From Hyphococcus luteus (lineage in GTDB: Bacteria > Pseudomonadota > Alphaproteobacteria > Caulobacterales > Parvularculaceae): a DNA stretch of 64,000 nt. Below are positions 1 to 64,000 of this stretch, piece by piece (position 1 is the stretch's first letter; each line of letters starts with the position of its first letter). The notes under the pieces are model-generated. The model saw nothing but the letters and a program-made list of their open reading frames with translations. It did no database searches and had not been told where the DNA came from. The translations under genes were made by a program, and so were the position numbers. The stretch lies in assembly GCF_002943565.1 (NCBI RefSeq), contig NZ_PJCH01000015.1, forward strand, positions 124,001 to 188,000, in the 5' to 3' direction.

Positions 1-149
1 ATTCGGGCGCGACCGGCTGCAAGACGTGGGAGCCTTCTCCACTTTCGTTACGATCCTAGCGGATGCAGCCGCTCCCTGCCCTTCATCTTTTGAGGGTGCA
101 TACGGCGTCGATGGTCGATGCCGACAAACATCAAACTCAGGAGGAAATC

Positions 150-437
150 ATGAGTGTCAATGTCAATACTGAAAACGTAACCGATGCCACCGTGCAGGTG
201 CATATCGCCTTCGAAAACGCTTCGCGCAAACAGCGCTACCCTTCAAAGGGTCGGCGGTCGGCATATCACCGCAACCGGACAGGCCTTCGGGGCGCCAAAC
301 CGCGACGCCTGACAACAGGCCGCAACCGCGCTGCGCATCGCTCATCGACCAGGAACGGTCGACATCGCGTGCGCCAGGCAAATAACCAGCAAAAACCGCT
401 GGCCCTGCCCGCGCCCAAACCGAAAAGCCCCGCTTAA
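150..437 (+). CDS. Small basic hypothetical protein
   Basis: A 95-residue reading frame begins at an ATG preceded by a strong AGGAGG ribosome site 7 bases upstream, which is the main reason to list it. The first 30 residues look like ordinary protein (Asn/Thr/Val-rich), then the chain becomes very rich in Arg, Pro and Gln, which may reflect a frameshift near position 250. The stop lies inside the hairpin that terminates the convergent relaxase gene. No family recognised. Confidence 0.4.
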   Translation: MSVNVNTENVTDATVQVHIAFENASRKQRYPSKGRRSAYHRNRTGLRGAKPRRLTTGRNRAAHRSSTRNGRHRVRQANNQQKPLALPAPKPKSPA

Positions 438-446
438 CGCGGGGCC
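423..446 (-). terminator. Rho-independent terminator of the mob operon
   Basis: A 7-bp GC-rich stem (GCCCCGC/GCGGGGC, 427-433 with 439-445) with a 5-base loop is followed on the minus strand by TTTT. It starts directly after the relaxase stop codon. Confidence 0.75.
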
Positions 447-1858
447 TATCGGCCATCGCGGCCCTTGTCTTTGTCACGGGCCTCGCGCAAACGCCGCTTG
501 ATTCGCGCCTTCGCCTCTTCGGTGGAAGGGGCGAATCCCTCTGCCGCCCGTGTATAATCGGATTTCAGCTTTTCTTTCGGCACGCTCTTGCGGGATAAAT
601 CATGCCAGTCGCGGCGGCGCTCAGCGTGCCGCTGCCGCCATTCAAGCCGTAACGCTATTCGTTCTTTTTCCTGTGCTTTGATCAGGCGATCACGCCTTGC
701 CAGATAATCCAGGCTCGCGCGCGCCTTTGAGAGCGAATGCACTTCCTTCATATTCCTGACAATCCCACGTTCTTTGGTCCGCTGTTCCCGCCTGAGCGCG
801 TGTGATTCCGCCTTATGCCTGCGCAGCAGCGTTTGATAGCGGGCGCCTTTGAAGGCGATGGCTTTGAATGCCTCGCCGAGTTTGGCGCGCGTCTCCTGAT
901 TTGGGTGCTTGAAGGATTGCCGCGCCGCCTCAATCGCATTTTGAAACCGGCCGGTGAGTTTTGTTTCTCTGAGTTTGAAAGTCTTGCGCTCACGCACTTG
1001 CCTTTTGTGCAAATCTTCCCATTGCGGCTGATAGGCTTCATGCAGCGTATTCAGCATCCGGGCGCGGGACTTTTCAACGTGCTCTCGGGCGGCCTGTCGT
1101 TCGGATACAAATTTTTGATCAAACCCCCGCCACTCGCTTGCATGTTTGCGGGTGAGGTCGCGGCCTTTTTGCGAAAGCAGCGCATCGGCTGCCCTTTGCC
1201 GGTTGCGCAGCTCTTCTATTGCAGTCCGGTTGTCATTGGCGATCTTGCGCCCTTTTTCGATCTCATCGAACAAACGCCGGTGCTGGTCTTTGGTCCCGCG
1301 CGTATATTCGCCGCGATCTCGCTTTTCATTATTGTGAACGCGCTCCTCGCAATAGATTTTGCCGCGCTCTTTTTCGTAAGCTTCCGCCCATCGGGACAAG
1401 TTCAGCTTTTCCTTGCTCGATGAGAGCATGCGCCCGTCTTCGGGATTGACGCGGTTAAGCAGGATATGGACATGAGGGTGATCGTCATCATTATGGGCGA
1501 TGACAAGCGCCTGATGATCCTGCGCCCCTAACGCCTTGATGGCCCCGCTGGCGGCGCGTTTCATCTGCTCCTGGGTGAGCCTGTCTTTTTCTTCCGGGTG
1601 CCATGACAGCGTAAAATGCAGGACCGGCTTGTCGGATTTACGCCCTGTCGCTTTTATTCCGGCCTGTGCCTTTAACCGTGACTGGTCCATGGCCGTCGCC
1701 GCCATGATCCGCCACGCCATCTGCGGATCATGAACGGCGAGATTGCGCGCCTGGGTCCAGACGACGCGGTCTGAACTGCTCGCCCGGCCTTTGTCGTGAA
1801 GAAGGTAGCGGGCGGCCCCTTTGAAGCTCGATCCTTTTTTATGAAGTTTCGGGACCAT
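446..1858 (-). CDS. MobA-type relaxase
   Basis: Relaxase of the relaxase/mobilization nuclease family: nicks one strand at oriT and leads the DNA during transfer. The 470-residue protein has the metal-binding histidine motif HNDDDHPHVH at about residues 122-131, and a candidate nucleophile Tyr18 in ARYLLHD. The last 250 residues are highly charged and probably helical or coiled coil. The start overlaps the end of the MobC-like gene by 20 bases, the usual mobC-mobA order. It has no primase or helicase domain, so it is a mobilization rather than a large conjugative relaxase. The family is clear; the MOB class (P or Q) is not decided here. Confidence 0.88.
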   Translation of the reverse strand: MVPKLHKKGSSFKGAARYLLHDKGRASSSDRVVWTQARNLAVHDPQMAWRIMAATAMDQSRLKAQAGIKATGRKSDKPVLHFTLSWHPEEKDRLTQEQMKRAASGAIKALGAQDHQALVIAHNDDDHPHVHILLNRVNPEDGRMLSSSKEKLNLSRWAEAYEKERGKIYCEERVHNNEKRDRGEYTRGTKDQHRRLFDEIEKGRKIANDNRTAIEELRNRQRAADALLSQKGRDLTRKHASEWRGFDQKFVSERQAAREHVEKSRARMLNTLHEAYQPQWEDLHKRQVRERKTFKLRETKLTGRFQNAIEAARQSFKHPNQETRAKLGEAFKAIAFKGARYQTLLRRHKAESHALRREQRTKERGIVRNMKEVHSLSKARASLDYLARRDRLIKAQEKERIALRLEWRQRHAERRRDWHDLSRKSVPKEKLKSDYTRAAEGFAPSTEEAKARIKRRLREARDKDKGRDGR

Positions 1859-2186
1859 CGCTCGCCATCACCAATGCAAGGGTTCTTTTCAGCTCAAGCG
1901 CCAGCTCGCCCCAATCCGCACTCTCGTCTCTGCCCCGGTTCACGGCGCGGGCGAGCTGGTTGAGGTTAACGCCGATGCGGTTCAGCTCATTGATCAGCGC
2001 CGGATCGGCGCACTGTGTGCGTGACGCCCTCACCGGCGCTCCAAGCGTCCGCCGGCGTGCAAATTCATGGGGGTCGAGACCGGCCTTGTGGGCTTCTATG
2101 CGGATATGTTCGATCTCGGCTGCCGTGTAGCGCAGATTGAAACGCCGGTCGCGTTTCTCATGGGGCTGCTTTTTCGGGCGCGCCAT
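1839..2186 (-). CDS. mobC: MobC-like relaxosome accessory protein
   Basis: A 115-residue basic protein starting at MARPKK. The order is a basic N-terminus (KKQPHEKRDRRFNLRYTAAE, a ribbon-helix-helix type start) followed by the conserved MobC segment INELNRIGVNLNQLARAVNR near residues 65-84. MobC proteins bind near oriT and help the relaxase open the strands. A longer in-frame start exists at 2435 but the extra segment is low-complexity and crosses the hairpin cluster, so the ATG at 2186 is preferred. It overlaps and is cotranscribed with the relaxase. Confidence 0.82.
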   Translation of the reverse strand: MARPKKQPHEKRDRRFNLRYTAAEIEHIRIEAHKAGLDPHEFARRRTLGAPVRASRTQCADPALINELNRIGVNLNQLARAVNRGRDESADWGELALELKRTLALVMASDGPETS

Positions 2187-2221
2187 GGCCGTCGTCCTTC
2201 CTACTCTACTAATGCGCTGAC

Positions 2222-2338
2222 AGGGTCGGCCCTGATCCACCGGGGGAACGGTGGCGCGCATCCAACCCGCGAAGGGTTGGCCTGGGATTTCACAAGGGCC
2301 GAAAGCCCTTTGATTTGGGTCCGGGGCAAACGCCCCGG
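2222..2338. other. Cluster of five hairpins, oriT candidate
   Basis: The 466-bp gap upstream of mobC (2187-2652) has no convincing gene but contains five perfect short inverted repeats in about 115 bp: AGGG/CCCT (2222-2233), CCACCG/CGGTGG (2237-2254), CCAACCC/GGGTTGG (2262-2280), AAGGGC/GCCCTT (2294-2310) and CCGGGGC/GCCCCGG (2321-2338). Position directly upstream of mobC-relaxase and this density of stem-loops fit an origin of transfer. The rest of the gap (2340-2652) shows nothing recognised. Confidence 0.5.
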
Positions 2339-2652
2339 TCGCGGTCAAACGACGATCCGTTTGTCCATGGTCCGGTTTTGAGGTGGAGAGGGAAGTCTCC
2401 AGGGCCTCAAGCCGGGGTTCGAAGGGGCGTGGCAAACACCCCTCGCCAGATGCGCGTCAGCGCCGTTTTTGGGCACCAAAAACACATCTGGCTACCCGGG
2501 AACGGATGTTATGATGGGGAGTCTTTCTCAGGTGTGAATCCCTGAGCACAACCGTATGCCTACTGATCTTTTTAGCGGCGATTGATTGCGGTTAATCGTG
2601 ATTTACCACGGGAAGTTTAGCAACCCTATGCGCCGCGCTATCAACATGATTT

Positions 2653-3141
2653 TCAAGCAGGCGTGAAGCCGGGCTGGTTCACTTCGGCACCCTGCCCGCC
2701 CAAGAGGCGCGCAACGCGTTCTCTAGTGACGGAAGTGACAATGACCGGCTGCCAGCGGTTGAGCTTAACAATAGGAACTCTGCCCTTCCTCGCCTCGGCT
2801 TCACACTTAGCGAGAATGAGGTCGGCCTCATGCACTCCGCGGATTTTGAGAGGATGCACTTTCCACCAGGGCGCGGTCTGGCGCATGAATTTGCGCCCCG
2901 CTTCCGTGCCGATATTTTCGACCGGCACGCCCTGATTTCTGAGATGGTCGCTAAAGGATGTGGCCAGAACCTTTCGCCGCGCAAATGGCCTGCGAAGACC
3001 GTCGAGCAAGTAATAAAAGCCAGCGTTAACTCTGTCCCTGATTGCCAGCCTTGCAACCGGCGGTTCAACAGAGAACACTATATTGTTGGCAACAATGAAT
3101 ATTTTGAATGTTTCGCGGCCTCTATCTTTGGATTTCGTCAT
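2653..3141 (-). CDS. Hypothetical island protein
   Basis: A 162-residue basic protein, ATG start preceded by an AAGGAG-type site. It has no signal peptide or membrane segment. The only notable feature is a C-terminal stretch (PVIVTSVTRERVARLLGG) that looks like a strand-helix unit. I do not recognise the family. It is the first gene upstream of the hairpin cluster, on the same strand as mobC-mobA. Confidence 0.6.
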   Translation of the reverse strand: MTKSKDRGRETFKIFIVANNIVFSVEPPVARLAIRDRVNAGFYYLLDGLRRPFARRKVLATSFSDHLRNQGVPVENIGTEAGRKFMRQTAPWWKVHPLKIRGVHEADLILAKCEAEARKGRVPIVKLNRWQPVIVTSVTRERVARLLGGQGAEVNQPGFTPA

Positions 3142-3288
3142 TTGCAGGCAACTCCTTACTAAGTGGCGCCCCTAGCACCGGCAAGGATATTCCCGCGAAA
3201 CCGTTAACAATGTATTATTCACCTACATTCGTGGTTTTTATAAAATAATCCATGACTTAGCTGGCACGATTTTTCGGTAAAATTTTAG

Positions 3289-3984
3289 CTATTTACGACG
3301 GTAGCTCTTAGCACGCTGCAAATTAGCCATTTCCCTGGCAATGCGCTCGGCAGAAATCACGCAGCCGCTCTCATCATGAATCTGTATGTTGCTCAACGCT
3401 GCTAATCGACGATCTGTGATCTCCGATTTCATGGGCAATGGTAAATCCACCGGCAGCTCATTGTCTTTCAACCAGTTGTACAATGCCTGATAGAGACCAC
3501 GATCAAGTTGGCGAATATGGGCTTTCGAGAGTCCCTTGCCAATAAAATCACTATACACTCGCTTTATAAAATCAGGCGCCTTCTCGCTACGGTCTTTCCT
3601 ATCCCTATATAGCTCTGGCGCTCTTTTTGGCAGCGGGTTTTGATTCATCATCAAGGAAACGGCATAAATCTTTAATGCATCTTCCACCGAAATGCTTTCA
3701 AATATCTCTGACAGGCCGTCTAGAATCTCTTTCTTGGTCTTATCGTCTTTTTTCTTATTTTTTGTATTCAATATTTCTTTTTCTAATTGTTCAATTCTTT
3801 TAAGTTGTTCATCAATATACTGATTATTTTCCGAAATATCAAATTCTGAACACTTTTTCTGTGTGCCCTCATTCTCCAACGAGGCCTCAAGCCTTTCGAC
3901 AGACCCATATGGTCCAAGCCGCCTTGCCTTACGACCTTTTTGAGGCTTTCCCTGTTCAGCTTTTTTTCGCGGCTTTGCAGACAT
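3289..3984 (-). CDS. Hypothetical Lys-rich coiled-coil protein
   Basis: 231 residues, start MSAKPRKKAEQ. The N-terminal 25 residues are strongly basic; residues about 45-95 (IDEQLKRIEQLEKEILNTKN and on) form a probable coiled coil; the remainder is helical with no known motif. The gene is clearly AT-richer than its neighbours, especially around 3700-3800, which suggests a different origin. Family not recognised. Confidence 0.6.
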   Translation of the reverse strand: MSAKPRKKAEQGKPQKGRKARRLGPYGSVERLEASLENEGTQKKCSEFDISENNQYIDEQLKRIEQLEKEILNTKNKKKDDKTKKEILDGLSEIFESISVEDALKIYAVSLMMNQNPLPKRAPELYRDRKDRSEKAPDFIKRVYSDFIGKGLSKAHIRQLDRGLYQALYNWLKDNELPVDLPLPMKSEITDRRLAALSNIQIHDESGCVISAERIAREMANLQRAKSYRRK

Positions 3985-4086
3985 TGTGCTTCTCAGAATC
4001 TATTATTCGCCCGGTTACTACTGTTCGGCACAGCTTGACCAGCCCTTAACCTGAGGGATATTCGAAGGTTGCAGTGCTGTCGGCGG

Positions 4087-4410
4087 TCATGATGAACCGC
4101 CAATCTCGCGCAGATATTCGATGCAGCAATCATTGGATTCAGTCAGTTCCTCGGCGAAGCCTTCGGCGCCGCATTCGGGGCAGGAATGGAACTGCTCCAG
4201 CGTGTCGCCGTTCATCATGGCTACATTGAAGTCTTCGTCGGTGAGGAAGACATAGCCGCTGTGCATGTTCATCATGACGGTTACGCCATCGCCCAGGAAG
4301 TCCGGCGGGCTTTCGCAATAGGCCGCCAGCAATCTGGCGGCCATTTTGAGTTCACGAAAGCCGAACCGTGACAGGTCGGTCGTGACGATATCGGGAACGC
4401 GGCGGCTCAT
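4087..4410 (-). CDS. Hypothetical protein with CPECG motif
   Basis: 107 residues. A CPECG pair near residue 77 and a CC near residue 94 could bind zinc. The middle part resembles small acidic island proteins of unknown role. The ATG overlaps the stop of the upstream gene in an ATGA arrangement, so the two are translationally coupled. Function not recognised. Confidence 0.62.
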   Translation of the reverse strand: MSRRVPDIVTTDLSRFGFRELKMAARLLAAYCESPPDFLGDGVTVMMNMHSGYVFLTDEDFNVAMMNGDTLEQFHSCPECGAEGFAEELTESNDCCIEYLREIGGSS

Positions 4411-4670
4411 GATGCGGCCCGCTGTTCGCGAAGGGCGTGCGCTTCGGTGTAGGCGCGGTCCGCCAGTTTCGAGAGGCGCAACAGCTCGGCCCCGGAAAAG
4501 CTTGCGGCGTCGGCGTAATTGCCGTCCTTGTCTTTGTAGGTGCGGGAAAACGTCACCGAGTAGAAAGCGCCGTCTTCTTTTTCATTCCGCCAGATCGCAG
4601 CTTTTAACGCGCCATCGGTCAGGGTCATTGCCGGTTTTTGGGCCGGTTTATTGTTAATATTTGTCGTCAT
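4407..4670 (-). CDS. Conserved small island protein
   Basis: 87 residues. The core (LKAAIWRNEKEDGAFYSVTF, then SRTYKDKDGNY and ELLRLSKLADRAY) matches a type of small protein I associate with plasmids and islands of alphaproteobacteria, usually annotated as hypothetical. It has a predicted beta-sheet front and a helical tail; possibly a nucleic-acid-binding fold, but that is a guess. First gene of a two-gene unit with the CPECG protein; divergent from the coupling-protein gene. Confidence 0.65.
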   Translation of the reverse strand: MTTNINNKPAQKPAMTLTDGALKAAIWRNEKEDGAFYSVTFSRTYKDKDGNYADAASFSGAELLRLSKLADRAYTEAHALREQRAAS

Positions 4671-4883
4671 TTGTCGTTCCTTTCGTTAATTCGCGCTGAA
4701 CCATTTCAGCCCGATGAGGAACGAAACGCCGGGCGCGCATTCTCAGACCTGTCAAAGACGCAGCCGAAGGACCGTATTGATCAGGGATGAGCGCGTCTGG
4801 CGCCCTCATCGATACGGCCTGAAAAAGGCTTCAGCGCATAACCGGATTCAGGAACGAAGGGCGGCAAACGCTAACCATATCTG

Positions 4884-4912
4884 TTGACCCTGTCTTAAGG
4901 CGCGTTTTTCTA
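4884..4912 (+). promoter_or_regulatory. Possible promoter of the coupling-protein gene
   Basis: TTGACC, 17-base spacer, TTTCTA, ending about 38 bases before the start codon. It lies in the 280-bp divergent gap 4671-4950, which also holds a GCTGAA/TTCAGC hairpin at 4695-4710 and no gene. Only the -35 box is good. Confidence 0.35.
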
Positions 4913-4950
4913 AAGTTTGATCGGATGGCAAGTAAAAGAGGCGATTTGAC

Positions 4951-6399
4951 TTGCTCGATATTTTTCCGCGAGGCGTAGAAAACAAGGCGAATCCGAACGC
5001 CTTTCCTGACGCCGCCTGGGCGAGCCCGGCGACGCTCACAGCGCATGCAAAATGGAAATTCGAACCCGGCGCGATCCTTGCGGGCCGGATCGGCAATACG
5101 CCGCTGGGCCTTACCGATGACCGGCACCTGATCACCGTGGCCGGGTCGCGCGCAGGCAAAGGCCGCTCGGCGATCATTCCGAATATGTGCCTTTATCCGG
5201 GCTCGATTGTCGCTATCGATCCCAAAGGCGATCTTGCGACCGTCACAGCCGCCAGGCGCGGCAATGGGTCGAACGATTCAGGGGGCATGGGCCAGGATGT
5301 GTTCGTGCTCGATCCCTTTGAATCGGCGCAGGGCGCCGCCAGCGATTACCGGGCCTCATTCAATCCGCTGGATATGATCGATGCGGACGGGCCATATGGC
5401 CGGGATGATGCGGCCCTGCTGGCCGATGCGCTGATTATCCCGTCAAAGGTGGAACAGCACTGGACCGATGCAGCGCGATTGCTCCTGACCGGGGTAATCC
5501 TGCATATCTGCGCTACCTGTCAGGGAGAAGAGCGCAGCCTGATCGCCGTTCGCAAGGCGCTGACCGCCGATATGGACGGCTTTGCCGAACTGCTCGCCGA
5601 AATGTCCGTCTCCGAAACCGCAGACGGCGTTGTCGCGCGGGCGGCCAATACGCTGATCGCCATGTCCGATAAGGAGCGCGCCGGAGTCCTGTCCACGGCC
5701 ATTGTCCAGACCGGGTTTCTGGACTCCCCGGCGATGCGCAGCGTCTTACAGCGTTCGGATTTCATGCTTGGCGATCTTAAAGAGAAACCGACAAGCGTTT
5801 ATCTCAGCCTTCCGGCCGGACGCATGGGCACGCATAGCCGGTGGCTGCGCCTGATGATCGCGCTGACCATCGAAGCGATGGAGCGCAACCGCACTAAACC
5901 AAGCCATCCGGTTCTGATCATCATGGATGAGTTTCATGCCCTGGGGCAGATGAACGTGATTGAACGGGCGGCGGGCCTTATTGCGGGCTTTGGCGTGCGG
6001 TTATGGCCGATCCTGCAGGATATATCGCAGCTCAAAGCGCTGTACCCGCAAAGCTGGGAAACATTCCTCGGCAATGCGGGCTTGAGCCAGTGGTTCGGCA
6101 TTAATGATCTCACGACGCTTGAATATCTTTCAAAGCGTCTCGGGCAGACGACGCTGGATGTCGTCAGCCAGGGCGAGATTTCCAAAGGACAGGCGATGAA
6201 CGGCTTTAGCGGCAAGAGCCTGTCCAAGCAGGTCGTCTCCCTGATGAGCGCGGAGGAAATCAGCCGGTATTTTTCCCGGCAATCGGGGCGGCAATTGTTG
6301 CTTTATCCTGGCTCCGACCCGATTGCGGTTGCGCGGATCGATTATGATTCAGATCCGCTGCTCACCGGAAAGTTCGACGCCGATCCCAATTATTCTTGA
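4951..6399 (+). CDS. VirD4/TraG-like coupling ATPase, no membrane anchor
   Basis: Type IV coupling protein family: ATPase that brings the relaxase-DNA complex to the secretion channel. Walker A is GSRAGKGRS (residues 65-73), Walker B is VLIIMDE (321-327), and the region WPILQDISQLKALY follows as expected. The 482-residue chain is shorter than typical VirD4 (over 600) because the N-terminal transmembrane pair is absent. The TTG start is used since it is the first in-frame start after an AAGAGG site. It is followed by a small two-TM protein gene 20 bases downstream. Confidence 0.85.
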   Translation: MLDIFPRGVENKANPNAFPDAAWASPATLTAHAKWKFEPGAILAGRIGNTPLGLTDDRHLITVAGSRAGKGRSAIIPNMCLYPGSIVAIDPKGDLATVTAARRGNGSNDSGGMGQDVFVLDPFESAQGAASDYRASFNPLDMIDADGPYGRDDAALLADALIIPSKVEQHWTDAARLLLTGVILHICATCQGEERSLIAVRKALTADMDGFAELLAEMSVSETADGVVARAANTLIAMSDKERAGVLSTAIVQTGFLDSPAMRSVLQRSDFMLGDLKEKPTSVYLSLPAGRMGTHSRWLRLMIALTIEAMERNRTKPSHPVLIIMDEFHALGQMNVIERAAGLIAGFGVRLWPILQDISQLKALYPQSWETFLGNAGLSQWFGINDLTTLEYLSKRLGQTTLDVVSQGEISKGQAMNGFSGKSLSKQVVSLMSAEEISRYFSRQSGRQLLLYPGSDPIAVARIDYDSDPLLTGKFDADPNYS

Positions 6400-6419
6400 G
6401 GCAAGTATGAGATAGGCCG

Positions 6420-6974
6420 ATGTTGAGTATCAGCGAAAAAGCCGACTGGAAGACGCCCGGCCTCAAAGGCCGGATGAAAAACGGCATCTATAAAGGCAAG
6501 CTGTATACGGCGATGCCATGGCGGCTGCTCACAGCCGGGAAGAATGCAGTGATCGCGAGTATATTGATCACAGCCCTGTTGATGTGGGCCGCTGATGAAG
6601 GTTTCGAAATTCTAGATACGATATATGTCTTTATCGGCGTGTTCGTGCTTCTCGCTTACCCGTTTTTTGTGGTTTTCGACCCCGGCAAGAAGATCAAGAT
6701 CACGCCGCAACACCTTCATGTCGGTTCAAAGCGATATGATTTGCACAGTTGCGGTCGGTTCTTTCCGCTTAAGACAGGGAAAGGCCGCCTTGATGACATC
6801 ATCACATTTGAATACGGCAACAATCAAAAACGAATCCGTATTCGCAATGGCTGGCGGCATACGGAAAACATCGTCCAGAAACTCAACGATTCCGTAAAGC
6901 TAGTCTGCGCCCATCGACAGACCCAACAAACCGCTTTGCGAAGCCGTCTGGAAACCCGCTCCGCCACGTTTTAA
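6420..6974 (+). CDS. Hypothetical two-TM membrane protein
   Basis: 184 residues with two adjacent membrane segments (about residues 43-60 and 66-84), then a small soluble domain that is beta-rich (KIKITPQHLHVGSKRYDL) and resembles a PH-like fold, though this is only a visual impression. It sits 20 bases after the TM-less coupling ATPase, in the same operon. It could anchor the ATPase at the membrane (inference only). Confidence 0.6.
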   Translation: MLSISEKADWKTPGLKGRMKNGIYKGKLYTAMPWRLLTAGKNAVIASILITALLMWAADEGFEILDTIYVFIGVFVLLAYPFFVVFDPGKKIKITPQHLHVGSKRYDLHSCGRFFPLKTGKGRLDDIITFEYGNNQKRIRIRNGWRHTENIVQKLNDSVKLVCAHRQTQQTALRSRLETRSATF

Positions 6975-6991
6975 ACCCAAAGGAGGCGCCC

Positions 6992-7228
6992 ATGCCCCCG
7001 CACTGGACGGAAACAAACAAGCATAAGGCCAAAGAAGCGTTTGAAACCGCGCCAAGGGAAGTGCGACAGCATCACAACCGACAAGCGCCCGAACGCCCGC
7101 CACAGCCGCAATTAAAGCCCAAAGGCCCATTACGGGATGCTGTTGATCGTCAGGTGCGGGAAAAAGCGGAAGCCATCAAGGCTAAGTTTACTTATGACCG
7201 CCAAAAAGAGCTTGCCAGGATAAAATAA
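6992..7228 (+). CDS. Small charged hypothetical protein
   Basis: 78 residues, preceded by a near-perfect AAAGGAGG ribosome site. Composition is Lys/Glu/Gln/Pro-rich with a helical end (VREKAEAIKAKFTYDRQKEL). The third gene in line after the coupling ATPase. Such proteins occur near relaxases and coupling proteins, but no function is assigned. Confidence 0.6.
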   Translation: MPPHWTETNKHKAKEAFETAPREVRQHHNRQAPERPPQPQLKPKGPLRDAVDRQVREKAEAIKAKFTYDRQKELARIK

Positions 7229-7240
7229 CCGATTCAGAAG

Positions 7241-8569
7241 CTACCCATTTGACAGTGGTCTTGGCTTTAAATGGTTTGTGTTTGTCCATAACGGATGCTG
7301 CACTTCCTTTAAATCAATAAGCGGATGAATACCCCAAGGTATTTCATTGCTGTTTTTGGGTATAGGAATTTCAGGCAGGCTGTATTCTTGGCGCACTTCA
7401 TTGAATGTGTGAATCCACTCGTCATAACGGTCTTTAATCATTTCAACCGGCGGGAATTCATGCGAGTTCCAGAATTTTCTATGCCAAAGAGCCCGAGCCT
7501 CGTCTACATCAAACACAAAATCTATATCTTCGTGGGATACATCCGCCAGTGTTCTAATACGGGGTTGTGAATTTGTAGCGTTATGATCCTGACCTTTTTT
7601 CTTTTTAAATAGACTTATCCCAAACATGCTTTTAACTCTTCTACTTATTTTTTCCTGATGCGGCACAAATGCTTCCGCCTCACCATCAATATAAACTTTT
7701 TTCTGGTAGATCACGTCAAACACGCGATCATTTTTTTGTTTGTATGCTGCGTAATAAACAGGCATTCGAAAATCTTGCTTCGCAAATGGCCTATACTCAA
7801 ATATGAAACGCAGAGCATTAACCAGCGCCCTGTATGGAAATCCCAGCCACACACGACTAAAGTTAGTATACGGAAATTTTCCAAAAGATGCAAACTTTTC
7901 AAGCGCTTTAGTGCGAGTCTGGACTTCTGGCCAAAGCTCTGTGAGTTCTTTCAATCTATGCATAACATCCCTTAGCTGGTGGCGCAAAACATCCGGATCG
8001 TTATTGCCCGGCGCGCCTAAGCCATCAAAGCCAGCTATCACTATATCCGTGTGGGATTTTATTGCACGCAAACATGCGGCGTATTTGTAAAAGAAGAATG
8101 CTGAGCGTTTTCCAAATGCCCGCGAATTTAGAGAAAGATATAAATCGATATCGCTTATGGAGGCGGCAAGCTTTTTTAGGTCCGGGTAATTTTTGCGAAT
8201 TAACTTCGACACACGGATGCTTAGGGCCGCGCCCTGAGTTTGGTTGGAAAGTAATGAAACAGAAGGCCGCCTATTAGAATACACGAGCGCAACGAATCCA
8301 GCCGATGCTTCCGCGATATTGCCTGTCCAATTTACTTGATCTTGCGATATGTGCCAGCAATGCAATGAAACAAGTCTTTGCTGTCTTTTTGCTGCCCCCC
8401 AGTTGTAAAATGCGACTCCAAAACTGACCAGCCCTGAAATCAATAATGCATTAATCCAAAATTCTGCACTTGTTCCCGTAGCGCACGCACCGTCGATCAC
8501 CCATTCCCAAGTAAATGGAATGAGTTGCTCGCCTTCTGGGCGAACTTCGCAATAGTCTAAGATCGACAT
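7241..8569 (-). CDS. Hypothetical membrane-anchored protein
   Basis: About 442 residues from MSILDY; an upstream start at 8605 is possible. One clear membrane segment lies at about residues 37-57 (FWINALLISGLVSFGVAFYN). The rest is a large cytoplasmic domain rich in aromatic and basic residues without a motif I know. The base composition is much lower in GC than the core genes. It is convergent with the preceding small gene. It could be island cargo such as a defence or exclusion factor; nothing in the sequence proves this. Confidence 0.6.
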   Translation of the reverse strand: MSILDYCEVRPEGEQLIPFTWEWVIDGACATGTSAEFWINALLISGLVSFGVAFYNWGAAKRQQRLVSLHCWHISQDQVNWTGNIAEASAGFVALVYSNRRPSVSLLSNQTQGAALSIRVSKLIRKNYPDLKKLAASISDIDLYLSLNSRAFGKRSAFFFYKYAACLRAIKSHTDIVIAGFDGLGAPGNNDPDVLRHQLRDVMHRLKELTELWPEVQTRTKALEKFASFGKFPYTNFSRVWLGFPYRALVNALRFIFEYRPFAKQDFRMPVYYAAYKQKNDRVFDVIYQKKVYIDGEAEAFVPHQEKISRRVKSMFGISLFKKKKGQDHNATNSQPRIRTLADVSHEDIDFVFDVDEARALWHRKFWNSHEFPPVEMIKDRYDEWIHTFNEVRQEYSLPEIPIPKNSNEIPWGIHPLIDLKEVQHPLWTNTNHLKPRPLSNG

Positions 8570-8698
8570 AAAACCCCACCGCTTGAATGGGGTATAGATA
8601 ATCAAAATTATTACTACCCAGCAATATTCAATTTATTCCCTATTTAAAGGAGAGGAATGTTAAGGTATTGAATTACCATCTGGAATAACGCCCACCTA

Positions 8699-8965
8699 TC
8701 AGCCGAAAACAATGGAATATGAATACAGCCCGCTCAGGATCGCGGGAATGAACGCAAAGATGAAAGTCAGGGCCTTGTTATTGCCCCAAAAGCCTTCGCC
8801 TTTGAACAGCCAATAGATAATCGTGACAAGACCGCCGGGCAGGAAAAGCGCGATGTGAAGCAGCATCGGCGGCAGCTCCGAGGGGATAAAGCTCAGGAAC
8901 ATTGCAGCAAGAGACGTAATGAGAACGAGAAACCAGGTAACTCTGTAGAACATAACTTTACCCAA
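8699..8965 (-). CDS. Small three-TM membrane protein
   Basis: 88 residues, almost entirely hydrophobic, with three probable membrane helices (about residues 10-27, 32-52 and 65-86). No family recognised. The next ATG at 8953 is an alternative start. The 246-bp stretch between it and the resolvase (8966-9211) holds no convincing gene and may contain the resolvase recombination site. Confidence 0.5.
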   Translation of the reverse strand: MGKVMFYRVTWFLVLITSLAAMFLSFIPSELPPMLLHIALFLPGGLVTIIYWLFKGEGFWGNNKALTFIFAFIPAILSGLYSYSIVFG

Positions 8966-9211
8966 GATATTTTCGGCAATGATCGACGTGAAAAAGGTGA
9001 TAGCGCTGACTTATCGACGCGCTACAGCGGACCATCGGATGTGCGTTGTCGTCTCACGCACTTATCCACTGGTAAAAGGCTCCCTTTATAAGATCGTCCT
9101 TGGGGACCTCAGAAGATTGATAGATACTGGAGATCAATTGAGGGATAGGCGTAACGCAAAAGGGAGGCTTTTTGGGCGTCAACGCTCAAATGAATATTTG
9201 AAGGGAAAAGA

Positions 9212-9754
9212 ATGCTGGTCGGTTACGCGCGGGTTTCAACGATAGATCAGAATTTGAATTTGCAGCTTGATGCGCTCAAACGTGCAGGATGTGCCACGGT
9301 CTATCAGGATGAAGGCGTATCCGGTGCGAAAGCTAAGCGCCCCGGCCTGAGCAAGGCATTGAGACGACTTAAAAAGGGTGATGTCCTGGTAGTGTGGCGA
9401 CTGGACCGGCTGGGTCGATCCATGCGGCACCTGATTGAGCTGACCACCATGTTTGAAGCCAAAGGGGTTGGCTTTCGTTCCCTCTCTGATGCGATTGATA
9501 CATCTACGGCAACCGGCAAGCTGTTCTTTCATGTCACGGGGGCCTTTGCCGAGTTTGAACGCAATCTGATCTCAGAACGTACCAAGGCAGGCATGGCGGC
9601 AGCGAAGGCGCGCGGCGTGAAAATGGGACGACCGAGGAAGCTGACGCGCCAGCAACAGATAGCGCTTGCGGAATTTGATAGTGATGCGCTTGATCAAGCA
9701 GCAAAAAACTTGGGGGTGGATGAGAAGCCAGGCGACGACAAGACTATACAGTAG
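9212..9754 (+). CDS. Serine recombinase (resolvase/invertase), damaged C-terminus
   Basis: The N-terminal catalytic domain is intact: YARVSTIDQ with Ser9 as nucleophile, WRLDRLGRS with the conserved arginines, and the long helix ending ISERTKAGMAAAKARG. The DNA-binding tail begins normally (GRPRKLTRQQ) but ends GVDEKPGDDKTIQ instead of the expected Ser-Arg-Thr-Leu-Tyr-Arg helix. In another frame over 9725-9760 the sequence reads ATTRLYS, which suggests a frameshift that destroyed the last helix. Members of this family resolve transposon cointegrates or plasmid multimers. Confidence 0.88.
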   Translation: MLVGYARVSTIDQNLNLQLDALKRAGCATVYQDEGVSGAKAKRPGLSKALRRLKKGDVLVVWRLDRLGRSMRHLIELTTMFEAKGVGFRSLSDAIDTSTATGKLFFHVTGAFAEFERNLISERTKAGMAAAKARGVKMGRPRKLTRQQQIALAEFDSDALDQAAKNLGVDEKPGDDKTIQ

Positions 9755-9779
9755 AATTTGGCTGTGTTGATGTTGGCTT

Positions 9780-11012
9780 ATGAAGCACAACAGCGTCGTA
9801 CTCACTCGTAAAGAGCTTTATGACCTCGTCTGGTCAAAGCCAATGGTCAAAGTGGCGAGTGACTTTAACATCTCCGATGTTGCCATGAAAAAGGTATGCA
9901 AGAAGAATAATATTCCCGTCCCTCCCCGTGGCTATTGGCGGCGCGTTGAAACAGGCAAGCCTGTAAAACAAATTAAATTGCCCAAGGTTGAGAATGCACC
10001 CTCTATTGCTATCGACATCAGGCAACGTGTGGAGGAGATTGCAAAAGAATTTATGACGGAAGAAATAACACAGAAAATTTTCAACGAGTCAGAGCCGGAA
10101 TCAAAGATTCTTGTGCCTCATTTTCTGACCCATCCTCATAAAATAACAACAATCACAAAACACCTGTTAAAGGCTGCCAAGGAAGATGAATATGGCGCGA
10201 TCAAGTGTTTGTCAGAAGAAGCGTTTTATGTACGTATAGGGCCAGCTTCCACGGACCGCGTACTACGCATCATAGATACTTTTTTGAAAGCATGCGAAGA
10301 ACGTGGATTTACTATTCGCGCGGGCGAGAAGCGAGACAACAATCGATATATAGATCATGCGAAACTGATCGTTGATGGAGAGGCGCTGGGTTTTTCCATT
10401 GAAGAAACCATCAGGCGCAGACCGCATAAATTGACCGAAAAGGAGCTGGCGCATCAAAGAAAGAACAATCGCAGTTGGTCTGACTATTCTTATCTGCACA
10501 TCCCAAATTATGATTTTTTTCCAACGGGAAAGCTTACGCTCAAAATTGACGGACATTATGGCTCCCGGCTTCGCTCTACATGGAATGATACAAAACGCCA
10601 ATGGATAGAGGATCGTTTAAACGAGGTGATTGTCGCGTTGCTGGAGGCTTCTGCCTGGATAAAACAGCGACGAAAAAAGCAAAAAGAAAAGGAACAACGT
10701 CATCAAAAGGAATTGGCCAGACGGGCGGAGATACGAAAACGCTATGATGAAGAGTGTGCAGCAATTTCGCAATTGGAAACAGAAGCGACAAACTGGCGGC
10801 AGTCGGAAAATATACGCGCCTATGCCGCAGCATTTGAGTTAAGGGCTTCAGAGAACGGCCAATTAACAGAGGCGCAAAGAGAGTGGCTGCTGTGGGCACG
10901 CGAACATACAGACAGACTTGATCCACTTTGTGAAACAAAACCATCATCTCTTGATACAAGTGAAGAAGATATGCGGCCTATCTCTATCTGGGAAATGGCG
11001 GATGAGGAATGA
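9780..11012 (+). CDS. Hypothetical protein with HTH-like N-terminus
   Basis: 410 residues. Residues 8-60 (LTRKELYDLVWSKPM, then ISDVAMKKVCKKNNIPVPPR) form a helix-turn-helix-like unit seen in a family of long hypothetical proteins of mobile elements. Residues about 270-350 are a highly charged coiled coil (KQRRKKQKEKEQRHQKELARR). It starts 25 bases after the resolvase and its stop lies only 3 bases before the tRNA-Leu 3' end on the other strand. AT-richer than core genes. Function unknown. Confidence 0.65.
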   Translation: MKHNSVVLTRKELYDLVWSKPMVKVASDFNISDVAMKKVCKKNNIPVPPRGYWRRVETGKPVKQIKLPKVENAPSIAIDIRQRVEEIAKEFMTEEITQKIFNESEPESKILVPHFLTHPHKITTITKHLLKAAKEDEYGAIKCLSEEAFYVRIGPASTDRVLRIIDTFLKACEERGFTIRAGEKRDNNRYIDHAKLIVDGEALGFSIEETIRRRPHKLTEKELAHQRKNNRSWSDYSYLHIPNYDFFPTGKLTLKIDGHYGSRLRSTWNDTKRQWIEDRLNEVIVALLEASAWIKQRRKKQKEKEQRHQKELARRAEIRKRYDEECAAISQLETEATNWRQSENIRAYAAAFELRASENGQLTEAQREWLLWAREHTDRLDPLCETKPSSLDTSEEDMRPISIWEMADEE

Positions 11013-11067
11013 AAATGGTGCGGGCGGGGGGACTCGAACCCCCACGGGCAAATGCCCTACGGATTTT

Positions 11068-11328
11068 CATACGCACTACGGCTTTCGCCGCCCTGCCCTT
11101 ATGCACGGCGCATAAGAGCAAGTTCGTGGTCTGGACTATACCTTCACCGTAGCCAGGTTCCTGGCCTTAGGCGCTGCCCGTCTAGTCTCTACACCTTCCC
11201 CATTGAATGTTCATTCAACAGGGCTTGGCTCGGGATCGGCAAGGTCGGATACGTCATCCGCCGTAGCTTTCCCCGAATTTGAGCAGTTCTACTCCCGCCG
11301 TTTCCGGCGGGGCACTCAAAGGTCGCTT
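11068..11328 (-). ncRNA. Self-splicing group I intron in tRNA-Leu(UAA)
   Basis: 261 nt, ends in G, with no reading frame for a homing endonuclease. P1 pairs exon ACUU with intron GAGU, giving the conserved U-G wobble at the 5' splice site. P2 is a GC-rich stem closed by a GAAA tetraloop. The core elements are visible: P (AATTCGGGGAAAGC), Q (ATCCCGAGCCAAG), R (GTGTAGAGACTAGACGG) and S (AAGGTATAGTCC), in that order. These match the wording of the cyanobacterial tRNA-Leu introns (subgroup IC3). Confidence 0.93.
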
Positions 11329-11363
11329 AAGTCCGTTGCGTCTACCGGTTCCGCCACGCCCGC
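11327..11363 (-). repeat. att-like repeat, copy 1 (inside tRNA-Leu)
   Basis: 37 bp covering the tRNA-Leu 5' exon, matched by 12773-12809 with two mismatches, in direct orientation. The two copies bracket the integrase. Confidence 0.75.
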
Positions 11364-11372
11364 ATTGTTATT

Positions 11373-11402
11373 AGATAAACAGAATACAGCCTTGAATTGC
11401 AA
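11373..11402 (-). promoter_or_regulatory. Candidate promoter of tRNA-Leu
   Basis: On the minus strand TTGCAA, 18-base spacer, TTATCT, ending 10 bases before the tRNA 5' end. It lies in the AT-rich 48-bp gap between the integrase stop and the tRNA, so the tRNA can be expressed independently of host sequence to the right. Confidence 0.5.
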
Positions 11403-11411
11403 CAGCTAATT

Positions 11412-12638
11412 TTATTCTGCCAACAGACTCTCGGCAGTGATGGGTTCGCTCTTTTTGCTTTTACGCGGGCGGCGCACATTGATAGCGGCGGTATCGAGGC
11501 TGGTCTTGATGTGGGAAGCGTAATAGGTCTCGATCATTTCCACGCTGGTGCGGCAGTTCTTGGCGATCTGATAAATGTCGGCCCCTTCCATGAGGCGCAG
11601 ACAGATATAGGTGTGGCGAAGGCTGTAGGCCGTGCGCCTTTGGCCTTCTCGGTCGATTTTCAAGCCTTCCTCCTCAAGGATGTTATTGAAGAGCTGTCGC
11701 GGGAAAACCGGGAATAAAAGATCCATGGGTTTTGGCTTGTTGCGCTCCACAAGACGCTGGAACGGGCGCACCGCCCCCGTCATGCTCTTGCAATAGCCGA
11801 CCCCGCGTTTACCGCGCACTTCTATTTCCAGGATCGTTTCCTCGGTATCCTCGTCTTCAACTATCGTCACGTCACGATATTGAAGGCTCAAGGCTTCGTC
11901 CGGCCTTAGGCCCGTATTGGCCATAAACAGGACGAAGTCATGGAGTTGTTCGCAGTTGTGCTTCCAACGCGGCTTTGGTGGGTTTTTGATGCGACGGCGC
12001 GTCGCTTCGTAGAGCTGTTTGTATTCCTCCGGCGAGAACCATGCCCTGCGTTTGATTTTTCCCGACGTTTTGTAAGGCGTCGACAAATCCGGCAGGTGCG
12101 TCAGCCAGCCATGGCGCATGGCTGTTTTTAAAACCTGACGCAGCGTGAAGATTTCCTGATGCAGCGTGCTGCGCGCGGGCGGACCGTAGTTCTTCGGATT
12201 GCCGTCATCGTCTTTGCGGTTGTACCGGGGAACCGAATTTTTCTGTCGGAACACACGGTATTCCTGAACCATACCGGCAGTTATTTCGGAGAGACCTTTG
12301 TCTCCGAAATACGGAATGAGATAATTTCTGAGCCTTCGTTTTGTGTTGTCGATGTAGACTGGGCTGCGCTCTCCGAGCGTAATAACCTCGTACTCTTCCA
12401 GGAATTTAGCAGCGGCCTGTTTGAACGTTTTTTCGTGCTTGAGCTGGCCCATCACTTTCTTGCCGCGCAGGCCGAGATACCAGTCTTCTGCAAAGTCTTT
12501 CGCGCGCGAAAGAGAGTCTTCTTTCGTGCTCGTTCTCCAATTTCGTCCGTCCAGGAACGTTGAGCACTGCCAGTAGCGGCTGTCGCCACGGCGATAGACG
12601 TAAACTTTGCCTCCCATGATTTTGTGCTTTTCCGTCAA
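11412..12638 (-). CDS. int: Tyrosine site-specific integrase
   Basis: 408-residue phage-type integrase. An N-terminal arm-binding region and SAM-like core-binding domain (about 70-175) precede the catalytic domain, with Arg245 (NTGLRPDEAL), the YSLRHTY box (Arg341) and Tyr372 as likely nucleophile in MIETYY. Two canonical histidines are replaced (Tyr338 for the first His of HxxR; Cys362 where LGH is usual), as in some subfamilies. The gene lies between the two tRNA-Leu repeats, convergent with nothing, reading toward the tRNA. The position suggests it targets the tRNA-Leu anticodon-arm region. Confidence 0.92.
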   Translation of the reverse strand: MTEKHKIMGGKVYVYRRGDSRYWQCSTFLDGRNWRTSTKEDSLSRAKDFAEDWYLGLRGKKVMGQLKHEKTFKQAAAKFLEEYEVITLGERSPVYIDNTKRRLRNYLIPYFGDKGLSEITAGMVQEYRVFRQKNSVPRYNRKDDDGNPKNYGPPARSTLHQEIFTLRQVLKTAMRHGWLTHLPDLSTPYKTSGKIKRRAWFSPEEYKQLYEATRRRIKNPPKPRWKHNCEQLHDFVLFMANTGLRPDEALSLQYRDVTIVEDEDTEETILEIEVRGKRGVGYCKSMTGAVRPFQRLVERNKPKPMDLLFPVFPRQLFNNILEEEGLKIDREGQRRTAYSLRHTYICLRLMEGADIYQIAKNCRTSVEMIETYYASHIKTSLDTAAINVRRPRKSKKSEPITAESLLAE

Positions 12639-12673
12639 ACCGGCGCCTCCAACTCACACGCACACCGTGAAAG

Positions 12674-12691
12674 TGTGTAACAACTGTGTAA
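12674..12691 (+). repeat. TGTGTAA direct repeats, possible integrase arm sites
   Basis: Two TGTGTAA copies spaced 11 bp start to start, 36 bases upstream of the integrase start and about 80 bp from the attachment repeat. This fits arm-type integrase binding sites or an autoregulatory site. Confidence 0.3.
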
Positions 12692-12772
12692 GTAGCATTC
12701 AGGAGGTTAAATTTCAATAAACGACTGTTTTATAAGGGGTTTTTGTTGTGGATAAGTGGGAAACTAGGGGTT

Positions 12773-12809
12773 TTAAGTCTGTTGCGTCTACCGGTTCCGC
12801 CACGTCCGC
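12773..12809 (-). pseudogene. Broken tRNA-Leu 5' half (att copy 2)
   Basis: Minus-strand 5' half of a tRNA-Leu from the acceptor strand GCGGACG through the D arm to CUUAA of the anticodon loop; after CTTAAAA homology stops. It differs from the intact tRNA at two bases, both in stems (acceptor A for G, anticodon stem A for G). No 3' half follows. It lies 79 bp downstream (on its strand) of tRNA-Gly, so the two probably formed one transcript before the insertion. Confidence 0.85.
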
Positions 12810-12888
12810 GTCAGGGACCGCACTAAACAGGCGCCCTTATGGATTGGCAACCGTAAACCGGGATGAGGCCCGGCCTCAGAAGGGAGAA

Positions 12889-12962
12889 TGGAGCGGGTAG
12901 CGGGAATCGAACCCGCATCTTCAGCTTGGAAGGCTGTGGCTCTACCATTGAGCTATACCCGC
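12889..12962 (-). tRNA. tRNA-Gly(UCC)
   Basis: 74 nt with encoded CCA. Acceptor GCGGGTA pairs with TACCCGC, T arm CGGGTTCGATTCCCG is standard, and the anticodon loop CUUCCAA gives anticodon UCC. The first anticodon-stem pair reads A-A, a small mismatch. First gene of host type to the right of the island. Confidence 0.93.
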
Positions 12963-13110
12963 GGCCCCTGATATGGGCAGTCCTAGATAACGGATTTCAG
13001 GCCTCGCGCAAGCCTGAAAAAAACCGCCGGGAGCCGGATCCTATTTGACGGATGTCAAACCGGGCCGGGCCTGCTATGGCAGGCTGAGACCAGTAAAAGG
13101 AGCCCGCTTC

Positions 13111-13353
13111 ATGACCCACACGCCCCATGAACTCGCAGAAGAATTTCCCGAAAAAGCCGATCTTATCCACAAGCTGAAAGAGACGGACGCGCATTTCGCC
13201 AAGCTCGCCGAGGAATATCATGAGCTCAACCGGGAGGTGCACAGGCTGGAGACCCGGGTCGAGGCGTCGAGCGAAGAGCACGAAGAGGAGCTTCGTAAAA
13301 AGCGCATGGCGCTGAAGGACCAGATCGCCGCCATGCTGGCGAAAGCCGACTGA
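13111..13353 (+). CDS. DUF465 (YdcH-like) coiled-coil protein
   Basis: 80 residues starting MTHTPHELAEEFPE, with an AAAAGGAG site 9 bases upstream. The heptad pattern (LKETDAHFAKLAEEYHELNR, then KRMALKDQIAAML) is the DUF465 signature, a short helical hairpin widespread in alphaproteobacteria with no settled function. A longer in-frame start at 13045 lacks a ribosome site. A strong terminator follows. Confidence 0.85.
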   Translation: MTHTPHELAEEFPEKADLIHKLKETDAHFAKLAEEYHELNREVHRLETRVEASSEEHEEELRKKRMALKDQIAAMLAKAD

Positions 13354-13380
13354 CGGCTCTTGCGCGCCTTTCAACATCTG

Positions 13381-13411
13381 CGGCGGGCTCTTGCTGAAGG
13401 CCCGCCGTTTT
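13381..13411 (+). terminator. Rho-independent terminator
   Basis: 8-bp stem CGGCGGGC/GCCCGCCG (13381-13388 with 13400-13407) followed by TTTTGTTTT, 27 bases after the DUF465 stop. Confidence 0.85.
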
Positions 13412-13435
13412 GTTTTCGCCGTCTATCCGCCGGCC

Positions 13436-14335
13436 TTATTCGCCGAGATAGCGGATCGACGAGATCTTGTTGTTCAGCTTGAGCGAGCCGAGATTGGAGA
13501 CCGAGCTGTCGACCACAGCGCAGCGCCCGCCGCCATCCTTCTTTGCGCAGACCTCCCAGCGCCCGCGCTTCACGCGAAGGCTCGACGCGCTGTCATTGAG
13601 GCCGATGAAGCGCAGATCGCTCATGCTGGAATGGCGCTTGCGATAGCGGCTCATGTCATAGCGGACATAGCTGCCGTCGAGAATCCCGATGGAAAAATGA
13701 ACGCCGTGGCCGCCGAAACCCTTTTTCGGAAACAGCTCAATGTCCTTGGGCGGAATGAGGCCCACCGTGCGCCGCGGCGCGCCGCCGCCAACCGGAAAGC
13801 CGGTTCCGTAAACCTCCTTGCACAGCTCGCGGGCGTAATAGCCGAACTGGTAAACCTGGTCCGGGTCGCTATGGCCGCGGCGGTGATGCCGACCGGCGCG
13901 CGCTTTCGGGATATGCGCATTATGGCCGAATTCATGGGCGACCATTTCCACCACCTCGCAGAAGGGATCGCGCGTCATAAGCGCCGAACAGATCCGCACC
14001 CGGTTGCCGCCGACGATCGTTCCCTGCACGGCGGTATGGGTGTCGCAGTCCTTGTCCGCCTTGCAGACAAAACTCAGCTTGTCGACCCGGCGCTCGATCT
14101 GGCGTTCGGCGCGGCGCTGCTGGCCTTTGCGTCCTTCGATTTCGAAATCGTTCTTCAGAGTCTTCTTGTACCTAACCAGAAAATCCTTGGCGGCGCGCAG
14201 ATGCGTCTGAAGGTCGGCGGGGCAATTCTCGACGCCGGGCAGCAGTTTTTGCGCCGCGGCCGGCGCGGGAACGGCGATTGGGCAGGAAAGCGCAAGGACG
14301 GCGGCGATCACGCGGCCGGATTTGGCGATGAACAT
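13436..14335 (-). CDS. Secreted HExxH metallopeptidase-like protein with crystallin-like tail
   Basis: 299 residues with a Sec signal peptide (cut near AAAQ, residue 29). A zinc motif HEFGH is at residues 134-138, preceded by a helix (CEVVEMVAHEFGH) and followed by the typical His-rich linker. Six or more cysteines suggest disulfides in the periplasm. The last 85 residues (VHFSIGILDGSYVRYDM, then NDSASSLRVKRGRWEVC) have the two-motif pattern of a beta/gamma-crystallin domain. I do not know a named family with this pairing. Activity is plausible but unproven; the substrate is unknown. Monocistronic. Confidence 0.7.
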   Translation of the reverse strand: MFIAKSGRVIAAVLALSCPIAVPAPAAAQKLLPGVENCPADLQTHLRAAKDFLVRYKKTLKNDFEIEGRKGQQRRAERQIERRVDKLSFVCKADKDCDTHTAVQGTIVGGNRVRICSALMTRDPFCEVVEMVAHEFGHNAHIPKARAGRHHRRGHSDPDQVYQFGYYARELCKEVYGTGFPVGGGAPRRTVGLIPPKDIELFPKKGFGGHGVHFSIGILDGSYVRYDMSRYRKRHSSMSDLRFIGLNDSASSLRVKRGRWEVCAKKDGGGRCAVVDSSVSNLGSLKLNNKISSIRYLGE

Positions 14336-14415
14336 CGGTCTCTCCCCGTTTCGATATGACGGGCAAAGCCTAGGCGCTCGCCTCGATCCGCACTGTGACG
14401 AACGTCACTAGCCGG

Positions 14416-15048
14416 CTATAATTCGCTTTTTCTCGGGCGGGCGTATCTTGGCGAAGGAATATTGAAGATGATCGCCGCCGCCCGGATCGCGAAGGTCGTC
14501 AGCGCGGCGATGACGGCGACAAGGCTTTCCGGAACGCCGGCCGCGAGAAGCCCGACAAAAACCCCGGCCCCGATCAGCGCCGCCGTCGCGTAAATATCCT
14601 GCTTCAGGATCAGGGGCGGCTCGTTCAGGAGAACATCGCGGACAACGCCGCCGAAGGTCGCCGTCACCGCGCCCATGAAAATGGCGATCACCGCCGGGGC
14701 TTCCGCCGCCAGCGCGGCCTGCGCGCCGAGGACGGAAAAGACGGCGAGCCCCATGGCGTCGGCCCAGATGAGCGCTTTCAACCGCGAGTCGATCAAAGGC
14801 TGCGCCAGGGTCGCGATGACCGCGCCGGCGAGACAGATGAACACCGCCGACGGCGCGGCGATCCACCAGACCGGAAAAGAGCCGAGCAGCACGTCGCGGA
14901 TGGTGCCGCCGCCGACGCCGGTGACGAAAGCGATCATGGCGACGCCGAACACGTCCATGTCGTTTCTGAGCGCGGTGAGCGCGCCCGAAATCGCAAAGAC
15001 GAAAAGGCCGATGACGTTAAGCGCGGCGAAAATCTGGGCGGTTTCCAT
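14416..15048 (-). CDS. TRIC/UPF0126 family membrane protein (YicG-like)
   Basis: About 210 residues, seven hydrophobic helices. Two copies of the family signature GGxxRD (GVGGGTIRDVLL and ATFGGVVRDVLL) mark the internal duplication of the TRIC cation-channel fold. Start METAQIF is preferred to the upstream MPGGAE because it opens directly into the first helix. Bacterial members are cation channels or carriers of uncertain role. It follows the acyl-CoA dehydrogenase by 53 bp. Confidence 0.88.
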   Translation of the reverse strand: METAQIFAALNVIGLFVFAISGALTALRNDMDVFGVAMIAFVTGVGGGTIRDVLLGSFPVWWIAAPSAVFICLAGAVIATLAQPLIDSRLKALIWADAMGLAVFSVLGAQAALAAEAPAVIAIFMGAVTATFGGVVRDVLLNEPPLILKQDIYATAALIGAGVFVGLLAAGVPESLVAVIAALTTFAIRAAAIIFNIPSPRYARPRKSEL

Positions 15049-15101
15049 GCGCCAGCTTAGCGCCGATTCAGCACCGCCCGGCAAGCGCCCCCTTAATCCT
15101 G

Positions 15102-16259
15102 CTAAAGCGTGCGCGCGATCAGAAGCTTCATGATCTCGTTGGTGCCGCCATAGATGCGCTCAACCCGGCAGTCGGCGTAAAGCCGGCTGATGGGATATTC
15201 GTCCATATAGCCGTAGCCGCCGAAAAGCTGCAGGCATTTATCGACGATTTCGCCGCACAGATCCGTGAGCAGCATTTTCGACATGGAGGCGGTCGCCGCA
15301 TCGAGCGTGCCGTCGATCAGCTGCTGCGTGCATGAGTCCACGAAGACCCGCGCCATGGTCGCTTTCGCCTTGCATTCGGCGAGAACGAACTGGGTGTTCT
15401 GGAATTTCAGGATCGGGCGGCCGAAAGCTTCGCGCTCTTTCACATAATCGATGGTGAGCTGCAGCGCGCGCTCGATCTGCGCCATGGCGCCGACGGCGAT
15501 CTGGTGGCGCTCCTGGGGCAATTGCTCCATCAGCTGGAAGAAGCCCTGGCCTTCATCCGTTCCCAGAAGGTTTTCCGTCGGGATCTTGACGTCGTTAAAG
15601 AAGAGCTCGGAGGTGTCCTGCGCCTTGTTGCCGAGTTTTTTCAGATTGCGGCCGCGTTCGAAGCCGTCCACTTCGTCGGTTTCAACCACCATCAGCGAAA
15701 CGCCCTTGGCGCCCTCGCCGGGATCGGTTTTCGAAACGACGATAATGAGATTGGCGGTCTGACCGTTGGTGATGAAGGTTTTCGAGCCGTTCATCACATA
15801 TTGGTTGCCTTGTTTAATCGCGGTCGTCCTGACCGCCTGAAGGTCCGAGCCCGTGCCCGGCTCGGTCATCGCAATAGCGCCCACAAGTTCGCCCGTCGCC
15901 ATCTTCGGCAGCCAGCGCTTCTTCTGTTCTTCCGTGCCGTAATGCAGGATGTAAGGCGCAACGATGCAGTTGTGCAGCGCCGCCCCGAACCCTTCGACCC
16001 CCGCCTGGCTTTGCTGTTCGATAAAAATCTGTTCATGGGCGAAATTGCCGCCGGCGCCGCCATATTCCTCGGGCATCGACATGCACAACAGCCCCGCCTC
16101 GCCCGCCTTCTCCCAGGCCCAGCGTTCGACCTTTCCCGCATCGCGCCACTTTTCGACATGGGGCGCCAGTTCGCGGGTGAAAAACTTGCCGACTTCATCC
16201 TCGAAGAGCTCGAGATCGTCGGTTTTCCAGGCGGGTTTCGGGGTTTGAAGGACGGACAT
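15102..16259 (-). CDS. Acyl-CoA dehydrogenase, long-chain type
   Basis: 385 residues; FAD enzyme that makes the trans-2 double bond in the first step of beta-oxidation. Visible are the flavin-binding MTEPGTGSDLQ, ITNGQ, and the C-terminal RIYGGTNEIMKLLIAR. In the latter the usual catalytic Glu position of medium-chain enzymes is Gly, as in long-chain and isovaleryl types, which carry the base earlier near LPQERHQIAVG. The start MSVLQTP has GGAGC 8 bases upstream. It is the gene after FadL, which fits long-chain fatty acid use; electrons would go to ETF. Confidence 0.9.
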   Translation of the reverse strand: MSVLQTPKPAWKTDDLELFEDEVGKFFTRELAPHVEKWRDAGKVERWAWEKAGEAGLLCMSMPEEYGGAGGNFAHEQIFIEQQSQAGVEGFGAALHNCIVAPYILHYGTEEQKKRWLPKMATGELVGAIAMTEPGTGSDLQAVRTTAIKQGNQYVMNGSKTFITNGQTANLIIVVSKTDPGEGAKGVSLMVVETDEVDGFERGRNLKKLGNKAQDTSELFFNDVKIPTENLLGTDEGQGFFQLMEQLPQERHQIAVGAMAQIERALQLTIDYVKEREAFGRPILKFQNTQFVLAECKAKATMARVFVDSCTQQLIDGTLDAATASMSKMLLTDLCGEIVDKCLQLFGGYGYMDEYPISRLYADCRVERIYGGTNEIMKLLIARTL

Positions 16260-16343
16260 TGGGAAGCTCCAGAAGCTTTGTTCGCCTCCGTAAATCGCAT
16301 AGCGCGCGGCGGGCGGCAATGGCGATGTGCAGCGGCCTAAGGC

Positions 16344-17690
16344 CTAGAATTTCCAGTCGATTCCAATGGCGGCGGCCACCGTTCCGGCTTTCCAGTCGCC
16401 TTGGTAAGAGCCGCGGAAAAGGTTTTCGGGATAAGCGGCGGATTCGTTCAAGGGCAGCGTGTCGTGGAAAATATAGGAGGCCGCGAGATGCAGCTTTGCC
16501 TTGTCGGAAAGCTTGCGGGAATAGCCCGCCCCGACGAGAACCCGGCTGTCGCCCGGAAGACGCGGGGAGGCGTACGCCTCGTTCACCGGGCCTTCCTCAT
16601 ACATGACGCCGAGACGGAACGTTTGCGCCGGCCCGAAATCGCGCTCCACGCCGACCGCCCCGCCCCAGGTGTTTCCCCAGTTCTGGGTGAGGGTTTCGGC
16701 GGGCTGGGCGGGATTTTCAAACCGCGTCACGAGCTCCTTGAACGCGCCCCAGCGGTTTTGCGACGCAGAAACCATGAGCCGCGTATTCTCCGACGCCTCG
16801 ATCCGGGCGCCGAATTGCAGCGTCGCCGGCGTCGTCAGGGTGCTGACCGTATCGGTGTCGAGAAACAGGCCCGCCGCGCCGGCGAGAGTCTGGGCGGCCG
16901 CCGAGTCTTCTATGGCGAAATCGACGGAGCCTTTCAGCCTGTGGTCGATCTTCGAGGAATAGCTTGCGCCGAAAGTGACGCGTTCGCCGATGACGCCCTG
17001 AAAGCCGGCGGCGAACCCGTAGCCCCAGTCCGTCGAATTGATCTTGTAAAACACATCGTCCGTGCCGGGAACGGCGGACGTCATCAACAGCGCCGCCTCG
17101 ATTCCGGCCGCATCATTCGCGCCCTCGATGTCGTTTTCCAGATATTGAAAGCGCGGCCCCGCCGCAATCGACCAGCCGCCGCCGAGATCGATCCCGAGAA
17201 GCGGCGAAACGGAAGCGGCGACAACCTGTGACAAGGTGCCGTGATAGCGAGCGACGGAGGCGTCGTCATAAGACGAGTTGAAGCCGAAAGGCGCATAGAA
17301 GGCGAGCCCCGCAAAGAGGCGGTCATTGAGCTTTGTCGCGACGGCGCCCGTAGGAAAAACGCCGTCGCCGATCACCGCATCGCCGGACGTCTCGCCGGCT
17401 ACGGGAACCGTTCCGAACAGCGCGGCCTCGGCATTGTCATAGGAGGTGTCGTTCCACACGCCGACCACGCTGAAAGAGGTTTCGAAGCCTTCAACGCCGA
17501 CGATCGAGGCCGGGTTGAAATAGGCGTTGCCCGGTTTGCCTGGCGTCGCCTGGGCGCCCGCCGTCGCCGCGCCCAGCGATTCCGCGCTCTGGGTGTTGAG
17601 CGCAAATCCCGACGCCGCCGCCGGCGCGGCCTGTCCAAAGACCGCCAACGCCGATAGCGGCGCGACGCCGATTGCAATTTTCGCCTTCAT
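16344..17690 (-). CDS. fadL: FadL/OmpP1/TodX outer-membrane transporter
   Basis: 448 residues from MKAKIAIG, Sec signal cut after AAPAAAS. The mature start GFALNTQSAESLGAATAGAQ is the FadL hatch-domain signature (with NAYFNPA next), followed by alternating strands and a terminal aromatic (DWKF) typical of outer-membrane barrels. Imports long-chain fatty acids or hydrophobic compounds. It precedes the acyl-CoA dehydrogenase on the same strand with an 84-bp gap. A longer in-frame start at 17804 would bury the signal peptide. Confidence 0.9.
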   Translation of the reverse strand: MKAKIAIGVAPLSALAVFGQAAPAAASGFALNTQSAESLGAATAGAQATPGKPGNAYFNPASIVGVEGFETSFSVVGVWNDTSYDNAEAALFGTVPVAGETSGDAVIGDGVFPTGAVATKLNDRLFAGLAFYAPFGFNSSYDDASVARYHGTLSQVVAASVSPLLGIDLGGGWSIAAGPRFQYLENDIEGANDAAGIEAALLMTSAVPGTDDVFYKINSTDWGYGFAAGFQGVIGERVTFGASYSSKIDHRLKGSVDFAIEDSAAAQTLAGAAGLFLDTDTVSTLTTPATLQFGARIEASENTRLMVSASQNRWGAFKELVTRFENPAQPAETLTQNWGNTWGGAVGVERDFGPAQTFRLGVMYEEGPVNEAYASPRLPGDSRVLVGAGYSRKLSDKAKLHLAASYIFHDTLPLNESAAYPENLFRGSYQGDWKAGTVAAAIGIDWKF

Positions 17691-17865
17691 TATTGAAGCG
17701 CCTCGCCTTGTCACTGCGGGCGTCATAATCGGCCCGGCCCGTTGATTTCTTGTTACCCTTGCGGAAAGAGCGCGGAAATTGCCCACCGCAGCTTTCCGTC
17801 TCATGGCTCAAAAAAGTTAACAGAAATCTTGTGATCGCATTCGGCGCGCCCGTCCAGATTTCTTG

Positions 17866-18726
17866 TCAGCCGCTCTTATTAAGCCGCCGGACGAGGCTTG
17901 AGGTGTCCCAGCGTCCGCCGCCCATGGCCTGAACATCGGCGTAGAACTGGTCCACGAGCGCCGTCGCCGGCAGGCGCGCGCCGTTTTCCCGGGCTTCGGC
18001 GAGGGCGATCCGCAAATCCTTGCGCATCCAGTCCACCGCGAAGCCGAAATCGAATTCATCCGCCGCCATGGTCTTGGCGCGGTTTTCCATCTGCCAGCTT
18101 TGCGCCGCGCCGCCGGAAATCGCTTCAAGCACGCGGTCGATATCGAGACCGGCCTGCGCAGCGAAATGCACCCCTTCGGAAAGCCCCTGCAGCACCCCGG
18201 CGATGCAGATCTGGTTCACCGCCTTGCAGAGCTGGCCGTGACCCGCCGGCCCGATATGGACGATCCGCGCCGAATAGGCCTCCATGGCGGGACGGGCTTT
18301 TTCGACATGGGCAGCATCGCCGCCGCACATGACGGAAAGCTTGCCGTTTTCGGCGCCCGCCTGGCCGCCCGACACCGGCGCATCCACAAAGCCGACGCCT
18401 TTTTCGCCGAGCTGTGCATGCAGCGCCCGCGCCAGCGCCGGCGAGGCTGTGGTGTGATCCACAAAGACCGCGCCCTCTTTCAGCCCGTCCATGGACGCCG
18501 CGACCACCGCCTCGACATCGGGATCGTCGCCGAGACAGGCGAAAATGAGGTCGGCGTCTTTCACCACGTCAGCCGGCATCGCCGCCGCCGCGCCCTTATG
18601 ATCCTTGACCCAGCTTTCGGCCTTTGCGCCCGTGCGGTTGTAAACGGCGACGTCATAGCCTTTTGCGGCGAGATGGCCGGCCATGGGATAGCCCATGACG
18701 CCAAGCCCCAGGAATGCAGTTTTCAT
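17866..18726 (-). CDS. 3-hydroxyisobutyrate dehydrogenase family oxidoreductase
   Basis: 286 residues. Rossmann motif GLGVMGYPMAGHL at 7-19, substrate signature DAPVSGG (about 116), and the catalytic Lys in GHGQLCKAVNQ (about 169). NAD(P)-dependent beta-hydroxyacid dehydrogenase; could act on 3-hydroxyisobutyrate, tartronate semialdehyde or related acids. Glyoxylate-pathway genes nearby make the latter possible, but specificity cannot be read. Its ATG overlaps the TAA of the flavin reductase gene, so the two form an operon. Confidence 0.87.
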   Translation of the reverse strand: MKTAFLGLGVMGYPMAGHLAAKGYDVAVYNRTGAKAESWVKDHKGAAAAMPADVVKDADLIFACLGDDPDVEAVVAASMDGLKEGAVFVDHTTASPALARALHAQLGEKGVGFVDAPVSGGQAGAENGKLSVMCGGDAAHVEKARPAMEAYSARIVHIGPAGHGQLCKAVNQICIAGVLQGLSEGVHFAAQAGLDIDRVLEAISGGAAQSWQMENRAKTMAADEFDFGFAVDWMRKDLRIALAEARENGARLPATALVDQFYADVQAMGGGRWDTSSLVRRLNKSG

Positions 18727-19208
18727 TACGGCTTCTCCGTGCCCGGAATGTAGTTGCTCGCATAATAGATCAGCGGCGCGCCCTCGGCGCTGTCGAACTT
18801 CGCCACCTCGCCGACGAGGATCACATGATCGCCGGCTTCATGGCGCGCAGCGACTTTGCAGTCGAAACCGGCGAGGCGGTCCTTCAGAACCGGCGCGCCC
18901 GTGACCCAGTTTTCGAACTCGTCCTCTTTCGGCCCGTCGGGCAGAAAATGCGCAAAACGCTGCGAGGCCGCCTTCTGACCGGCATGAAGGATCGACACCG
19001 CATAGCTATCCGCCGCCATGAAAGCACTGTAAGAAGAAGCGCGGTTTTCGAGGCACCACAGCACCAGCGGCGGCTCCAGCGACACCGACGTGAATGAATT
19101 GACCGTCAGGGCCGCGATCGCCCCTTCCCCGTCCCGGCAGGCGGCGACGGCGATTCCGGTAGCGAAACGGCCGAAGGCGTTCTTCAAAGGTCTGTATTTA
19201 TCGGTCAT
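18726..19208 (-). CDS. Flavin reductase-like FMN-binding protein
   Basis: 160 residues of the flavin-reductase-like split-barrel family: FATGIAVAACRDGEG, NSFTSVSLEPPLVLWCL and the C-terminal HEAGDHVILVGEV with the conserved GDH. Such proteins supply reduced FMN/FAD to monooxygenases. No monooxygenase partner is adjacent; it is coupled to the hydroxyacid dehydrogenase instead. Divergent from the SLC13 permease. Confidence 0.87.
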   Translation of the reverse strand: MTDKYRPLKNAFGRFATGIAVAACRDGEGAIAALTVNSFTSVSLEPPLVLWCLENRASSYSAFMAADSYAVSILHAGQKAASQRFAHFLPDGPKEDEFENWVTGAPVLKDRLAGFDCKVAARHEAGDHVILVGEVAKFDSAEGAPLIYYASNYIPGTEKP

Positions 19209-19370
19209 CCATTAACCTAGCGTCATGGGGCTCTTCCCACAACATATTGAAACATTTAGGACTTGTGGCGTTAGCATCAAATCTGGAAAATACAAAGCGC
19301 CAGCATGTGCGCCGGGAACCCTCGGCGCATGGAATTGGTTCACAACAGGGCCGGGTCACGACAATCTGAC

Positions 19371-21230
19371 ATGATGGACGCTTTTATAGCAGCCCCTTGG
19401 CAAATGTGGGCCACGCTCGCGATCATTGCGGTCACGGTCGTGTTCTACACGCTGGACCGCTTTCCGCTGGAGCTTATCTCCGCCGGGGCGGTCGTGGCGC
19501 TGCTCATCCTGTTTCTGCTCGCGCCCATGGAGCGCAACGGCGAAAACCTTCTCTCGACAGAAACCATCCTGTCGGGCTTCGCCAGCCCCGCCCTTTTCGC
19601 CATTCTCGGGCTGTTGATCATCGGCCAGGGCATGTTCCAGGCGGGCACGCTGGAACTGCCGACGCAAATTTTATTGCGCGCTTTTGAAAAGGCGCCCTTC
19701 GTCATCACCGCCGCAGTTTTTTTGTTCATCATGGTGATCAGCGCGTTCCTGAACAACACGCCCGTGGTCGTGATGTTCATCCCGATCATGGCCGCCATCG
19801 CCCAGCAGAGCAAAATCCGCGTCTCGCGCTTCATGATGCCGCTTTCTTATGTGTCGATCCTCGGCGGCATGACGACGCTGATCGGCTCGTCGACCAACCT
19901 CCTCGCGGCCCAGTCCTATCGCGCGACCACCGGCGGCGAGATCGGCTTTTTCGAACTGACCCCGATGGGGCTGGTTCTCGCCGGCGCCGGCATTCTTTAC
20001 ATGGCGACCGCCGGGCGCTGGCTCCTGCCCAAGCGGGACAATCCGAGCCAGCCCTGGACCAATGAACGCGAAGGCAAGCATTTCATCGCGCAGATCGAGG
20101 TGACGCGCGGCCACCCGCTGATCGGCAAGGGGCCGGTGGCGGGCCTTTTCGTCGATCTGCCGGACATCACCGTGCGCATGGTGCAGCGCCGGGAGCGGGC
20201 GATCCTGCCGCCTTTCGAAGACTTCGCCTTCCGCACGGGCGACGTCGTCATCGTGGCGGCGACGCGCTCCGCGCTCACATCCCTCTTGAAATCGAACCCG
20301 GACATGCTCGAAGGGCTGATGGCCGAAACCTCCATCGCCGACGAGGTCGACGGTTCGGTCCAGCGCTCGACGCAGCTCACCCTGGTCGAAGCCATCGTGG
20401 CGCCGGGCTCGCGCCTGATCGGCCGGTCCGTCGCCCAGATCGGTTTTCACGCGCAGACCAATTGCGTCATTCTCGGCATCGAGCGGCGCAGCCGCATGAT
20501 CCGAACGCAGATGAACACGATCCGGCTCGAGGCCGGGGATGTGCTGCTCATTCTCGGCGATATCAAGGATATCCGCGCCCTGCGGTCGGACCGCGACATC
20601 CTGCTGCTCGAATGGTCGATGCAGGGCCTGCCCGACCAGCGCAACGCCAATGTGGCGGCCCTGATCTTTGCGGGCGTCATCGCCGCCACCGCCACAGGGC
20701 TCGCGCCCATTGCGGTCTCGGCCATCGCCGGCGCCACGGCCATGGTGGCGTCGGGCTGTCTCAATGTGCGACAGGCCGCGCGCGCCATCGACCGGCGGAT
20801 CTATCTCCTGATCGGGGCGTCGCTGGCCATGGGCGCGGCGCTGGAGCGCACTGGCGGCGCCGCCTTTCTGGGCGAAGGGCTCGCCGTCGCAGCCGCCGAT
20901 TTCGGCCCGACCGTGCTCGTCTCGACATTCTTTATTATGTGCGCCGTGATGACGAACCTCCTGTCCAATAACGCCACGTCGGTTCTGTTCACGCCGGTGG
21001 CCGTCGCAGCCGCACAGATCGCCGGGATCGACGAGCATATTCTGGTTCTCACCGTCATTTTCGGCTCGAACTGCTCTTTCGCCACCCCTATCGCCTATCA
21101 GACCAACCTCCTCGTAATGACGCCCGGTCATTACAAATTTAGGGATTTCATGGTGGTCGGCGGACCGCTCATTATTCTTCTCTGGGTTGTCTATACGGCG
21201 GCCGCGGGCTTTTATTTCGATCTCGGCTAA
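19371..21230 (+). CDS. SLC13-family permease with two RCK_C domains
   Basis: About 619 residues from MMDAF; starts at 19305 or 19328 are possible. The ion-transporter halves carry the paired motifs NNTPVVVMFIPI with GSSTNLLA, and SNNATSVLFTPVAVA with TPIAYQTN. Between them (about residues 200-420) lie two TrkA-C/RCK_C modules (PLIGKGPVAGLF and GSRLIGRSVAQIGF). Members import sulfate, dicarboxylates or other anions with sodium. Family certain, substrate not. Confidence 0.88.
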   Translation: MMDAFIAAPWQMWATLAIIAVTVVFYTLDRFPLELISAGAVVALLILFLLAPMERNGENLLSTETILSGFASPALFAILGLLIIGQGMFQAGTLELPTQILLRAFEKAPFVITAAVFLFIMVISAFLNNTPVVVMFIPIMAAIAQQSKIRVSRFMMPLSYVSILGGMTTLIGSSTNLLAAQSYRATTGGEIGFFELTPMGLVLAGAGILYMATAGRWLLPKRDNPSQPWTNEREGKHFIAQIEVTRGHPLIGKGPVAGLFVDLPDITVRMVQRRERAILPPFEDFAFRTGDVVIVAATRSALTSLLKSNPDMLEGLMAETSIADEVDGSVQRSTQLTLVEAIVAPGSRLIGRSVAQIGFHAQTNCVILGIERRSRMIRTQMNTIRLEAGDVLLILGDIKDIRALRSDRDILLLEWSMQGLPDQRNANVAALIFAGVIAATATGLAPIAVSAIAGATAMVASGCLNVRQAARAIDRRIYLLIGASLAMGAALERTGGAAFLGEGLAVAAADFGPTVLVSTFFIMCAVMTNLLSNNATSVLFTPVAVAAAQIAGIDEHILVLTVIFGSNCSFATPIAYQTNLLVMTPGHYKFRDFMVVGGPLIILLWVVYTAAAGFYFDLG

Positions 21231-21511
21231 GCCGGCGCCCGGCCTGAATTGACACCTGCCGGCGCCGGCCCTTGACAATTTTAAGCATAAAAATGAGCTA
21301 TGGATCAGACGTCCAAATCAGCCCCACGATGCGGCTCCGGCGCCGCTTCTCGTTGGAATCAGAGCCTTGACCCTACCGATATGGCCGCTGGCGAACGTCT
21401 GTCCTTCCCGCTCCGCGTGCGTTTTGACTTCCGGACCGGGCTCTGAGAAAGAACGGATTCATTGCGGATATGCTAATGGGCCGCTAAGGTTTTCGCCTTA
21501 CGTTGGAGATT

Positions 21512-22282
21512 ATGAGTAACGAAGATTTCGCGCGGCGGTTCGGCCTTGAGGGCGGTGAATTCTACATCACGGCGCCGGCCCCCTGCCCCTATCTCAAGGG
21601 GCGCCGCGAACGTAAAATATTCTCCTATCTCTCCGGCGACGGGGCCTCCTCTACAAATGCACTTCTGACGCGGCGCGGCTTCCGCCGCTCGCAGAATCTC
21701 ATCTACCTGCCGGCCTGCGAGGCGTGCAACGCCTGCGTGCCTGTGCGCATCGTCGCCGACGATTTCCACCTGACGCGCTCGCGCCGGCGCGCCCTGTCGC
21801 GCAACGCCGACGTCATCCGCCGCATCCGCAGCCCCCGCGCCACCGGCGAGCAGTTCTCGCTCCTCAGGGCCTATCTCGACGCGCGCCACGGCGAGGGCGG
21901 CATGGCGGACATGACCGTGCTCGATTACGCCTCCATGGTCGAGGAGACGGCGGTCGACACCATCGTCATCGAATATCTCCTGAAAGACGAAGAAACCGGC
22001 GACGAGCGGCTGATCGGCGCGGCGCTCACCGACCGGCTGACTGACGGGCTCTCCATGGTCTACAGCTTCTTCGAGCCGGAAGAAGAGGCGCGCGGTCTCG
22101 GCCGTTTCATGATCCTCGATCATGTTTCCTTCGCCCAGGAGCTCGGCCTGCCTTACGTCTATCTCGGCTACTGGGTGAACGGCTCGGACAAGATGGACTA
22201 TAAAAAACGCTTCCAGCCGCTGGAGATGCTCGGGCCCACGGGCTGGACCCGGATGGACCGCCAGGCGGTCGCGGCCGAGTAA
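21512..22282 (+). CDS. bpt: Aspartate/glutamate leucyltransferase (Bpt)
   Basis: 256 residues. Bacterial L/F-type arginyltransferase homologue that adds Leu from Leu-tRNA to proteins with N-terminal Asp or Glu, an N-degron step for ClpS/ClpAP. Signature N-terminus CPYLKGRRERKIF, the cysteine cluster LPACEACNACVPVR, and the GNAT-like end YLGYWVNGSDKMDYKKRF are all present. Start at MSNEDF with GGAG just upstream. The 280-bp gap before it (21231-21511) has a TTGACA box at 21272 but no gene. Confidence 0.93.
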   Translation: MSNEDFARRFGLEGGEFYITAPAPCPYLKGRRERKIFSYLSGDGASSTNALLTRRGFRRSQNLIYLPACEACNACVPVRIVADDFHLTRSRRRALSRNADVIRRIRSPRATGEQFSLLRAYLDARHGEGGMADMTVLDYASMVEETAVDTIVIEYLLKDEETGDERLIGAALTDRLTDGLSMVYSFFEPEEEARGLGRFMILDHVSFAQELGLPYVYLGYWVNGSDKMDYKKRFQPLEMLGPTGWTRMDRQAVAAE

Positions 22283-22422
22283 GCGCGTTCCAGCCTCTTT
22301 TTCATCACGAGCCCACCTGAACCGGAAACCGGAGGCCGCCGCTTTGCTTCCTGCGGCGGCTCATTGTACCGTCCCGGCGCGAAAAGGCGGGGCGGTTTGT
22401 TGGTGATAGGGAGTTCAAAGCT

Positions 22423-22800
22423 TTGAGTATCCGGTTTATCGCGGGCGCCGCCGCCCTCGCCGTTCTTTTGGGCGGCTGTTCTTCCGCGCCGTTCGGTTAT
22501 GCGCAGGATCGCTGCACCGGCCGCCATAATCAGTGTCAGACCGATTGCCTCGGCCTCAAGGACGGCCCGGCCCGCGCCGCCTGTATCGAGCGCTGCTATG
22601 ACGCCGAAAATCAGTGCCGCTCAAGCGGCTATGACGGCACGGGCTCGTCACTCGCCACGGATCAGGGCGTCGGCGCGGCGCGCTCCCGCGCGCAAAAGGA
22701 AGCCGATTACGAAGCATGGCGCACGCAAAGACAGCGCGAGAAAGCCGAAAGCGGCGACAACGACGTGGAGATCGAGGTCGTCGAACCGGACCAGAAATAA
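22423..22800 (+). CDS. Small Cys-rich lipoprotein
   Basis: 125 residues from a TTG start. Lipobox LLGGC at residues 15-19, so it should be lipidated. The mature part has six cysteines in pairs (RCTGRHNQCQTDCLG, CIERCYDAENQC), then a charged acidic tail. I do not recognise the family; the cysteine pattern suggests a disulfide-knit periplasmic domain. It precedes the TRAP genes but no functional link is evident. Confidence 0.65.
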   Translation: MSIRFIAGAAALAVLLGGCSSAPFGYAQDRCTGRHNQCQTDCLGLKDGPARAACIERCYDAENQCRSSGYDGTGSSLATDQGVGAARSRAQKEADYEAWRTQRQREKAESGDNDVEIEVVEPDQK

Positions 22801-22840
22801 AAAAGAACAACAAACAATGAGGGAGGAGGCGCGGGGCCTC

Positions 22841-22990
22841 ATGATGAAACGCAGACAATTGCTCACGGGCGGCGCGCTCGGCGCCGCCGGACTGGTGGCG
22901 GGGTGCGAGTGCGGCGCGCCCCGCGCGCGAACGCGCGCAAATTTTAGATCATGCGGTCACGCCGCAACAATTTTGGACAGCATATGTTGA
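22841..22990 (+). pseudogene. Truncated DctP paralogue: Tat-lipobox leader only
   Basis: A 49-residue frame whose first 24 residues (MKRRQLLTGGALGAAGLVAG then CECG) nearly repeat the leader of the following dctP gene. The amino acids are almost identical but many third codon positions differ, so it is not a recent tandem copy. After CECGAP the frame runs into a GCGC-rich stretch and unrelated sequence. The TGA at 22988 overlaps the dctP start region, so translation of the fragment could be coupled to dctP. An AGGAGG lies upstream. Confidence 0.7.
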
Positions 22991-24096
22991 AGCGCAGACA
23001 ACTACTCACCGGCGGCGCCATAGGCGCCGCCGGGTTGGTCGCGGGATGCGAATGCGGCGTGCCCGCAGGCGGCGCCTTGCCCGGCGCGCTCAAGCAGCGC
23101 GAGCTGAAAATGGTGACCACCTGGCCGAAGGACTTTCCCGGCCTCGGCACGATGCCCGAGCGCGTTGCGCAGTTCATCACCGAAATGTCCGGCGGCGCGA
23201 TGACCGTGCGCGTTTTTGCGGCGGGCGAACTTGTCAGCGCATTCGAAAGCTTCGACGCGGTCTCCAACGGCGCCGCCGACATGTATCACGGCGCGGAATA
23301 TTACTGGGTCGGCAAATCGCCGGCCTTCAATTTCTTCACCGCCGTCCCCTTCGGCATGACCATATCGGAAATCATGGCCTGGACGGAATTCGGCGGCGGC
23401 CAGGAACTCTGGGATGAGCTTTCCGCGCGCTTCAACATCAAGCCGATCGCGGCGGGCAATTCCGGCCACCAGCTCGGCGGCTGGTTCAAAAAGGAAATCA
23501 ACTCGCTCGAAGACATGCGCGGCCTTAAAATGCGCATGCCGGGTCTCGGCGGCGAAGTCTTACGGCGCATCGGCGCGTCGGCTGTGGCGATTCCCGGCGG
23601 CGAGATCTATCCGGCGCTGCAATCGGGCGCCATCGACGCCACCGAATGGGTCGGCCCGTGGAACGATCTCGCTTTCGGGTTTTATCAGGAAGCGAAATAT
23701 TATTACTGGCCGGGCTTTCACGAGCCGGGCTCGCAGCTCGCCTGCGGGATCAATCTCGATCTCTGGAACGAACTGACGGCGACGGAAAAGTCGATCATTA
23801 CCGGCGCCTGCCAGCGCGCCAACAATATTTCCATCGCCGAATTCACCCATCACAACGCCATCGCGCTGGAGCAGCTCCTCGAAGAACACGGCGTCCAGCT
23901 GCGCCAGATGCCGGCGGATGTGATGGACGCCCTCGCCGCCGCCAGCAAGACCGTGCTTGAGGAAGCCGCTGCGACCGACGACATCACGAACCGCATCTAT
24001 CAGAGCTTCAGGGAGTCGCTCGTGCGCTCCATGGAATGGAGCCGCATTTCTGACGAAGCCTATATGGCCGCGCGCCGCAAAGCGTTTTCATTGTGA
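22984..24096 (+). CDS. dctP: TRAP transporter substrate-binding protein (DctP, TakP-like)
   Basis: 370 residues. Tat-type leader with RRQLL and a lipobox-like LVAGC, then the DctP fold: KMVTTWPKDFPGLG, MRMPGLGGEVLRRIGA, PGGEIYPALQSGAIDATEWV and YYYWPGFHEPG. The last motifs are those of the alpha-keto-acid (TakP) group, which binds pyruvate and other 2-oxoacids with a cation, so a carboxylate ligand is likely. The start MLKRRQ is set by alignment to the truncated upstream copy. Followed by dctQ after a palindromic repeat. Confidence 0.9.
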   Translation: MLKRRQLLTGGAIGAAGLVAGCECGVPAGGALPGALKQRELKMVTTWPKDFPGLGTMPERVAQFITEMSGGAMTVRVFAAGELVSAFESFDAVSNGAADMYHGAEYYWVGKSPAFNFFTAVPFGMTISEIMAWTEFGGGQELWDELSARFNIKPIAAGNSGHQLGGWFKKEINSLEDMRGLKMRMPGLGGEVLRRIGASAVAIPGGEIYPALQSGAIDATEWVGPWNDLAFGFYQEAKYYYWPGFHEPGSQLACGINLDLWNELTATEKSIITGACQRANNISIAEFTHHNAIALEQLLEEHGVQLRQMPADVMDALAAASKTVLEEAAATDDITNRIYQSFRESLVRSMEWSRISDEAYMAARRKAFSL

Positions 24097-24132
24097 TGGG
24101 GCATGCCGAAGCCATTCCGAGTGCGAACACCG

Positions 24133-24263
24133 CCTCTCCCCTTCGGGGAGAGGCCGGAATTCGTTTGCGAATTCCGGGTGAGGGGGAAGAAAAGTTGCCA
24201 TCGGTCAGTCACCTTCCCCCTCATCCGGCCCTTCTGGCCACCTTCTCCCCGATGGGGAGAAGG
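24133..24263. repeat. REP-like composite palindrome between dctP and dctQ
   Basis: Three perfect hairpins: CCTCTCCCC/GGGGAGAGG (24133-24153), CCGGAATTCG/CGAATTCCGG (24154-24177) and CCTTCTCCCC/GGGGAGAAGG (24241-24263), plus an inverted GGTGAGGGGGAAG pair between them. Occupies the 193-bp gap inside the TRAP operon, where it could tune message stability. Confidence 0.75.
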
Positions 24264-24289
24264 GAGAACGGCGCCGGCGAGGCCGGCGC

Positions 24290-25060
24290 ATGCTGACCCT
24301 CATTGGCGATATTCTCAACTGGGCGGCGGCGGGCGTCATGTTCCCGCTCCTGTTTGTGCCGCTCGCCTTTCTGCTTTCGGAAAAGCGCCCGCTCCTTGCC
24401 TGGGCGTTGACAGTCCTGACTGTTGTCGCCGCCGGTCTCGCCTTCGCGTGGCTGACGCCGATCCTCGAGATCACGCCCTCGGCGCAAAAGCTCGTCTGGT
24501 TTTCCGGCCTCTTTGCCCTCACCGTCGCCGCCGTAACCGCTGCGGGCTTCGGCCGCGCGGCGCTTGGCCTTTCAACCATCTTCGACGCCGTCACGCGCAA
24601 AACCGGCCGCATCGTCATGTGGCTTTTGCTCGCCATGGCGCTCATTCAGTTCGGCGTCGTCGTCCTGCGTTACGTGTTCGGCCTTAATTACATCTTCATG
24701 CAGGAATCGATCACTTACATGCATGGCGCGGTGTTCCTGCTCGCCGGAGGCTACGCGCTTCTCACCGACGATCATGTGCGCGTCGACATCTTTTACCGCG
24801 AGGCGCCGCCGCGAAGAAAAGCGCTGGTCGATCTCGCCGGAACCTATCTCTTGCTGTTTCCGGTCTGCATCCTGCTTTTGTGGACCGCCTCGCCTTATGT
24901 GGCGCGCTCTTGGGCCGTGGGCGAAGGCTCGAATGAGTCTTCAGGCATCCAGGCGCTGTTCATTCTGAAATCCTTCATCCCCGCCTTCGCGGTCCTGATG
25001 ATGATGGCCGGCTTCGTGAACGCCTCGCGCGCCGCCGCGCAACTGAAGGAGCGCGGCTGA
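24290..25060 (+). CDS. dctQ: TRAP small permease (DctQ), long form
   Basis: 256 residues, against about 160-180 for ordinary DctQ. The C-terminal part from about residue 100 is the four-helix DctQ module (FGVVVLRYVFGLNYIFMQES, then DDHVRVDIFY). The first 100 residues add about three more membrane helices. The stop TGA overlaps the ATG of dctM by one base. Works with DctM and the binding protein as a sodium-driven importer. Confidence 0.88.
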   Translation: MLTLIGDILNWAAAGVMFPLLFVPLAFLLSEKRPLLAWALTVLTVVAAGLAFAWLTPILEITPSAQKLVWFSGLFALTVAAVTAAGFGRAALGLSTIFDAVTRKTGRIVMWLLLAMALIQFGVVVLRYVFGLNYIFMQESITYMHGAVFLLAGGYALLTDDHVRVDIFYREAPPRRKALVDLAGTYLLLFPVCILLLWTASPYVARSWAVGEGSNESSGIQALFILKSFIPAFAVLMMMAGFVNASRAAAQLKERG

Positions 25061-26682
25061 TGGAATTCGATATCGGCAATATCGCTTTTTGCGCCTGCAC
25101 TTTCGCCGGCTGGCTCGACATCATCATGGTGCTGGTTTTGTGCGCCTGCCTGATGGCCGGGTTTCCGGTGGCGTTCAGCCTCGCCGGCACGGCGCTCGTC
25201 TTCGCCGTTCTCGGCCTGATGTTCGGCGTTTTCGACATATCCTATCTCATCCCCTTCCCGCAGCGGGTCTTCGGGGCGGTCTCCAACACGACGCTCATCG
25301 CCGTGCCGATGTTCATCCTCATGGGCGTCATTCTCGAAAAATCGAAGATCGCCGAAGAGCTGCTCGACGAAATGGCGAAGCTGTTCGGCTCGCTTCCCGG
25401 CGGGCTCGGCCTTTCCGTGACGATTGTCGGCATGCTGCTCGCCGCCTCAACCGGCATTGTCGGCGCCACGGTCGTCACCATGGGGCTCCTCAGCCTGCCG
25501 ACCATGCTGCGGCGGGGCTACGATCCGGCCTTCGCATCGGGCTCCATCGCCGCGGCGGGCACGCTCGGCCAGATCATTCCGCCGTCGATCGTGCTCATTC
25601 TTCTCGGCGACGTCATTTCCAACGCCTATCAGCGCGCGCAGCTCGAACAGGGCATCATGTCGCCGGAGACGGTGTCGGTGGGCCATCTTTTTGCCGGCGC
25701 CTTGTTTCCGGGGCTGATGCTCGTCGGCTTTTATATCCTCTGGCAGCTTTTCGTCGCGCTCACCCGGCCGAAGATGGCGCCGGCCATTCCCGCCGCGGAG
25801 CTTGGATCCCGCGGCGAAGTCTGGCTCGCCGCCATGAAAACCCTGCCGCCGCCGCTTATTCTTATTGTCGCGGTCCTCGGCTCAATTCTCGCCGGCGTGG
25901 CGACCCCCACCGAAGCGGCGAGCGTCGGCGCCATCGGCGCCTTGTTGATCGCCGGCATGCGCCTTGCGCCAAAGGGATCGCTGCTTGCGGGCCGCTTCGC
26001 CGTGCTCGTCTCCGCCGGCGCGATCATCGGCCTCCTCGCACTCACAGGCTTTCTCGATCTGCGTCTCGGGCGCGACCATGCGAGCCTGGCGGAAATGATC
26101 GGCATCGGCGTCGCTTTTCTTCTTTTCGCGCTGACGCCGTGGGGTCTTCTTGCAAGCCTGTTCCAGTTGCGCCGGGAAAAGGCCCTGACGCCGATCTTCG
26201 ATCAGACCGCGCGCGTCACCACCATGGTCTTCACGATCCTGATCGGCGCCGCGCTCTTTTCTCTCGTCTTTCGCGGGCTCGGTGGCGACGACACGGTGCG
26301 CCACGCGCTCGAAGCGACGCCGGGCGGGATCATCGGGGCCGTCATCGTCGTCATGCTGGTGATGTTCGTGCTCGGCTTTTTCCTCGACTTCATCGAGATC
26401 ACGCTGGTGGTGGTGCCGCTCGTCGGGCCGCATCTGCTCGCCATGGGACTCGATCCCGTCTGGCTCGGCGTGATGATGGCGATCAATCTGCAGACGTCGT
26501 TCCTGACGCCGCCCTTCGGCTTCGCCTTGTTCTATCTGCGGGGCGTCGCGCCGCCGGAAGTCCGGACCATGCACATCTATCGCGGCGCCCTTCCCTATAT
26601 TGCAATCCAGCTCACCGCGCTCGCTGTCCTCGCCTTTTATCCTGAGATCGCAACCTGGCTGCCAAAAGCGCTTTACGGGTAA
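25060..26682 (+). CDS. dctM: TRAP large permease (DctM)
   Basis: 540 residues, longer than the usual 425 of DctM, with extra helices around residues 290-380. Family signatures: GFPVAFSLAGTAL, VPMFILMGVILEKS, GIVGATVVTMGLLSLPTMLRRGY, GTLGQIIPPSI and the final LTPPFGFALFYLRGV. Coupled to dctQ. Long forms of DctQ/M go together with TakP-type binding proteins. Confidence 0.92.
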   Translation: MEFDIGNIAFCACTFAGWLDIIMVLVLCACLMAGFPVAFSLAGTALVFAVLGLMFGVFDISYLIPFPQRVFGAVSNTTLIAVPMFILMGVILEKSKIAEELLDEMAKLFGSLPGGLGLSVTIVGMLLAASTGIVGATVVTMGLLSLPTMLRRGYDPAFASGSIAAAGTLGQIIPPSIVLILLGDVISNAYQRAQLEQGIMSPETVSVGHLFAGALFPGLMLVGFYILWQLFVALTRPKMAPAIPAAELGSRGEVWLAAMKTLPPPLILIVAVLGSILAGVATPTEAASVGAIGALLIAGMRLAPKGSLLAGRFAVLVSAGAIIGLLALTGFLDLRLGRDHASLAEMIGIGVAFLLFALTPWGLLASLFQLRREKALTPIFDQTARVTTMVFTILIGAALFSLVFRGLGGDDTVRHALEATPGGIIGAVIVVMLVMFVLGFFLDFIEITLVVVPLVGPHLLAMGLDPVWLGVMMAINLQTSFLTPPFGFALFYLRGVAPPEVRTMHIYRGALPYIAIQLTALAVLAFYPEIATWLPKALYG

Positions 26683-26710
26683 GAGAACTTTTTTAGCGCC
26701 GCATTCTCTT

Positions 26711-26828
26711 TGTCATCCCGTGCGCAATGCAGCGATTTATCGCTGCTTTGCAGACACGGGACCCATCGCGAAATGGGTCCCGGATCTGCGCAGCAACACT
26801 TGCGTGTTGCAGCGCGTCCGGGATGACA
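26711..26828. repeat. 118-bp composite palindrome
   Basis: Terminal inverted repeats TGTCATCCCG/CGGGATGACA (26711-26720, 26819-26828) enclose hairpins GCAGCGAT/ATCGCTGC (26729-26746), GGACCCAT/ATGGGTCC and GCAACAC/GTGTTGC. It sits between the convergent dctM and the oxidoreductase gene and may serve both as a terminator-like structure. Confidence 0.75.
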
Positions 26829-26838
26829 ATGGAGAGTT

Positions 26839-28056
26839 CTAAATGAGCGTTTTCAGATCGACGCCCGTATCGGCGAGCTTCGCCGGGTCGAGCGCGGCGC
26901 CGGCGGTGATCAGCTTTTTGCCCATGGCGAATGAGGCCGGATCGTTGATCGCGTCGACCGCAAGACCCTTGCCGTCTTTCAGATACCAGACGGCGAATTT
27001 CTTCGCCGCCGGGTCGCCGCGCACCACAAGCTCGTCATAGCCTTCGCAAAGCCCGACGGTTTGCAGCTTCACATCATACTGGTCCGACCAGAACCAGGGC
27101 AGCGCGTCGTAAACCGTCTCGCCGCCGATCATGTTCGCCGCCGCCGCCTTCGCCTGTTCGATGGCGTTCGGGACGGATTCAAGGCGCATGCGCCGGCCGT
27201 AACGGGGCGACGGGAAGTTCGTGCAATCGCCCGCCGCGAAAATCGCCGGATCGGAGGTGCGCGCATATTCGTCGACGACAATGCCGTTCGAAACCTCAAG
27301 CCCCGCCTCTTCGGCGAGCCTGGTTTCCGGCGCGGCGCCAATCCCGACAAGCGCGGCGGCGCAGTCGATGGCCTCGCCGTCCTTGAGCCGCGCGGCGTGA
27401 ATGCGGTGTTCGCCTTCAAAGGCCTCGAACGCAGCCCCGAGACGCAAGTCGACGCCATTATTCCGGTGAAGCGTTTGATAAAACTCCGAAACCGGCTCGC
27501 TGGCGACGCGCGCCAGAACCCGCGGCGCCATTTCAAGGACGGTCACGTCGCGGCCGTGCTGACGCGCCACGGCGGCGACCTCGAGCCCGATATAACCGGC
27601 GCCCACTATGACAACGCGCCCCGGCGCGGAAAGCATGGGCCGCAACCGTTCGGAATCGGCAAGCGTGCGCAGATAATGAACGCCCTCAAGATCCGCGCCC
27701 GGCGCATTCAGGCGTCTCGGCGGCGCGCCGGTCGCAAGAAGAAGCACGTCATAAGAAAGCGTCTCGCCTTCGTCGGTCACAACGGTTTTCGCTTCGCGGT
27801 CGATGCCGGTTGCGGCAACGCCAAGCCGAAGGTCGATCTCTTGCGCCTCGTAAAATTCCGCAGGACGCAGATAAAGCCGCTGCTCTTCGAGCTCGCCTTT
27901 CAGATAGGCTTTCGACAAAGGCGGACGCTGATAAGGCGGCGCGGGCTCGGCGCCGATCATCGTGATCACGCCTTTAAAGCCGCCTTGCCGTAAAGAGACG
28001 GCGGCCTGCGCGCCGGCCTGTCCGGCGCCGATGATGAGGATGCGTTCAATACTCAT
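26839..28056 (-). CDS. Ferredoxin reductase-type FAD oxidoreductase
   Basis: 405 residues of the putidaredoxin/rhodocoxin reductase group. FAD motif GAGQAGAQAA (10-19), RPPLSK, NAD motif GAGYIGLEVAAVA (about 151), and the second FAD box YARTSDPAIFAAGDC. Passes electrons from NAD(P)H to a 2Fe-2S ferredoxin serving a P450 or dioxygenase; no such partner is adjacent. Convergent with dctM, divergent from glcB. Confidence 0.9.
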   Translation of the reverse strand: MSIERILIIGAGQAGAQAAVSLRQGGFKGVITMIGAEPAPPYQRPPLSKAYLKGELEEQRLYLRPAEFYEAQEIDLRLGVAATGIDREAKTVVTDEGETLSYDVLLLATGAPPRRLNAPGADLEGVHYLRTLADSERLRPMLSAPGRVVIVGAGYIGLEVAAVARQHGRDVTVLEMAPRVLARVASEPVSEFYQTLHRNNGVDLRLGAAFEAFEGEHRIHAARLKDGEAIDCAAALVGIGAAPETRLAEEAGLEVSNGIVVDEYARTSDPAIFAAGDCTNFPSPRYGRRMRLESVPNAIEQAKAAAANMIGGETVYDALPWFWSDQYDVKLQTVGLCEGYDELVVRGDPAAKKFAVWYLKDGKGLAVDAINDPASFAMGKKLITAGAALDPAKLADTGVDLKTLI

Positions 28057-28199
28057 AAGGCGTGTTCGTATTTGTCTTTATCCGTTCCGGGCTGTTAGGG
28101 GGAATAACAGCTAAAATTCGGTTTGCCTATTCCATTTCGCGCATGAAGCCTTATTGGATGGGCGCCGTGACCGACCGAGAATGACGACTGGGGAAGACC

Positions 28200-30347
28200 A
28201 TGACAATGCACGCGCAATTGACGATCGATCCGCAGCTCGCGGCCTTTATCGAGAACGAGGCCCTGCCCGGAACCGGGATCATGGCGGAGGATTTCTGGCA
28301 GGGGTTTGCAAAAATCGTCGCCGATCTCGGCCCCCGAAACCGCGAACTGCTCGACAAGCGCGACGCCCTGCAGGCGAAAATCGACGACTGGTTTCGCGCG
28401 CATAAAGGAAATTACGACGTCGAAGAACATACGGCTTTCCTCAAAGACATCGGCTATCTCGCGCCCGAGCCTTCGCCTTTTGAAATCTCCACCGCCGGCG
28501 TGGACGAAGAATTGCGCGCCGTCGCGGGGCCTCAACTCGTCGTGCCGGTCTCGAATGCACGCTATGCGCTGAACGCCGCCAACGCCCGCTGGGGCTCGCT
28601 TTACGATGCGCTTTACGGCGCCGACGCGATCCCCGAGACGGATGGCGCGGAAAAAGGCAAAGGCTACAATCCAAAGCGCGGCGAAAAGGTCATCGCCCGC
28701 GCCCGCGCGGCCCTCGATCTCGCCGCGCCGCTGGCCGACGGCTCGCATGCCGACGCAACGAGCTACAAAGTAGAAAATGGCGCGCTCGTAGTTGAGATGG
28801 CTAATGGCGCAACGGCGCTTCAAGAACCTGAAAAGTTCGCCGGCTATCGCGGCGACGCCAGCAAGCCTGACGCCGTGCTTCTCAGGAATAACGGCTTGCA
28901 TCTGGAAATCCTCATCGATCCCAAGAGCGCTATCGGCAAGACCGACAAGGCCGGCGTCGCCGATGTCATCGTCGAATCGGCGATCTCGACCATCATGGAC
29001 TGCGAGGATTCCGTCGCGGCGGTCGATGCCCAAGACAAGGTGAATGTCTATCGCAACTGGCTCGGCCTGATGAAAGGCGACCTTGAAGCCGCCTTCGAAA
29101 AAGGCGGCGAGACCGTCACGCGCACGCTCAATCCGGACCGGGACTATGTTGCGCCGGACGGCGGAGCGCTCTCGCTGCATGGCCGATCCATGCTGCTCGT
29201 CCGCAATGTCGGCCATCATATGTATACGAACGTCATCCGCGACGCGAACGGCGAAGAGATTCCCGAAACCTTCATGGATGCGGCGATCACCTCGCTGATC
29301 GCGTTTCACGATTTGAACGGCAAGCGCCTCAACTCGCGCGCCGGCTCGGTCTATATCGTCAAACCGAAGCTGCATGGGCCGGAAGAAGTCGCCTTCGCCG
29401 TGGAATTGTTTACCCGCGTCGAGGAAATGCTGGGCCTGGCGAAAAACACGCTGAAAATCGGCGTCATGGACGAGGAGAAACGCACCTCCGCCAATCTCGC
29501 ATCCTGCATTCACGCCGCGCGCGAACGCCTCGTCTTCATCAATACAGGCTTCCTCGACCGCACCGGCGACGAGATTCATACGATCATGGCCGGCGGACCG
29601 GTGATCCGCAAAAACGCGGTGAAAGATTCCGTCTGGATCAAGGCCTACGAGGCGCGCAATGTCGGCATCGGTCTTGCCTGCGGTCTTTCCGGCAAAGCGC
29701 AGATCGGCAAAGGCATGTGGGCCGCGCCCGACATGATGGCGGCGATGCTGGAGCAGAAGATCGGCCATCCGAAAGCCGGCGCGACCACCGCCTGGACGCC
29801 CTCGCCAACGGCGGCGACGCTGCACGCGCTGCATTATCACGAAGTCGACGTCTTCAAGCGCCAGAAAGAACTGAAGGGCCAGGCGACCGGCGACCTCGAC
29901 AAGCTCTTAACCCCGCCTTTCGCCGGCGGCGCCAACTTCTCCGAAGACGAAATCCGCGAGGAGATCGACAACAACGCGCAAGGCGTTCTGGGTTACGTGG
30001 TGCGCTGGGTCGATCAGGGCGTCGGCTGTTCGAAAGTGCCGGACATTCACGATGTGGGCCTGATGGAAGACCGCGCCACCTTGCGCATCTCCTCGCAGCA
30101 TCTCGCCAACTGGCTGATGCATGGGATCGTCAGCGAGACCCAAGTGATGGAAGCCATGAAGCGCATGGCCGCCGTCGTCGACAAGCAGAACGAGAGCGAC
30201 CCCGCTTATACGCCGATGGCGCCCGGTTTCGACGGGCCGGCCTTCAAGGCGGCCTGCGATCTCGTCTTTAAAGGCGCGCAGCAGCCCAACGGCTATACCG
30301 AGTTCGTCCTGACCGAACGGCGGCAGGAAGCCAAGGCGGCGGAGTAA
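28200..30347 (+). CDS. glcB: Malate synthase G
   Basis: 715 residues, the size of the G isoform. Condenses glyoxylate with acetyl-CoA to malate. Family signatures include [20 protein letters not shown], the active-site segment [35 protein letters not shown] and the C-terminal [19 protein letters not shown]. Near isocitrate lyase and its regulator, it completes the glyoxylate shunt for growth on acetate and fatty acids, matching the fatty-acid genes upstream. A long antisense frame over the gene is only its shadow. Confidence 0.96.
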
Positions 30348-30355
30348 GAGCTCAG

Positions 30356-30480
30356 CCCCTCACCCAAAAGCGCATCCGCGCTTTCGACCTCTCCCGAGGG
30401 AGAGGTAGTGTGGGCCAATGTCAGTCCTCTACCTCTCCCTTGGGAGAGGTCGGATTTTCAAAGAAAATCCGGGTGAGGGG
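30356..30480. repeat. REP-like palindrome after glcB
   Basis: Outer inverted repeat CCCCTCACCC/GGGTGAGGGG (30356-30365, 30471-30480) enclosing ACCTCTCCC/GGGAGAGGT hairpins. Same family as the element at 24133-24263. Lies 9 bases after the glcB stop. Confidence 0.75.
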
Positions 30481-30829
30481 CAAGCTCGTCGCTAGCCTGT
30501 CTCAAACGCGCAAAGCCAGCAGCAGCCAACCTTGCGCAAAACCCGCAATGTCAAAGAGCCTCTTCCGGCGAGCTTCGCGCTCCCGCAAGACGGCCGCCGT
30601 CAGGACCTCTTTGATGAATGCGGATGGTTTCTTCCGCCTCGGTTACGGCCACAGTCCGGCGACGGATGAAGTATAAGGCCGCCGCAGGACTCGTGGATAA
30701 CTACGCACCGAATGCGGGATTCCGGCAGGAATTCATCATTTTTGATGAATTTTTCGGAGTGCGATTCGCGTTATTGGGGCGAAGGTTTAGGCAATGGGAA
30801 CGCTATTGCCTATTCCCCACTCCCTCCTC
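30481..30829. other. Intergenic stretch without a gene
   Basis: 349 bp. I see no convincing gene. An AGGCAAT/ATTGCCT hairpin at 30789-30811, just past the stop of the regulator gene, may act as its terminator though it lacks a clear T-run. Confidence 0.4.
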
Positions 30830-32254
30830 TCATCGGTCCGAAAACCCGAAAGGCGCAATCGTGCGCCGGTAGTCGTCGGGCAGGACGCTGCGCCCGATGG
30901 GGGGCTCGGCGCGCGCGGCGCAGTCGATGCGGTGACACAGGCGACACGCAACGCCGATGGGCGTCGGCTTGACCGACTTAAGATCGGTTCCTTGCGTATA
31001 GACAAGGCGATGCGCGTGTTTTTCATCGCAGCCGAGCGCAACAGCGCGTTCAACGCGGGGCGCGCCCCAGGCGCCGCCGCCCGCCGTCACGGTGCGGACA
31101 ATTGTGAAAAATTTTTCGCCGTCCGGCAGTTCGACCCATTGGGTGAGAATTTCGCGGGGGCTCGTGAACGCCTGATGCAGCGACCATAAAGGACACGAGC
31201 CGCCATGGCGCGCGAAAGGAAACCCGGCGCCGTCAAGCCGCTTCGAGACGTTCCCCGCCGCATCGACGCGGATGAAGAAAAACGGCGCCCCCTCCTGCCC
31301 CGGTTTTTGCAGGGTCGTCAGGCGGTGACAGATCTGCTCGAAACTGGCGCCGAACTGACGCGACAGGGCTTCGACATCGTATTTGCGGCGCTCGGCGGCT
31401 TTGACAAAGGCGCGGTAAGGCATCATCAGCGACCCGGCGGCGTAATTGGCCAACGCCCGGCGCGCGAGGCGCTCGCTGTTTTCGGAAGTAAACCCGCCTT
31501 CGCCAAGCGCCTCGTCGATGGTCTCGCGCATGTCGAGATAAGCGATCTGCAGCGCGAGCTGAAATGTCCGGCTCGCCTTGTCCAGCGTTTCATCGAGGAC
31601 AAGCTCGCTGCGGTGACGGTCGAGCCGGCGCACCGCGCCCATCATCACGTCGGGCGGCAGGCGGCGCACCTTGAGATCGTGCCTTTCCCTGAAATAGGCC
31701 TCGAAATTGTCGGCCCCGTCAAACTTGTCGCCGATCTCGCCGGCGATGCGTTCGCCGTGATCGTCAATCGAGGGAAAGGAGTTGCGGCGCGCCGACAGAA
31801 ACCGGCGCGCTTCGGCCACCGGGTCCGGCGCGTCCTGCGCGTCGTCGCCATGATCGGCGAGCGCCATCTGGCCGTCGCGATAGGCGGTGTACAGACGAAT
31901 GACCGCTTCCGCCATGGCCGGATAGGATTGCGAGACGTCCTCCACATCCATGGGCGACAGTTCGAGATCGGCGAACAAGGGATCGCGCATGACGCCGTCG
32001 AAACGCGCGGCGAACTCTTCCCCGCGATTGCCGGCGAGCGAGGCGACGTCGAGGTCGTAAACCTGCGCGAGCTTTAGGAGCATGTCGGCGGTCATGGGCC
32101 GCTGATTGCGCTCCATCAGCGCAATGTAGGAGGGCGAAACGCCGAGATCCTCGGCCATCACCGCCTGGGTCATCCCCATCTCGCGCCGGAGGCGGCGCAG
32201 GCGCGGGCCCATGAACGCGGCCCGGTCTTTCGTGCGATCCTTGGCTTTGGCCAT
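30830..32254 (-). CDS. ScfR/RamB-type regulator of acyl-CoA metabolism
   Basis: 474 residues. An XRE helix-turn-helix at about 16-75 (LRRLRREMGMTQAVMAEDLG, then SPSYIALMERNQRP), an IrrE/ImmA-like middle region, and a Cys-containing C-terminal domain (GGSCPLWSLHQAF, VACRLCHRIDC). This is the short-chain fatty acyl-CoA regulator group, whose members (RamB, PccR and relatives) control acetate and propionate genes. It is divergent from aceA, and a GTAAAGT palindrome lies 11 bases before its own start, so control of both itself and aceA is likely. Confidence 0.88.
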   Translation of the reverse strand: MAKAKDRTKDRAAFMGPRLRRLRREMGMTQAVMAEDLGVSPSYIALMERNQRPMTADMLLKLAQVYDLDVASLAGNRGEEFAARFDGVMRDPLFADLELSPMDVEDVSQSYPAMAEAVIRLYTAYRDGQMALADHGDDAQDAPDPVAEARRFLSARRNSFPSIDDHGERIAGEIGDKFDGADNFEAYFRERHDLKVRRLPPDVMMGAVRRLDRHRSELVLDETLDKASRTFQLALQIAYLDMRETIDEALGEGGFTSENSERLARRALANYAAGSLMMPYRAFVKAAERRKYDVEALSRQFGASFEQICHRLTTLQKPGQEGAPFFFIRVDAAGNVSKRLDGAGFPFARHGGSCPLWSLHQAFTSPREILTQWVELPDGEKFFTIVRTVTAGGGAWGAPRVERAVALGCDEKHAHRLVYTQGTDLKSVKPTPIGVACRLCHRIDCAARAEPPIGRSVLPDDYRRTIAPFGFSDR

Positions 32255-32264
32255 GATTTTCCTC

Positions 32265-32308
32265 GTAAAGTCACGACTTTACAATATTACATATAAATTC
32301 TGTAAAGT
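32265..32308. promoter_or_regulatory. GTAAAGT palindrome plus half-site, regulator operator candidate
   Basis: Perfect GTAAAGT-CACG-ACTTTAC (32265-32282), and a further GTAAAGT at 32302-32308, 37 bp away (about 3.5 helical turns) on the same face. The half-site abuts a TTGACA (32309-32314) facing aceA. Position between the regulator and aceA makes it the likely binding site. Confidence 0.65.
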
Positions 32309-32440
32309 TTGACAATAAGACTTTTTCGCGCCTGCACAAGCCGGAAAATCCCGCTTATTTACAGGGTCAATGGCGGCCCCGGGGTTTCATGCTCACGCCG
32401 CCTCGTTGAATTTAGAATAGTAAATCAAAGGGATAGACCG

Positions 32441-34042
32441 ATGACCTATCTGGAGAATCTGAGCGCGGCGAGCCGCATCATTGAAGCCCGAAACGGCCAG
32501 TGGAACGGCGTCGACGCGGAATCGGTCGCCCGGATGCAGCTTCAGAACCGCTTCAAGACCGGCCTCGACATCGCGAAATACACCGCGAAGATCATGCGCG
32601 CCGACATGGAAGCCTATGACGCCGACCCGGCGAATTACACCCAGTCGCTCGGCTGCTGGCACGGCTTCATCGGCCAGCAGAAGATGATCTCCATCAAGAA
32701 GCATTTCGGCGAAACCAAGGGCCGCTATCTCTATCTTTCCGGCTGGATGGTCGCCGCGCTGCGGTCCGAATTCGGCCCCCTGCCCGACCAGTCCATGCAT
32801 GAGAAAACGGCGGTCCCGGCGCTCATCGAAGAGCTCTACACCTTCCTCAAACAGGCGGACGCGCGCGAACTTGGCGGTCTCTTCCGGGACCTCGACAAGG
32901 CGCGCGAGGAAAACGATCAGGTCAGGGAGAAACAGCTCCTCAATCAGATCGACAATTTCCAGACCCATGTCGTGCCGATCATCGCCGATATCGACGCAGG
33001 CTTCGGCAACGCCGAAGCGACCTATCTCCTCGCCAAGAAAATGATCGAGGCCGGCGCCTGCGCCCTGCAGATCGAAAACCAGGTCTCGGACGAAAAACAA
33101 TGCGGCCACCAGGACGGCAAAGTCACTGTTCCGCATGAAGACTTTATCGCGAAAATCCGCGCCTGCCGCTACGCCTTCCTCGAGATGGGCGTCGAGGATG
33201 GCATCATCGTTGCGCGCACCGACTCACTCGGCGCCGGGCTGACGAAACAGATCGCCTATAGCGCCGAGCCCGGCGATCTCGGCGACCAGTACAATTCCTT
33301 CCTCGATTGCGAGGAAGTCGGGGCCGGCGATCTCGGCAATGGCGATGTCGTCATCACCCGCGACGGCAAGCTGATGCGCCCGAAACGCCTGCGTTCGAAC
33401 CTCTTCCAGTTCAAAAAAGGCACGGGCGAGGACCGCTGCGTTCTCGACTGCATCACCTCGCTGCAGCACGGCGCCGATCTTCTCTGGATCGAAACCGAAA
33501 AGCCGCATGTGGAACAAATCGCCGGCATGGTCGACCGCATCCGCGAAGTCGTGCCGAACGCCAAGCTCGTCTACAACAACTCGCCGAGCTTCAACTGGAC
33601 ATTGAACTTCCGCCAGCAGGTGTTCGACGCCTGGTCGAGCGAAGGCAAGGATGTTTCGGCCTATAACCGCGACAAGCTGATGAGCGTCGATTATGACGAC
33701 ACCGAACTCGCGCTCGAAGCCGACAAGCGCATCCAGACGTTCCAGCGCGACGGGTCGAAACGCGCCGGCATCTTCCATCACCTCATCACGCTGCCGACCT
33801 ATCACACGGCGGCGCTCTCCACCGACAACCTCGCCAAGCGCTATTTCGGCGAGGAAGCGATGCTCGGCTATGTCAAGAACGTGCAGCGCGAGGAGATCCG
33901 CCAGCAGATCGCCTGCGTCAAGCACCAGAACATGGCGGGCTCGGATATCGGCGACGACCATAAGGAGTATTTCGCGGGCGAAGCGGCGCTAAAAGCCGCG
34001 GGCGAAGATAACACAATGAACCAGTTCGCGGCCGCAAGTTAA
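32441..34042 (+). CDS. aceA: Isocitrate lyase
   Basis: 533 residues, the longer bacterial isocitrate lyase form. Splits isocitrate into succinate and glyoxylate. The catalytic motif is KQCGH (219-223, Cys221), preceded by IADIDAGFGNAEATY for magnesium binding, and followed by the SPSFNW loop. Start at MTYLENL with AAAGGGA upstream; the earlier in-frame ATG at 32309 crosses the operator. With glcB it forms the glyoxylate shunt. Confidence 0.96.
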   Translation: MTYLENLSAASRIIEARNGQWNGVDAESVARMQLQNRFKTGLDIAKYTAKIMRADMEAYDADPANYTQSLGCWHGFIGQQKMISIKKHFGETKGRYLYLSGWMVAALRSEFGPLPDQSMHEKTAVPALIEELYTFLKQADARELGGLFRDLDKAREENDQVREKQLLNQIDNFQTHVVPIIADIDAGFGNAEATYLLAKKMIEAGACALQIENQVSDEKQCGHQDGKVTVPHEDFIAKIRACRYAFLEMGVEDGIIVARTDSLGAGLTKQIAYSAEPGDLGDQYNSFLDCEEVGAGDLGNGDVVITRDGKLMRPKRLRSNLFQFKKGTGEDRCVLDCITSLQHGADLLWIETEKPHVEQIAGMVDRIREVVPNAKLVYNNSPSFNWTLNFRQQVFDAWSSEGKDVSAYNRDKLMSVDYDDTELALEADKRIQTFQRDGSKRAGIFHHLITLPTYHTAALSTDNLAKRYFGEEAMLGYVKNVQREEIRQQIACVKHQNMAGSDIGDDHKEYFAGEAALKAAGEDNTMNQFAAAS

Positions 34043-34076
34043 CCGCATCTGGGAGGGAACGCCCCCGCGAAAGCGC

Positions 34077-34113
34077 GCCGCCGGAGCCGAAACGCTCCGG
34101 CGGCGTTTTTTTT
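34077..34113 (+). terminator. Strong terminator of aceA
   Basis: 11-bp stem GCCGCCGGAGC/GCTCCGGCGGC (34077-34087 with 34094-34104) then G and eight T. Confidence 0.93.
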
Positions 34114-34128
34114 GCTGCATCTTCCACC

Positions 34129-34232
34129 CCGCTCATCTCGGCGAAAGCCGGGATCCAGTCGAACAAAGGAAGACGAGCTTCGCCCGACATTATTTCTTTA
34201 GCTTGGGTCCCGACTTGTGTCGGGGTGAGCGG
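34129..34232. repeat. REP-like palindrome
   Basis: CCGCTCA at 34129 and TGAGCGG at 34226-34232 bracket two inner hairpins (CTCGGCGAAAGCCGGG and CCCGACTTGTGTCGGGG). Same family as 35109-35323. Fills the gap between aceA and the GST gene. Confidence 0.7.
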
Positions 34233-34358
34233 AGGTTTTCCATCACGGAAATTCGTAAATTCTCAGGCATTCACTTCCCATTACGGCAGCTTAATTTGGC
34301 TTATTTCAGATACATTCGTTTTTAACGATCAAAATCCATCTGTTCAGGAGAAACGGCC

Positions 34359-35099
34359 TTGAAACTCTACTCCTTCGGACCCGGCGCCAATTCGCTGAAA
34401 CCCCTGCTCGCGCTTTATGAAAAGGAGCTCGACTTCGAGAGCGTCTTTTTGAATCCCGCGAAATTCGAGCACCATTCGGACTGGTACAAGAAACTCAATC
34501 CCAACGGCCAGGTGCCGGCGCTGGAGCATGACGGCAAGATCATCACCGAATCGACGGTGATCTGCGAATATCTTGAAGACGTGTTTCCCGATCAGAACCC
34601 GCTCCGCCCCGCCGATCATTTCGAGCGCGCGCAGATGCGCATCTGGACCAAATGGGTCGACGAATATTTCTGCTGGTGCGTCTCCACCATCGGCTGGCAT
34701 CGCATGGTCGGCAATATGGTCAAGCACCTCTCCGACGAAGAGTTCGAGGAGATGGTGGCGAAGGTGCCGATCCACGAACAGAAGGTGAAATGGCGCCGCG
34801 CGCGCGAAGGCTTCCCGCAGGAATTGCTCGACGAGGAGATGCGCAAGATCGGCCATTCGGTGAAGAAGCTCGAAGCGCGCTTACAGGAAAGCAAATGGCT
34901 CGCCTGCGATCACATGTATACGCTCGCCGACATCTGCAATTTCGCCATCGCCAACGGCATGCAGAACGGCTTCCCGGAATTCGTGAACGAGAAAGATACG
35001 CCGGCCATTCTCGACTGGCTGGGCCGCATCAATGAACGCCCGGCGGCGAAGAAAATGTTCGCCAACCAGCCGTCGGAATTCAATCGCAAGAAGGATTAA
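34359..35099 (+). CDS. Glutathione S-transferase family protein
   Basis: 246 residues from a TTG start with AGGAGA 8 bases upstream. The N-terminal thioredoxin-like part has the cis-Pro and Ser pair (NPNGQVPALEHDG, ITESTVICEYLEDVFP) that bind glutathione; the C-terminal helical domain follows from about residue 90. Residue 12 (Ser) is a candidate for activating the thiol. Substrate unknown. Flanked by REP-like repeats on both sides. Confidence 0.88.
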   Translation: MKLYSFGPGANSLKPLLALYEKELDFESVFLNPAKFEHHSDWYKKLNPNGQVPALEHDGKIITESTVICEYLEDVFPDQNPLRPADHFERAQMRIWTKWVDEYFCWCVSTIGWHRMVGNMVKHLSDEEFEEMVAKVPIHEQKVKWRRAREGFPQELLDEEMRKIGHSVKKLEARLQESKWLACDHMYTLADICNFAIANGMQNGFPEFVNEKDTPAILDWLGRINERPAAKKMFANQPSEFNRKKD

Positions 35100-35108
35100 T
35101 CCCCCTTC

Positions 35109-35323
35109 CCGCTCATCCCGGCAAAAGCCGGGATCCAGCGCATTTGCCGAGGCAAGGCCTGACCCAGCCGTCACCGACTCCCCACGCTTTAAGCGTGGGG
35201 TCCAACTTGCAACGTATTTCAAATTGCTGGACGCCACGGTTAAACCGTGGCGAGTCGCAGTTGGATAGTTCAGATCGCCTCTAAAAGCTTTTTCTGGATC
35301 CCCGCTTTCGCGGGGATGAGCGG
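35109..35323. repeat. 215-bp composite palindromic element
   Basis: Outer inverted repeats CCGCTCATCCC (35109-35119) and GGGATGAGCGG (35313-35323) with CCAG/CTGG extensions. Inside are CCCCACGCTT/AAGCGTGGGG (35180-35200) and CCACGGTT/AACCGTGG hairpins. The arrangement resembles a small non-coding mobile element or a REP pair. Confidence 0.75.
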
Positions 35324-35336
35324 AGGTGGCTAAAGC

Positions 35337-37493
35337 TCAACTCTCGCTGTTCTTCGGACACAGCGCCTCAAGCGCATTGCGAAGCAGCGGCAAGCCCGTC
35401 GCCTGAGGCGAGGTCAGGATCGATTCCGGGTGGAACTGCACGGCGGCCCAGGGTTTCGTTTTATGCTCCACCGCCATGATGACGCCGTCGCCCGTTTGCG
35501 CCGTCGCCTCGAAACAATCGGGAAGCGCATCGCGGTTCGCATGAAGCGAATGATAGCGCCCGATCTCGAAACTTTCCGACAGCCCCTTGAACAGCCGCCC
35601 GCCGCCGCTCACCGCCTGGCTCATCTTGCCGTGCATGGGATAGGCGAGCACGTCGAGCGCGCCGCCTTCATATTCGACCATGGCCTGCAGCCCGAGACAC
35701 ACGCCGAAAACCGGCAGGCCTTTTTCATCGAGCAGCTTTAAGGTTTCGGCGGTGTTGAAATCCTCAGGCCGGCCCGGCCCCGGCGACAGCACCGCCATGT
35801 CGAAATCGTCGCGGCTTTTGATCGCTTTGCGCGCCGCATCCGGCCGCAAGGTCGTCACCTCCGCGCCGAGCTGGCGGAAATAACTGCCGAGCGTATGCAC
35901 GAAGGAATCCTGGTGATCGACGAGGAGGATGCGCCGCATGGGCGGTTTCGCCGGTTTCGCCTGCGCCGCCGCGCCGCCGCCCGCCCCGCGGATCGCCGCG
36001 AACAGCGCCGAAGCTTTAAGCCGGCATTCGGCGTCTTCCGCTTGCGGGTCGCTGTCGTAAAGCAGCGTCGCCCCGGCCCTTACTTCCGCGACGCCGTCAT
36101 GAAGGCGCGTCGTACGGATCGTCAGCCCGGTGTTCATGTCGCCATCGAAGGTGAGGCGCCCGATGGCCCCGCCATACCAGCGCCGGGCGGTCTTTTCGTG
36201 ATTTTCGATGAACTGCATCGCCCAGACTTTCGGCGCGCCGGTGACGGTCACCGCCCACATATGCGTGAGGAACGCATCGAGGGAATCAAAGCCCGGCGAG
36301 AGATAGCCCTCCACATGGTCCACCGTGTGAATGAGCTTTGAATAAAACTCGAGCTGGCGCCGGCCAAGCACTTTCACCGAGCCCGGCGTGCAGATGCGCG
36401 ATTTGTCGTTGCGATCCACATCCGTGCACATGGTGAGCTCAGCCTTGTCCTTTTCCGAATTGAGCAGTACCCGGACATTTTCCGCGTCTTCGAGCGCGTC
36501 GCGCCCGCGCGGCGCCGTGCCGGAGATGGGACAGGTCTCGACCCGGTCGCCCTCGACCCGAACATACATTTCCGGCGAAGAGCCGACGAGCGCTTCGCCC
36601 TGCCCCAGATTCATGAAGGCGCCGTAAGGCGACGGATTCTCGGTTGAAAGGCGTTCAAAAATGGCGCTGGGGCGCGAGGTCAGCGGCTCTTCGAAGGTCT
36701 GGCTCAACACCGCTTCGAAAAGATCGCCGCGGTAAAACGCTTCCCGCGCCTTTTCAACATTCGCCGCATATTCGCCGGGCGCGTGGTCGGACCTGGCCTC
36801 GAACTCGTGACCGCCAACCTTGATGGGATCGTCCGCGGTTTTGCGCGGCAGGTCTCTTGTCGTCTTGCCGTTCACCTCGAAGTCGTAACGGTAGATCAGC
36901 GCCTCTTTACGCACATGATCGACGATGGTGATCTGGTCGGGCAGGAAGAGCGCGAGATCGCGATGATCCGCGAGTCTCTCCAGGCGCAGATTAATCGGCT
37001 CGAACTGAAAACAGAGATCGTACGCAAAGGCGCCGTAAAGCCCGAGATGCTTGTCCTCGCCCGCGGCGAAGGCGTCGCGGCAGGCGCGCAGCATCGAGAA
37101 GACCGAGGGCTGGCGGCTGCGCTGTTCTTCGGGCACGACTTCCGTCGGTTCTTTTACCGACCCTGAAACAAGCCCCGCCTCCACGCGCGCCAGCATGATG
37201 TCGCTATTGGCTTCAAGCGCCGGAATGAAGGCCGGCAGGATAACCTCGCCCCGCTCATTCAAGGCGCGGATCGAGAAGTCGCGCCCGCGGCTGGCGATCT
37301 GCACCGGCGGATCGACAAAGCCCATGTCGAGGCGCGAATAGCGCCCGGGAAATTCAAAACCCGAGGCCAGGACGACGCCGAGGCGGCTGTCCATGTCGCG
37401 GCAAAGCGCGCCGATCCCCGCCTCATAGGAGGCCGGAACGATTTCCCGCGTCACGCGGACGCCGCCTGCAGTTGTGTAATCTTTCTGAGTCAT
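35337..37493 (-). CDS. trpE(G): Anthranilate synthase, fused TrpE-TrpG
   Basis: 718 residues. The TrpE part (to about 510) carries the chorismate-binding motifs QTFEEPL, NPSPYGAFMN, CPISGTAPRGRDALEDA and RNDKSRICTPGSV; a Gly/Ala linker follows, then the glutaminase part from RRILLVDHQDSF with the catalytic Cys in FGVCLGLQAM and the HPES end. First step of tryptophan synthesis. The fused form is typical of rhizobia and relatives. A leader peptide with two Trp codons lies upstream, so attenuation control is expected. Confidence 0.95.
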   Translation of the reverse strand: MTQKDYTTAGGVRVTREIVPASYEAGIGALCRDMDSRLGVVLASGFEFPGRYSRLDMGFVDPPVQIASRGRDFSIRALNERGEVILPAFIPALEANSDIMLARVEAGLVSGSVKEPTEVVPEEQRSRQPSVFSMLRACRDAFAAGEDKHLGLYGAFAYDLCFQFEPINLRLERLADHRDLALFLPDQITIVDHVRKEALIYRYDFEVNGKTTRDLPRKTADDPIKVGGHEFEARSDHAPGEYAANVEKAREAFYRGDLFEAVLSQTFEEPLTSRPSAIFERLSTENPSPYGAFMNLGQGEALVGSSPEMYVRVEGDRVETCPISGTAPRGRDALEDAENVRVLLNSEKDKAELTMCTDVDRNDKSRICTPGSVKVLGRRQLEFYSKLIHTVDHVEGYLSPGFDSLDAFLTHMWAVTVTGAPKVWAMQFIENHEKTARRWYGGAIGRLTFDGDMNTGLTIRTTRLHDGVAEVRAGATLLYDSDPQAEDAECRLKASALFAAIRGAGGGAAAQAKPAKPPMRRILLVDHQDSFVHTLGSYFRQLGAEVTTLRPDAARKAIKSRDDFDMAVLSPGPGRPEDFNTAETLKLLDEKGLPVFGVCLGLQAMVEYEGGALDVLAYPMHGKMSQAVSGGGRLFKGLSESFEIGRYHSLHANRDALPDCFEATAQTGDGVIMAVEHKTKPWAAVQFHPESILTSPQATGLPLLRNALEALCPKNSES

Positions 37494-37591
37494 CTCCGCC
37501 TCTTATGGGGCGCCGTCAATCGGCAAGGCGGAGTTCCGGGATGCGCGGCGCCGCCTTACCAAGCAAGACGGCGACAAGATTTAAGCCGTCC
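37494..37591 (-). promoter_or_regulatory. trpE(G) attenuator-like leader
   Basis: Between the leader peptide and trpE(G) lie two hairpins: GACGGC/GCCGTC (37567-37590) and AAGGCGG/CCGCCTT (37525-37557). GGCGCCG and CGGCGCC further along allow competing pairings. No run of T follows the second stem, so premature termination may need another factor, or the structure may act on translation. Confidence 0.6.
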
Positions 37592-37639
37592 CTATTGAGA
37601 CAGCCGCCACCAGTTCGAAAAATACTGCACCCTGATCAT
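37592..37639 (-). CDS. trpL: trp leader peptide
   Basis: Fifteen codons: MIRVQYFSNWWRLSQ and stop. Tandem Trp codons at 10-11 followed by Arg match the leader peptides of rhizobial and azospirillal trpE(G). Ribosome stalling at the Trp codons when charged tRNA-Trp is low would change folding of the downstream leader. No strong ribosome site is visible, which lowers confidence slightly. Confidence 0.8.
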   Translation of the reverse strand: MIRVQYFSNWWRLSQ

Positions 37640-37738
37640 GGAAGCTTACTTGTCATCCCTTCGCCGTCCCGTCAAGTCGGCGTGAAGAGTTCAATGCGCG
37701 GCATGGCGCCGGACGGGCCGGCGGGCTAGAATAACCTT

Positions 37739-38701
37739 ATGTTGGACGCCTCGCCGGAAATCCCCCTTCCCGCCGCCTTCGATCCGTCGGGCGGCGACGT
37801 CTTGCGCTTCGCCCTCGCCGAGCGCCGCGCCGGGCGGCCCGCTGTCATCGTCACGCTCGTTGAAATCGACGGCGCTTCGCCGCGAGCCTTGGGCGCCCAG
37901 ATGGCCGTCGCCGAAGACGGCCGTTTCGCCGGATCGATTTCCTCGGGCTGTCTCGAACGCGCCATCGTCGAGGAAGCGCGCGCCGCAATGGACCGGGGCG
38001 AAGGCGGCGTCGTGCGTTACGGCAAAGGCTCGCCTTTTCTTGACGTGACGCTGCCTTGCGGCTCCGGCGTCGATCTTTTGTTCACAGTCAACCCGCCGGC
38101 GGAAGCCTTGAGCGACGCCTGCATCGCGCTCGACGCAAGGCGTCCTGTCGCCGCCGGTTTCGAAACAAACACGATGACGCTTTGCGATGCGCGGCGCAGC
38201 CAACGCGAAAGCGAGACATCGTTCACGCGCATTTACCAGCCGCCGCTGAGGATCGCCGCCGCCGGCGTCGGCGCCGAACTCGTTCTCCTGGCGCGCATCG
38301 CCCGCGCCGCCGGCCATCGCTTCTGCGCCATCTCGCCCGACGAAGCCATTCTCGCCCAATGCGGCGCGCAGGAATGCTTTCACCTCAAATCCTCCTCGTC
38401 GCTGCCGGAAATTCCCGCCGATCCCTGGACGGCTTTCGTGTTTCTTTTCCATGACCGCGAATGGGAGCTGGCGCTGGCCCCCGCCGCCCTCGCCTCTTCG
38501 GCTTTTTATATCGGCGCGGTCGGCAGCCGCCGCACCCACGCCGAACGGATCGAGGCGTTGCGCGGCGCCGAGCTCGACGATGCGTCTCTCGCCCGCATCG
38601 AGGGGCCCATCGGACTTATTCCGGCGACGCGCGATCCGTCGGCGCTCGCGGTTTCGGTGCTCGCCGGCGTTCTCGCCGCCTGGCCCCACGGCGCCGCATG
38701 A
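37739..38701 (+). CDS. xdhC: XdhC/CoxI family molybdenum-cofactor insertion protein
   Basis: 320 residues. The XdhC_CoxI domain (VIVTLVEIDGASPRALGAQM, GSISSGCLERAIVEEA) is followed by a Rossmann-like XdhC_C domain with YIGAVGSRRTHAER near the end. These proteins bind and sulfurylate the molybdenum cofactor before insertion into xanthine-dehydrogenase-type enzymes. Overlaps the next gene by ATGA and precedes the IorA/B-like subunits it presumably serves. Confidence 0.9.
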   Translation: MLDASPEIPLPAAFDPSGGDVLRFALAERRAGRPAVIVTLVEIDGASPRALGAQMAVAEDGRFAGSISSGCLERAIVEEARAAMDRGEGGVVRYGKGSPFLDVTLPCGSGVDLLFTVNPPAEALSDACIALDARRPVAAGFETNTMTLCDARRSQRESETSFTRIYQPPLRIAAAGVGAELVLLARIARAAGHRFCAISPDEAILAQCGAQECFHLKSSSSLPEIPADPWTAFVFLFHDREWELALAPAALASSAFYIGAVGSRRTHAERIEALRGAELDDASLARIEGPIGLIPATRDPSALAVSVLAGVLAAWPHGAA

Positions 38702-39282
38702 AGCCGGACGAGACTTGCGCCGCCATTCTTCTCGCCGCCGGCGCGTCCTCGCGTTTCGGCGGCGACAAACTCGCGGCGAAGATCAATGACGAAAAGGTTC
38801 TTGAACGGTCCGCAAAAGCCCTCGCCGACGCCGGTTGCGACATGCGCGCTGCAATCATCAGCGAGACATCGAAGGTTCATGCGCCCCTTTTGCAAAACCT
38901 CGGCTTCGAGATCATCGTGAATGCTCATGCGCATGAAGGCATGAGCGCATCCTTGCGCGCAGGGATAGAGTGGGCGTCGGATCATAACGCGTTATGCGTC
39001 CTCATTGCGCTCGCCGACATGCCTTTCGCGCCGCCCGCACATTTGCGTAGCCTGCTCCATAGCTCTCAGAAATGTGAAGAGCGCGCCGCTTTTACAGCCT
39101 GCGGGGCGCGGCGGTCGCCGCCGGCGGTTTTCGGGTCGCAATGGTTCGAGACACTGCGCGCGCTGAAAGGCGACGCCGGCGCGCGGGATATTCTTGCAGG
39201 GCTTCCCGCAAGATGCGCCGTCAAGGCCCCGGAAAAATTTTTGCGCGACATCGACACGCCGCAGGACTTAGACGCCGGCTAA
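38698..39282 (+). CDS. MobA/MocA-like molybdopterin nucleotidyltransferase
   Basis: 194 residues. N-terminal NTP-binding motif ILLAAGASSRFGGDK, then LIALADMPFAPP with the metal-binding Asp. The group adds CMP (MocA) or GMP to molybdopterin; adjacency to XdhC favours MocA, which makes the cytosine dinucleotide form used by xanthine-dehydrogenase-family enzymes. Translationally coupled to xdhC. Confidence 0.85.
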   Translation: MKPDETCAAILLAAGASSRFGGDKLAAKINDEKVLERSAKALADAGCDMRAAIISETSKVHAPLLQNLGFEIIVNAHAHEGMSASLRAGIEWASDHNALCVLIALADMPFAPPAHLRSLLHSSQKCEERAAFTACGARRSPPAVFGSQWFETLRALKGDAGARDILAGLPARCAVKAPEKFLRDIDTPQDLDAG

Positions 39283-39301
39283 AATTGAGTCGAAATCTTT
39301 T

Positions 39302-39317
39302 TGAGAATGACTCGCAT
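39302..39317 (+). promoter_or_regulatory. Fur-box-like palindrome upstream of iorA
   Basis: TGAGAATGACTCGCAT is an imperfect palindrome around the central A; its arms (TGnGAnT, AnTCnCA) match the 15-bp Fur/Irr-type core. It lies 82 bases before the iorA-like start. The downstream enzymes carry Fe-S clusters and heme. Confidence 0.4.
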
Positions 39318-39398
39318 CATACGGCTTTGCTGGACAGGACTCGGGGGTCTTCCCTATATATTCGCAATCGCAGCATAGGCTGATCTGGAGGGCGCGGC

Positions 39399-39860
39399 AT
39401 GAGCATCAGTTTCAAAGTCAATAACGAGCAGCGAACGCTGGATGTCGATCCCGACACGCCGCTGCTCTGGGTTCTTCGCGACGATCTCAGACTCACCGGC
39501 ACGAAATTCGGCTGCGGCATCGCCCAATGCGGCGCCTGCACCGTGCATGTGAACGGCCAGCCGCGGCGCGCCTGCGTCACGCCGGTCTCGACGCTTGACG
39601 GGGCGAGCGTCACCACCATCGAAGGCCTTGAAGGACCGCAAGCCGACGCCGTGCGCGAGGCCTGGGCCGAATATGACACGCCGCAATGCGGCTACTGCCA
39701 GTCGGGTCAGATCATGACCGCCGCGGCGCTGCTGTCGCGCAATCCGAAGCCGAGCGACGAGGACATCGACAAGGCGCTGGCCGGCAATATCTGCAAATGC
39801 GCAACTTATGTCCGCATACGGAAAGCCGTGAAATCCGCCGGCGAAAAGCTTGGAGGCTAA
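39399..39860 (+). CDS. 2Fe-2S subunit of a molybdenum hydroxylase (IorA-like)
   Basis: 153 residues. A plant-type 2Fe-2S cluster near the start (CGIAQCGACTVHVNG, then RRAC) and a second cluster in the helical domain (CGYCQSGQIM, ICKCATYVR). Size and order match the small subunit of isoquinoline 1-oxidoreductase and related aldehyde dehydrogenases. Moves electrons from the molybdenum site to the cytochrome. Four bases separate it from the large subunit gene. Confidence 0.92.
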   Translation: MSISFKVNNEQRTLDVDPDTPLLWVLRDDLRLTGTKFGCGIAQCGACTVHVNGQPRRACVTPVSTLDGASVTTIEGLEGPQADAVREAWAEYDTPQCGYCQSGQIMTAAALLSRNPKPSDEDIDKALAGNICKCATYVRIRKAVKSAGEKLGG

Positions 39861-39863
39861 AAG

Positions 39864-42056
39864 ATGACTGTCATGGAAGCCCCCGCCCCCTCAAGACGCG
39901 CCTTTCTCGCCGGCGCCGGCGGCCTCGTCATCGCCGTGGCGCTGCCCGTAAAGTCGCGCGGCCAATCGGGTGAAGAACGCATTTTCGGCGGCGGCGACGC
40001 CTCGAACATCAAATACGCGCCGAACGCCTTCGTGCGCATCAGCCCGGACAACACGGTCACGATCCTGATCAAGCATATTGAATTCGGCCAGGGCCCGTTT
40101 ACGGGCCTCGCCACCCTCGTCGCCGACGAAATGGACGCCGACTGGTCGCAAATCCGCGCCGAACATGCGCCGGCGAACGCCGAGCTGTACGGCAACATCA
40201 TGTTCGGCGGCATGCAGGGGACCGGCGGGTCTACCGCCATGGCCGCCTCTTTCGACGTGATGCGCAAAGCCGGCGCCGCGGCGAAGGCGATGCTGGTCGC
40301 AGCCGCCGCTGAAAGCTGGGGCGTTCCGGCAAGCGAGATCAGCGTCTCGAAAGGCGTTCTCTCTCACAGCTCGGGCAAATCCGGCTCTTTCGGCGAGTTC
40401 GCCGAAGCGGCGGCGGCGCAGGAGGCGCCCGCCGAGCCGACGCTCAAAACGCCGGACCAGTGGATCTATATCGGCAAGGATGTGCCGAAGCTCGACACCG
40501 GCATGAAATCCACCGGCGAAGCGCAGTTCACGCTCGACATCTATCGCGAGGGCATGCTCACCGTGGTCGTCGCCCATCCGGTGAAGTTCGGCGCGACCGT
40601 CGCCTCTTTCGACGACAAGGCGGCGCGCGAAGTCCCCGGCGTGGTCGACGTCAAGAAGATCAGCAGCGGCGTCGCCATCTATGCGAAAAACACCTTTGCA
40701 GCCCTGAAAGCCCGCAAGGCGCTGAAGGTCGAATGGGACGAAAGCGCCGCCGAAACACGGTCTACGGATGAAATCGCCGCGGAGCGCCGGGACGCCGTGA
40801 AAAGCCGAGGCGCCGTCGCCGGCGAAAACGGAACGGTTGACGATTCCGCTTTCGCCGATGCGGCGAATTCCATCGAAGCGGAATATATCTTCCCCTATCT
40901 CGTCCATGCGCCCATGGAGCCGCTCGACGCGGTTGTCGAACGCAAGGAAGACGGCGGCGTCGAAGTCTGGATGGGCAGCCAGATCCAGACCATGGACAAG
41001 GCGACCATCGCCGAAGCCTGTAATGTCGAACCGGAGAAAGTAACGCTCAACACCGTCCTCGCCGGCGGCAGTTTCGGCCGGCGCGCGCAATCCGACGCGC
41101 ATTTCGCGCGCGAGGCCGCGGAAGTCTTCATGGCGGCGGGCGGCGAAACGCCGGTCAAGCTCATGTGGACCCGCGAAGACGACATTCAGGGCGGCTATTA
41201 CCGCCCGCTCATGGTTCACCGCATGCGCGGCGCCGTGAACGACGCCGGCGACATCGCCGCCTGGGAGCATGTCATCGCCGGACAATCCTTCGTGGCGAAC
41301 TCGCCCTTCGAGGGCATGCTGCAGGGCGGCGTCGACGCCACCATGGTCGAAGGCGCGTCGGAAACTCCTTACGCCCTGCCGAACTACAATACGTCCGCGC
41401 ATATCATCAACAATCCGGTGACGACGCTGTGGTGGCGCTCGGTCGGCCACACCCATACGGGTTACGCCGTCGAGACCTTCATCGACGAGCTTCTGGAAAA
41501 AGCCGGCAAGGATCCGGTGGAAGGCCGCCTCGCCTTGATGACGGCGCCGAAACATCAGCGCCTCGCCAATGTCTTGAAGCGCGTTAACGCCATGGCGGGC
41601 GGCATGGAGGCGCCGGAAGGGCGCGCGCGCGGCGTCGCGGCGGTTGAATCCTTCCGGTCTTATGTGGCGGAAATCGCCGAAGTCTCCATGGAGGACGGCC
41701 TACCCCGCGTGCACAAAGTCTGGTGCGCCGTCGATTGCGGCATTCCCGTCAATCCGGAAATCATCAAGGCGCAGATGGAAGGCGGCATCGGCTACGGCCT
41801 CAGCGCCATTCTCTTCAACGAGCTGACTCTCGACGAAGGCGGCGCGGTGACCCAGTCGAATTTCCACGACTACCGGTCCTTGCGCATCAGCGAAATGCCC
41901 GATGTCGAGGTCGAAATCATCGCCTCGAACGAACCGCCCACGGGCGTCGGCGAACCCGGCCTACCGCCGATCGGTCCCGCCGTCGCCAATGCGGTGCGCC
42001 GCCTTTCCGGCGCGACGCCCCGCAATCTGCCCATGATCAAAAGCCTTCAGGCCTGA
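39864..42056 (+). CDS. Molybdopterin-binding large subunit (IorB-like)
   Basis: 730 residues. A twin-arginine leader (SRRAFLAGAGGLVIAVALP) sends the complex to the periplasm. Xanthine-dehydrogenase-family signatures include GQGPFTGLATLVADEMDADW, GGSFGRRAQSDA and the end GVGEPGLPPIGPAVANAV, where Glu (GVGEPG) is the catalytic base. The substrate could be an aldehyde or N-heterocycle; this cannot be read off. Confidence 0.92.
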   Translation: MTVMEAPAPSRRAFLAGAGGLVIAVALPVKSRGQSGEERIFGGGDASNIKYAPNAFVRISPDNTVTILIKHIEFGQGPFTGLATLVADEMDADWSQIRAEHAPANAELYGNIMFGGMQGTGGSTAMAASFDVMRKAGAAAKAMLVAAAAESWGVPASEISVSKGVLSHSSGKSGSFGEFAEAAAAQEAPAEPTLKTPDQWIYIGKDVPKLDTGMKSTGEAQFTLDIYREGMLTVVVAHPVKFGATVASFDDKAAREVPGVVDVKKISSGVAIYAKNTFAALKARKALKVEWDESAAETRSTDEIAAERRDAVKSRGAVAGENGTVDDSAFADAANSIEAEYIFPYLVHAPMEPLDAVVERKEDGGVEVWMGSQIQTMDKATIAEACNVEPEKVTLNTVLAGGSFGRRAQSDAHFAREAAEVFMAAGGETPVKLMWTREDDIQGGYYRPLMVHRMRGAVNDAGDIAAWEHVIAGQSFVANSPFEGMLQGGVDATMVEGASETPYALPNYNTSAHIINNPVTTLWWRSVGHTHTGYAVETFIDELLEKAGKDPVEGRLALMTAPKHQRLANVLKRVNAMAGGMEAPEGRARGVAAVESFRSYVAEIAEVSMEDGLPRVHKVWCAVDCGIPVNPEIIKAQMEGGIGYGLSAILFNELTLDEGGAVTQSNFHDYRSLRISEMPDVEVEIIASNEPPTGVGEPGLPPIGPAVANAVRRLSGATPRNLPMIKSLQA

Positions 42057-42065
42057 GGAACAAAG

Positions 42066-42713
42066 ATGAAAACCCAATCACGCTGGATGACCGCAACGGC
42101 GATCGGCGCCGGTTTCGCTTTTCTCGCCGCCTGCGGGCAACAAAATGAAGGCGCCGGCGGGGGCAAAAACGCCATGGAAGTCAACGGGCTGAAAACGCCC
42201 GCCGCTTTCGCGTCCATCGAGGATGACCAGGAGCGCGCCGCCGCCCTTTTCAATGAAATGGCGAAAGTGATGCTGCATCCGCGCTGCGCCAACTGCCATC
42301 CGAAATCGGGCGGCCCGACGCAGGGCGACGACATGCGCCCGCATGAGCCGCCGGTGGCGCGCGGATCGGGCATCGGCGCGCCGGGCATGGAGTGTTTCAC
42401 CTGCCACGGATCGGAAAACGTCGAGTTCGCCACCATGGAAGGCTCCATCCCGGGCGCGACGCCCTGGGTGCTGCCGCCGGAATTCATGGGCTGGGCCGGC
42501 GCGACCCCGGCGGAGCTTTGCGTGCAGCTGAACAATCCGAACCTGACGGGCGGGCGCTCGCTTGAGGATCTCGTCGAACATAACGGCGCAGACCATCTCG
42601 TCGACTGGGCGTGGAACCCCGGCGAAGGCCGCACGCCCGCGCCCGGCGACCAGAAAACCCTCGGCGCCCTGACGGCCGCCTGGGTCGAAGCCGGCGGCCA
42701 CTGCCCCTCCTGA
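42066..42713 (+). CDS. Diheme cytochrome c lipoprotein
   Basis: 215 residues. Lipobox FLAAC at about residues 20-24, then two heme motifs, CANCH (about 79) and CFTCH (about 116), with Met residues nearby as axial ligands. Ten bases after the large subunit, so it is the third subunit and probable electron acceptor of the periplasmic molybdenum enzyme, passing electrons toward the respiratory chain. Confidence 0.85.
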   Translation: MKTQSRWMTATAIGAGFAFLAACGQQNEGAGGGKNAMEVNGLKTPAAFASIEDDQERAAALFNEMAKVMLHPRCANCHPKSGGPTQGDDMRPHEPPVARGSGIGAPGMECFTCHGSENVEFATMEGSIPGATPWVLPPEFMGWAGATPAELCVQLNNPNLTGGRSLEDLVEHNGADHLVDWAWNPGEGRTPAPGDQKTLGALTAAWVEAGGHCPS

Positions 42714-42760
42714 GGGGCTGGCCTGACGGGCCCGCCCGCCTATTTTTCCAAGAAATTCAA

Positions 42761-42793
42761 CGCTCTTAGCGCTTAAGAGCGCAATCCTTTTTT
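42761..42793 (+). terminator. Probable terminator after the cytochrome gene
   Basis: 8-bp stem CGCTCTTA/TAAGAGCG (42761-42768, 42774-42781), six bases, then six T. Confidence 0.6.
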
Positions 42794-42839
42794 AACCCTG
42801 ATCCATGACACTCGCCAAGCGATATGATGGTTTTCAAGC

Positions 42840-43817
42840 ATGGCTGTGCGCCAATTCAAACTGCTTTGCGTCGATGACGATTTGATTTGTCTTGAACAAC
42901 TGCGCCTCGCGCTAACCCCCATTAAAGGCGATTTCGACATCCGCTACGCCGCAACGCCCGCGGAAGCGCTTGGGATGCATGAGAAAACCCCTGCAGACAT
43001 CGTGATTTCCGACCTCAAAATGGCGGACACGGACGGCATCAGCCTGATCGCGCAGATGCGTGAAATCGACGACGATGCGGTTTACATGCTGCTTTCCGGA
43101 CAAGCCGATCTCGACGCGGCGCTGTCGGCGGTGAATGACGTCCACGTCTTCCGTTTTCTGATCAAACCCGCGGAAACGCAAACGCTCGAAATAGCGCTTA
43201 ATGCAGCGATCACGGAGCTTAACCTTCGCAAGCTTCGGATGATTTCCTTCGCCTCCCACAACGCCGTAGAACGGCTAACCGCCGGCATCGCATTTTTGAA
43301 CGAAAACCGCCACGTGATTTACGCCAATGGGTCGGCGAAGCGCATTCTGGAGACGTCAGGGCTGTTTGAGATAGGCGCGGAACGCATCCTGCGTTCAACG
43401 AACCCGAAAACGACCTATGAGTTCCAGGATTTTCTCGAAAAAGTCCGCGCCAATTCGGACGCCGGCGACGCGCGCTCCGTCTTCCGCTTCGAAAGAGCCG
43501 ACGACCCGAACTTCGTCTTCGCCTCCGCAAGCTTTCATCCCCCGGACGGGTTGAACGACGCCTATTACAGCCTCGTGCTCTCGAACCCGGCGCGCATCAG
43601 CGCCTCGCCGGAAATCATCGCCTCTGCGCTCAATATCCTGCCTTCGGAAGCCAGAGTGGTGCACGCCCTGTCTAACGGCGGCGGGCTCGAAGAAGCCGCC
43701 CGGAAAACCGGCATTTCGATCAGCAGCGCCCGGACCTATCTGAAGAACGTCTTTTCCAAGACCGGCGTTTCGCGCCAGAGCGAGCTTGTCCAGCTGGTTA
43801 CGTTAATCGCCGCTTAA
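42840..43817 (+). CDS. Response regulator with LuxR-type output
   Basis: 325 residues. Receiver domain 7-125 with acidic pocket VDDD (11-14), phospho-acceptor Asp58 in ISDLKMADTDG and Lys in LIKP; a PAS-like middle (about 150-255, LNENRHVIYANGSAKRIL); and a LuxR helix-turn-helix at 268-322 (EARVVHALSNGGGLEEAARK, ISSARTYLKNVFSKTG). The three-part layout is unusual. It neighbours a hybrid histidine kinase and two PilZ proteins and may be part of the same pathway. Confidence 0.87.
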   Translation: MAVRQFKLLCVDDDLICLEQLRLALTPIKGDFDIRYAATPAEALGMHEKTPADIVISDLKMADTDGISLIAQMREIDDDAVYMLLSGQADLDAALSAVNDVHVFRFLIKPAETQTLEIALNAAITELNLRKLRMISFASHNAVERLTAGIAFLNENRHVIYANGSAKRILETSGLFEIGAERILRSTNPKTTYEFQDFLEKVRANSDAGDARSVFRFERADDPNFVFASASFHPPDGLNDAYYSLVLSNPARISASPEIIASALNILPSEARVVHALSNGGGLEEAARKTGISISSARTYLKNVFSKTGVSRQSELVQLVTLIAA

Positions 43818-43897
43818 GAAAGCACCTCCTCAAATTAGGATAGGGCTCCGATCGCGCCCTCGTTATATTTTCCGGCCCGAATAAAAGGCAAAACGGC

Positions 43898-44497
43898 ATG
43901 CAAAACCTTGAGGACGACCGCCGGCGCGCAGAACGGTTTCCGCTTTCCATCGATTTGAAATTCCTTCTACAGGGCCGTCATGAAGCAACAGGCATGTTGC
44001 TCGATATTTCTGAAACGGGCCTCGCCTTGCTCTCGGAAACGCAAGCCGAAGAAGGGGACGACATCGTCGTCTATCCGATCGGACTCGGCCGCCTCGCCGG
44101 GAAGGTCGTTCGCGCGTTCGACGGCGGCATCGGCGTTCAGTTCGCGCTGGCGAAGGGGCAACGGGAAATCATCAGGGAGCGCCTCGCCGCGGTGTTGGGC
44201 GGGGTTCCTTACATGCGTCTCAGCGAAAAGAGAACATCCTTCCGAATACGTTACAATATCGACACCCACGCCCGCATAGAAGGCCAAGACAAAACAATCG
44301 CCTGCACCATCAAGGACATGTCGAAAACGGGTTGTCTTTTAAAAGCCGATTCTCAGCCCCCCATCGGCGCGGAGGTGACATTAGGCACGTTGCGCGGACG
44401 TGTTGTCAGGCATATTGAAAACGGATTCGCCATGGAGTTCCACAGCGCCGCCGCGCAAGCGGGCGCCCCCTTGCCCCCGCGCCAACACACAGCATAA
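43898..44497 (+). CDS. Tandem PilZ protein A
   Basis: 199 residues with two PilZ modules. First: RRAER (9-13) and DISETG (36-41); second: RTSFR and DMSKTG. Both keep RxxxR and DxSxxG, so both should bind cyclic di-GMP. No enzymatic domain. It is a paralogue of the gene at 47823-48413, with about the same length and motif spacing, on the other side of the hybrid kinase. Confidence 0.88.
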   Translation: MQNLEDDRRRAERFPLSIDLKFLLQGRHEATGMLLDISETGLALLSETQAEEGDDIVVYPIGLGRLAGKVVRAFDGGIGVQFALAKGQREIIRERLAAVLGGVPYMRLSEKRTSFRIRYNIDTHARIEGQDKTIACTIKDMSKTGCLLKADSQPPIGAEVTLGTLRGRVVRHIENGFAMEFHSAAAQAGAPLPPRQHTA

Positions 44498-44735
44498 CGA
44501 CGCCGCGCCTATCGGCTGAAGGCGCCCCGCGCGTCTTATGAATCACGGCAGCACATGAATGGAATTAAGACGGCCTATGCGCGCCGCTTAGACCACGCAT
44601 GCGACTCACCAGAGTGTTTCATAAAATGATTTCAGCGTGAACGATTTATAAAACAATTTTGTTGCGAACAGCTCGCATAAATCGGGCTGGATTTTCAATA
44701 GGTTTTTCCGCCGACAGCTTTTGTTTAGGACACCG

Positions 44736-44765
44736 TTGACGCTTTCCTTTTGGAGTGCGTATGCT
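44736..44765 (+). promoter_or_regulatory. Candidate promoter of the hybrid kinase
   Basis: TTGACG, 18-base spacer, TATGCT, 77 bases before the start codon. The surrounding gap 44498-44841 is AT-rich, has no gene and should hold the control region. Confidence 0.45.
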
Positions 44766-44841
44766 GAATTTTCTTTATACGGCAAATGCGGCGCGTCAGT
44801 AAAAACGTAAAATTTCGTTCATATAAAAAGCAAACCCATAA

Positions 44842-47643
44842 ATGCCCAACGCAGACGAATTGACGACGACAGTTAGAATTGACGTATTATTAGAAGCCTT
44901 GCCTGATCCCGCATTCGTTTGTGACAACGAAACGCCCCGCTTTATCGCCGTCAATCAGCGCGCCATCGATAAATACGGTTACAGCCGCGCTGAATTTCTA
45001 AAAATGAATTTGGCTAACCTCAGCACGCCCGAAGACGCCGTGCGGCTGAAGAAGCGTCTTGAGGATTCCGGCGACGACGCCAAAGTTCAGGAAAGATGCG
45101 TCCATCATCATGCAAACGGCGACATGATCAATGTCGATTTGTCGTTATGCATCATCGAACAAGAGGGCAAGCAACTGATGCTTGTCGTGGCCAGAGACGC
45201 CAGCCTCAAACCGGGCGCGGGGTCTCAGATTCGCCTGCTCGAAACCAGTCTCGAGCGTCTCAGCAACATCGTCATTATCACCGAGGCGGGTGACATCGAA
45301 AGTCCCGCCCCCAGAATCGTCTATGTGAACGACGCCTTTGTGCGGCGCACGGGCTACAGCCGGGAAGAAGTGATCGGAGACAGCCCGCGCTTCATGCAAG
45401 GCGTCAACACGCAGCGCAAAGAACTGGACAGAATTCGCAACGCGTTAAAAGAAAAACGGCCGGTGCGCGCGGAATTGATCAACTATACGAAGTCCGGAGA
45501 AGAATTCTGGGTCGAACTTGATATTTCGCCAATCGCGAACAGTTCAGGAAAGGTCACGCATTTTGTCTCTGTTGAGCGCGACATCACAGGCCGCGTTTCT
45601 GTAATGCAGGAATTGGCGGAAAGTAAAGCGCGCTTCCGCGCCGTCGCCGAAGCAATGTCCGACATCGTCTGGGATTGGGATCTGAAAAACGACACCATCT
45701 GGTGGAGCAAAAGCTATACGACTGTCTTCGGTTATACCCTGATGGAGCCGGACTCCGATCCGGAGACGTCCTGGTTGAAACGCATCCACCCCAATGACCG
45801 CCAGCGCATTTCAGAAAGCATAACATTCGCAATCGAAAACAATAAAAGACACTGGCAGGAAACATACCGCTTTGTTCACAATGACGGCCACGAAGTGCCG
45901 GTGGCGCAGCGCGGTTCTGTTATTCTCGATGAAAACAACAACCCTGTTCGTTTCGTTGGCGGGCTTGTTGTGCTAAATGAACAGGATAAAACCACTCCCC
46001 GCCTTCAGCAAATTGCGACACGCATGACGCGGCAGGTCGAACTTGTGCAGATGCTCGCCAGTTCTTCTCAGGAGAGCGAAAAAGATCTGCTCATGCTGAT
46101 CACCGCCGCAGCTCAATCGCTTTTGGATGCGGATGGCGCGGTGCTCGGCATCATTCAGGGCGACAACCTTTCCTACGTCGCCGCCCAGGGCATTGGCGTC
46201 TCGCGCCGCGATACTGTTGTTCCTATCACGGACGAGCGCTCCTCACCCGCGATCGATAAGGGAAACACCATCATTTGCGATGATGTTGAAACGGAAGACC
46301 GCTGGGACGTGCAATCATGGCGTGACGCCGGCGTGCAGTCCGCCATCATCAGCATTCTGCAAGGGGCCGATCAGCCTGTCGCCGTATTGGAAGTGCTATC
46401 TAAAACAAAAGGAACTTTTTCCGAAGAAGACGTCCGGAGCATGGAGCTGTTCGCGCAATCGGCTTCAGCCATATTGCAGCGCCGGCAGCTTGAGATGAGA
46501 TTGCGAGACGCGCAAAGACTTCAGTCTCTCGGACAGCTCACCGGCGGCATTGCGCATGATTTCAACAACCTGTTGACCGTTATTCTCGGCAACGCCGATT
46601 CGCTCAGCGCCAAATTCGCCGACGATCCGGAAATTTCTCAAATCTCGAACCTGACAAAGGCTGCGGCGGAACGCGGGGCCGCGCTGACCAGCCGCCTTCT
46701 TGCGTTCGCCCGCCAGCAGCCACTCGACCCTAAATCCACCGATCTGAACAAGCTTGTCTCCGGCATGGACGATCTTCTGCGGCGCACGCTCGGGAGTAAT
46801 ATTGAAGTCGAATTCATACGCGGCGCCGGCCTGTGGAATGCGCTGATCGATCCGGTGCAGCTGGAGAGCGCGCTGCTCAATCTTTCCATCAACGCCCGCG
46901 ACGCCATGCCCGACGGCGGCAAACTTATTATCGAACTCGCCAATGCGCATTTGAGCGAAGACTACGCCAACAAGGAGGAAGAGGTTCTTCCCGGCCAATA
47001 TGTGATGGTCGCCGTTTCAGACATGGGAACAGGCATGTCACCTGAAACCATGTCGCGGGTTTTCGATCCTTTCTTTACGACAAAGGCGCCGGGAAAGGGC
47101 AGCGGCCTTGGCCTCAGCATGGTCTTCGGCTTCATCAAACAGTCGCGGGGACATATCAAGGTTTATTCGGAAGTCGGAGAAGGCACGACCGTGCGTCTGT
47201 ATATGCCGCGCGCCACGCCCTACGCCGCAACCGAGTCCGCCTTCAGTTCTGAGCCTGAAATCCGCAGCCATGTGAAGATTTTGCTGGTGGAGGACGACGA
47301 CCTTGTCCGCGGGCACATTCTTTCGCAACTGCGCACGCTCGGCTACACGGTGGTGGAGGCGCGCAACGGACGAGAAGCGATTGAAGCCGTCCGGCAAATT
47401 TCGGATATCGATCTTCTGTTCACCGACATCGTCATGCCGGGCGGCATGAGCGGCAAGGAAGTCGCCGCCGAAGTGCATAAGCTGAGGCCCGCCATCCGGG
47501 TTCTGTTCACCTCAGGCTATACGCAAAACGCCATCGTTCATGGCGGCAGGCTCGATCCCGGCGTTAATTTCATCAGCAAGCCGTTCCGCCAGGTCGACCT
47601 TGAACGCAAGATTAATCAAATTCTCTCCGACGATAGCGGCTAG
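44842..47643 (+). CDS. Hybrid sensor histidine kinase (PAS-PAS-PAS-GAF-HK-REC)
   Basis: 933 residues, no membrane segment, so a cytoplasmic sensor. PAS 1 about 12-120; PAS 2 about 130-255, LOV-like but GDSPRFMQG has no Cys; PAS 3 about 258-375; GAF about 405-545; HisKA with His572 (GGIAHDFNNLL); HATPase with DMGTGMS and GKGSGLGLSMV; C-terminal receiver with Asp862 (FTDIVMPGG). The ligand could be flavin, heme or a small molecule. It has no typical output partner in the same operon other than the PilZ genes and the response regulator nearby. Confidence 0.9.
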   Translation: MPNADELTTTVRIDVLLEALPDPAFVCDNETPRFIAVNQRAIDKYGYSRAEFLKMNLANLSTPEDAVRLKKRLEDSGDDAKVQERCVHHHANGDMINVDLSLCIIEQEGKQLMLVVARDASLKPGAGSQIRLLETSLERLSNIVIITEAGDIESPAPRIVYVNDAFVRRTGYSREEVIGDSPRFMQGVNTQRKELDRIRNALKEKRPVRAELINYTKSGEEFWVELDISPIANSSGKVTHFVSVERDITGRVSVMQELAESKARFRAVAEAMSDIVWDWDLKNDTIWWSKSYTTVFGYTLMEPDSDPETSWLKRIHPNDRQRISESITFAIENNKRHWQETYRFVHNDGHEVPVAQRGSVILDENNNPVRFVGGLVVLNEQDKTTPRLQQIATRMTRQVELVQMLASSSQESEKDLLMLITAAAQSLLDADGAVLGIIQGDNLSYVAAQGIGVSRRDTVVPITDERSSPAIDKGNTIICDDVETEDRWDVQSWRDAGVQSAIISILQGADQPVAVLEVLSKTKGTFSEEDVRSMELFAQSASAILQRRQLEMRLRDAQRLQSLGQLTGGIAHDFNNLLTVILGNADSLSAKFADDPEISQISNLTKAAAERGAALTSRLLAFARQQPLDPKSTDLNKLVSGMDDLLRRTLGSNIEVEFIRGAGLWNALIDPVQLESALLNLSINARDAMPDGGKLIIELANAHLSEDYANKEEEVLPGQYVMVAVSDMGTGMSPETMSRVFDPFFTTKAPGKGSGLGLSMVFGFIKQSRGHIKVYSEVGEGTTVRLYMPRATPYAATESAFSSEPEIRSHVKILLVEDDDLVRGHILSQLRTLGYTVVEARNGREAIEAVRQISDIDLLFTDIVMPGGMSGKEVAAEVHKLRPAIRVLFTSGYTQNAIVHGGRLDPGVNFISKPFRQVDLERKINQILSDDSG

Positions 47644-47749
47644 GCCTGACCGCCTGTTTCGCCATGCCGGAATTCTCGGTTGAAAAACCGCTTTTTCAGC
47701 CATTTTCCGGCCTTGACGTCTGTTAAAGGTTAACAGCGCCCTAACAACC

Positions 47750-47769
47750 TATCTCCACATATGGAGATA
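47750..47769. promoter_or_regulatory. TATCTCCA inverted repeat before PilZ B
   Basis: Perfect TATCTCCA-CATA-TGGAGATA, 54 bases upstream of the PilZ start. A probable transcription-factor site; which one is unknown. Confidence 0.5.
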
Positions 47770-47822
47770 TTGTTCGTTTTACCCTGCGGGTAGTCTTTTT
47801 CCCGATACTTAGGGAGACACCG

Positions 47823-48413
47823 ATGAACTCTGGAAAAGAACGCCGCGGCGCAAAAAGATTCGCCCTCTCCGTATCCGTCAAATTTCTGTTGCGCGGCACC
47901 GAGGAAGGCGCCGGCAGGCTCCTCGACATATCCGAAAAAGGTCTCGCTCTTTTCTCGAATGTGGACGCCGCCGAAGGCGACCCGATTGTGGTTTACCCGC
48001 TCGGTCTCGGGCGAATCCAGGGCGAAGTCGTACGCTGTTTCGAGGGCGGCCTTGGCGTCAGTTTCGATCTAAGCGAATCGCAAAAAGAGACGATCCTTGA
48101 ACGGATTGAGGCGGCGCTTGAGGGCAAATCTTATATGCGCCTCATCGAAAAGCGCTCGGACCTGCGCATTCGGTATAATATCGAAACGACGGCGCATCTT
48201 GACAATATCGAACCGCCGATCATCTGCACCATCGTCGACATGTCGAGATCCGGGTGCCTGTTGCACGCGGCGAAAAAACCGGCCCTCGGAGAAGAGGTTA
48301 TTATCGGCGCTTTGCGCGGCCGTGTCAGCCGTCATGTGGATGACGGATTCGCCATTGAGTTCACGGGATCGGCGACAAATCCGGACCCCGATAAAATAGG
48401 AAACGCAGCGTAA
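47823..48413 (+). CDS. Tandem PilZ protein B
   Basis: 196 residues, clearly paralogous to the protein at 43898. RRGAKR and DISEKG form the first module, RSDLR and DMSRSG the second; all c-di-GMP contact residues are present. AGGGAG precedes the ATG. An 8-bp hairpin (GCGTAATC/GATTACGC, 48409-48430) overlaps its stop codon. The repeated flanking of the kinase suggests duplication of an ancestral unit. Confidence 0.88.
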   Translation: MNSGKERRGAKRFALSVSVKFLLRGTEEGAGRLLDISEKGLALFSNVDAAEGDPIVVYPLGLGRIQGEVVRCFEGGLGVSFDLSESQKETILERIEAALEGKSYMRLIEKRSDLRIRYNIETTAHLDNIEPPIICTIVDMSRSGCLLHAAKKPALGEEVIIGALRGRVSRHVDDGFAIEFTGSATNPDPDKIGNAA

Positions 48414-48490
48414 TCTGAGAAGATTACGCCGATAAAGACGGCTTTCAACAGGCCCGCTCAAAAGAGCCATGGGCGATAGCGATCAGACGG

Positions 48491-48853
48491 ATGGCATACT
48501 GCTTGACAAAACCGGCGCACGACACGGGTCGAGCCTTGGTCAAGGCCTCGCAAGGCCATGCCGCGACGCCTGTGCGCGCCCGTCAGCTCCCCGAACTGGT
48601 GACGGCGGAGGTCGTCATGGACGGGAGACAAAACCCGGAGCGCATGAACGAGCGCGTGAGCGGGGCTTCCGCCGTCCGCACGGCCTCCGTTTGCAACGAA
48701 CAGGCCTGCATCAGCGTCGCCTGCCTGGCTCTCGCCGCGTCATGGGAAAAACCTTCTTCTGAAACGCGGTCCGCTCCCAACGGATTTATGGAGATCGTCG
48801 AAACCGTGATGCGTGGCAGCGACATAAAATCGACGGTGTCTATTGAAATGTAA
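48491..48853 (+). CDS. Doubtful small hypothetical protein
   Basis: 120 residues in a gap that otherwise has no gene (48414-48894). No ribosome site, and two other frames over the same bases are also open, so it may not be real. The middle looks protein-like (RARQLPELVTAEVVMDGRQ, SVCNEQACISVACLAL). No family recognised. Confidence 0.3.
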   Translation: MAYCLTKPAHDTGRALVKASQGHAATPVRARQLPELVTAEVVMDGRQNPERMNERVSGASAVRTASVCNEQACISVACLALAASWEKPSSETRSAPNGFMEIVETVMRGSDIKSTVSIEM

Positions 48854-48894
48854 CAGCCCGGCGGCCCGCTGCGCTTTTATCGGCGCGGAGGGGG

Positions 48895-49914
48895 TTAGGC
48901 CGGCGTTTCAAGACAGCGCTTCAGGGCGGCGCTGACGCGCGCCGGGCCCGGGAAGTAATCCCACTCGAAGGCATGCGGATAAGGCGTGTCCCAGCCGGCG
49001 ACGCGTTCGACCGGGCTTTCGAGGTGATAAAAGCACCGTTCCTGAACCAGCGCCGCCAGCTCGCCGCCGAACCCGGCGTAACGCGACGCCTCGTGCACGA
49101 CGACGCAGCGCCCCGTCTTGCGCACCGAGGCCGTGATCGCATCGATATCGAGCGGCACGATGGAGCGCAGATCGATGAGCTCGGCGTCGATTCCGCTTTC
49201 CTCGATCGCCGCCGCGCTCACATGCACCATGGTCCCGTAAGCGAGCACCGTGACTTCGCTCCCCTCGCGCGCCACCGACGCTTTGCCCAGGGGAACCGCA
49301 TAATGGCCTTCGGGCACATCCGCCGCCGGATGGCCGGCCCAACTTGTGGTCGGCCGGTCGTGATGACCGTCAAAGGGGCCGTTATAAAGGCGCTTCGGCT
49401 CCAGAAAGATCACCGGGTCGTTGCATTCGATCGCTGCAATAAGGAGGCCTTTGGCGTCATAGGGAGTCGAGGGAATGACCGTCTTGACGCCGGTCACATG
49501 GGCGAAAATCGCCTCCGGGCTCTGGCTGTGGGTCTGGCCGCCGTAAATGCCGCCGCCATAGGGCGAGCGCACGGTGAGCGGCGCGATGAACTCGCCATTG
49601 GAGCGATAACGCAGCCGCGAGGCTTCTGAGACGATCTGGTCATAGGCGGGCAGGATATAATCCGCAAACTGAATTTCCACCACGGGCCGCAGGCCGTAGG
49701 CGCTCATGCCGATGGCCGTCGCCACGATGCCGCCTTCGGAAATCGGCGAATCGAAACAGCGCGTGGCCCCGTGCTTTTCCTGCAGCTTGTCGGTGACGCG
49801 GAAAACGCCGCCGAAATAGCCTACATCCTCGCCGAAGATGAGGACGTCCGGGTCACGCGCCAGCATGACGTCGAGGGCGTCGTTCAGCGCCTTGATCATG
49901 GAAAGTTCAGGCAT
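48895..49914 (-). CDS. bkdA2: Branched-chain 2-oxoacid dehydrogenase E1 beta
   Basis: 339 residues. Transketolase-like fold with the E1 beta signatures GEDVGYFGGVFRVTDKLQ, FDSPISEGGIVATAIGMS, EIQFADYILPAYDQ and the C-terminal HEASRYAGFGGELAALVQE. Decarboxylates 2-oxo acids from Val, Leu and Ile with E1 alpha. Seven bases after the E1 alpha stop. E2 and E3 are not in the window. Confidence 0.93.
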   Translation of the reverse strand: MPELSMIKALNDALDVMLARDPDVLIFGEDVGYFGGVFRVTDKLQEKHGATRCFDSPISEGGIVATAIGMSAYGLRPVVEIQFADYILPAYDQIVSEASRLRYRSNGEFIAPLTVRSPYGGGIYGGQTHSQSPEAIFAHVTGVKTVIPSTPYDAKGLLIAAIECNDPVIFLEPKRLYNGPFDGHHDRPTTSWAGHPAADVPEGHYAVPLGKASVAREGSEVTVLAYGTMVHVSAAAIEESGIDAELIDLRSIVPLDIDAITASVRKTGRCVVVHEASRYAGFGGELAALVQERCFYHLESPVERVAGWDTPYPHAFEWDYFPGPARVSAALKRCLETPA

Positions 49915-49921
49915 GCCGCTT

Positions 49922-51151
49922 TTATGACCCCATCTCGCGGCGCTGTTCGATAAGACGCCAGTCGGGCTCTTCGAAGACGTTTTCGAACATTTCCTTCACG
50001 CTCGGCTTCGACTGCCCGAGAACGCCCGCGCGCTCGCCTTCCTTGACCGCAGCCCTCACCTCTTCGGTGAGCTCGGCAATCAGCGCTTCATGCCGCGCCT
50101 CGTCCCATTCGTTTTGCGCGATCAGATGCTGTTTCAGACGCTCGACCGGATCGCCCAAGGGCCAGGCGCCGGCTTCCTCCGACGGGCGGTATTTCGCTGG
50201 ATCGTCGCTCGTCGAATGGCCTTCCGCGCGATAGGTGAAGAACTCGATCAAGGTGGCGCCGAGATTGAGCCGGGCGCGCTCGGCGGCCCAGCGGATCGCC
50301 GCCCAGACCGCGAGAAAATCATTGCCGTCGACGCGCAAGCCCGGAATGCCATAGGCCAGCGCTTTGGCCGCGAAGGTCGTCGCCTCGGCCCCGGCGATGC
50401 CGGAAAAGGAAGAGATCGCCCACTGATTGTTGGTGATCGCGAGGATGACGGGCGCGCGGTAAACGCTGGCGAAGGTCAGCGCCTCGTGAAAGTCGCCCTC
50501 GGCGGTCGTGCCTTCCCCGATGACGCCCATGGCGATCTTGTCGTCGCCCTTATAAGCCGACGCCATGGCCCAGCCGACAGCGTGGCCGAAGCGGCTGCCG
50601 ACATTGCCCGATAGGGAGTAAAATCCATACTCCCTTGCGGAATAGAGAATCGGCAGCTGGCGGCCTTTCAGCGGATCTTTCTCATTGGAGAAGATCTGAT
50701 TGACCAGCGGCAGGAGCGGATGGCTCCGCGCCATCAGCCAGCCGACGAAGCGATAGGTGGGAAAGCACATGTCCTTCGCCCCGAGCGCCATGGAGGCGGC
50801 GACGGCGATCGCCTCCTCGCCGGTCGACTTCATGTAAAAGCTGGTTTTGCCCTGACGCTGAATGCGGAACAGTCGCTCGTCGAAAGCGCGCGTCAGCAAC
50901 ATAGCGCGAAGACCGCCCCGCAAGACGTCCGGCGACAGCCGCGGCGCCCAGTCGCCTTGCGGCGCGCCCTCGTCATCGAGAACGCGGATCAGCGCATAGG
51001 GCAGATCGCGCATTTCGGCTTCCGCCGTATCGCAAGGGGGGCGCCTTATTTCGCCCGCTTCCGGGATATCAAGGCCGGAGAAATCCGGCTTGTCTCCGGG
51101 ACGCGACGATGGGGCCGGCACATGCAGCGCAAGCCGTGAGCGGGGTTTCAT
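49922..51151 (-). CDS. bkdA1: Branched-chain 2-oxoacid dehydrogenase E1 alpha
   Basis: 409 residues. Thiamine diphosphate motif GEGTTAEGDFHEAL to NNQWAIS, the phosphorylation-loop-like YRAEGHSTSDDP, and an extended N-terminus of about 60 residues as in bacterial BCKDH alpha rather than pyruvate dehydrogenase. Starts MKPRSRL with an AGGAGA site upstream. The oxidized products enter CoA metabolism shared with the nearby glyoxylate-shunt genes. Confidence 0.92.
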   Translation of the reverse strand: MKPRSRLALHVPAPSSRPGDKPDFSGLDIPEAGEIRRPPCDTAEAEMRDLPYALIRVLDDEGAPQGDWAPRLSPDVLRGGLRAMLLTRAFDERLFRIQRQGKTSFYMKSTGEEAIAVAASMALGAKDMCFPTYRFVGWLMARSHPLLPLVNQIFSNEKDPLKGRQLPILYSAREYGFYSLSGNVGSRFGHAVGWAMASAYKGDDKIAMGVIGEGTTAEGDFHEALTFASVYRAPVILAITNNQWAISSFSGIAGAEATTFAAKALAYGIPGLRVDGNDFLAVWAAIRWAAERARLNLGATLIEFFTYRAEGHSTSDDPAKYRPSEEAGAWPLGDPVERLKQHLIAQNEWDEARHEALIAELTEEVRAAVKEGERAGVLGQSKPSVKEMFENVFEEPDWRLIEQRREMGS

Positions 51152-51331
51152 CGAGTTTTATCTCCTCGAAAAAGCGGGCCCGCCCGCTTTACACTAAAAA
51201 GCCGGCGCTTTTAACAAGCCCGCTTGTCCCGGGATTGCGGCCCGTGATTTGGGTGATTTTCGGGAAACCGGGCCGTTTCCCGGCCGGACGCCGGAGCCTA
51301 GCGGCCCCGGCGCCCGCCGATTTTTCATGGA

Positions 51332-53344
51332 TCAATAATTGAGGTCGAAGCTGAGGAGCCCGCCCACGGCGCAGAACCAGATCAGCACCATAAAAGCGAG
51401 CGGCAGGACGACGCTCCAGAGCTTGGCAAACCAGCTGCGCGCGCCGCTCCAGACCATGGCGAGGTTCCACACGGATGCGCCAAGCGCCGCATAAAGGAAG
51501 ACCTGCGCCAATTGCGCCATGCGCAGCTGCCCGTCGAGCTCCGCCGTCAGCGCCGTAAGATCCGAATTCAAGGTCTGGAAGATGAGGAACCACAAGAAGA
51601 GCTGAACGAAGACGAGGATAATCCCCACCCGCACGGCGCGGTAAGCCAGAGCCTCTTTTCCGCTCAGGGCGAAAGGCGTCTTGTAGCGCCAACGCACGAT
51701 TGCGTTCGCCGGCCACAGGATAAGCGTCAGCACAAGCGCGCCAAGCGCGACCGACAGAAGCGGCATCAGGATCGACGAAGAGCGATGCCAGGGCGTCGGC
51801 AGATATTGCATGAACGGCGACACCGGCTCGAAAGTGATGTGGTCCACCTTGCCGTCATCATCCATGACCGCCGCCATGCGCATTCCCATCTGCGTATTGC
51901 GCCAGATGAAAGGCTCGACTTCGCGCCAGCGCAATTGCGTGGCGCCGAGAGGCATGACGAGATCGCCCTCTTCGTCAACGGAGATGGTCGTCTGGCCGAG
52001 AATCCGCATCAGGGCGGCGAACCCTGAAGCGGGCGTGCGCGAGCTTTCGTAAAGGCCGGCGACCATTGCCCCATGCTCTTTCGCCGTGTCAAGACGCGGT
52101 TCGAATGGGATGCGCGCTTCTTCGAAATAGCGTTCGGCGAAGTTCTCAGCGAGCTTTTCACGCAACAAGACCATGCCGCCGCCCGTTCCGCTGCTGTTAA
52201 AGGAAACGAAAAGCCCGACGCCTTTGTCGAGGAACAGCGACAGATCCGAATGGAACAGGGTCGTGTCGCCGCCATGTCCGACGCTGCGCAGATCGCCCCT
52301 GTTCTGCTGGTAAAAGCCGAGCGCCATGGCGTTCAGCGGCGGCGTATGCTGATCGATGGTTTCATGCATCCGCCGCGCGGTTTCCGGCTTCAACAGCGGG
52401 CCGCCATCATTGAGATGCGCGATCATGAAACGGCTCATGTCTTCGCCGGAAGAAGAGAGCGAGCCCGCCGGCCCGGCCGGGATCAGCTCGAATTTCTGCG
52501 CCTCGCCATCCGCCGCGTCGTTATAGCCGCCGGACATCAGTCCTTCATATTTCTCAGGCAGCGGCATGCGGAATGTCGAATGCTCCATGCCAAGCGGCGT
52601 AAAAATATGATTGTCGATATAATCGTCAAAGGACTCGCCGGACACGCGCTGGACGATGTAACCGGCAAGCGCCGTCGCATAGTTCGAATAGGCCGGCGTT
52701 TGCCCTGGCGGGAAGATGCGCGCCGGGATGGAAGACTTCACATAGTCTTCGAGCGACATCAGCTTTTCCGGATCTTCAAAGATCAGGTTCTTGATCGCCT
52801 CTTCGAAACCCGCCGTATGGGTCATCAAATGACGAACGGTGATGGGCGCGCCGAAGGCATCGGGAATTTTGAAGTCGAGATAGGCGTTCACATCTTCATC
52901 GAGATCGATCTCGCCCTTTTCCACCAGTTGCATCACGGCGGTCCAGGTAAAGAGCTTCGAAATCGATCCCGGGCGGAACATGGTGGTCGCCGGATCGACG
53001 GGCTTGCGGGTTTCAAGATCGGCGTAACCGAAGCCGCGGCCGGTCAGGATTTCTCCGTCCTTGACCACCATGACGACGGCGCCGACGACTTGGTTTTCGT
53101 TCAGCGCATAGGGCATGAAGCCGTCGAGCCAGGCGTCGACATCCGCCTTGGTCAGCGCGTGCACGCCGTCTTCCGCAGGGGTGACGTCGGGCGCGGCGGG
53201 CGCCGCCTCTTCTACGGCGATGTCTTCCGTTATGGGATCATCGGGGACGACAGGATCCACCTGCGCCTGCGCCGAAGCGGGGAGCAAGAGCGCGGCGGCC
53301 AATAAGGCCGCTTTCGCATTACGTGCGAGTGCTGTTAACGACAT
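51332..53344 (-). CDS. Periplasmic serine hydrolase with C-terminal membrane domain
   Basis: 670 residues from MSLTAL (GGAGGC upstream). Signal peptide to about residue 27, then a beta-lactamase/D-aminopeptidase fold with SISK (Ser127, Lys130), the YSN motif and HGGDTT. The last 150 residues contain four or five membrane helices. Members hydrolyse D-amino-acid-containing peptides, esters or beta-lactams. Its place directly after the DUF819 carrier and DgcA suggests a peptide with D-residues as substrate. Confidence 0.85.
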   Translation of the reverse strand: MSLTALARNAKAALLAAALLLPASAQAQVDPVVPDDPITEDIAVEEAAPAAPDVTPAEDGVHALTKADVDAWLDGFMPYALNENQVVGAVVMVVKDGEILTGRGFGYADLETRKPVDPATTMFRPGSISKLFTWTAVMQLVEKGEIDLDEDVNAYLDFKIPDAFGAPITVRHLMTHTAGFEEAIKNLIFEDPEKLMSLEDYVKSSIPARIFPPGQTPAYSNYATALAGYIVQRVSGESFDDYIDNHIFTPLGMEHSTFRMPLPEKYEGLMSGGYNDAADGEAQKFELIPAGPAGSLSSSGEDMSRFMIAHLNDGGPLLKPETARRMHETIDQHTPPLNAMALGFYQQNRGDLRSVGHGGDTTLFHSDLSLFLDKGVGLFVSFNSSGTGGGMVLLREKLAENFAERYFEEARIPFEPRLDTAKEHGAMVAGLYESSRTPASGFAALMRILGQTTISVDEEGDLVMPLGATQLRWREVEPFIWRNTQMGMRMAAVMDDDGKVDHITFEPVSPFMQYLPTPWHRSSSILMPLLSVALGALVLTLILWPANAIVRWRYKTPFALSGKEALAYRAVRVGIILVFVQLFLWFLIFQTLNSDLTALTAELDGQLRMAQLAQVFLYAALGASVWNLAMVWSGARSWFAKLWSVVLPLAFMVLIWFCAVGGLLSFDLNY

Positions 53345-53378
53345 GGTGCCTCCAGACAACTGAATTGAACAGGGATGG

Positions 53379-54515
53379 TCATGAGCTCGCGCCTCCGAGC
53401 AGGGTGAAAATGCCGACGCCGACAAAATTGCCGAGCACATAGCCGAGAATGCCGGTGAGCACCCCCGGCGCGACGAGATTGCGCCATTTCAACACGATCG
53501 CGATCGCCGCCGCGATCGGCGGCCCGGCGACGCAGGCGAGCGACGCGACGACAAGCTCGGCGTAATTCAGTTTAAAGAGCGCCCCGGCGGCGACCAGAAA
53601 CACAAGATGCGTCACGAAGATGACCGCGACCATGACAAAGAGGCCGGGTGCGGCGTTCAGCATGGCGTTGATGTCCGCGCCCGCGCCGATGATCGCAAAA
53701 AAGAGATACATGAAGATCATGGCGACGATATCTTCGCCGCGCAGTTTTGCGGCGAACCGCCGGCCGAATGTCGCGACCGCAGCCATCAGCGTCGTAATGA
53801 ACAAGAGGCTGTAATTGGCGAGGCCGAGCGCGCGGGCCAGCCATTCGCTGACCGCGACCACGACCGCGGCGACGGCAAGCGAGGTCAAGAGATTGGCCAA
53901 TTGCAGCGGTTCGGGCTGAGCGCCTTCCGCCGTATCGGGCTCGCCCCAGATCGATTCCACGCGCCAGGGAAAGGCGCGGTGCAGCAGGGCCCAGGCCGCC
54001 GCCAGGTTCATCATGATTATGAAACCGACGCCGAGAATATTGTCGATGGCGAGCGCTGCGGCAAGCTCTGATGCGTTGTCGAGACGCACGGCTTCGGCGA
54101 CGGCGACGAAGTTCAACGATCCGCCGGTGTATGTCGCGCTGAAAACCCCGGCGAGCTTGGCTTCATCGGGACCGAGATCGAGAAACAGCGCGGCGATCAC
54201 GGCGCCGACCGCCGTCCCGGCCATGCCGGCGAGAAACGCGATGAGAACGCGGCCCCCTTCCCGGAAGACCTTGATGAGATCCGCCTTGATCAGGAACAGC
54301 GCAATCGCCAGCGGCACGAGATAGGACCAGATGGCGCCGTAGACCGGCGCGCTGCGCGGAATGATTCCGAAATGCGACGCCGCAATCGCCGCGATCAGGA
54401 TCAGTCCGACGCCGGAAATGCGTTTACCGAAGGCCGTGCCCTCGAGCGCCGCCGCCAGCGCCGACAAGGTCAGCAGAATGGCGAGGAGGCCGAAGATGTT
54501 GTCGGCCGCTATCAC
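53379..54515 (-). CDS. DUF819 family membrane carrier (YjcL-like)
   Basis: 378 residues with about eleven hydrophobic helices. Family markers include GTAVGAVIAALFLDLGPDEAK, YTGGSLNFVAV and CVAGPPIAAAIAIVLKW in inverted-repeat halves. DUF819 proteins often lie next to dipeptide epimerases; transport of D-Glu, dipeptides or similar anions is inferred from location. Probably in one operon with DgcA (61-bp gap) and the serine hydrolase. Confidence 0.87.
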   Translation of the reverse strand: MIAADNIFGLLAILLTLSALAAALEGTAFGKRISGVGLILIAAIAASHFGIIPRSAPVYGAIWSYLVPLAIALFLIKADLIKVFREGGRVLIAFLAGMAGTAVGAVIAALFLDLGPDEAKLAGVFSATYTGGSLNFVAVAEAVRLDNASELAAALAIDNILGVGFIIMMNLAAAWALLHRAFPWRVESIWGEPDTAEGAQPEPLQLANLLTSLAVAAVVVAVSEWLARALGLANYSLLFITTLMAAVATFGRRFAAKLRGEDIVAMIFMYLFFAIIGAGADINAMLNAAPGLFVMVAVIFVTHLVFLVAAGALFKLNYAELVVASLACVAGPPIAAAIAIVLKWRNLVAPGVLTGILGYVLGNFVGVGIFTLLGGASS

Positions 54516-54576
54516 GCGCGCCCGCCAGCCGCCGGCGACGGCCCGCCCTTTTCAGCCGGAAAAATCAAAAGCGGCT

Positions 54577-55569
54577 TCATTCAACACAGCCCCAAAACCC
54601 CGTCTGCGGCGCCGAAACGATCGCGCCGTCATAAGACATCCGGTTCGCATAATCGGACTTTAGCGCCAAAGGCCCGTCGAGATCGACGAAATCGCACAGC
54701 TGGGCGATAACGAAAGCCGGCGCCATGGAAAGCGAGGTGCCGACCATATTGCCGACCATGAGGCGTTTGCCCGCCTCTTTCGCCTCTTTCGCCAGCGCCA
54801 GCGCTTCTGTGAGGCCGCCCGTTTTGTCGAGCTTGATATTGATCATGTCATAGCGCTCGAGCGCCGCCGGCAATTCGCCGCGATGAAGGCAGCTTTCATC
54901 GGCGCAGAGCGGAATCGGCGAATGATAGCCTTCAAGCTCCTCATCCCGTCCGCGCGGCAAGGGCTGTTCGATCATGGCGACGCCGAGTTCGGCCAGGGGC
55001 TCCGTGACTTCTTTCAGCTGTTCGAACGTAAAGCCCTGATTTGCGTCGATCACCAGCGTCGCGTCGGGACGCGCTGCGCGGATCGCCGCCACGCGCTCCA
55101 CGGGCGCCTCGCCGTCGAGTTTGACTTTCAACACCGGATAGCCTTTGGCCCGTGCGGCGTTTTCCGCCATCTCGCCGGGCGTTTCCTGAATGCCGATGGT
55201 GAAAACGGTGCGCTGCGGCTTCGGCGCGACGCCCGTCATTTCCCAGACGGACTGCCCGTTGCGTTTCGCCGTCAGATCCCAGAGCGCGCAATCGACGGCG
55301 TTGCGCGCGCCGCCGGCCGGAAACAAAGTCTGCACGTCTTCCAGCGAGATCCCGCGTTCAATATCGGCGCGCGCCGCCTCGACCTGCTCGAGCAGAAGAT
55401 CGGCGTTTTCATTAAGATAATAAGCGCCGAGGCCTTCGCCGCGGCCGGCATGCCCGTCCACGACAAGTTCGACGACGATCGCATCGGCGCTGTTGAAGAC
55501 ATGGCCGGTGATCCGGAACGGCGCCTTCATGGGCCAGGACGTCTTGTGAACATTCAATTGAAGGCTCAT
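54577..55569 (-). CDS. dgcA: Enolase-superfamily epimerase (DgcA / Ala-Glu epimerase type)
   Basis: 330 residues. Mandelate-racemase/muconate-cycloisomerase fold with Lys148/150 (KVKLD), metal ligands Asp175 (IDANQ), Glu201 (EQPLP) and Asp224 (CADES), and the opposite base Lys246/249 (NIKLDKTGG). Two roles are known for close relatives: L-Ala-D/L-Glu epimerase in murein peptide use, and N-acetyl-D-Glu racemase (DgcA). Four-base overlap with a DUF1611/DgcN gene favours DgcA here. Confidence 0.88.
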   Translation of the reverse strand: MSLQLNVHKTSWPMKAPFRITGHVFNSADAIVVELVVDGHAGRGEGLGAYYLNENADLLLEQVEAARADIERGISLEDVQTLFPAGGARNAVDCALWDLTAKRNGQSVWEMTGVAPKPQRTVFTIGIQETPGEMAENAARAKGYPVLKVKLDGEAPVERVAAIRAARPDATLVIDANQGFTFEQLKEVTEPLAELGVAMIEQPLPRGRDEELEGYHSPIPLCADESCLHRGELPAALERYDMINIKLDKTGGLTEALALAKEAKEAGKRLMVGNMVGTSLSMAPAFVIAQLCDFVDLDGPLALKSDYANRMSYDGAIVSAPQTGFWGCVE

Positions 55570-56657
55570 TCGCCCTGCTCCGTTTCAAGCCGATCGATGA
55601 AAGGTCCGACGCCGTCGCGGATCGGATCCGCCACGGGAAGACCGGTTTCTTCGGCATACTGATCGTAAAGTTTCGCGCGTTCGCTTTCCGAAAGGCTGCT
55701 CGTATTGAGCGACACGCCGACAAAGCGCGCGTTTTTGTTGACGCGCCGCGCCAAGGCCAGACACAATTCGATGTTTTCTCTCGGCGGCACAAGCGAAAAT
55801 CTTTGCGGGCTTTCCATACCCAAAAGAAACTCGCGCGTCGGATCGTGACACAACACAAGCGCGTCTGGCTGCGAGCCGTGTAGAAGACCGAGACTGACGC
55901 CGGCGAAGCTCGGATGGAAAAGCGAGCCCTGCCCTTCGATGACGTCCCAATGGTTTGCCGGCGCAGACGGTGAGAGCATTTCCGCCGCGCCGGACAGGAA
56001 ATCCGCCACGACGGAGTCGATGGCGATTCCCGATCCGGCGATCATGATTCCTGTTTGCCCGGTGGCGCGGAAATCAGCCGCCCAGCCGCGCGCCCGCATC
56101 TCTTTCTCAATCGAGAGAGCGGTGTATTTCTTGCCGACGGCGCAATCGCTGCCGACCGTCAACAGGCGTTTGCCGGACCGTTTCTCGCCGGTCCCCACGG
56201 GAATGTTTTTCGGCGGCGTCCTCACATCGATGAGCCGCACGCCAGACTGGCGCGCCGCGGCCGCGATTTCCGGAAAGCTCGAAAGGCGCGCATGCATGCC
56301 GGAGACGATGTCGAGCCCGGCCCGCGCCGCGGCGGCGAGATCGGCGATCCAGGCCGCCGAGATAGACCCGCCCGACGGCGCGACGCCGATCAACAGCGAT
56401 TTGACGCCCGCCTCCGCCGCATCATCGATGCACATCTCGCGAATGCCGCCATCGACGCGGCAGCCAGGCGCGCGCATCTGCCCCGCGCATTGTTCACGCC
56501 GCCATTGAATAAGGCCGAGACCTGTCTTGGCGTGCGCGGCGTCCGCAACATCGCCGAAATAGATAAGATAAGGCGCGCGCAGCTTGATCGGCGCCGCGGT
56601 CTCTTCGAACGATTGGGGATCGGGCTCATGCGCCCAGCTCTGACTAGCGAGATTCAC
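55566..56657 (-). CDS. dgcN: DUF1611 protein, DgcN-type D-glutamate N-acetyltransferase
   Basis: 363 residues with the DUF1611 halves: an N-terminal domain (LIYFGDVADAAHAKTGLGL, GVAPSGGSIS) and a P-loop-like C-terminal domain with GSDCAVGKKYT (169-179), DFRATGQTG and NHWDVIEGQGSLFHPS. DgcN acetylates D-Glu before DgcA racemizes it, a pathway described in marine proteobacteria. Overlaps both neighbours (14 bases with YkvI, 4 with DgcA), so the three are cotranslated. Confidence 0.85.
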   Translation of the reverse strand: MNLASQSWAHEPDPQSFEETAAPIKLRAPYLIYFGDVADAAHAKTGLGLIQWRREQCAGQMRAPGCRVDGGIREMCIDDAAEAGVKSLLIGVAPSGGSISAAWIADLAAAARAGLDIVSGMHARLSSFPEIAAAARQSGVRLIDVRTPPKNIPVGTGEKRSGKRLLTVGSDCAVGKKYTALSIEKEMRARGWAADFRATGQTGIMIAGSGIAIDSVVADFLSGAAEMLSPSAPANHWDVIEGQGSLFHPSFAGVSLGLLHGSQPDALVLCHDPTREFLLGMESPQRFSLVPPRENIELCLALARRVNKNARFVGVSLNTSSLSESERAKLYDQYAEETGLPVADPIRDGVGPFIDRLETEQGE

Positions 56658-57759
56658 TCACCGCCTCCGCAAGGTTAGGTTTGGTTGCAGCAATTTTGTA
56701 AACGCCGACGGTCAGGAGCGGCGCGACGACAACGACGATAAAAGCGTAAGACAAAGCGCCGTAGCCCTTGGCGATGAGGTCGATGAGGCCGACGGCGCGT
56801 GCGAGATAGACCGCTGCGCCCAACATGACCGCCGCTATGCCGAGACGCGCCCAATGAGGAAAGCCGAGATTCTTTTCAGCGAGCGCCGAGGCGACGCGCT
56901 GATTGACGGCGTGCACGATGCCGGTCCCGGTCTCCACAAATGTGCCGAAAAGAACGATCTGAAAAACAACAAGGAACCAGACCGAGTTGAGCGCCTGAAG
57001 CACGGAAAGAACCGGCACGGGCTCCGTCTGAATGGCCGGATATTGTGAGAGCAGCGCGAGAAAGACGAACCCGGCCGGGATAATTCCGGCGGCGCCCGCG
57101 GCAAATCCCGAAATCAGGGCTTCCTTGCGCGTTTTGAGATAAGGCAGGACGAACAGCACGGCGCCGAGCGCAATCAGGTTGTAGGCGGCGTAGCGCACGC
57201 CGTCGACGGCCCAGGCGCCGCTCGCCTCGCCTTCGCCAAGCGCGTCCGTAATGGCGCCGCCAAAACGCGACGCCACCCAGAAAAAGAAAACGCCGTAAAC
57301 AGCGTACAGCACGAAGGACCACGCTGTCAGGGCGCGTTCGATCACCTTGCCGCCGAAAAAGGCGAGCGCGCCGACAGCGCCGAGAAGAAACAAGACGCCG
57401 ACGACCGGCGGCGCGCCGAGCCCCTCGGATACCATTTCGCCCGCCGCGGAGCCGAGCACCGAAAGGACAAGCAGCGCGATAAGCAAATAAAGAACCTCAA
57501 AAACGCGCCAGAAAGGACCGATCAACGCGCTGAAAAAGGTGCGGTAATCGTATCCTTTGCTTAGCCGTGCGAATTCGAAGGCGACGGACAGCATCAGCCC
57601 CCAGGCAAGCGCCGTCACGGCAAGCCCGAAAAGCCCGCCAAGGGGCCCGTGAGACAGAAAGAATTGCGCAATCTCACGGCCGGTGCCGTAGCCGCCGCCG
57701 ATGATCACGGACTGAAACACAAGCCCCGGCAACAGATATGTCTGGAAAAATCTGCTCAT
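56644..57759 (-). CDS. YkvI-family membrane protein
   Basis: 371 residues, ten or eleven helices, starting MSRFFQTYLLPGLVFQS. The GGGYGTGREIAQFF segment near the start and the unwound-helix look of helix 1 resemble APC-type carriers. YkvI proteins have no established substrate; here it is the first gene of the D-Glu operon and is a good candidate for uptake of D-Glu or a D-amino-acid peptide. Alternative upstream start at 57813. Confidence 0.8.
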   Translation of the reverse strand: MSRFFQTYLLPGLVFQSVIIGGGYGTGREIAQFFLSHGPLGGLFGLAVTALAWGLMLSVAFEFARLSKGYDYRTFFSALIGPFWRVFEVLYLLIALLVLSVLGSAAGEMVSEGLGAPPVVGVLFLLGAVGALAFFGGKVIERALTAWSFVLYAVYGVFFFWVASRFGGAITDALGEGEASGAWAVDGVRYAAYNLIALGAVLFVLPYLKTRKEALISGFAAGAAGIIPAGFVFLALLSQYPAIQTEPVPVLSVLQALNSVWFLVVFQIVLFGTFVETGTGIVHAVNQRVASALAEKNLGFPHWARLGIAAVMLGAAVYLARAVGLIDLIAKGYGALSYAFIVVVVAPLLTVGVYKIAATKPNLAEAVSESR

Positions 57760-57838
57760 TAAAACCCTGTTCGCCCATATCCGTGCGCATGCCGGTTCGG
57801 CGGCCCGCCGCAAAATACGCGCGGCGGACCGTCAGGGC

Positions 57839-60052
57839 TTAAAATTCAGCCGTCAGCATCGCGCCGATCGTACGCGGCCGGATGACGCCCGCGGTGACGA
57901 CGCCCGGCGGAAGGTCCGTGCTGGGATTGCCGCCGGAGGTCAGCCCTCTTTCATTGGTGACGTTCCGGGCGAACAGTTCAACCGAAAAACGCTCGAAGAT
58001 TAGGCCGGACCTGAGGTCTAGGGCGCCATAGGAAGGAAATTCGCTGCGTCCGTCAGGCGAGAAGTTGGAGAACTGGCTCGACTGATAACGGAACGTCCCG
58101 CCGGCGTAGCCTGTAACCTCATTCGTCAGGGGCCGCTCGTAATCGCCGCTGATGCTGAAGGAGTATTTCGGCGTGAAGGGCAGTTTGTCGCCGTCGAGAC
58201 CGCCGACGAGAATGGGATCGGTGTCCGTCGTCAGTTCGGAGTCCGTAATCGCGCCGTTCACGACGACGTTCAATCCATCGACCGGGCGCAGCGTGACCGT
58301 GGCCTCCCCGCCGACGCTCTTCGCGCCGCCCGTATTGGTGTTGACGCCGAAGCCGTTGACCACGGTGTAAAGCTGGACGTCGCTCCAATCCAGATAGAAT
58401 GCCGAAAGATCGATCCCCAGCGCATTGTCGGCGGTTTGCGCTTTCACGCCGCCTTCATAACTCAAAATCGTATCGGACTGGAACGTGAAAGGCGTTCCCG
58501 CCGGCGCTGTCGGCGGCAAGACGTTCGGTCCGCCTGGACGGAAGCCTTTCGCCACCCGCGCATAGACCGCCGCATAATCGCTCAGTTCAAAACGCGGCGC
58601 CACGGACCAGGTGAAAACGCCTTCATCGGACGTAATCTCCGGGAAGACTTCAGGCGGCCCGACAAAAAGGCCCGGAAGGCCGTCGGTTTCCTGAAACGCT
58701 GATTGATCGTTGTGGCTGAAGCGGCCGCCCGCGGTCAGATCGAAGCGTTCGCCAAGATGCAGTGTCGCATTCGCGAAAGCCGCATATTCTTCATAGTCGG
58801 ATTCGATGGCGAGATCGGCGAGCACGGGCACGCCCGGCGTCGGATTGACCGTGCCCGGATCGACAGCGGTGACGAGCTGATCGATCAGGCCGTCTTCATT
58901 GGTGTAGTAGCCGCCGATCATCCATTCAAACCGGTCGTTATCCTGCGAAGAGACCCGCACTTCCTGGGTGAACTTCCGGTAGTCGGTCTCTTGGTCCAGA
59001 ACCAGCTCCAGCGGCGGCGCCATCAGGACCGCCGAGACGAGCCCGCCAAGCGAAAACGTCATGAAGTCATCGTGAATGGTCTGGTCGAAAGTGCTGTAGC
59101 TCGTCGAGGAGACGACATTCACAGCGCCGAGATCCCAATCGATCGTGCCATTATAAACGCGGTAAGCGGCCTTGTTCGTGGAATCTGCGAAGACCGAATT
59201 GGTCAGCCCGCCGCCGATCGGATCGAGCGTCGTCGCGTCAAGTTCGATCGAGTTCGATTCGTCTGTTTTGATATCCTGCAGAACGGCGCTCAAGCGGATC
59301 GACAGATTGTCCGTCGCGTTAAACAAAAGCGACGCGCGGCCGCCGTAAGATTCGGACGGGTTGATATCCTCTTTCACATCAGAGCCGTTGGCCCCGGTGG
59401 AATCGATGAAGCCGCCGCTTTTGCGGTAAAATCCGCTGCCGCGGAAAGCGAGCCGGTCGCTTAAAGGAACGTTCAACACGCCGGCGCCGGAATAGCCCAC
59501 CTCGCCGTCTTTGACCGTTTCAACACCGGCGCGCACGCGCCCCTCGAATGCATCCGTGCTGGGCTTGGCGGTGACGAATTTCAGCGTGCCGCCCAGCGAA
59601 TTGGCGCCGTAAAGCGTCCCCTGGGGGCCGCGCAGCACCTCGACCCGCTCCACATCGAAGGTGTCGAAGTCGCCGGCGAGAATGCCGGCGTTCACCAAGC
59701 CGGTGCTCGAGCCGAACGGCGTTTCATCCACATAAACCGCAACCGTCGACGCGACGCCGCCGGTGTTGACGCCGCGCATGATCAGCCGCCCTTCCCCGGG
59801 CGTGCTCTGATTGAGCTGCAGCCCCGGCACGAGGGCCAGGTAATCCTGAAAGTTGGTGGCGTTCAGCCGCTCCAGCGTTTCGCCGCCGACGACACTGACC
59901 GACAAGGGCACTTCCTGCAGCGTCTGCGTCCGCTTTTGCGCCGTCACCGTAATGACGTCGCGGTCTTCCCCGTCTTCCTGCGCATAGGCCGAAACGCTCA
60001 GCGCCGCGAAGGCCGCGCCCGCCAGCAGCACTGCTTTGTTGCGGTGATTCAT
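57839..60052 (-). CDS. TonB-dependent outer-membrane receptor
   Basis: About 737 residues. Signal peptide ends near SAYAQ; then DVITVTAQKR as TonB-box region, plug domain (LQEVPLSVSVVGGETLERLN) and barrel ending in MLTAEF. No STN domain. The second Met is chosen because GGAG lies 6 bases upstream. It is 79 bp before the YkvI gene on the same strand, which suggests it imports the peptides or sugars processed by this locus rather than iron. The ligand cannot be read. Confidence 0.9.
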   Translation of the reverse strand: MNHRNKAVLLAGAAFAALSVSAYAQEDGEDRDVITVTAQKRTQTLQEVPLSVSVVGGETLERLNATNFQDYLALVPGLQLNQSTPGEGRLIMRGVNTGGVASTVAVYVDETPFGSSTGLVNAGILAGDFDTFDVERVEVLRGPQGTLYGANSLGGTLKFVTAKPSTDAFEGRVRAGVETVKDGEVGYSGAGVLNVPLSDRLAFRGSGFYRKSGGFIDSTGANGSDVKEDINPSESYGGRASLLFNATDNLSIRLSAVLQDIKTDESNSIELDATTLDPIGGGLTNSVFADSTNKAAYRVYNGTIDWDLGAVNVVSSTSYSTFDQTIHDDFMTFSLGGLVSAVLMAPPLELVLDQETDYRKFTQEVRVSSQDNDRFEWMIGGYYTNEDGLIDQLVTAVDPGTVNPTPGVPVLADLAIESDYEEYAAFANATLHLGERFDLTAGGRFSHNDQSAFQETDGLPGLFVGPPEVFPEITSDEGVFTWSVAPRFELSDYAAVYARVAKGFRPGGPNVLPPTAPAGTPFTFQSDTILSYEGGVKAQTADNALGIDLSAFYLDWSDVQLYTVVNGFGVNTNTGGAKSVGGEATVTLRPVDGLNVVVNGAITDSELTTDTDPILVGGLDGDKLPFTPKYSFSISGDYERPLTNEVTGYAGGTFRYQSSQFSNFSPDGRSEFPSYGALDLRSGLIFERFSVELFARNVTNERGLTSGGNPSTDLPPGVVTAGVIRPRTIGAMLTAEF

Positions 60053-60331
60053 ATCCATCTCCTTTGCCCCTCCGGCGCGTCGCGCCCGCAGCCATTTTTT
60101 TAGCTGCCTTATTTTTTTATAAGGCATTTTTCTTTTCATGGATACCCGCTTTATCGATTTTCAAAGAGGTCTTTCCTATTGTTGCCGCCAGAACACATGA
60201 GAAGCCCGGAAAAGCCGGAGAACGCACGCATAAGGCGACCCCGATAGGCGGCGCGCCGCCATAAGAGGCAATGGAGAGGCCGATCCCGGCCGCCAATAGA
60301 GAAATGTCAGAGGACGGAAAGCGCGGAAATC

Positions 60332-61030
60332 TTATTCCGGCTGCGCCGGCAGACGCAGGTCCTGCGTATAAAGCTGATCGTGCAGAAAGATCGCGTCCAG
60401 CACCCGCTCCTCGCAGATTGCCAGAATTTTGTGGGTCTGCTCGCGGATCTCGTCCGCATGATCGTTTTTCACCGCTTCCAGCAATTCGCGCTGATGCTCC
60501 CAAGTAAAGGGCAGAATGCGTTTCATCTTCACATAGAGCCAGTAGATGCGCATGGTGGTGTCTTCGAGCTGGCTGATCCAATGCATTAACAGCGGGTATT
60601 TCAGCTGCTGCGCCACATAGAGATTAAAGCGCTTATTGGCCTTTAAAAGCTTCAACGCCGTGCGGTCGTCCGTGATCGGCCCTTTGAAGGAGATGGCGTC
60701 GTTCAGCTTGACGAACTTGTCATAGTCCACCTGCGCTGCGGCCATGGCGAAAATATTCGGCTGCAACATTTTGCGCATGGCGAAGTTCTGTTTCACGTCG
60801 AGCAAAGTGAGCGGCGCGACGCGCGTCACCCGCGGCGAGATGGACACGAGAAACTGCTGCGCGGTCAGCTGCTCCATGATGTTGCGCGCCGTGGTGCGGC
60901 TGATGTCGAACATCTCCGTCAGGATGTTTTCGGAAACTTTCTGGCTCGGCGCGAGCCGCTGCGTGACAATGGCGTCCATGATTTCCTCATAGACCACCCC
61001 GCTGTCCGATCCGTTCTGCATCTTTTTCAT
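60332..61030 (-). CDS. GntR/FadR-type regulator
   Basis: 232 residues. Winged helix at about 12-75 (VTQRLAPSQKVSENILTEMF, SRTTARNIMEQL) and an FCD-type helical ligand domain (residues about 80-225). Divergent from the M19 dipeptidase gene and upstream of the receptor and DgcN/DgcA operon, so it is the natural local regulator. The ligand may be D-Glu or a dipeptide (inference). Confidence 0.87.
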   Translation of the reverse strand: MKKMQNGSDSGVVYEEIMDAIVTQRLAPSQKVSENILTEMFDISRTTARNIMEQLTAQQFLVSISPRVTRVAPLTLLDVKQNFAMRKMLQPNIFAMAAAQVDYDKFVKLNDAISFKGPITDDRTALKLLKANKRFNLYVAQQLKYPLLMHWISQLEDTTMRIYWLYVKMKRILPFTWEHQRELLEAVKNDHADEIREQTHKILAICEERVLDAIFLHDQLYTQDLRLPAQPE

Positions 61031-61086
61031 CGTTTTCGTCTAAGCCTTTAGATTTTCAGCGAAAATTGACGGATTTCCATGGTTTA

Positions 61087-61110
61087 GTCCAGAAAAATGA
61101 ATTTTTGGAC
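61087..61110. promoter_or_regulatory. GTCCA/TGGAC inverted repeat, GntR operator candidate
   Basis: GTCCA (61087-61091) and TGGAC (61106-61110) flank an AT-rich quasi-symmetrical centre in the 162-bp divergent gap between the GntR gene and the dipeptidase. Confidence 0.45.
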
Positions 61111-61192
61111 GCCTTATTTTAAATTACGGCTGTTAAATTATATTCAATAGGGTAAGCTTTCGCCCGATGGGGGACATTTTGGGGATAAAAGC

Positions 61193-62356
61193 ATGACGAA
61201 ATCCGCCCTGTCGCGACGCAGCGTTCTTAAAACCGCGTCAGCAGCCATCGCCGCGCCCATGATCAATATCGGGGCCTACAGTCTCGGCGCCGCAAGCGAG
61301 CGGGTTTATTCCGCCAAGGTGATCGACCTCGTCAATCGCAGCCTTGTCATCGACATGCTGTCCGTGCTTGCCAATCTCGGCCAGGCCATGACGGCGGTAT
61401 TCAGCGACAATCCCAAACTCCTCGACCCCTACGCCATCACTGACGAACAGATCGAAAAGATCCGCGCAAGCGGCGTCAATATCTATCATCCGGCTGTCGG
61501 GCTTGGCGGCTATGAAGAAGGGCTTGAATTCGTCGCGCGGCTCAACGCCTACGCCGACGAAAGGCCGGACGTCTTCCGGCGCATCACCAGCATCGCCGAT
61601 ATGGAAGAAGCCTGGAAAAACGGCAAGATCGGCTATATTGTCGGCATACAGAACGCTGAACATTTCAATACGCCTGACGACGTCAATGTGTTTTATCATC
61701 TCGGCCAGCGCGTCAGCCAGCTCACGTACAACAAGCAAAATCTGATCGGCGCCGGATCGACGGACCGGGTTGACGGCGGCGTCAGCGATTTCGGCGCGGC
61801 GATTATCGCCCGCATGAACGAACTCGGCATGGCGGTCGATGTCTCCCATTGCGGCGACCAGACGACGCTTGACTCCTTCGACATTTCCACCGCGCCGGTG
61901 CTCATCACTCATTCCAACGTCCGCAAGCTGGCCGGCGGCCATGTTCGCTGCAAAACGGATGAAGCCATCCGGAAAATGGCGAAATCCGGCGGCGTCATGG
62001 GCATAAGCGGCGTGCGCAATTTCGTGCGCGATAAAGAGCCGACCACCATCGAGCACATGCTCGATCATTTCGACTATGTGGCGAAAATGGTCGGCGTCGA
62101 ACATCTGGGCGTCGGCTCCGATATGGATCCGGACGGCTATGACGATATTCCCGAACCCGGCTACAGCGCGCTCAAGAACAGCTACAAGGGCGCATACAAG
62201 TTTCGCGGCAAGATCGACACGGACGGTTTCGATCATCCCAAAAAAATCTACGATCTTACAGAAGGGCTGATCCGCCGGGGCTATTCCGACGCCGACATCG
62301 AACTCATTCTCGGCGGCAACTTCAAACGCGCTCTTGGCGACATCTGGAAATCGTAA
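61193..62356 (+). CDS. Exported M19 (renal-dipeptidase-like) peptidase
   Basis: 387 residues with a Tat-type leader (LSRRSVLKTA). M19 landmarks: NAEHFNT, VDVSHCGDQTT, ITHSNVRKL and GVGSDMDP. The first metal motif DGHxD is absent: the matching segment reads VIDMLSVLA (52-60), so one zinc site is altered. M19 enzymes cleave dipeptides, often with a D-residue at the C-end, which fits release of D-Glu. Divergent from the GntR gene; leads a two-gene operon. Confidence 0.85.
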   Translation: MTKSALSRRSVLKTASAAIAAPMINIGAYSLGAASERVYSAKVIDLVNRSLVIDMLSVLANLGQAMTAVFSDNPKLLDPYAITDEQIEKIRASGVNIYHPAVGLGGYEEGLEFVARLNAYADERPDVFRRITSIADMEEAWKNGKIGYIVGIQNAEHFNTPDDVNVFYHLGQRVSQLTYNKQNLIGAGSTDRVDGGVSDFGAAIIARMNELGMAVDVSHCGDQTTLDSFDISTAPVLITHSNVRKLAGGHVRCKTDEAIRKMAKSGGVMGISGVRNFVRDKEPTTIEHMLDHFDYVAKMVGVEHLGVGSDMDPDGYDDIPEPGYSALKNSYKGAYKFRGKIDTDGFDHPKKIYDLTEGLIRRGYSDADIELILGGNFKRALGDIWKS

Positions 62357-62390
62357 ACCCGCATAATCTGAACCCTTCGGGAGAAAACAC

Positions 62391-63953
62391 ATGAGCTTAC
62401 GCCGCCTTCTTGTCTCCGCCGCCGCCAGCCTCGCTTTCGCAGGCGCCGCCGCAGCAGCGGACATCACGCCGGAACAGATCGACGCCTACACCAAAGAAGC
62501 CATTGACGCCTTCAAAAACACCGGCCTCGCGATCACGGTGGTAACGAGCGACTCCGTCATCTTTCAGGAAACTTACGGCGTGCGCGACGTGCGCAAGCCC
62601 GAAGAGAAAGTCAACGAAGACACGCTCTTTCCCTTCGCCTCCATCGGCAAGGCGTTCACCACCGCAGCGCTCGCCATGGCCGTCGATGAAGGAAAACTCG
62701 ACTGGGATGATCCGGTCCGCAAATACATTCCCGAATTCGAGATGTCCGATCCTTACATCACGGCGGAGTTTTCCGTTCGCGATCTTGTCACGCACCGGTC
62801 CGGCCTGCCGCTCGGCGCCGGCGATTTGCTCGTCTTCCCCGACGCCAATCCGGATGTTTCGGATATTCTCGCCGCCCTCAAGAACATCCCCCCGGCGACA
62901 AGCTTCCGGTCGGAATTCGCCTATGACAACCTCTTGTATGTCATCGCCGGCGAAGTTCTCTCCCGCATAGAAGGCAAGCCCTGGCATGAAGTCATCGAGA
63001 CGCGCATCTTCAAACCGCTGAAGATGAAGTCCTGCAAAGCGCTTCCCTCCGAAAGCGCAGCGGCGAAGAACACCATCACCCAGCATTTAAGAGAACCGGG
63101 GAGCTGGGAAGGCGAGCCCATCGACCCGCGTTACATCATGGGCGACAGCACCGCGCCGGCGGGCGGCATCAGCTGCTCCATCAAGGACCTCGCGAAATGG
63201 GCGCAGTTCTGGCTCAACGATGCAACGACGCCCTCAGGCAAGAAACTCATCTCCGAAGCGCAGGTGAAAGAACTATGGACCGGCGTGACGCCCACCGGCG
63301 TCAGCCCCATGCTGGCCGAACTCGGAGACACGCATTTTTCCATTTACGGCCTCGGCTGGAGCCTGCGCGATTTCCACGGCAAGCTGCTTGTCAGCCATAG
63401 CGGCGGACTGTTGGGCGCCGTTTCCTATTTCGGCATTCTTCCCGAAGAAGACATTGCGGTCTTCCTGACCAGCAACGATTTCGCCATCGCCACAAGTTTT
63501 CTGGCGCTTCAGATTCTCGACGACGCTGCCGGCGCGGATTCGGACTGGCTCGGCAGCGGCATCGAATTTTACAACGCCTATCAGGCGTCCGCCGCAAAGG
63601 ACCAGGGAAAGGGCGAAGATGCGCCGGAGGATGTCGCGATCGATCCCGTGCGCCCTCTCGCCGATTATGTGGGGACTTATGTCGATCCCTGGTACGGCCC
63701 CGTCTCCATCGAAATCCGCGACGGCGCCCTCTTCATCGACATGAGCCGCTCGGAAGCGCTCGACGCGCCGCTCATTCCCGTAGAGCCCGATAAATTCGTC
63801 GCCCGCTGGCCCGACCGCAAGCTGAACGCCGATGCTTATGTCATGTTCTCCGCGGAGGACGGCGAGGTCACGGGCATGACCATGAAGGCCGTCTCCGAAA
63901 CGACGGATTTCTCCTTCGACTTTCACGACCTGAATTTCACGCGCGAAGACTAA
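62391..63953 (+). CDS. Periplasmic serine hydrolase (beta-lactamase fold)
   Basis: 520 residues with a signal peptide cut near AAAAD (23). SIGK (Ser84, Lys87), YDN and HSGG form the class C-type active site; a DUF3471-like C-terminal domain follows (about 415-520). Related to D-aminopeptidases and peptide esterases. Thirty-four bases after the dipeptidase, so both should be made together; probably D-aminopeptidase- or endopeptidase-like on peptides with D-residues. Only distantly similar to the hydrolase at 51332. Confidence 0.87.
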   Translation: MSLRRLLVSAAASLAFAGAAAAADITPEQIDAYTKEAIDAFKNTGLAITVVTSDSVIFQETYGVRDVRKPEEKVNEDTLFPFASIGKAFTTAALAMAVDEGKLDWDDPVRKYIPEFEMSDPYITAEFSVRDLVTHRSGLPLGAGDLLVFPDANPDVSDILAALKNIPPATSFRSEFAYDNLLYVIAGEVLSRIEGKPWHEVIETRIFKPLKMKSCKALPSESAAAKNTITQHLREPGSWEGEPIDPRYIMGDSTAPAGGISCSIKDLAKWAQFWLNDATTPSGKKLISEAQVKELWTGVTPTGVSPMLAELGDTHFSIYGLGWSLRDFHGKLLVSHSGGLLGAVSYFGILPEEDIAVFLTSNDFAIATSFLALQILDDAAGADSDWLGSGIEFYNAYQASAAKDQGKGEDAPEDVAIDPVRPLADYVGTYVDPWYGPVSIEIRDGALFIDMSRSEALDAPLIPVEPDKFVARWPDRKLNADAYVMFSAEDGEVTGMTMKAVSETTDFSFDFHDLNFTRED

Positions 63954-64000
63954 ATCTCCCCCGCCCCTTTCGGGGGCAGGCCCGCCGGGTTCCGGCCCGG

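Follow-up and report, generated by a model that had tools for sequence, protein, structure and literature searches.

A mobile island of Hyphococcus luteus carries a putative rescue gene for tRNA-Leu(UAA) whose integration core is interrupted by a group I intron

The window, by which the whole 64,000-nucleotide stretch of Hyphococcus luteus DNA under analysis is meant, contains one end of a mobile island that, as the sequence shows, has cut the host's intronless tRNA-Leu(UAA) gene at the anticodon loop, and whose cargo includes a complete tRNA-Leu(UAA) gene with a group I intron. The best explanation of the whole, which we consider fairly probable, is tRNA-dependent integration with a rescue tRNA that splices itself and has its intron within the att core. 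Under this proposal a tyrosine integrase would recombine at a 10-bp sequence, AGACTTAAAA, that covers the anticodon loop of the host tRNA-Leu(UAA) gene and a part of its stem. Integration splits the host gene without rebuilding it, and the element would therefore bring its own complete tRNA-Leu(UAA), placed just downstream of the integrase gene. The rescue copy holds its intron between U34 and A35, within the core sequence, and its transcript would splice itself to yield a normal tRNA. Because the intron interrupts the att core, the DNA of the rescue copy is probably no integrase target and should not be cut by the island's own integrase or that of a relative. This shielding step, taken alone, is about an even bet.

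The first-pass annotation placed a group I intron in tRNA-Leu(UAA) between U34 and A35, and this was borne out. The Rfam covariance model RF00028 matched window positions 11338-11112 (minus strand) with 61.6 bits against a gathering score of 50, and the match covers the whole model (positions 1-253); no other RF00028 match was present in the same genome at an E value of 0.001. ARAGORN found no tRNA at 11016-11363 when introns were disallowed, and returned tRNA-Leu(taa) with a 261-nt intron at the U34/A35 junction when they were allowed. The full-length rescue gene occupies 348 nt (window 11016-11363), and removal of the intron leaves 87 nt that fold as a cloverleaf. The intron has a P1 with a U.G splice pair, a GAAA-capped P2 and a terminal G, and it contains no ORF of at least 90 amino acids. 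The parts of the gene are:

11329..11363, minus strand: 5' exon of the rescue tRNA-Leu(UAA), ending ...GGACUU (U34); from ARAGORN with introns and an alignment of 51 relatives
11068..11328, minus strand: group I intron, 261 nt; from RF00028, the own-family model, covariation and the ORF list
11016..11067, minus strand: 3' exon of the rescue tRNA-Leu(UAA), AAAAUCC... to CCA; from ARAGORN and the spliced fold

A promoter scan gave no more signal than expected by chance. The fold was examined in an alignment of 51 introns, from which L158 (which contains N) and rows that duplicated a locus were left out; alignment A2 left out L085 (plastid-like) and the plasmid loci L178 and L179. The splice pair U-1.G (columns 8 and 24) was invariant in 51 of 51 introns, as was the G preceding the 3' exon, a base that the motif finder itself required. 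In 28 of the 65 predicted pairs both sides had changed with pairing kept in at least one sequence. The aligned introns are evidently under selection to fold, and the window intron presumably splices in vivo. A model built from this intron family gave the window intron 220 bits, which is a match by construction, the window row being inside the model.

A direct repeat search revealed a 37-nt second copy of the 5' half of the tRNA, 1446 nt away and 95% identical. This stretch (window 12809-12771) differs from the rescue gene at two positions and continues as GACTTAAAA, an intronless anticodon loop; the two differences and the uninterrupted GACTTAAAA rule it out as a copy of the rescue gene. It is the 5' half of the host gene, and lies beside a second host tRNA:

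12771..12809, minus strand: 5' half of the host intronless tRNA-Leu(UAA), attL, with the att core AGACTTAAAA at 12780-12771; from the direct repeat and the sequence
12889..12962, minus strand: host tRNA-Gly(UCC), neighbour of the split tRNA-Leu; the same neighbour occurs in two same-genus genomes with unsplit tRNA-Leu

The host 5' half begins GCGGACG, which demands a 3' half ending CGTCCGC. Such a half was found in the genome with zero mismatches at C7:115251-115276, on the same strand and 21.5 kb away, the only other match being the rescue gene, with one mismatch. The attR core AGACTTAAAA and the host 3' half together span C7:115304-115247, 8.7 kb past the left edge of the window. The overlap of attL and attR is the 10-bp AGACTTAAAA, and the two host halves, when joined, give an 87-nt tRNA-Leu(taa). 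Neither junction is a complete tRNA; i.e., the host tRNA was not rebuilt at either. Two copies of the tRNA-Leu 5' half were found in the genome and none further within three mismatches, and no second complete tRNA-Leu(UAA) was present among all 41 tRNA matches in the draft assembly (99.17% complete, 16 contigs), in a gap of which another could sit. As no other complete tRNA-Leu(UAA) was found, the decoding rules imply that the cell probably relies on the intron-bearing copy to read UUA codons, and would need it. The unsplit site is seen in relatives: at two of six same-genus loci (G420 and G425) an intronless tRNA-Leu(UAA) stands directly behind tRNA-Gly(UCC), with homologous DNA on the tRNA-Gly side. 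At the other four the tRNA-Leu is located elsewhere, and none of the six gave a match to the window host's flank on the far side of the 3' half.

These junctions bear on the reading that the gene is an ordinary chromosomal tRNA gene with a cyanobacterial-type intron, which an integrase adjoins by chance. The type and site of the intron are indeed those of cyanobacterial tRNA-Leu(UAA) (in part, the available text of PMC4033280). However, host halves that match each other at both ends of the island, the unsplit site of relatives and the recurrence of the design in dozens of genomes all speak against it. As a full account it is refuted by the two att junctions, and we give it next to no credence.

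The island measures 21.5 kb and has a G+C content of 0.521, against 0.605-0.625 in its flanks. On the minus strand the order is host tRNA-Gly, host 5' half (attL), integrase, rescue tRNA with intron, cargo and host 3' half (attR). Its features within the window are:

1..12780, no strand: part of the island in the window; from the att junctions and G+C
11412..12638, minus strand: tyrosine integrase, 48 nt upstream of the rescue tRNA; Phage_int_SAM_3 over cut-off
446..1858, minus strand: relaxase, MobA/VirD2-like; Pfam PF03432
1839..2435, minus strand: mobilisation protein, NikA-like/MobC; Pfam
4951..6399, plus strand: type IV coupling protein, VirD4/TraG-like; Pfam PF02534
9212..9754, plus strand: serine resolvase; Pfam PF00239
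9780..11012, plus strand: 410-aa protein adjoining the 3' end of the rescue tRNA; ORF

The Pfam match of the integrase and the att junctions uphold the earlier claim of a mobile island with an adjacent integrase. That reading was thus right on the intron gene, the island and the integrase, and incomplete on the rescue role, the split host gene and the recurrence described below. The integrase also scored 21.7 bits against Phage_integrase, below the Pfam cut-off of 27.1, and it is presumably the enzyme that acted. An integrase, a relaxase, a NikA/MobC protein and a VirD4-like coupling protein lie between attL and attR, and the island is probably an integrative mobilizable element. The domains found in the 16 island proteins scanned were integrase, resolvase, relaxase, NikA/MobC, coupling protein, HipA, TIR, SLOG, MazG_C, Nmad2 and UDG. 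A temperate phage or phage origin was considered and set aside: the integrase matched none of 50,697 phage records, and the scanned domains are of integrase, mobilisation, resolvase and cargo types. Among solved structures there was no match to the integrases at E 0.01. The 410-aa protein had a weak match to RWP-RK, under cut-off, and no PADLOC match. In the left part of the island (L048:11974-19887), HipA, UDG, MazG_C, Nmad2, ThsB-like TIR, TIR and SLOG proteins are clustered, possibly as defence or toxin-antitoxin (addiction) cargo.

A similar mode of integration, tRNA-dependent lysogeny, is described for actinobacteriophages in the available text of Guerrero-Bustamante and Hatfull 2024 (PMC10865867): a tyrosine integrase acts at a core of about 10 bp, the host tRNA is left unrebuilt and a cognate tRNA is carried by the phage. 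In phage Gaia, according to the same text, tRNA-Leu-CAA lies downstream of the integrase (PMC10865867). The island has the same type of integrase, a short core in a host tRNA gene that was not rebuilt, and a carried replacement, the tRNA-Leu(UAA) that is the sole complete one found in the draft genome. Unlike the phage cases, the elements considered here are islands, found in Alphaproteobacteria, Acidobacteria and others, and the rescue tRNA has its core interrupted by a group I intron; the portion of PMC10865867 available mentions none in the phage rescue tRNAs. The element would seem to work like tRNA-dependent lysogeny, but in islands and with a ribozyme added. No intron-bearing rescue tRNA in a bacterial element was found described in the titles and abstract openings listed from the open-licence literature.

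Recurrence was examined with a profile made from the integrases of four intron-bearing elements, which was run against genome contigs and gave 350 relatives, the best 80 of which were kept. Among these best 80 of 350, 36 have an intron-bearing tRNA-Leu(UAA), a count that is no unbiased rate because the scan was seeded with intron-bearing elements. In 34 of the best 80 this gene shares the strand of the integrase and lies just downstream of it, and in two (L125 and L143) it lies farther on and on the opposite strand. A tRNA-Leu(UAA) without an intron occurs in one of the best 80 (L124), where there is no remnant. The remainder of the best 80 comprises 14 with tRNA-Leu(CAA) downstream (13 without an intron and one, L152, with), two with tRNA-Leu(UAG), both intronless, 13 whose integrase has an intact tRNA upstream of it, the arrangement of standard 3'-end integration, seven cut by a contig end and seven without a tRNA nearby. 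The one of these last seven that was read (L165) has a CAA-type remnant, and no rescue was seen. By their record labels, mostly those of metagenome bins, the elements with an intron-bearing tRNA-Leu(UAA) belong to Alphaproteobacteria and Acidobacteria, and the intronless types occur also in Gammaproteobacteria, Planctomycetota and Verrucomicrobiota.

The split host gene recurs with the element. A script found an intronless 5' remnant in 35 of 39 islands with an intron-bearing tRNA-Leu(UAA), namely the 34 above, the window's own and those of G009, G100, G384 and G369. Intronless 3' halves were sought in 37 genomes that carry the element, and 27 of these had one or more. Two, L221 (G501) and L216 (G513), read as complete intronless tRNA-Leu(UAA) genes on other contigs and are not island ends; both genomes are metagenome bins and may be mixed. 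In 19 islands a distance of 6 to 109 kb separates a 5' remnant from a 3' half on the same strand (16 on one contig, together with the window's own, G009 and G100; L130 was left out, its remnant being unrecognised, and the first of two candidate ends was used for L158). The acceptor stems of the two host halves form 7/7 pairs in 17 of these 19 islands and 6/7 with a G-T in the other two. Halves swapped between islands gave a mean of 3.87 pairs, with 22 of 342 combinations reaching 7/7, and 0 of 20000 permutations reached the observed pairing sum. The matched acceptor stems therefore show that the halves were once one gene and that the islands inserted there.

Some loci showed other states of the site. 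On one contig (L158, G526:C59) three tRNA-Leu(UAA) 3' halves lie at 86.8, 100.5 and 155.1 kb, which suggests tandem islands at one site. In a member of the Terriglobia (G562, L320:1390-1800) the intronless tRNA-Leu(UAA) is intact, and immediately behind it lies a decayed intron-bearing copy that lacks its first bases; it looks as though a rescue gene had rotted after the host gene was restored. At L321 and L315 (Terriglobia) and L239 (G140), a remnant or att-like core stands 80-210 nt before an intron-bearing tRNA-Leu, with no window-type integrase between.

The intron is kept in 41 of the 42 islands with tRNA-Leu(UAA), the exception being L124, the one without a remnant; the 42 are the 39 in the integrase tree together with L124 and with L125 and L143, which are labelled 'none' on the tree. 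On this tree, a quick one with SH-aLRT support alone, the label for an intron-bearing tRNA-Leu(UAA) changes 16 times, at least nine of which are forced by well-supported branches. Intron and integrase distances gave a Mantel r of 0.12 (658 of 9999 permutations were as high), or 0.19 without Acidobacteria (204 of 9999). The correlation being weak, intron and integrase were not simply inherited together, and no co-inheritance is claimed. The 16 label changes and the weak distance correlation mean that these elements shuffle their modules: target, rescue tRNA and integrase. In the intron tree, 10 of 48 inner branches are well supported and the bootstrap is not settled, so no direction of transfer is claimed.

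Introns at this exact position are known from cyanobacterial and plastid tRNA-Leu(UAA), and the proteobacterial tRNA introns from tRNA-Arg(CCU) and tRNA-Ile(CAU). The first-pass annotation called introns at this site classically cyanobacterial or plastid, but a survey of alphaproteobacterial genomes showed that they are not exceptional outside cyanobacteria: exon and core motifs located an intron in tRNA-Leu(UAA) in 16 of 385 (own genome included, one on a plastid-like contig), and such introns were found in Acidobacteria as well. RF00028 gave 34 matches in 31 of the 385 genomes, own included; 30 of the 34 were given loci, L095 and L097 were read later, and G048:C55 and G176:C104 were left out. 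Six of the 16 genomes have an integrase relative beside the tRNA, one of these being truncated; G140 has a host remnant and no integrase; in G079 the gene is on the plastid-like contig, where 20 kb hold 13 tRNA genes; and in eight no window-type integrase was present in the stretch fetched, other integrases being possible in some. By an exact pattern, 12 of 14 intron-bearing genomes had no intronless 3' half, and the two matches were island ends; the island end of G009 came up once the pattern was relaxed. As a control, a near-identical pattern found an intronless 3' half in 84 of 120 same-order genomes, the match in the window's own genome being the island end. Several intron-containing tRNA-Phe and tRNA-Ser genes reported by ARAGORN were rejected, as their exons showed them to be misread tRNA-Leu(UAA).

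The intron may persist in these islands because it would block the integrase. If the intron were taken out, 35 of 35 rescue genes would have the sequence GACTTAAAA, most of whose ACTT and AAAA the finder itself required. In six islands (L088, L131, L163, L170, L171 and L175) an intronless rescue gene would equal the host site over 12 nt, which comprise the loop and the stem's 5' strand; over those 12 nt the intron is the sole separator of rescue gene and target. Retention in 41 of 42 islands amid reshuffling suits selection for the intron, and it also suits one good cassette that was passed around.

It is rather unlikely, in our judgement, that the intron is instead a hitchhiker: that the rescue gene came from an intron-bearing lineage, and that the intron splices well and is harmless, with no advantage to the element. 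Such an origin would sit well with the eight of 16 class-level genomes that have an intron-bearing tRNA-Leu(UAA) and no window-type integrase nearby, with the weak Mantel correlation and with the intronless rescue genes of the other types (13 of 14 tRNA-Leu(CAA) and 2 of 2 tRNA-Leu(UAG) relatives), which show that an intron is not required in such a system. It fits less well with the 41 of 42 tRNA-Leu(UAA) islands that keep the intron despite 16 label changes on the integrase tree, or with the introns found also in the CAA-type rescue of L152 and the tRNA-Lys of phage Daredevil. Against shielding stand the CAA-type relatives, most of which lack an intron: in some of them the anticodon stem is unlike that of the host site, but the intronless rescue genes of L122 and L128 retain the 11-mer GATTCAAAATC of the host remnant. 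Stem mismatches did not differ significantly between tRNA-Leu(UAA) rescues with an intron (mean 1.29, n = 35, of which L103 was mis-matched) and tRNA-Leu(CAA) rescues without (mean 2.22, n = 9; p 0.058). At L152:11395-11715, in a relative at a CAA-type site, the anticodon loop of the rescue tRNA-Leu(CAA) seems to be broken one base sooner, after U33, by the group I intron.

The intron might also guard the rescue gene against homologous recombination or gene conversion with the host halves, and not against the integrase. Rescue gene and remnant do share 37 nt at 95% identity, within 1.5 kb and in direct orientation. The shared stretch is short, however, and the intron leaves the shared 5' exon untouched, so that recombination over the 5' halves would be unhindered; we regard this alternative as quite improbable. 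Shielding from the integrase would give a bacterial tRNA intron a concrete job: an element may destroy an essential tRNA gene and yet supply an integrase-proof copy. It would also join two observations that had been unconnected, namely that group I introns occur here and there in the anticodon loops of tRNA genes and that anticodon loops are also targets of integrases.

Randau and Soell are said to have viewed archaeal tRNA introns, in 2008, as protection of att sites. To this archaeal hypothesis the present proposal would add a counterpart in bacteria, with a ribozyme in the guarding role. In the available part of Sugahara et al. 2012 (PMC3293823), an archaeal intron at a tRNA att site is borne by a mobile element and is proposed to stop further integration. 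The two cases are alike in that an intron at a tRNA att site is brought by a mobile element (PMC3293823, as available). The archaeal introns are spliced by protein, occur in one population and accompany a host tRNA rebuilt via attP, according to the same portion of PMC3293823, whereas those described here are bacterial ribozymes in a separate, full rescue copy and occur in many elements. IStrons, as outlined in the accessible text of PMC4227781, consist of a group I intron joined to an insertion sequence and make the insertion harmless; there the intron is part of the mobile unit, whereas here it sits in a cargo tRNA and does not enclose the element. Group I introns in cyanobacterial tRNA-Leu(UAA) are documented in the available text of PMC4033280. 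With these and the plastid and proteobacterial tRNA introns the window intron shares its class and, in tRNA-Leu(UAA), its gene, but theirs are treated as host genes, whereas here the gene is element cargo and the host copy is broken.

The kinship of the introns was examined with a covariance model of the tRNA-Leu introns. Five alphaproteobacterial tRNA-Arg(CCU) introns (L097, L095, L245, L246 and L247) scored 120-202 bits and are therefore close kin of the tRNA-Leu introns; none of these five loci has a window-type integrase near. The single plastid-like tRNA-Leu intron scored 44 bits, and kinship with cyanobacterial introns was not established by this comparison, which includes no cyanobacterial tRNA intron. 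An intron-like core at L236 was rejected, as it lies outside a tRNA. When viral contigs were searched with an approximate Anabaena core, 1 and 53 contigs were found, with a tRNA-Leu intron in none.

In the phage collection, a short intron-core match led to Gordonia phage Daredevil (NC_048021.1), in which ARAGORN finds an unannotated tRNA-Lys(UUU) with a 238-nt intron (L308:3840-4151) and exons that fold as a tRNA. An intact attP-like core, GGACTTTTAATCC, starts 168 nt before the tRNA-Lys, and the 3' exon is 87.5% identical over 40 nt to the tRNA-Lys region of Fionnbharth-type phages. The intron scored 159.8 bits with our own intron model, and RF00028 was silent at E 0.01. The HMM of the window integrase family did not recognise the Daredevil integrase, whose BLAST similarity to the family is weak (31% over 128 aa, E 1e-5), and the phage is possibly a convergent case. 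Daredevil forms clear plaques (PMC10865867, available text), and this is no argument for a functional rescue tRNA. The tRNA was probably overlooked because of its intron. Since runs of a tRNA finder without introns miss the window gene, such islands and the Daredevil tRNA can go unseen.

Taken jointly, these cases allow a wider reading, which we put forward tentatively and would not back at even chances: bacterial tRNA group I introns at large may be att-site shields that were spread by integrative elements, arose more than once and were left behind as a host gene after the element decayed. Their origins would lie in islands at tRNA-Leu(UAA), once at tRNA-Leu(CAA), and in Daredevil at tRNA-Lys(UUU), and the scattered stand-alone tRNA introns of proteobacteria would be explained. 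The introns of tmRNA genes are all in the T loop, as stated in the available text of PMC11915505; the T loop is another integrase subsite, and the tmRNA introns would be a further case.

Intron-bearing tRNA genes were also observed on plasmids. The clinical plasmid pCTX-M3 (NC_004464.2, L178:4993-5291) and the plasmid of L179 carry an unannotated tRNA-Leu(UAA) with a 213-nt group I intron, near aac(3)-IId. The motif finder reads the pCTX-M3 gene at full length, and ARAGORN misnames it; its intron scored 214 bits with our own model and 36.8 bits with Rfam, below the cut-off. The window gene matches 1273 of 72,556 plasmid records, with about 70% coverage for the Enterobacteriaceae ones among the matches listed, and at least 80% of the pCTX-M3 copy is present in 624 of 5,426 E. 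coli genomes. A window-type integrase was not recognised near the pCTX-M3 locus, and a small ORF upstream of the plasmid gene, considered as a piece of an integrase, was not recognised as such. Lastly, an uncultured large phage (LR756511.1, L309:1368-2154) has a tRNA-Leu(UAA) whose intron, by ARAGORN, measures about 700 nt; by eye this intron seems to hold an HNH-type endonuclease frame, and it is a possible mobile relative of the introns described here.
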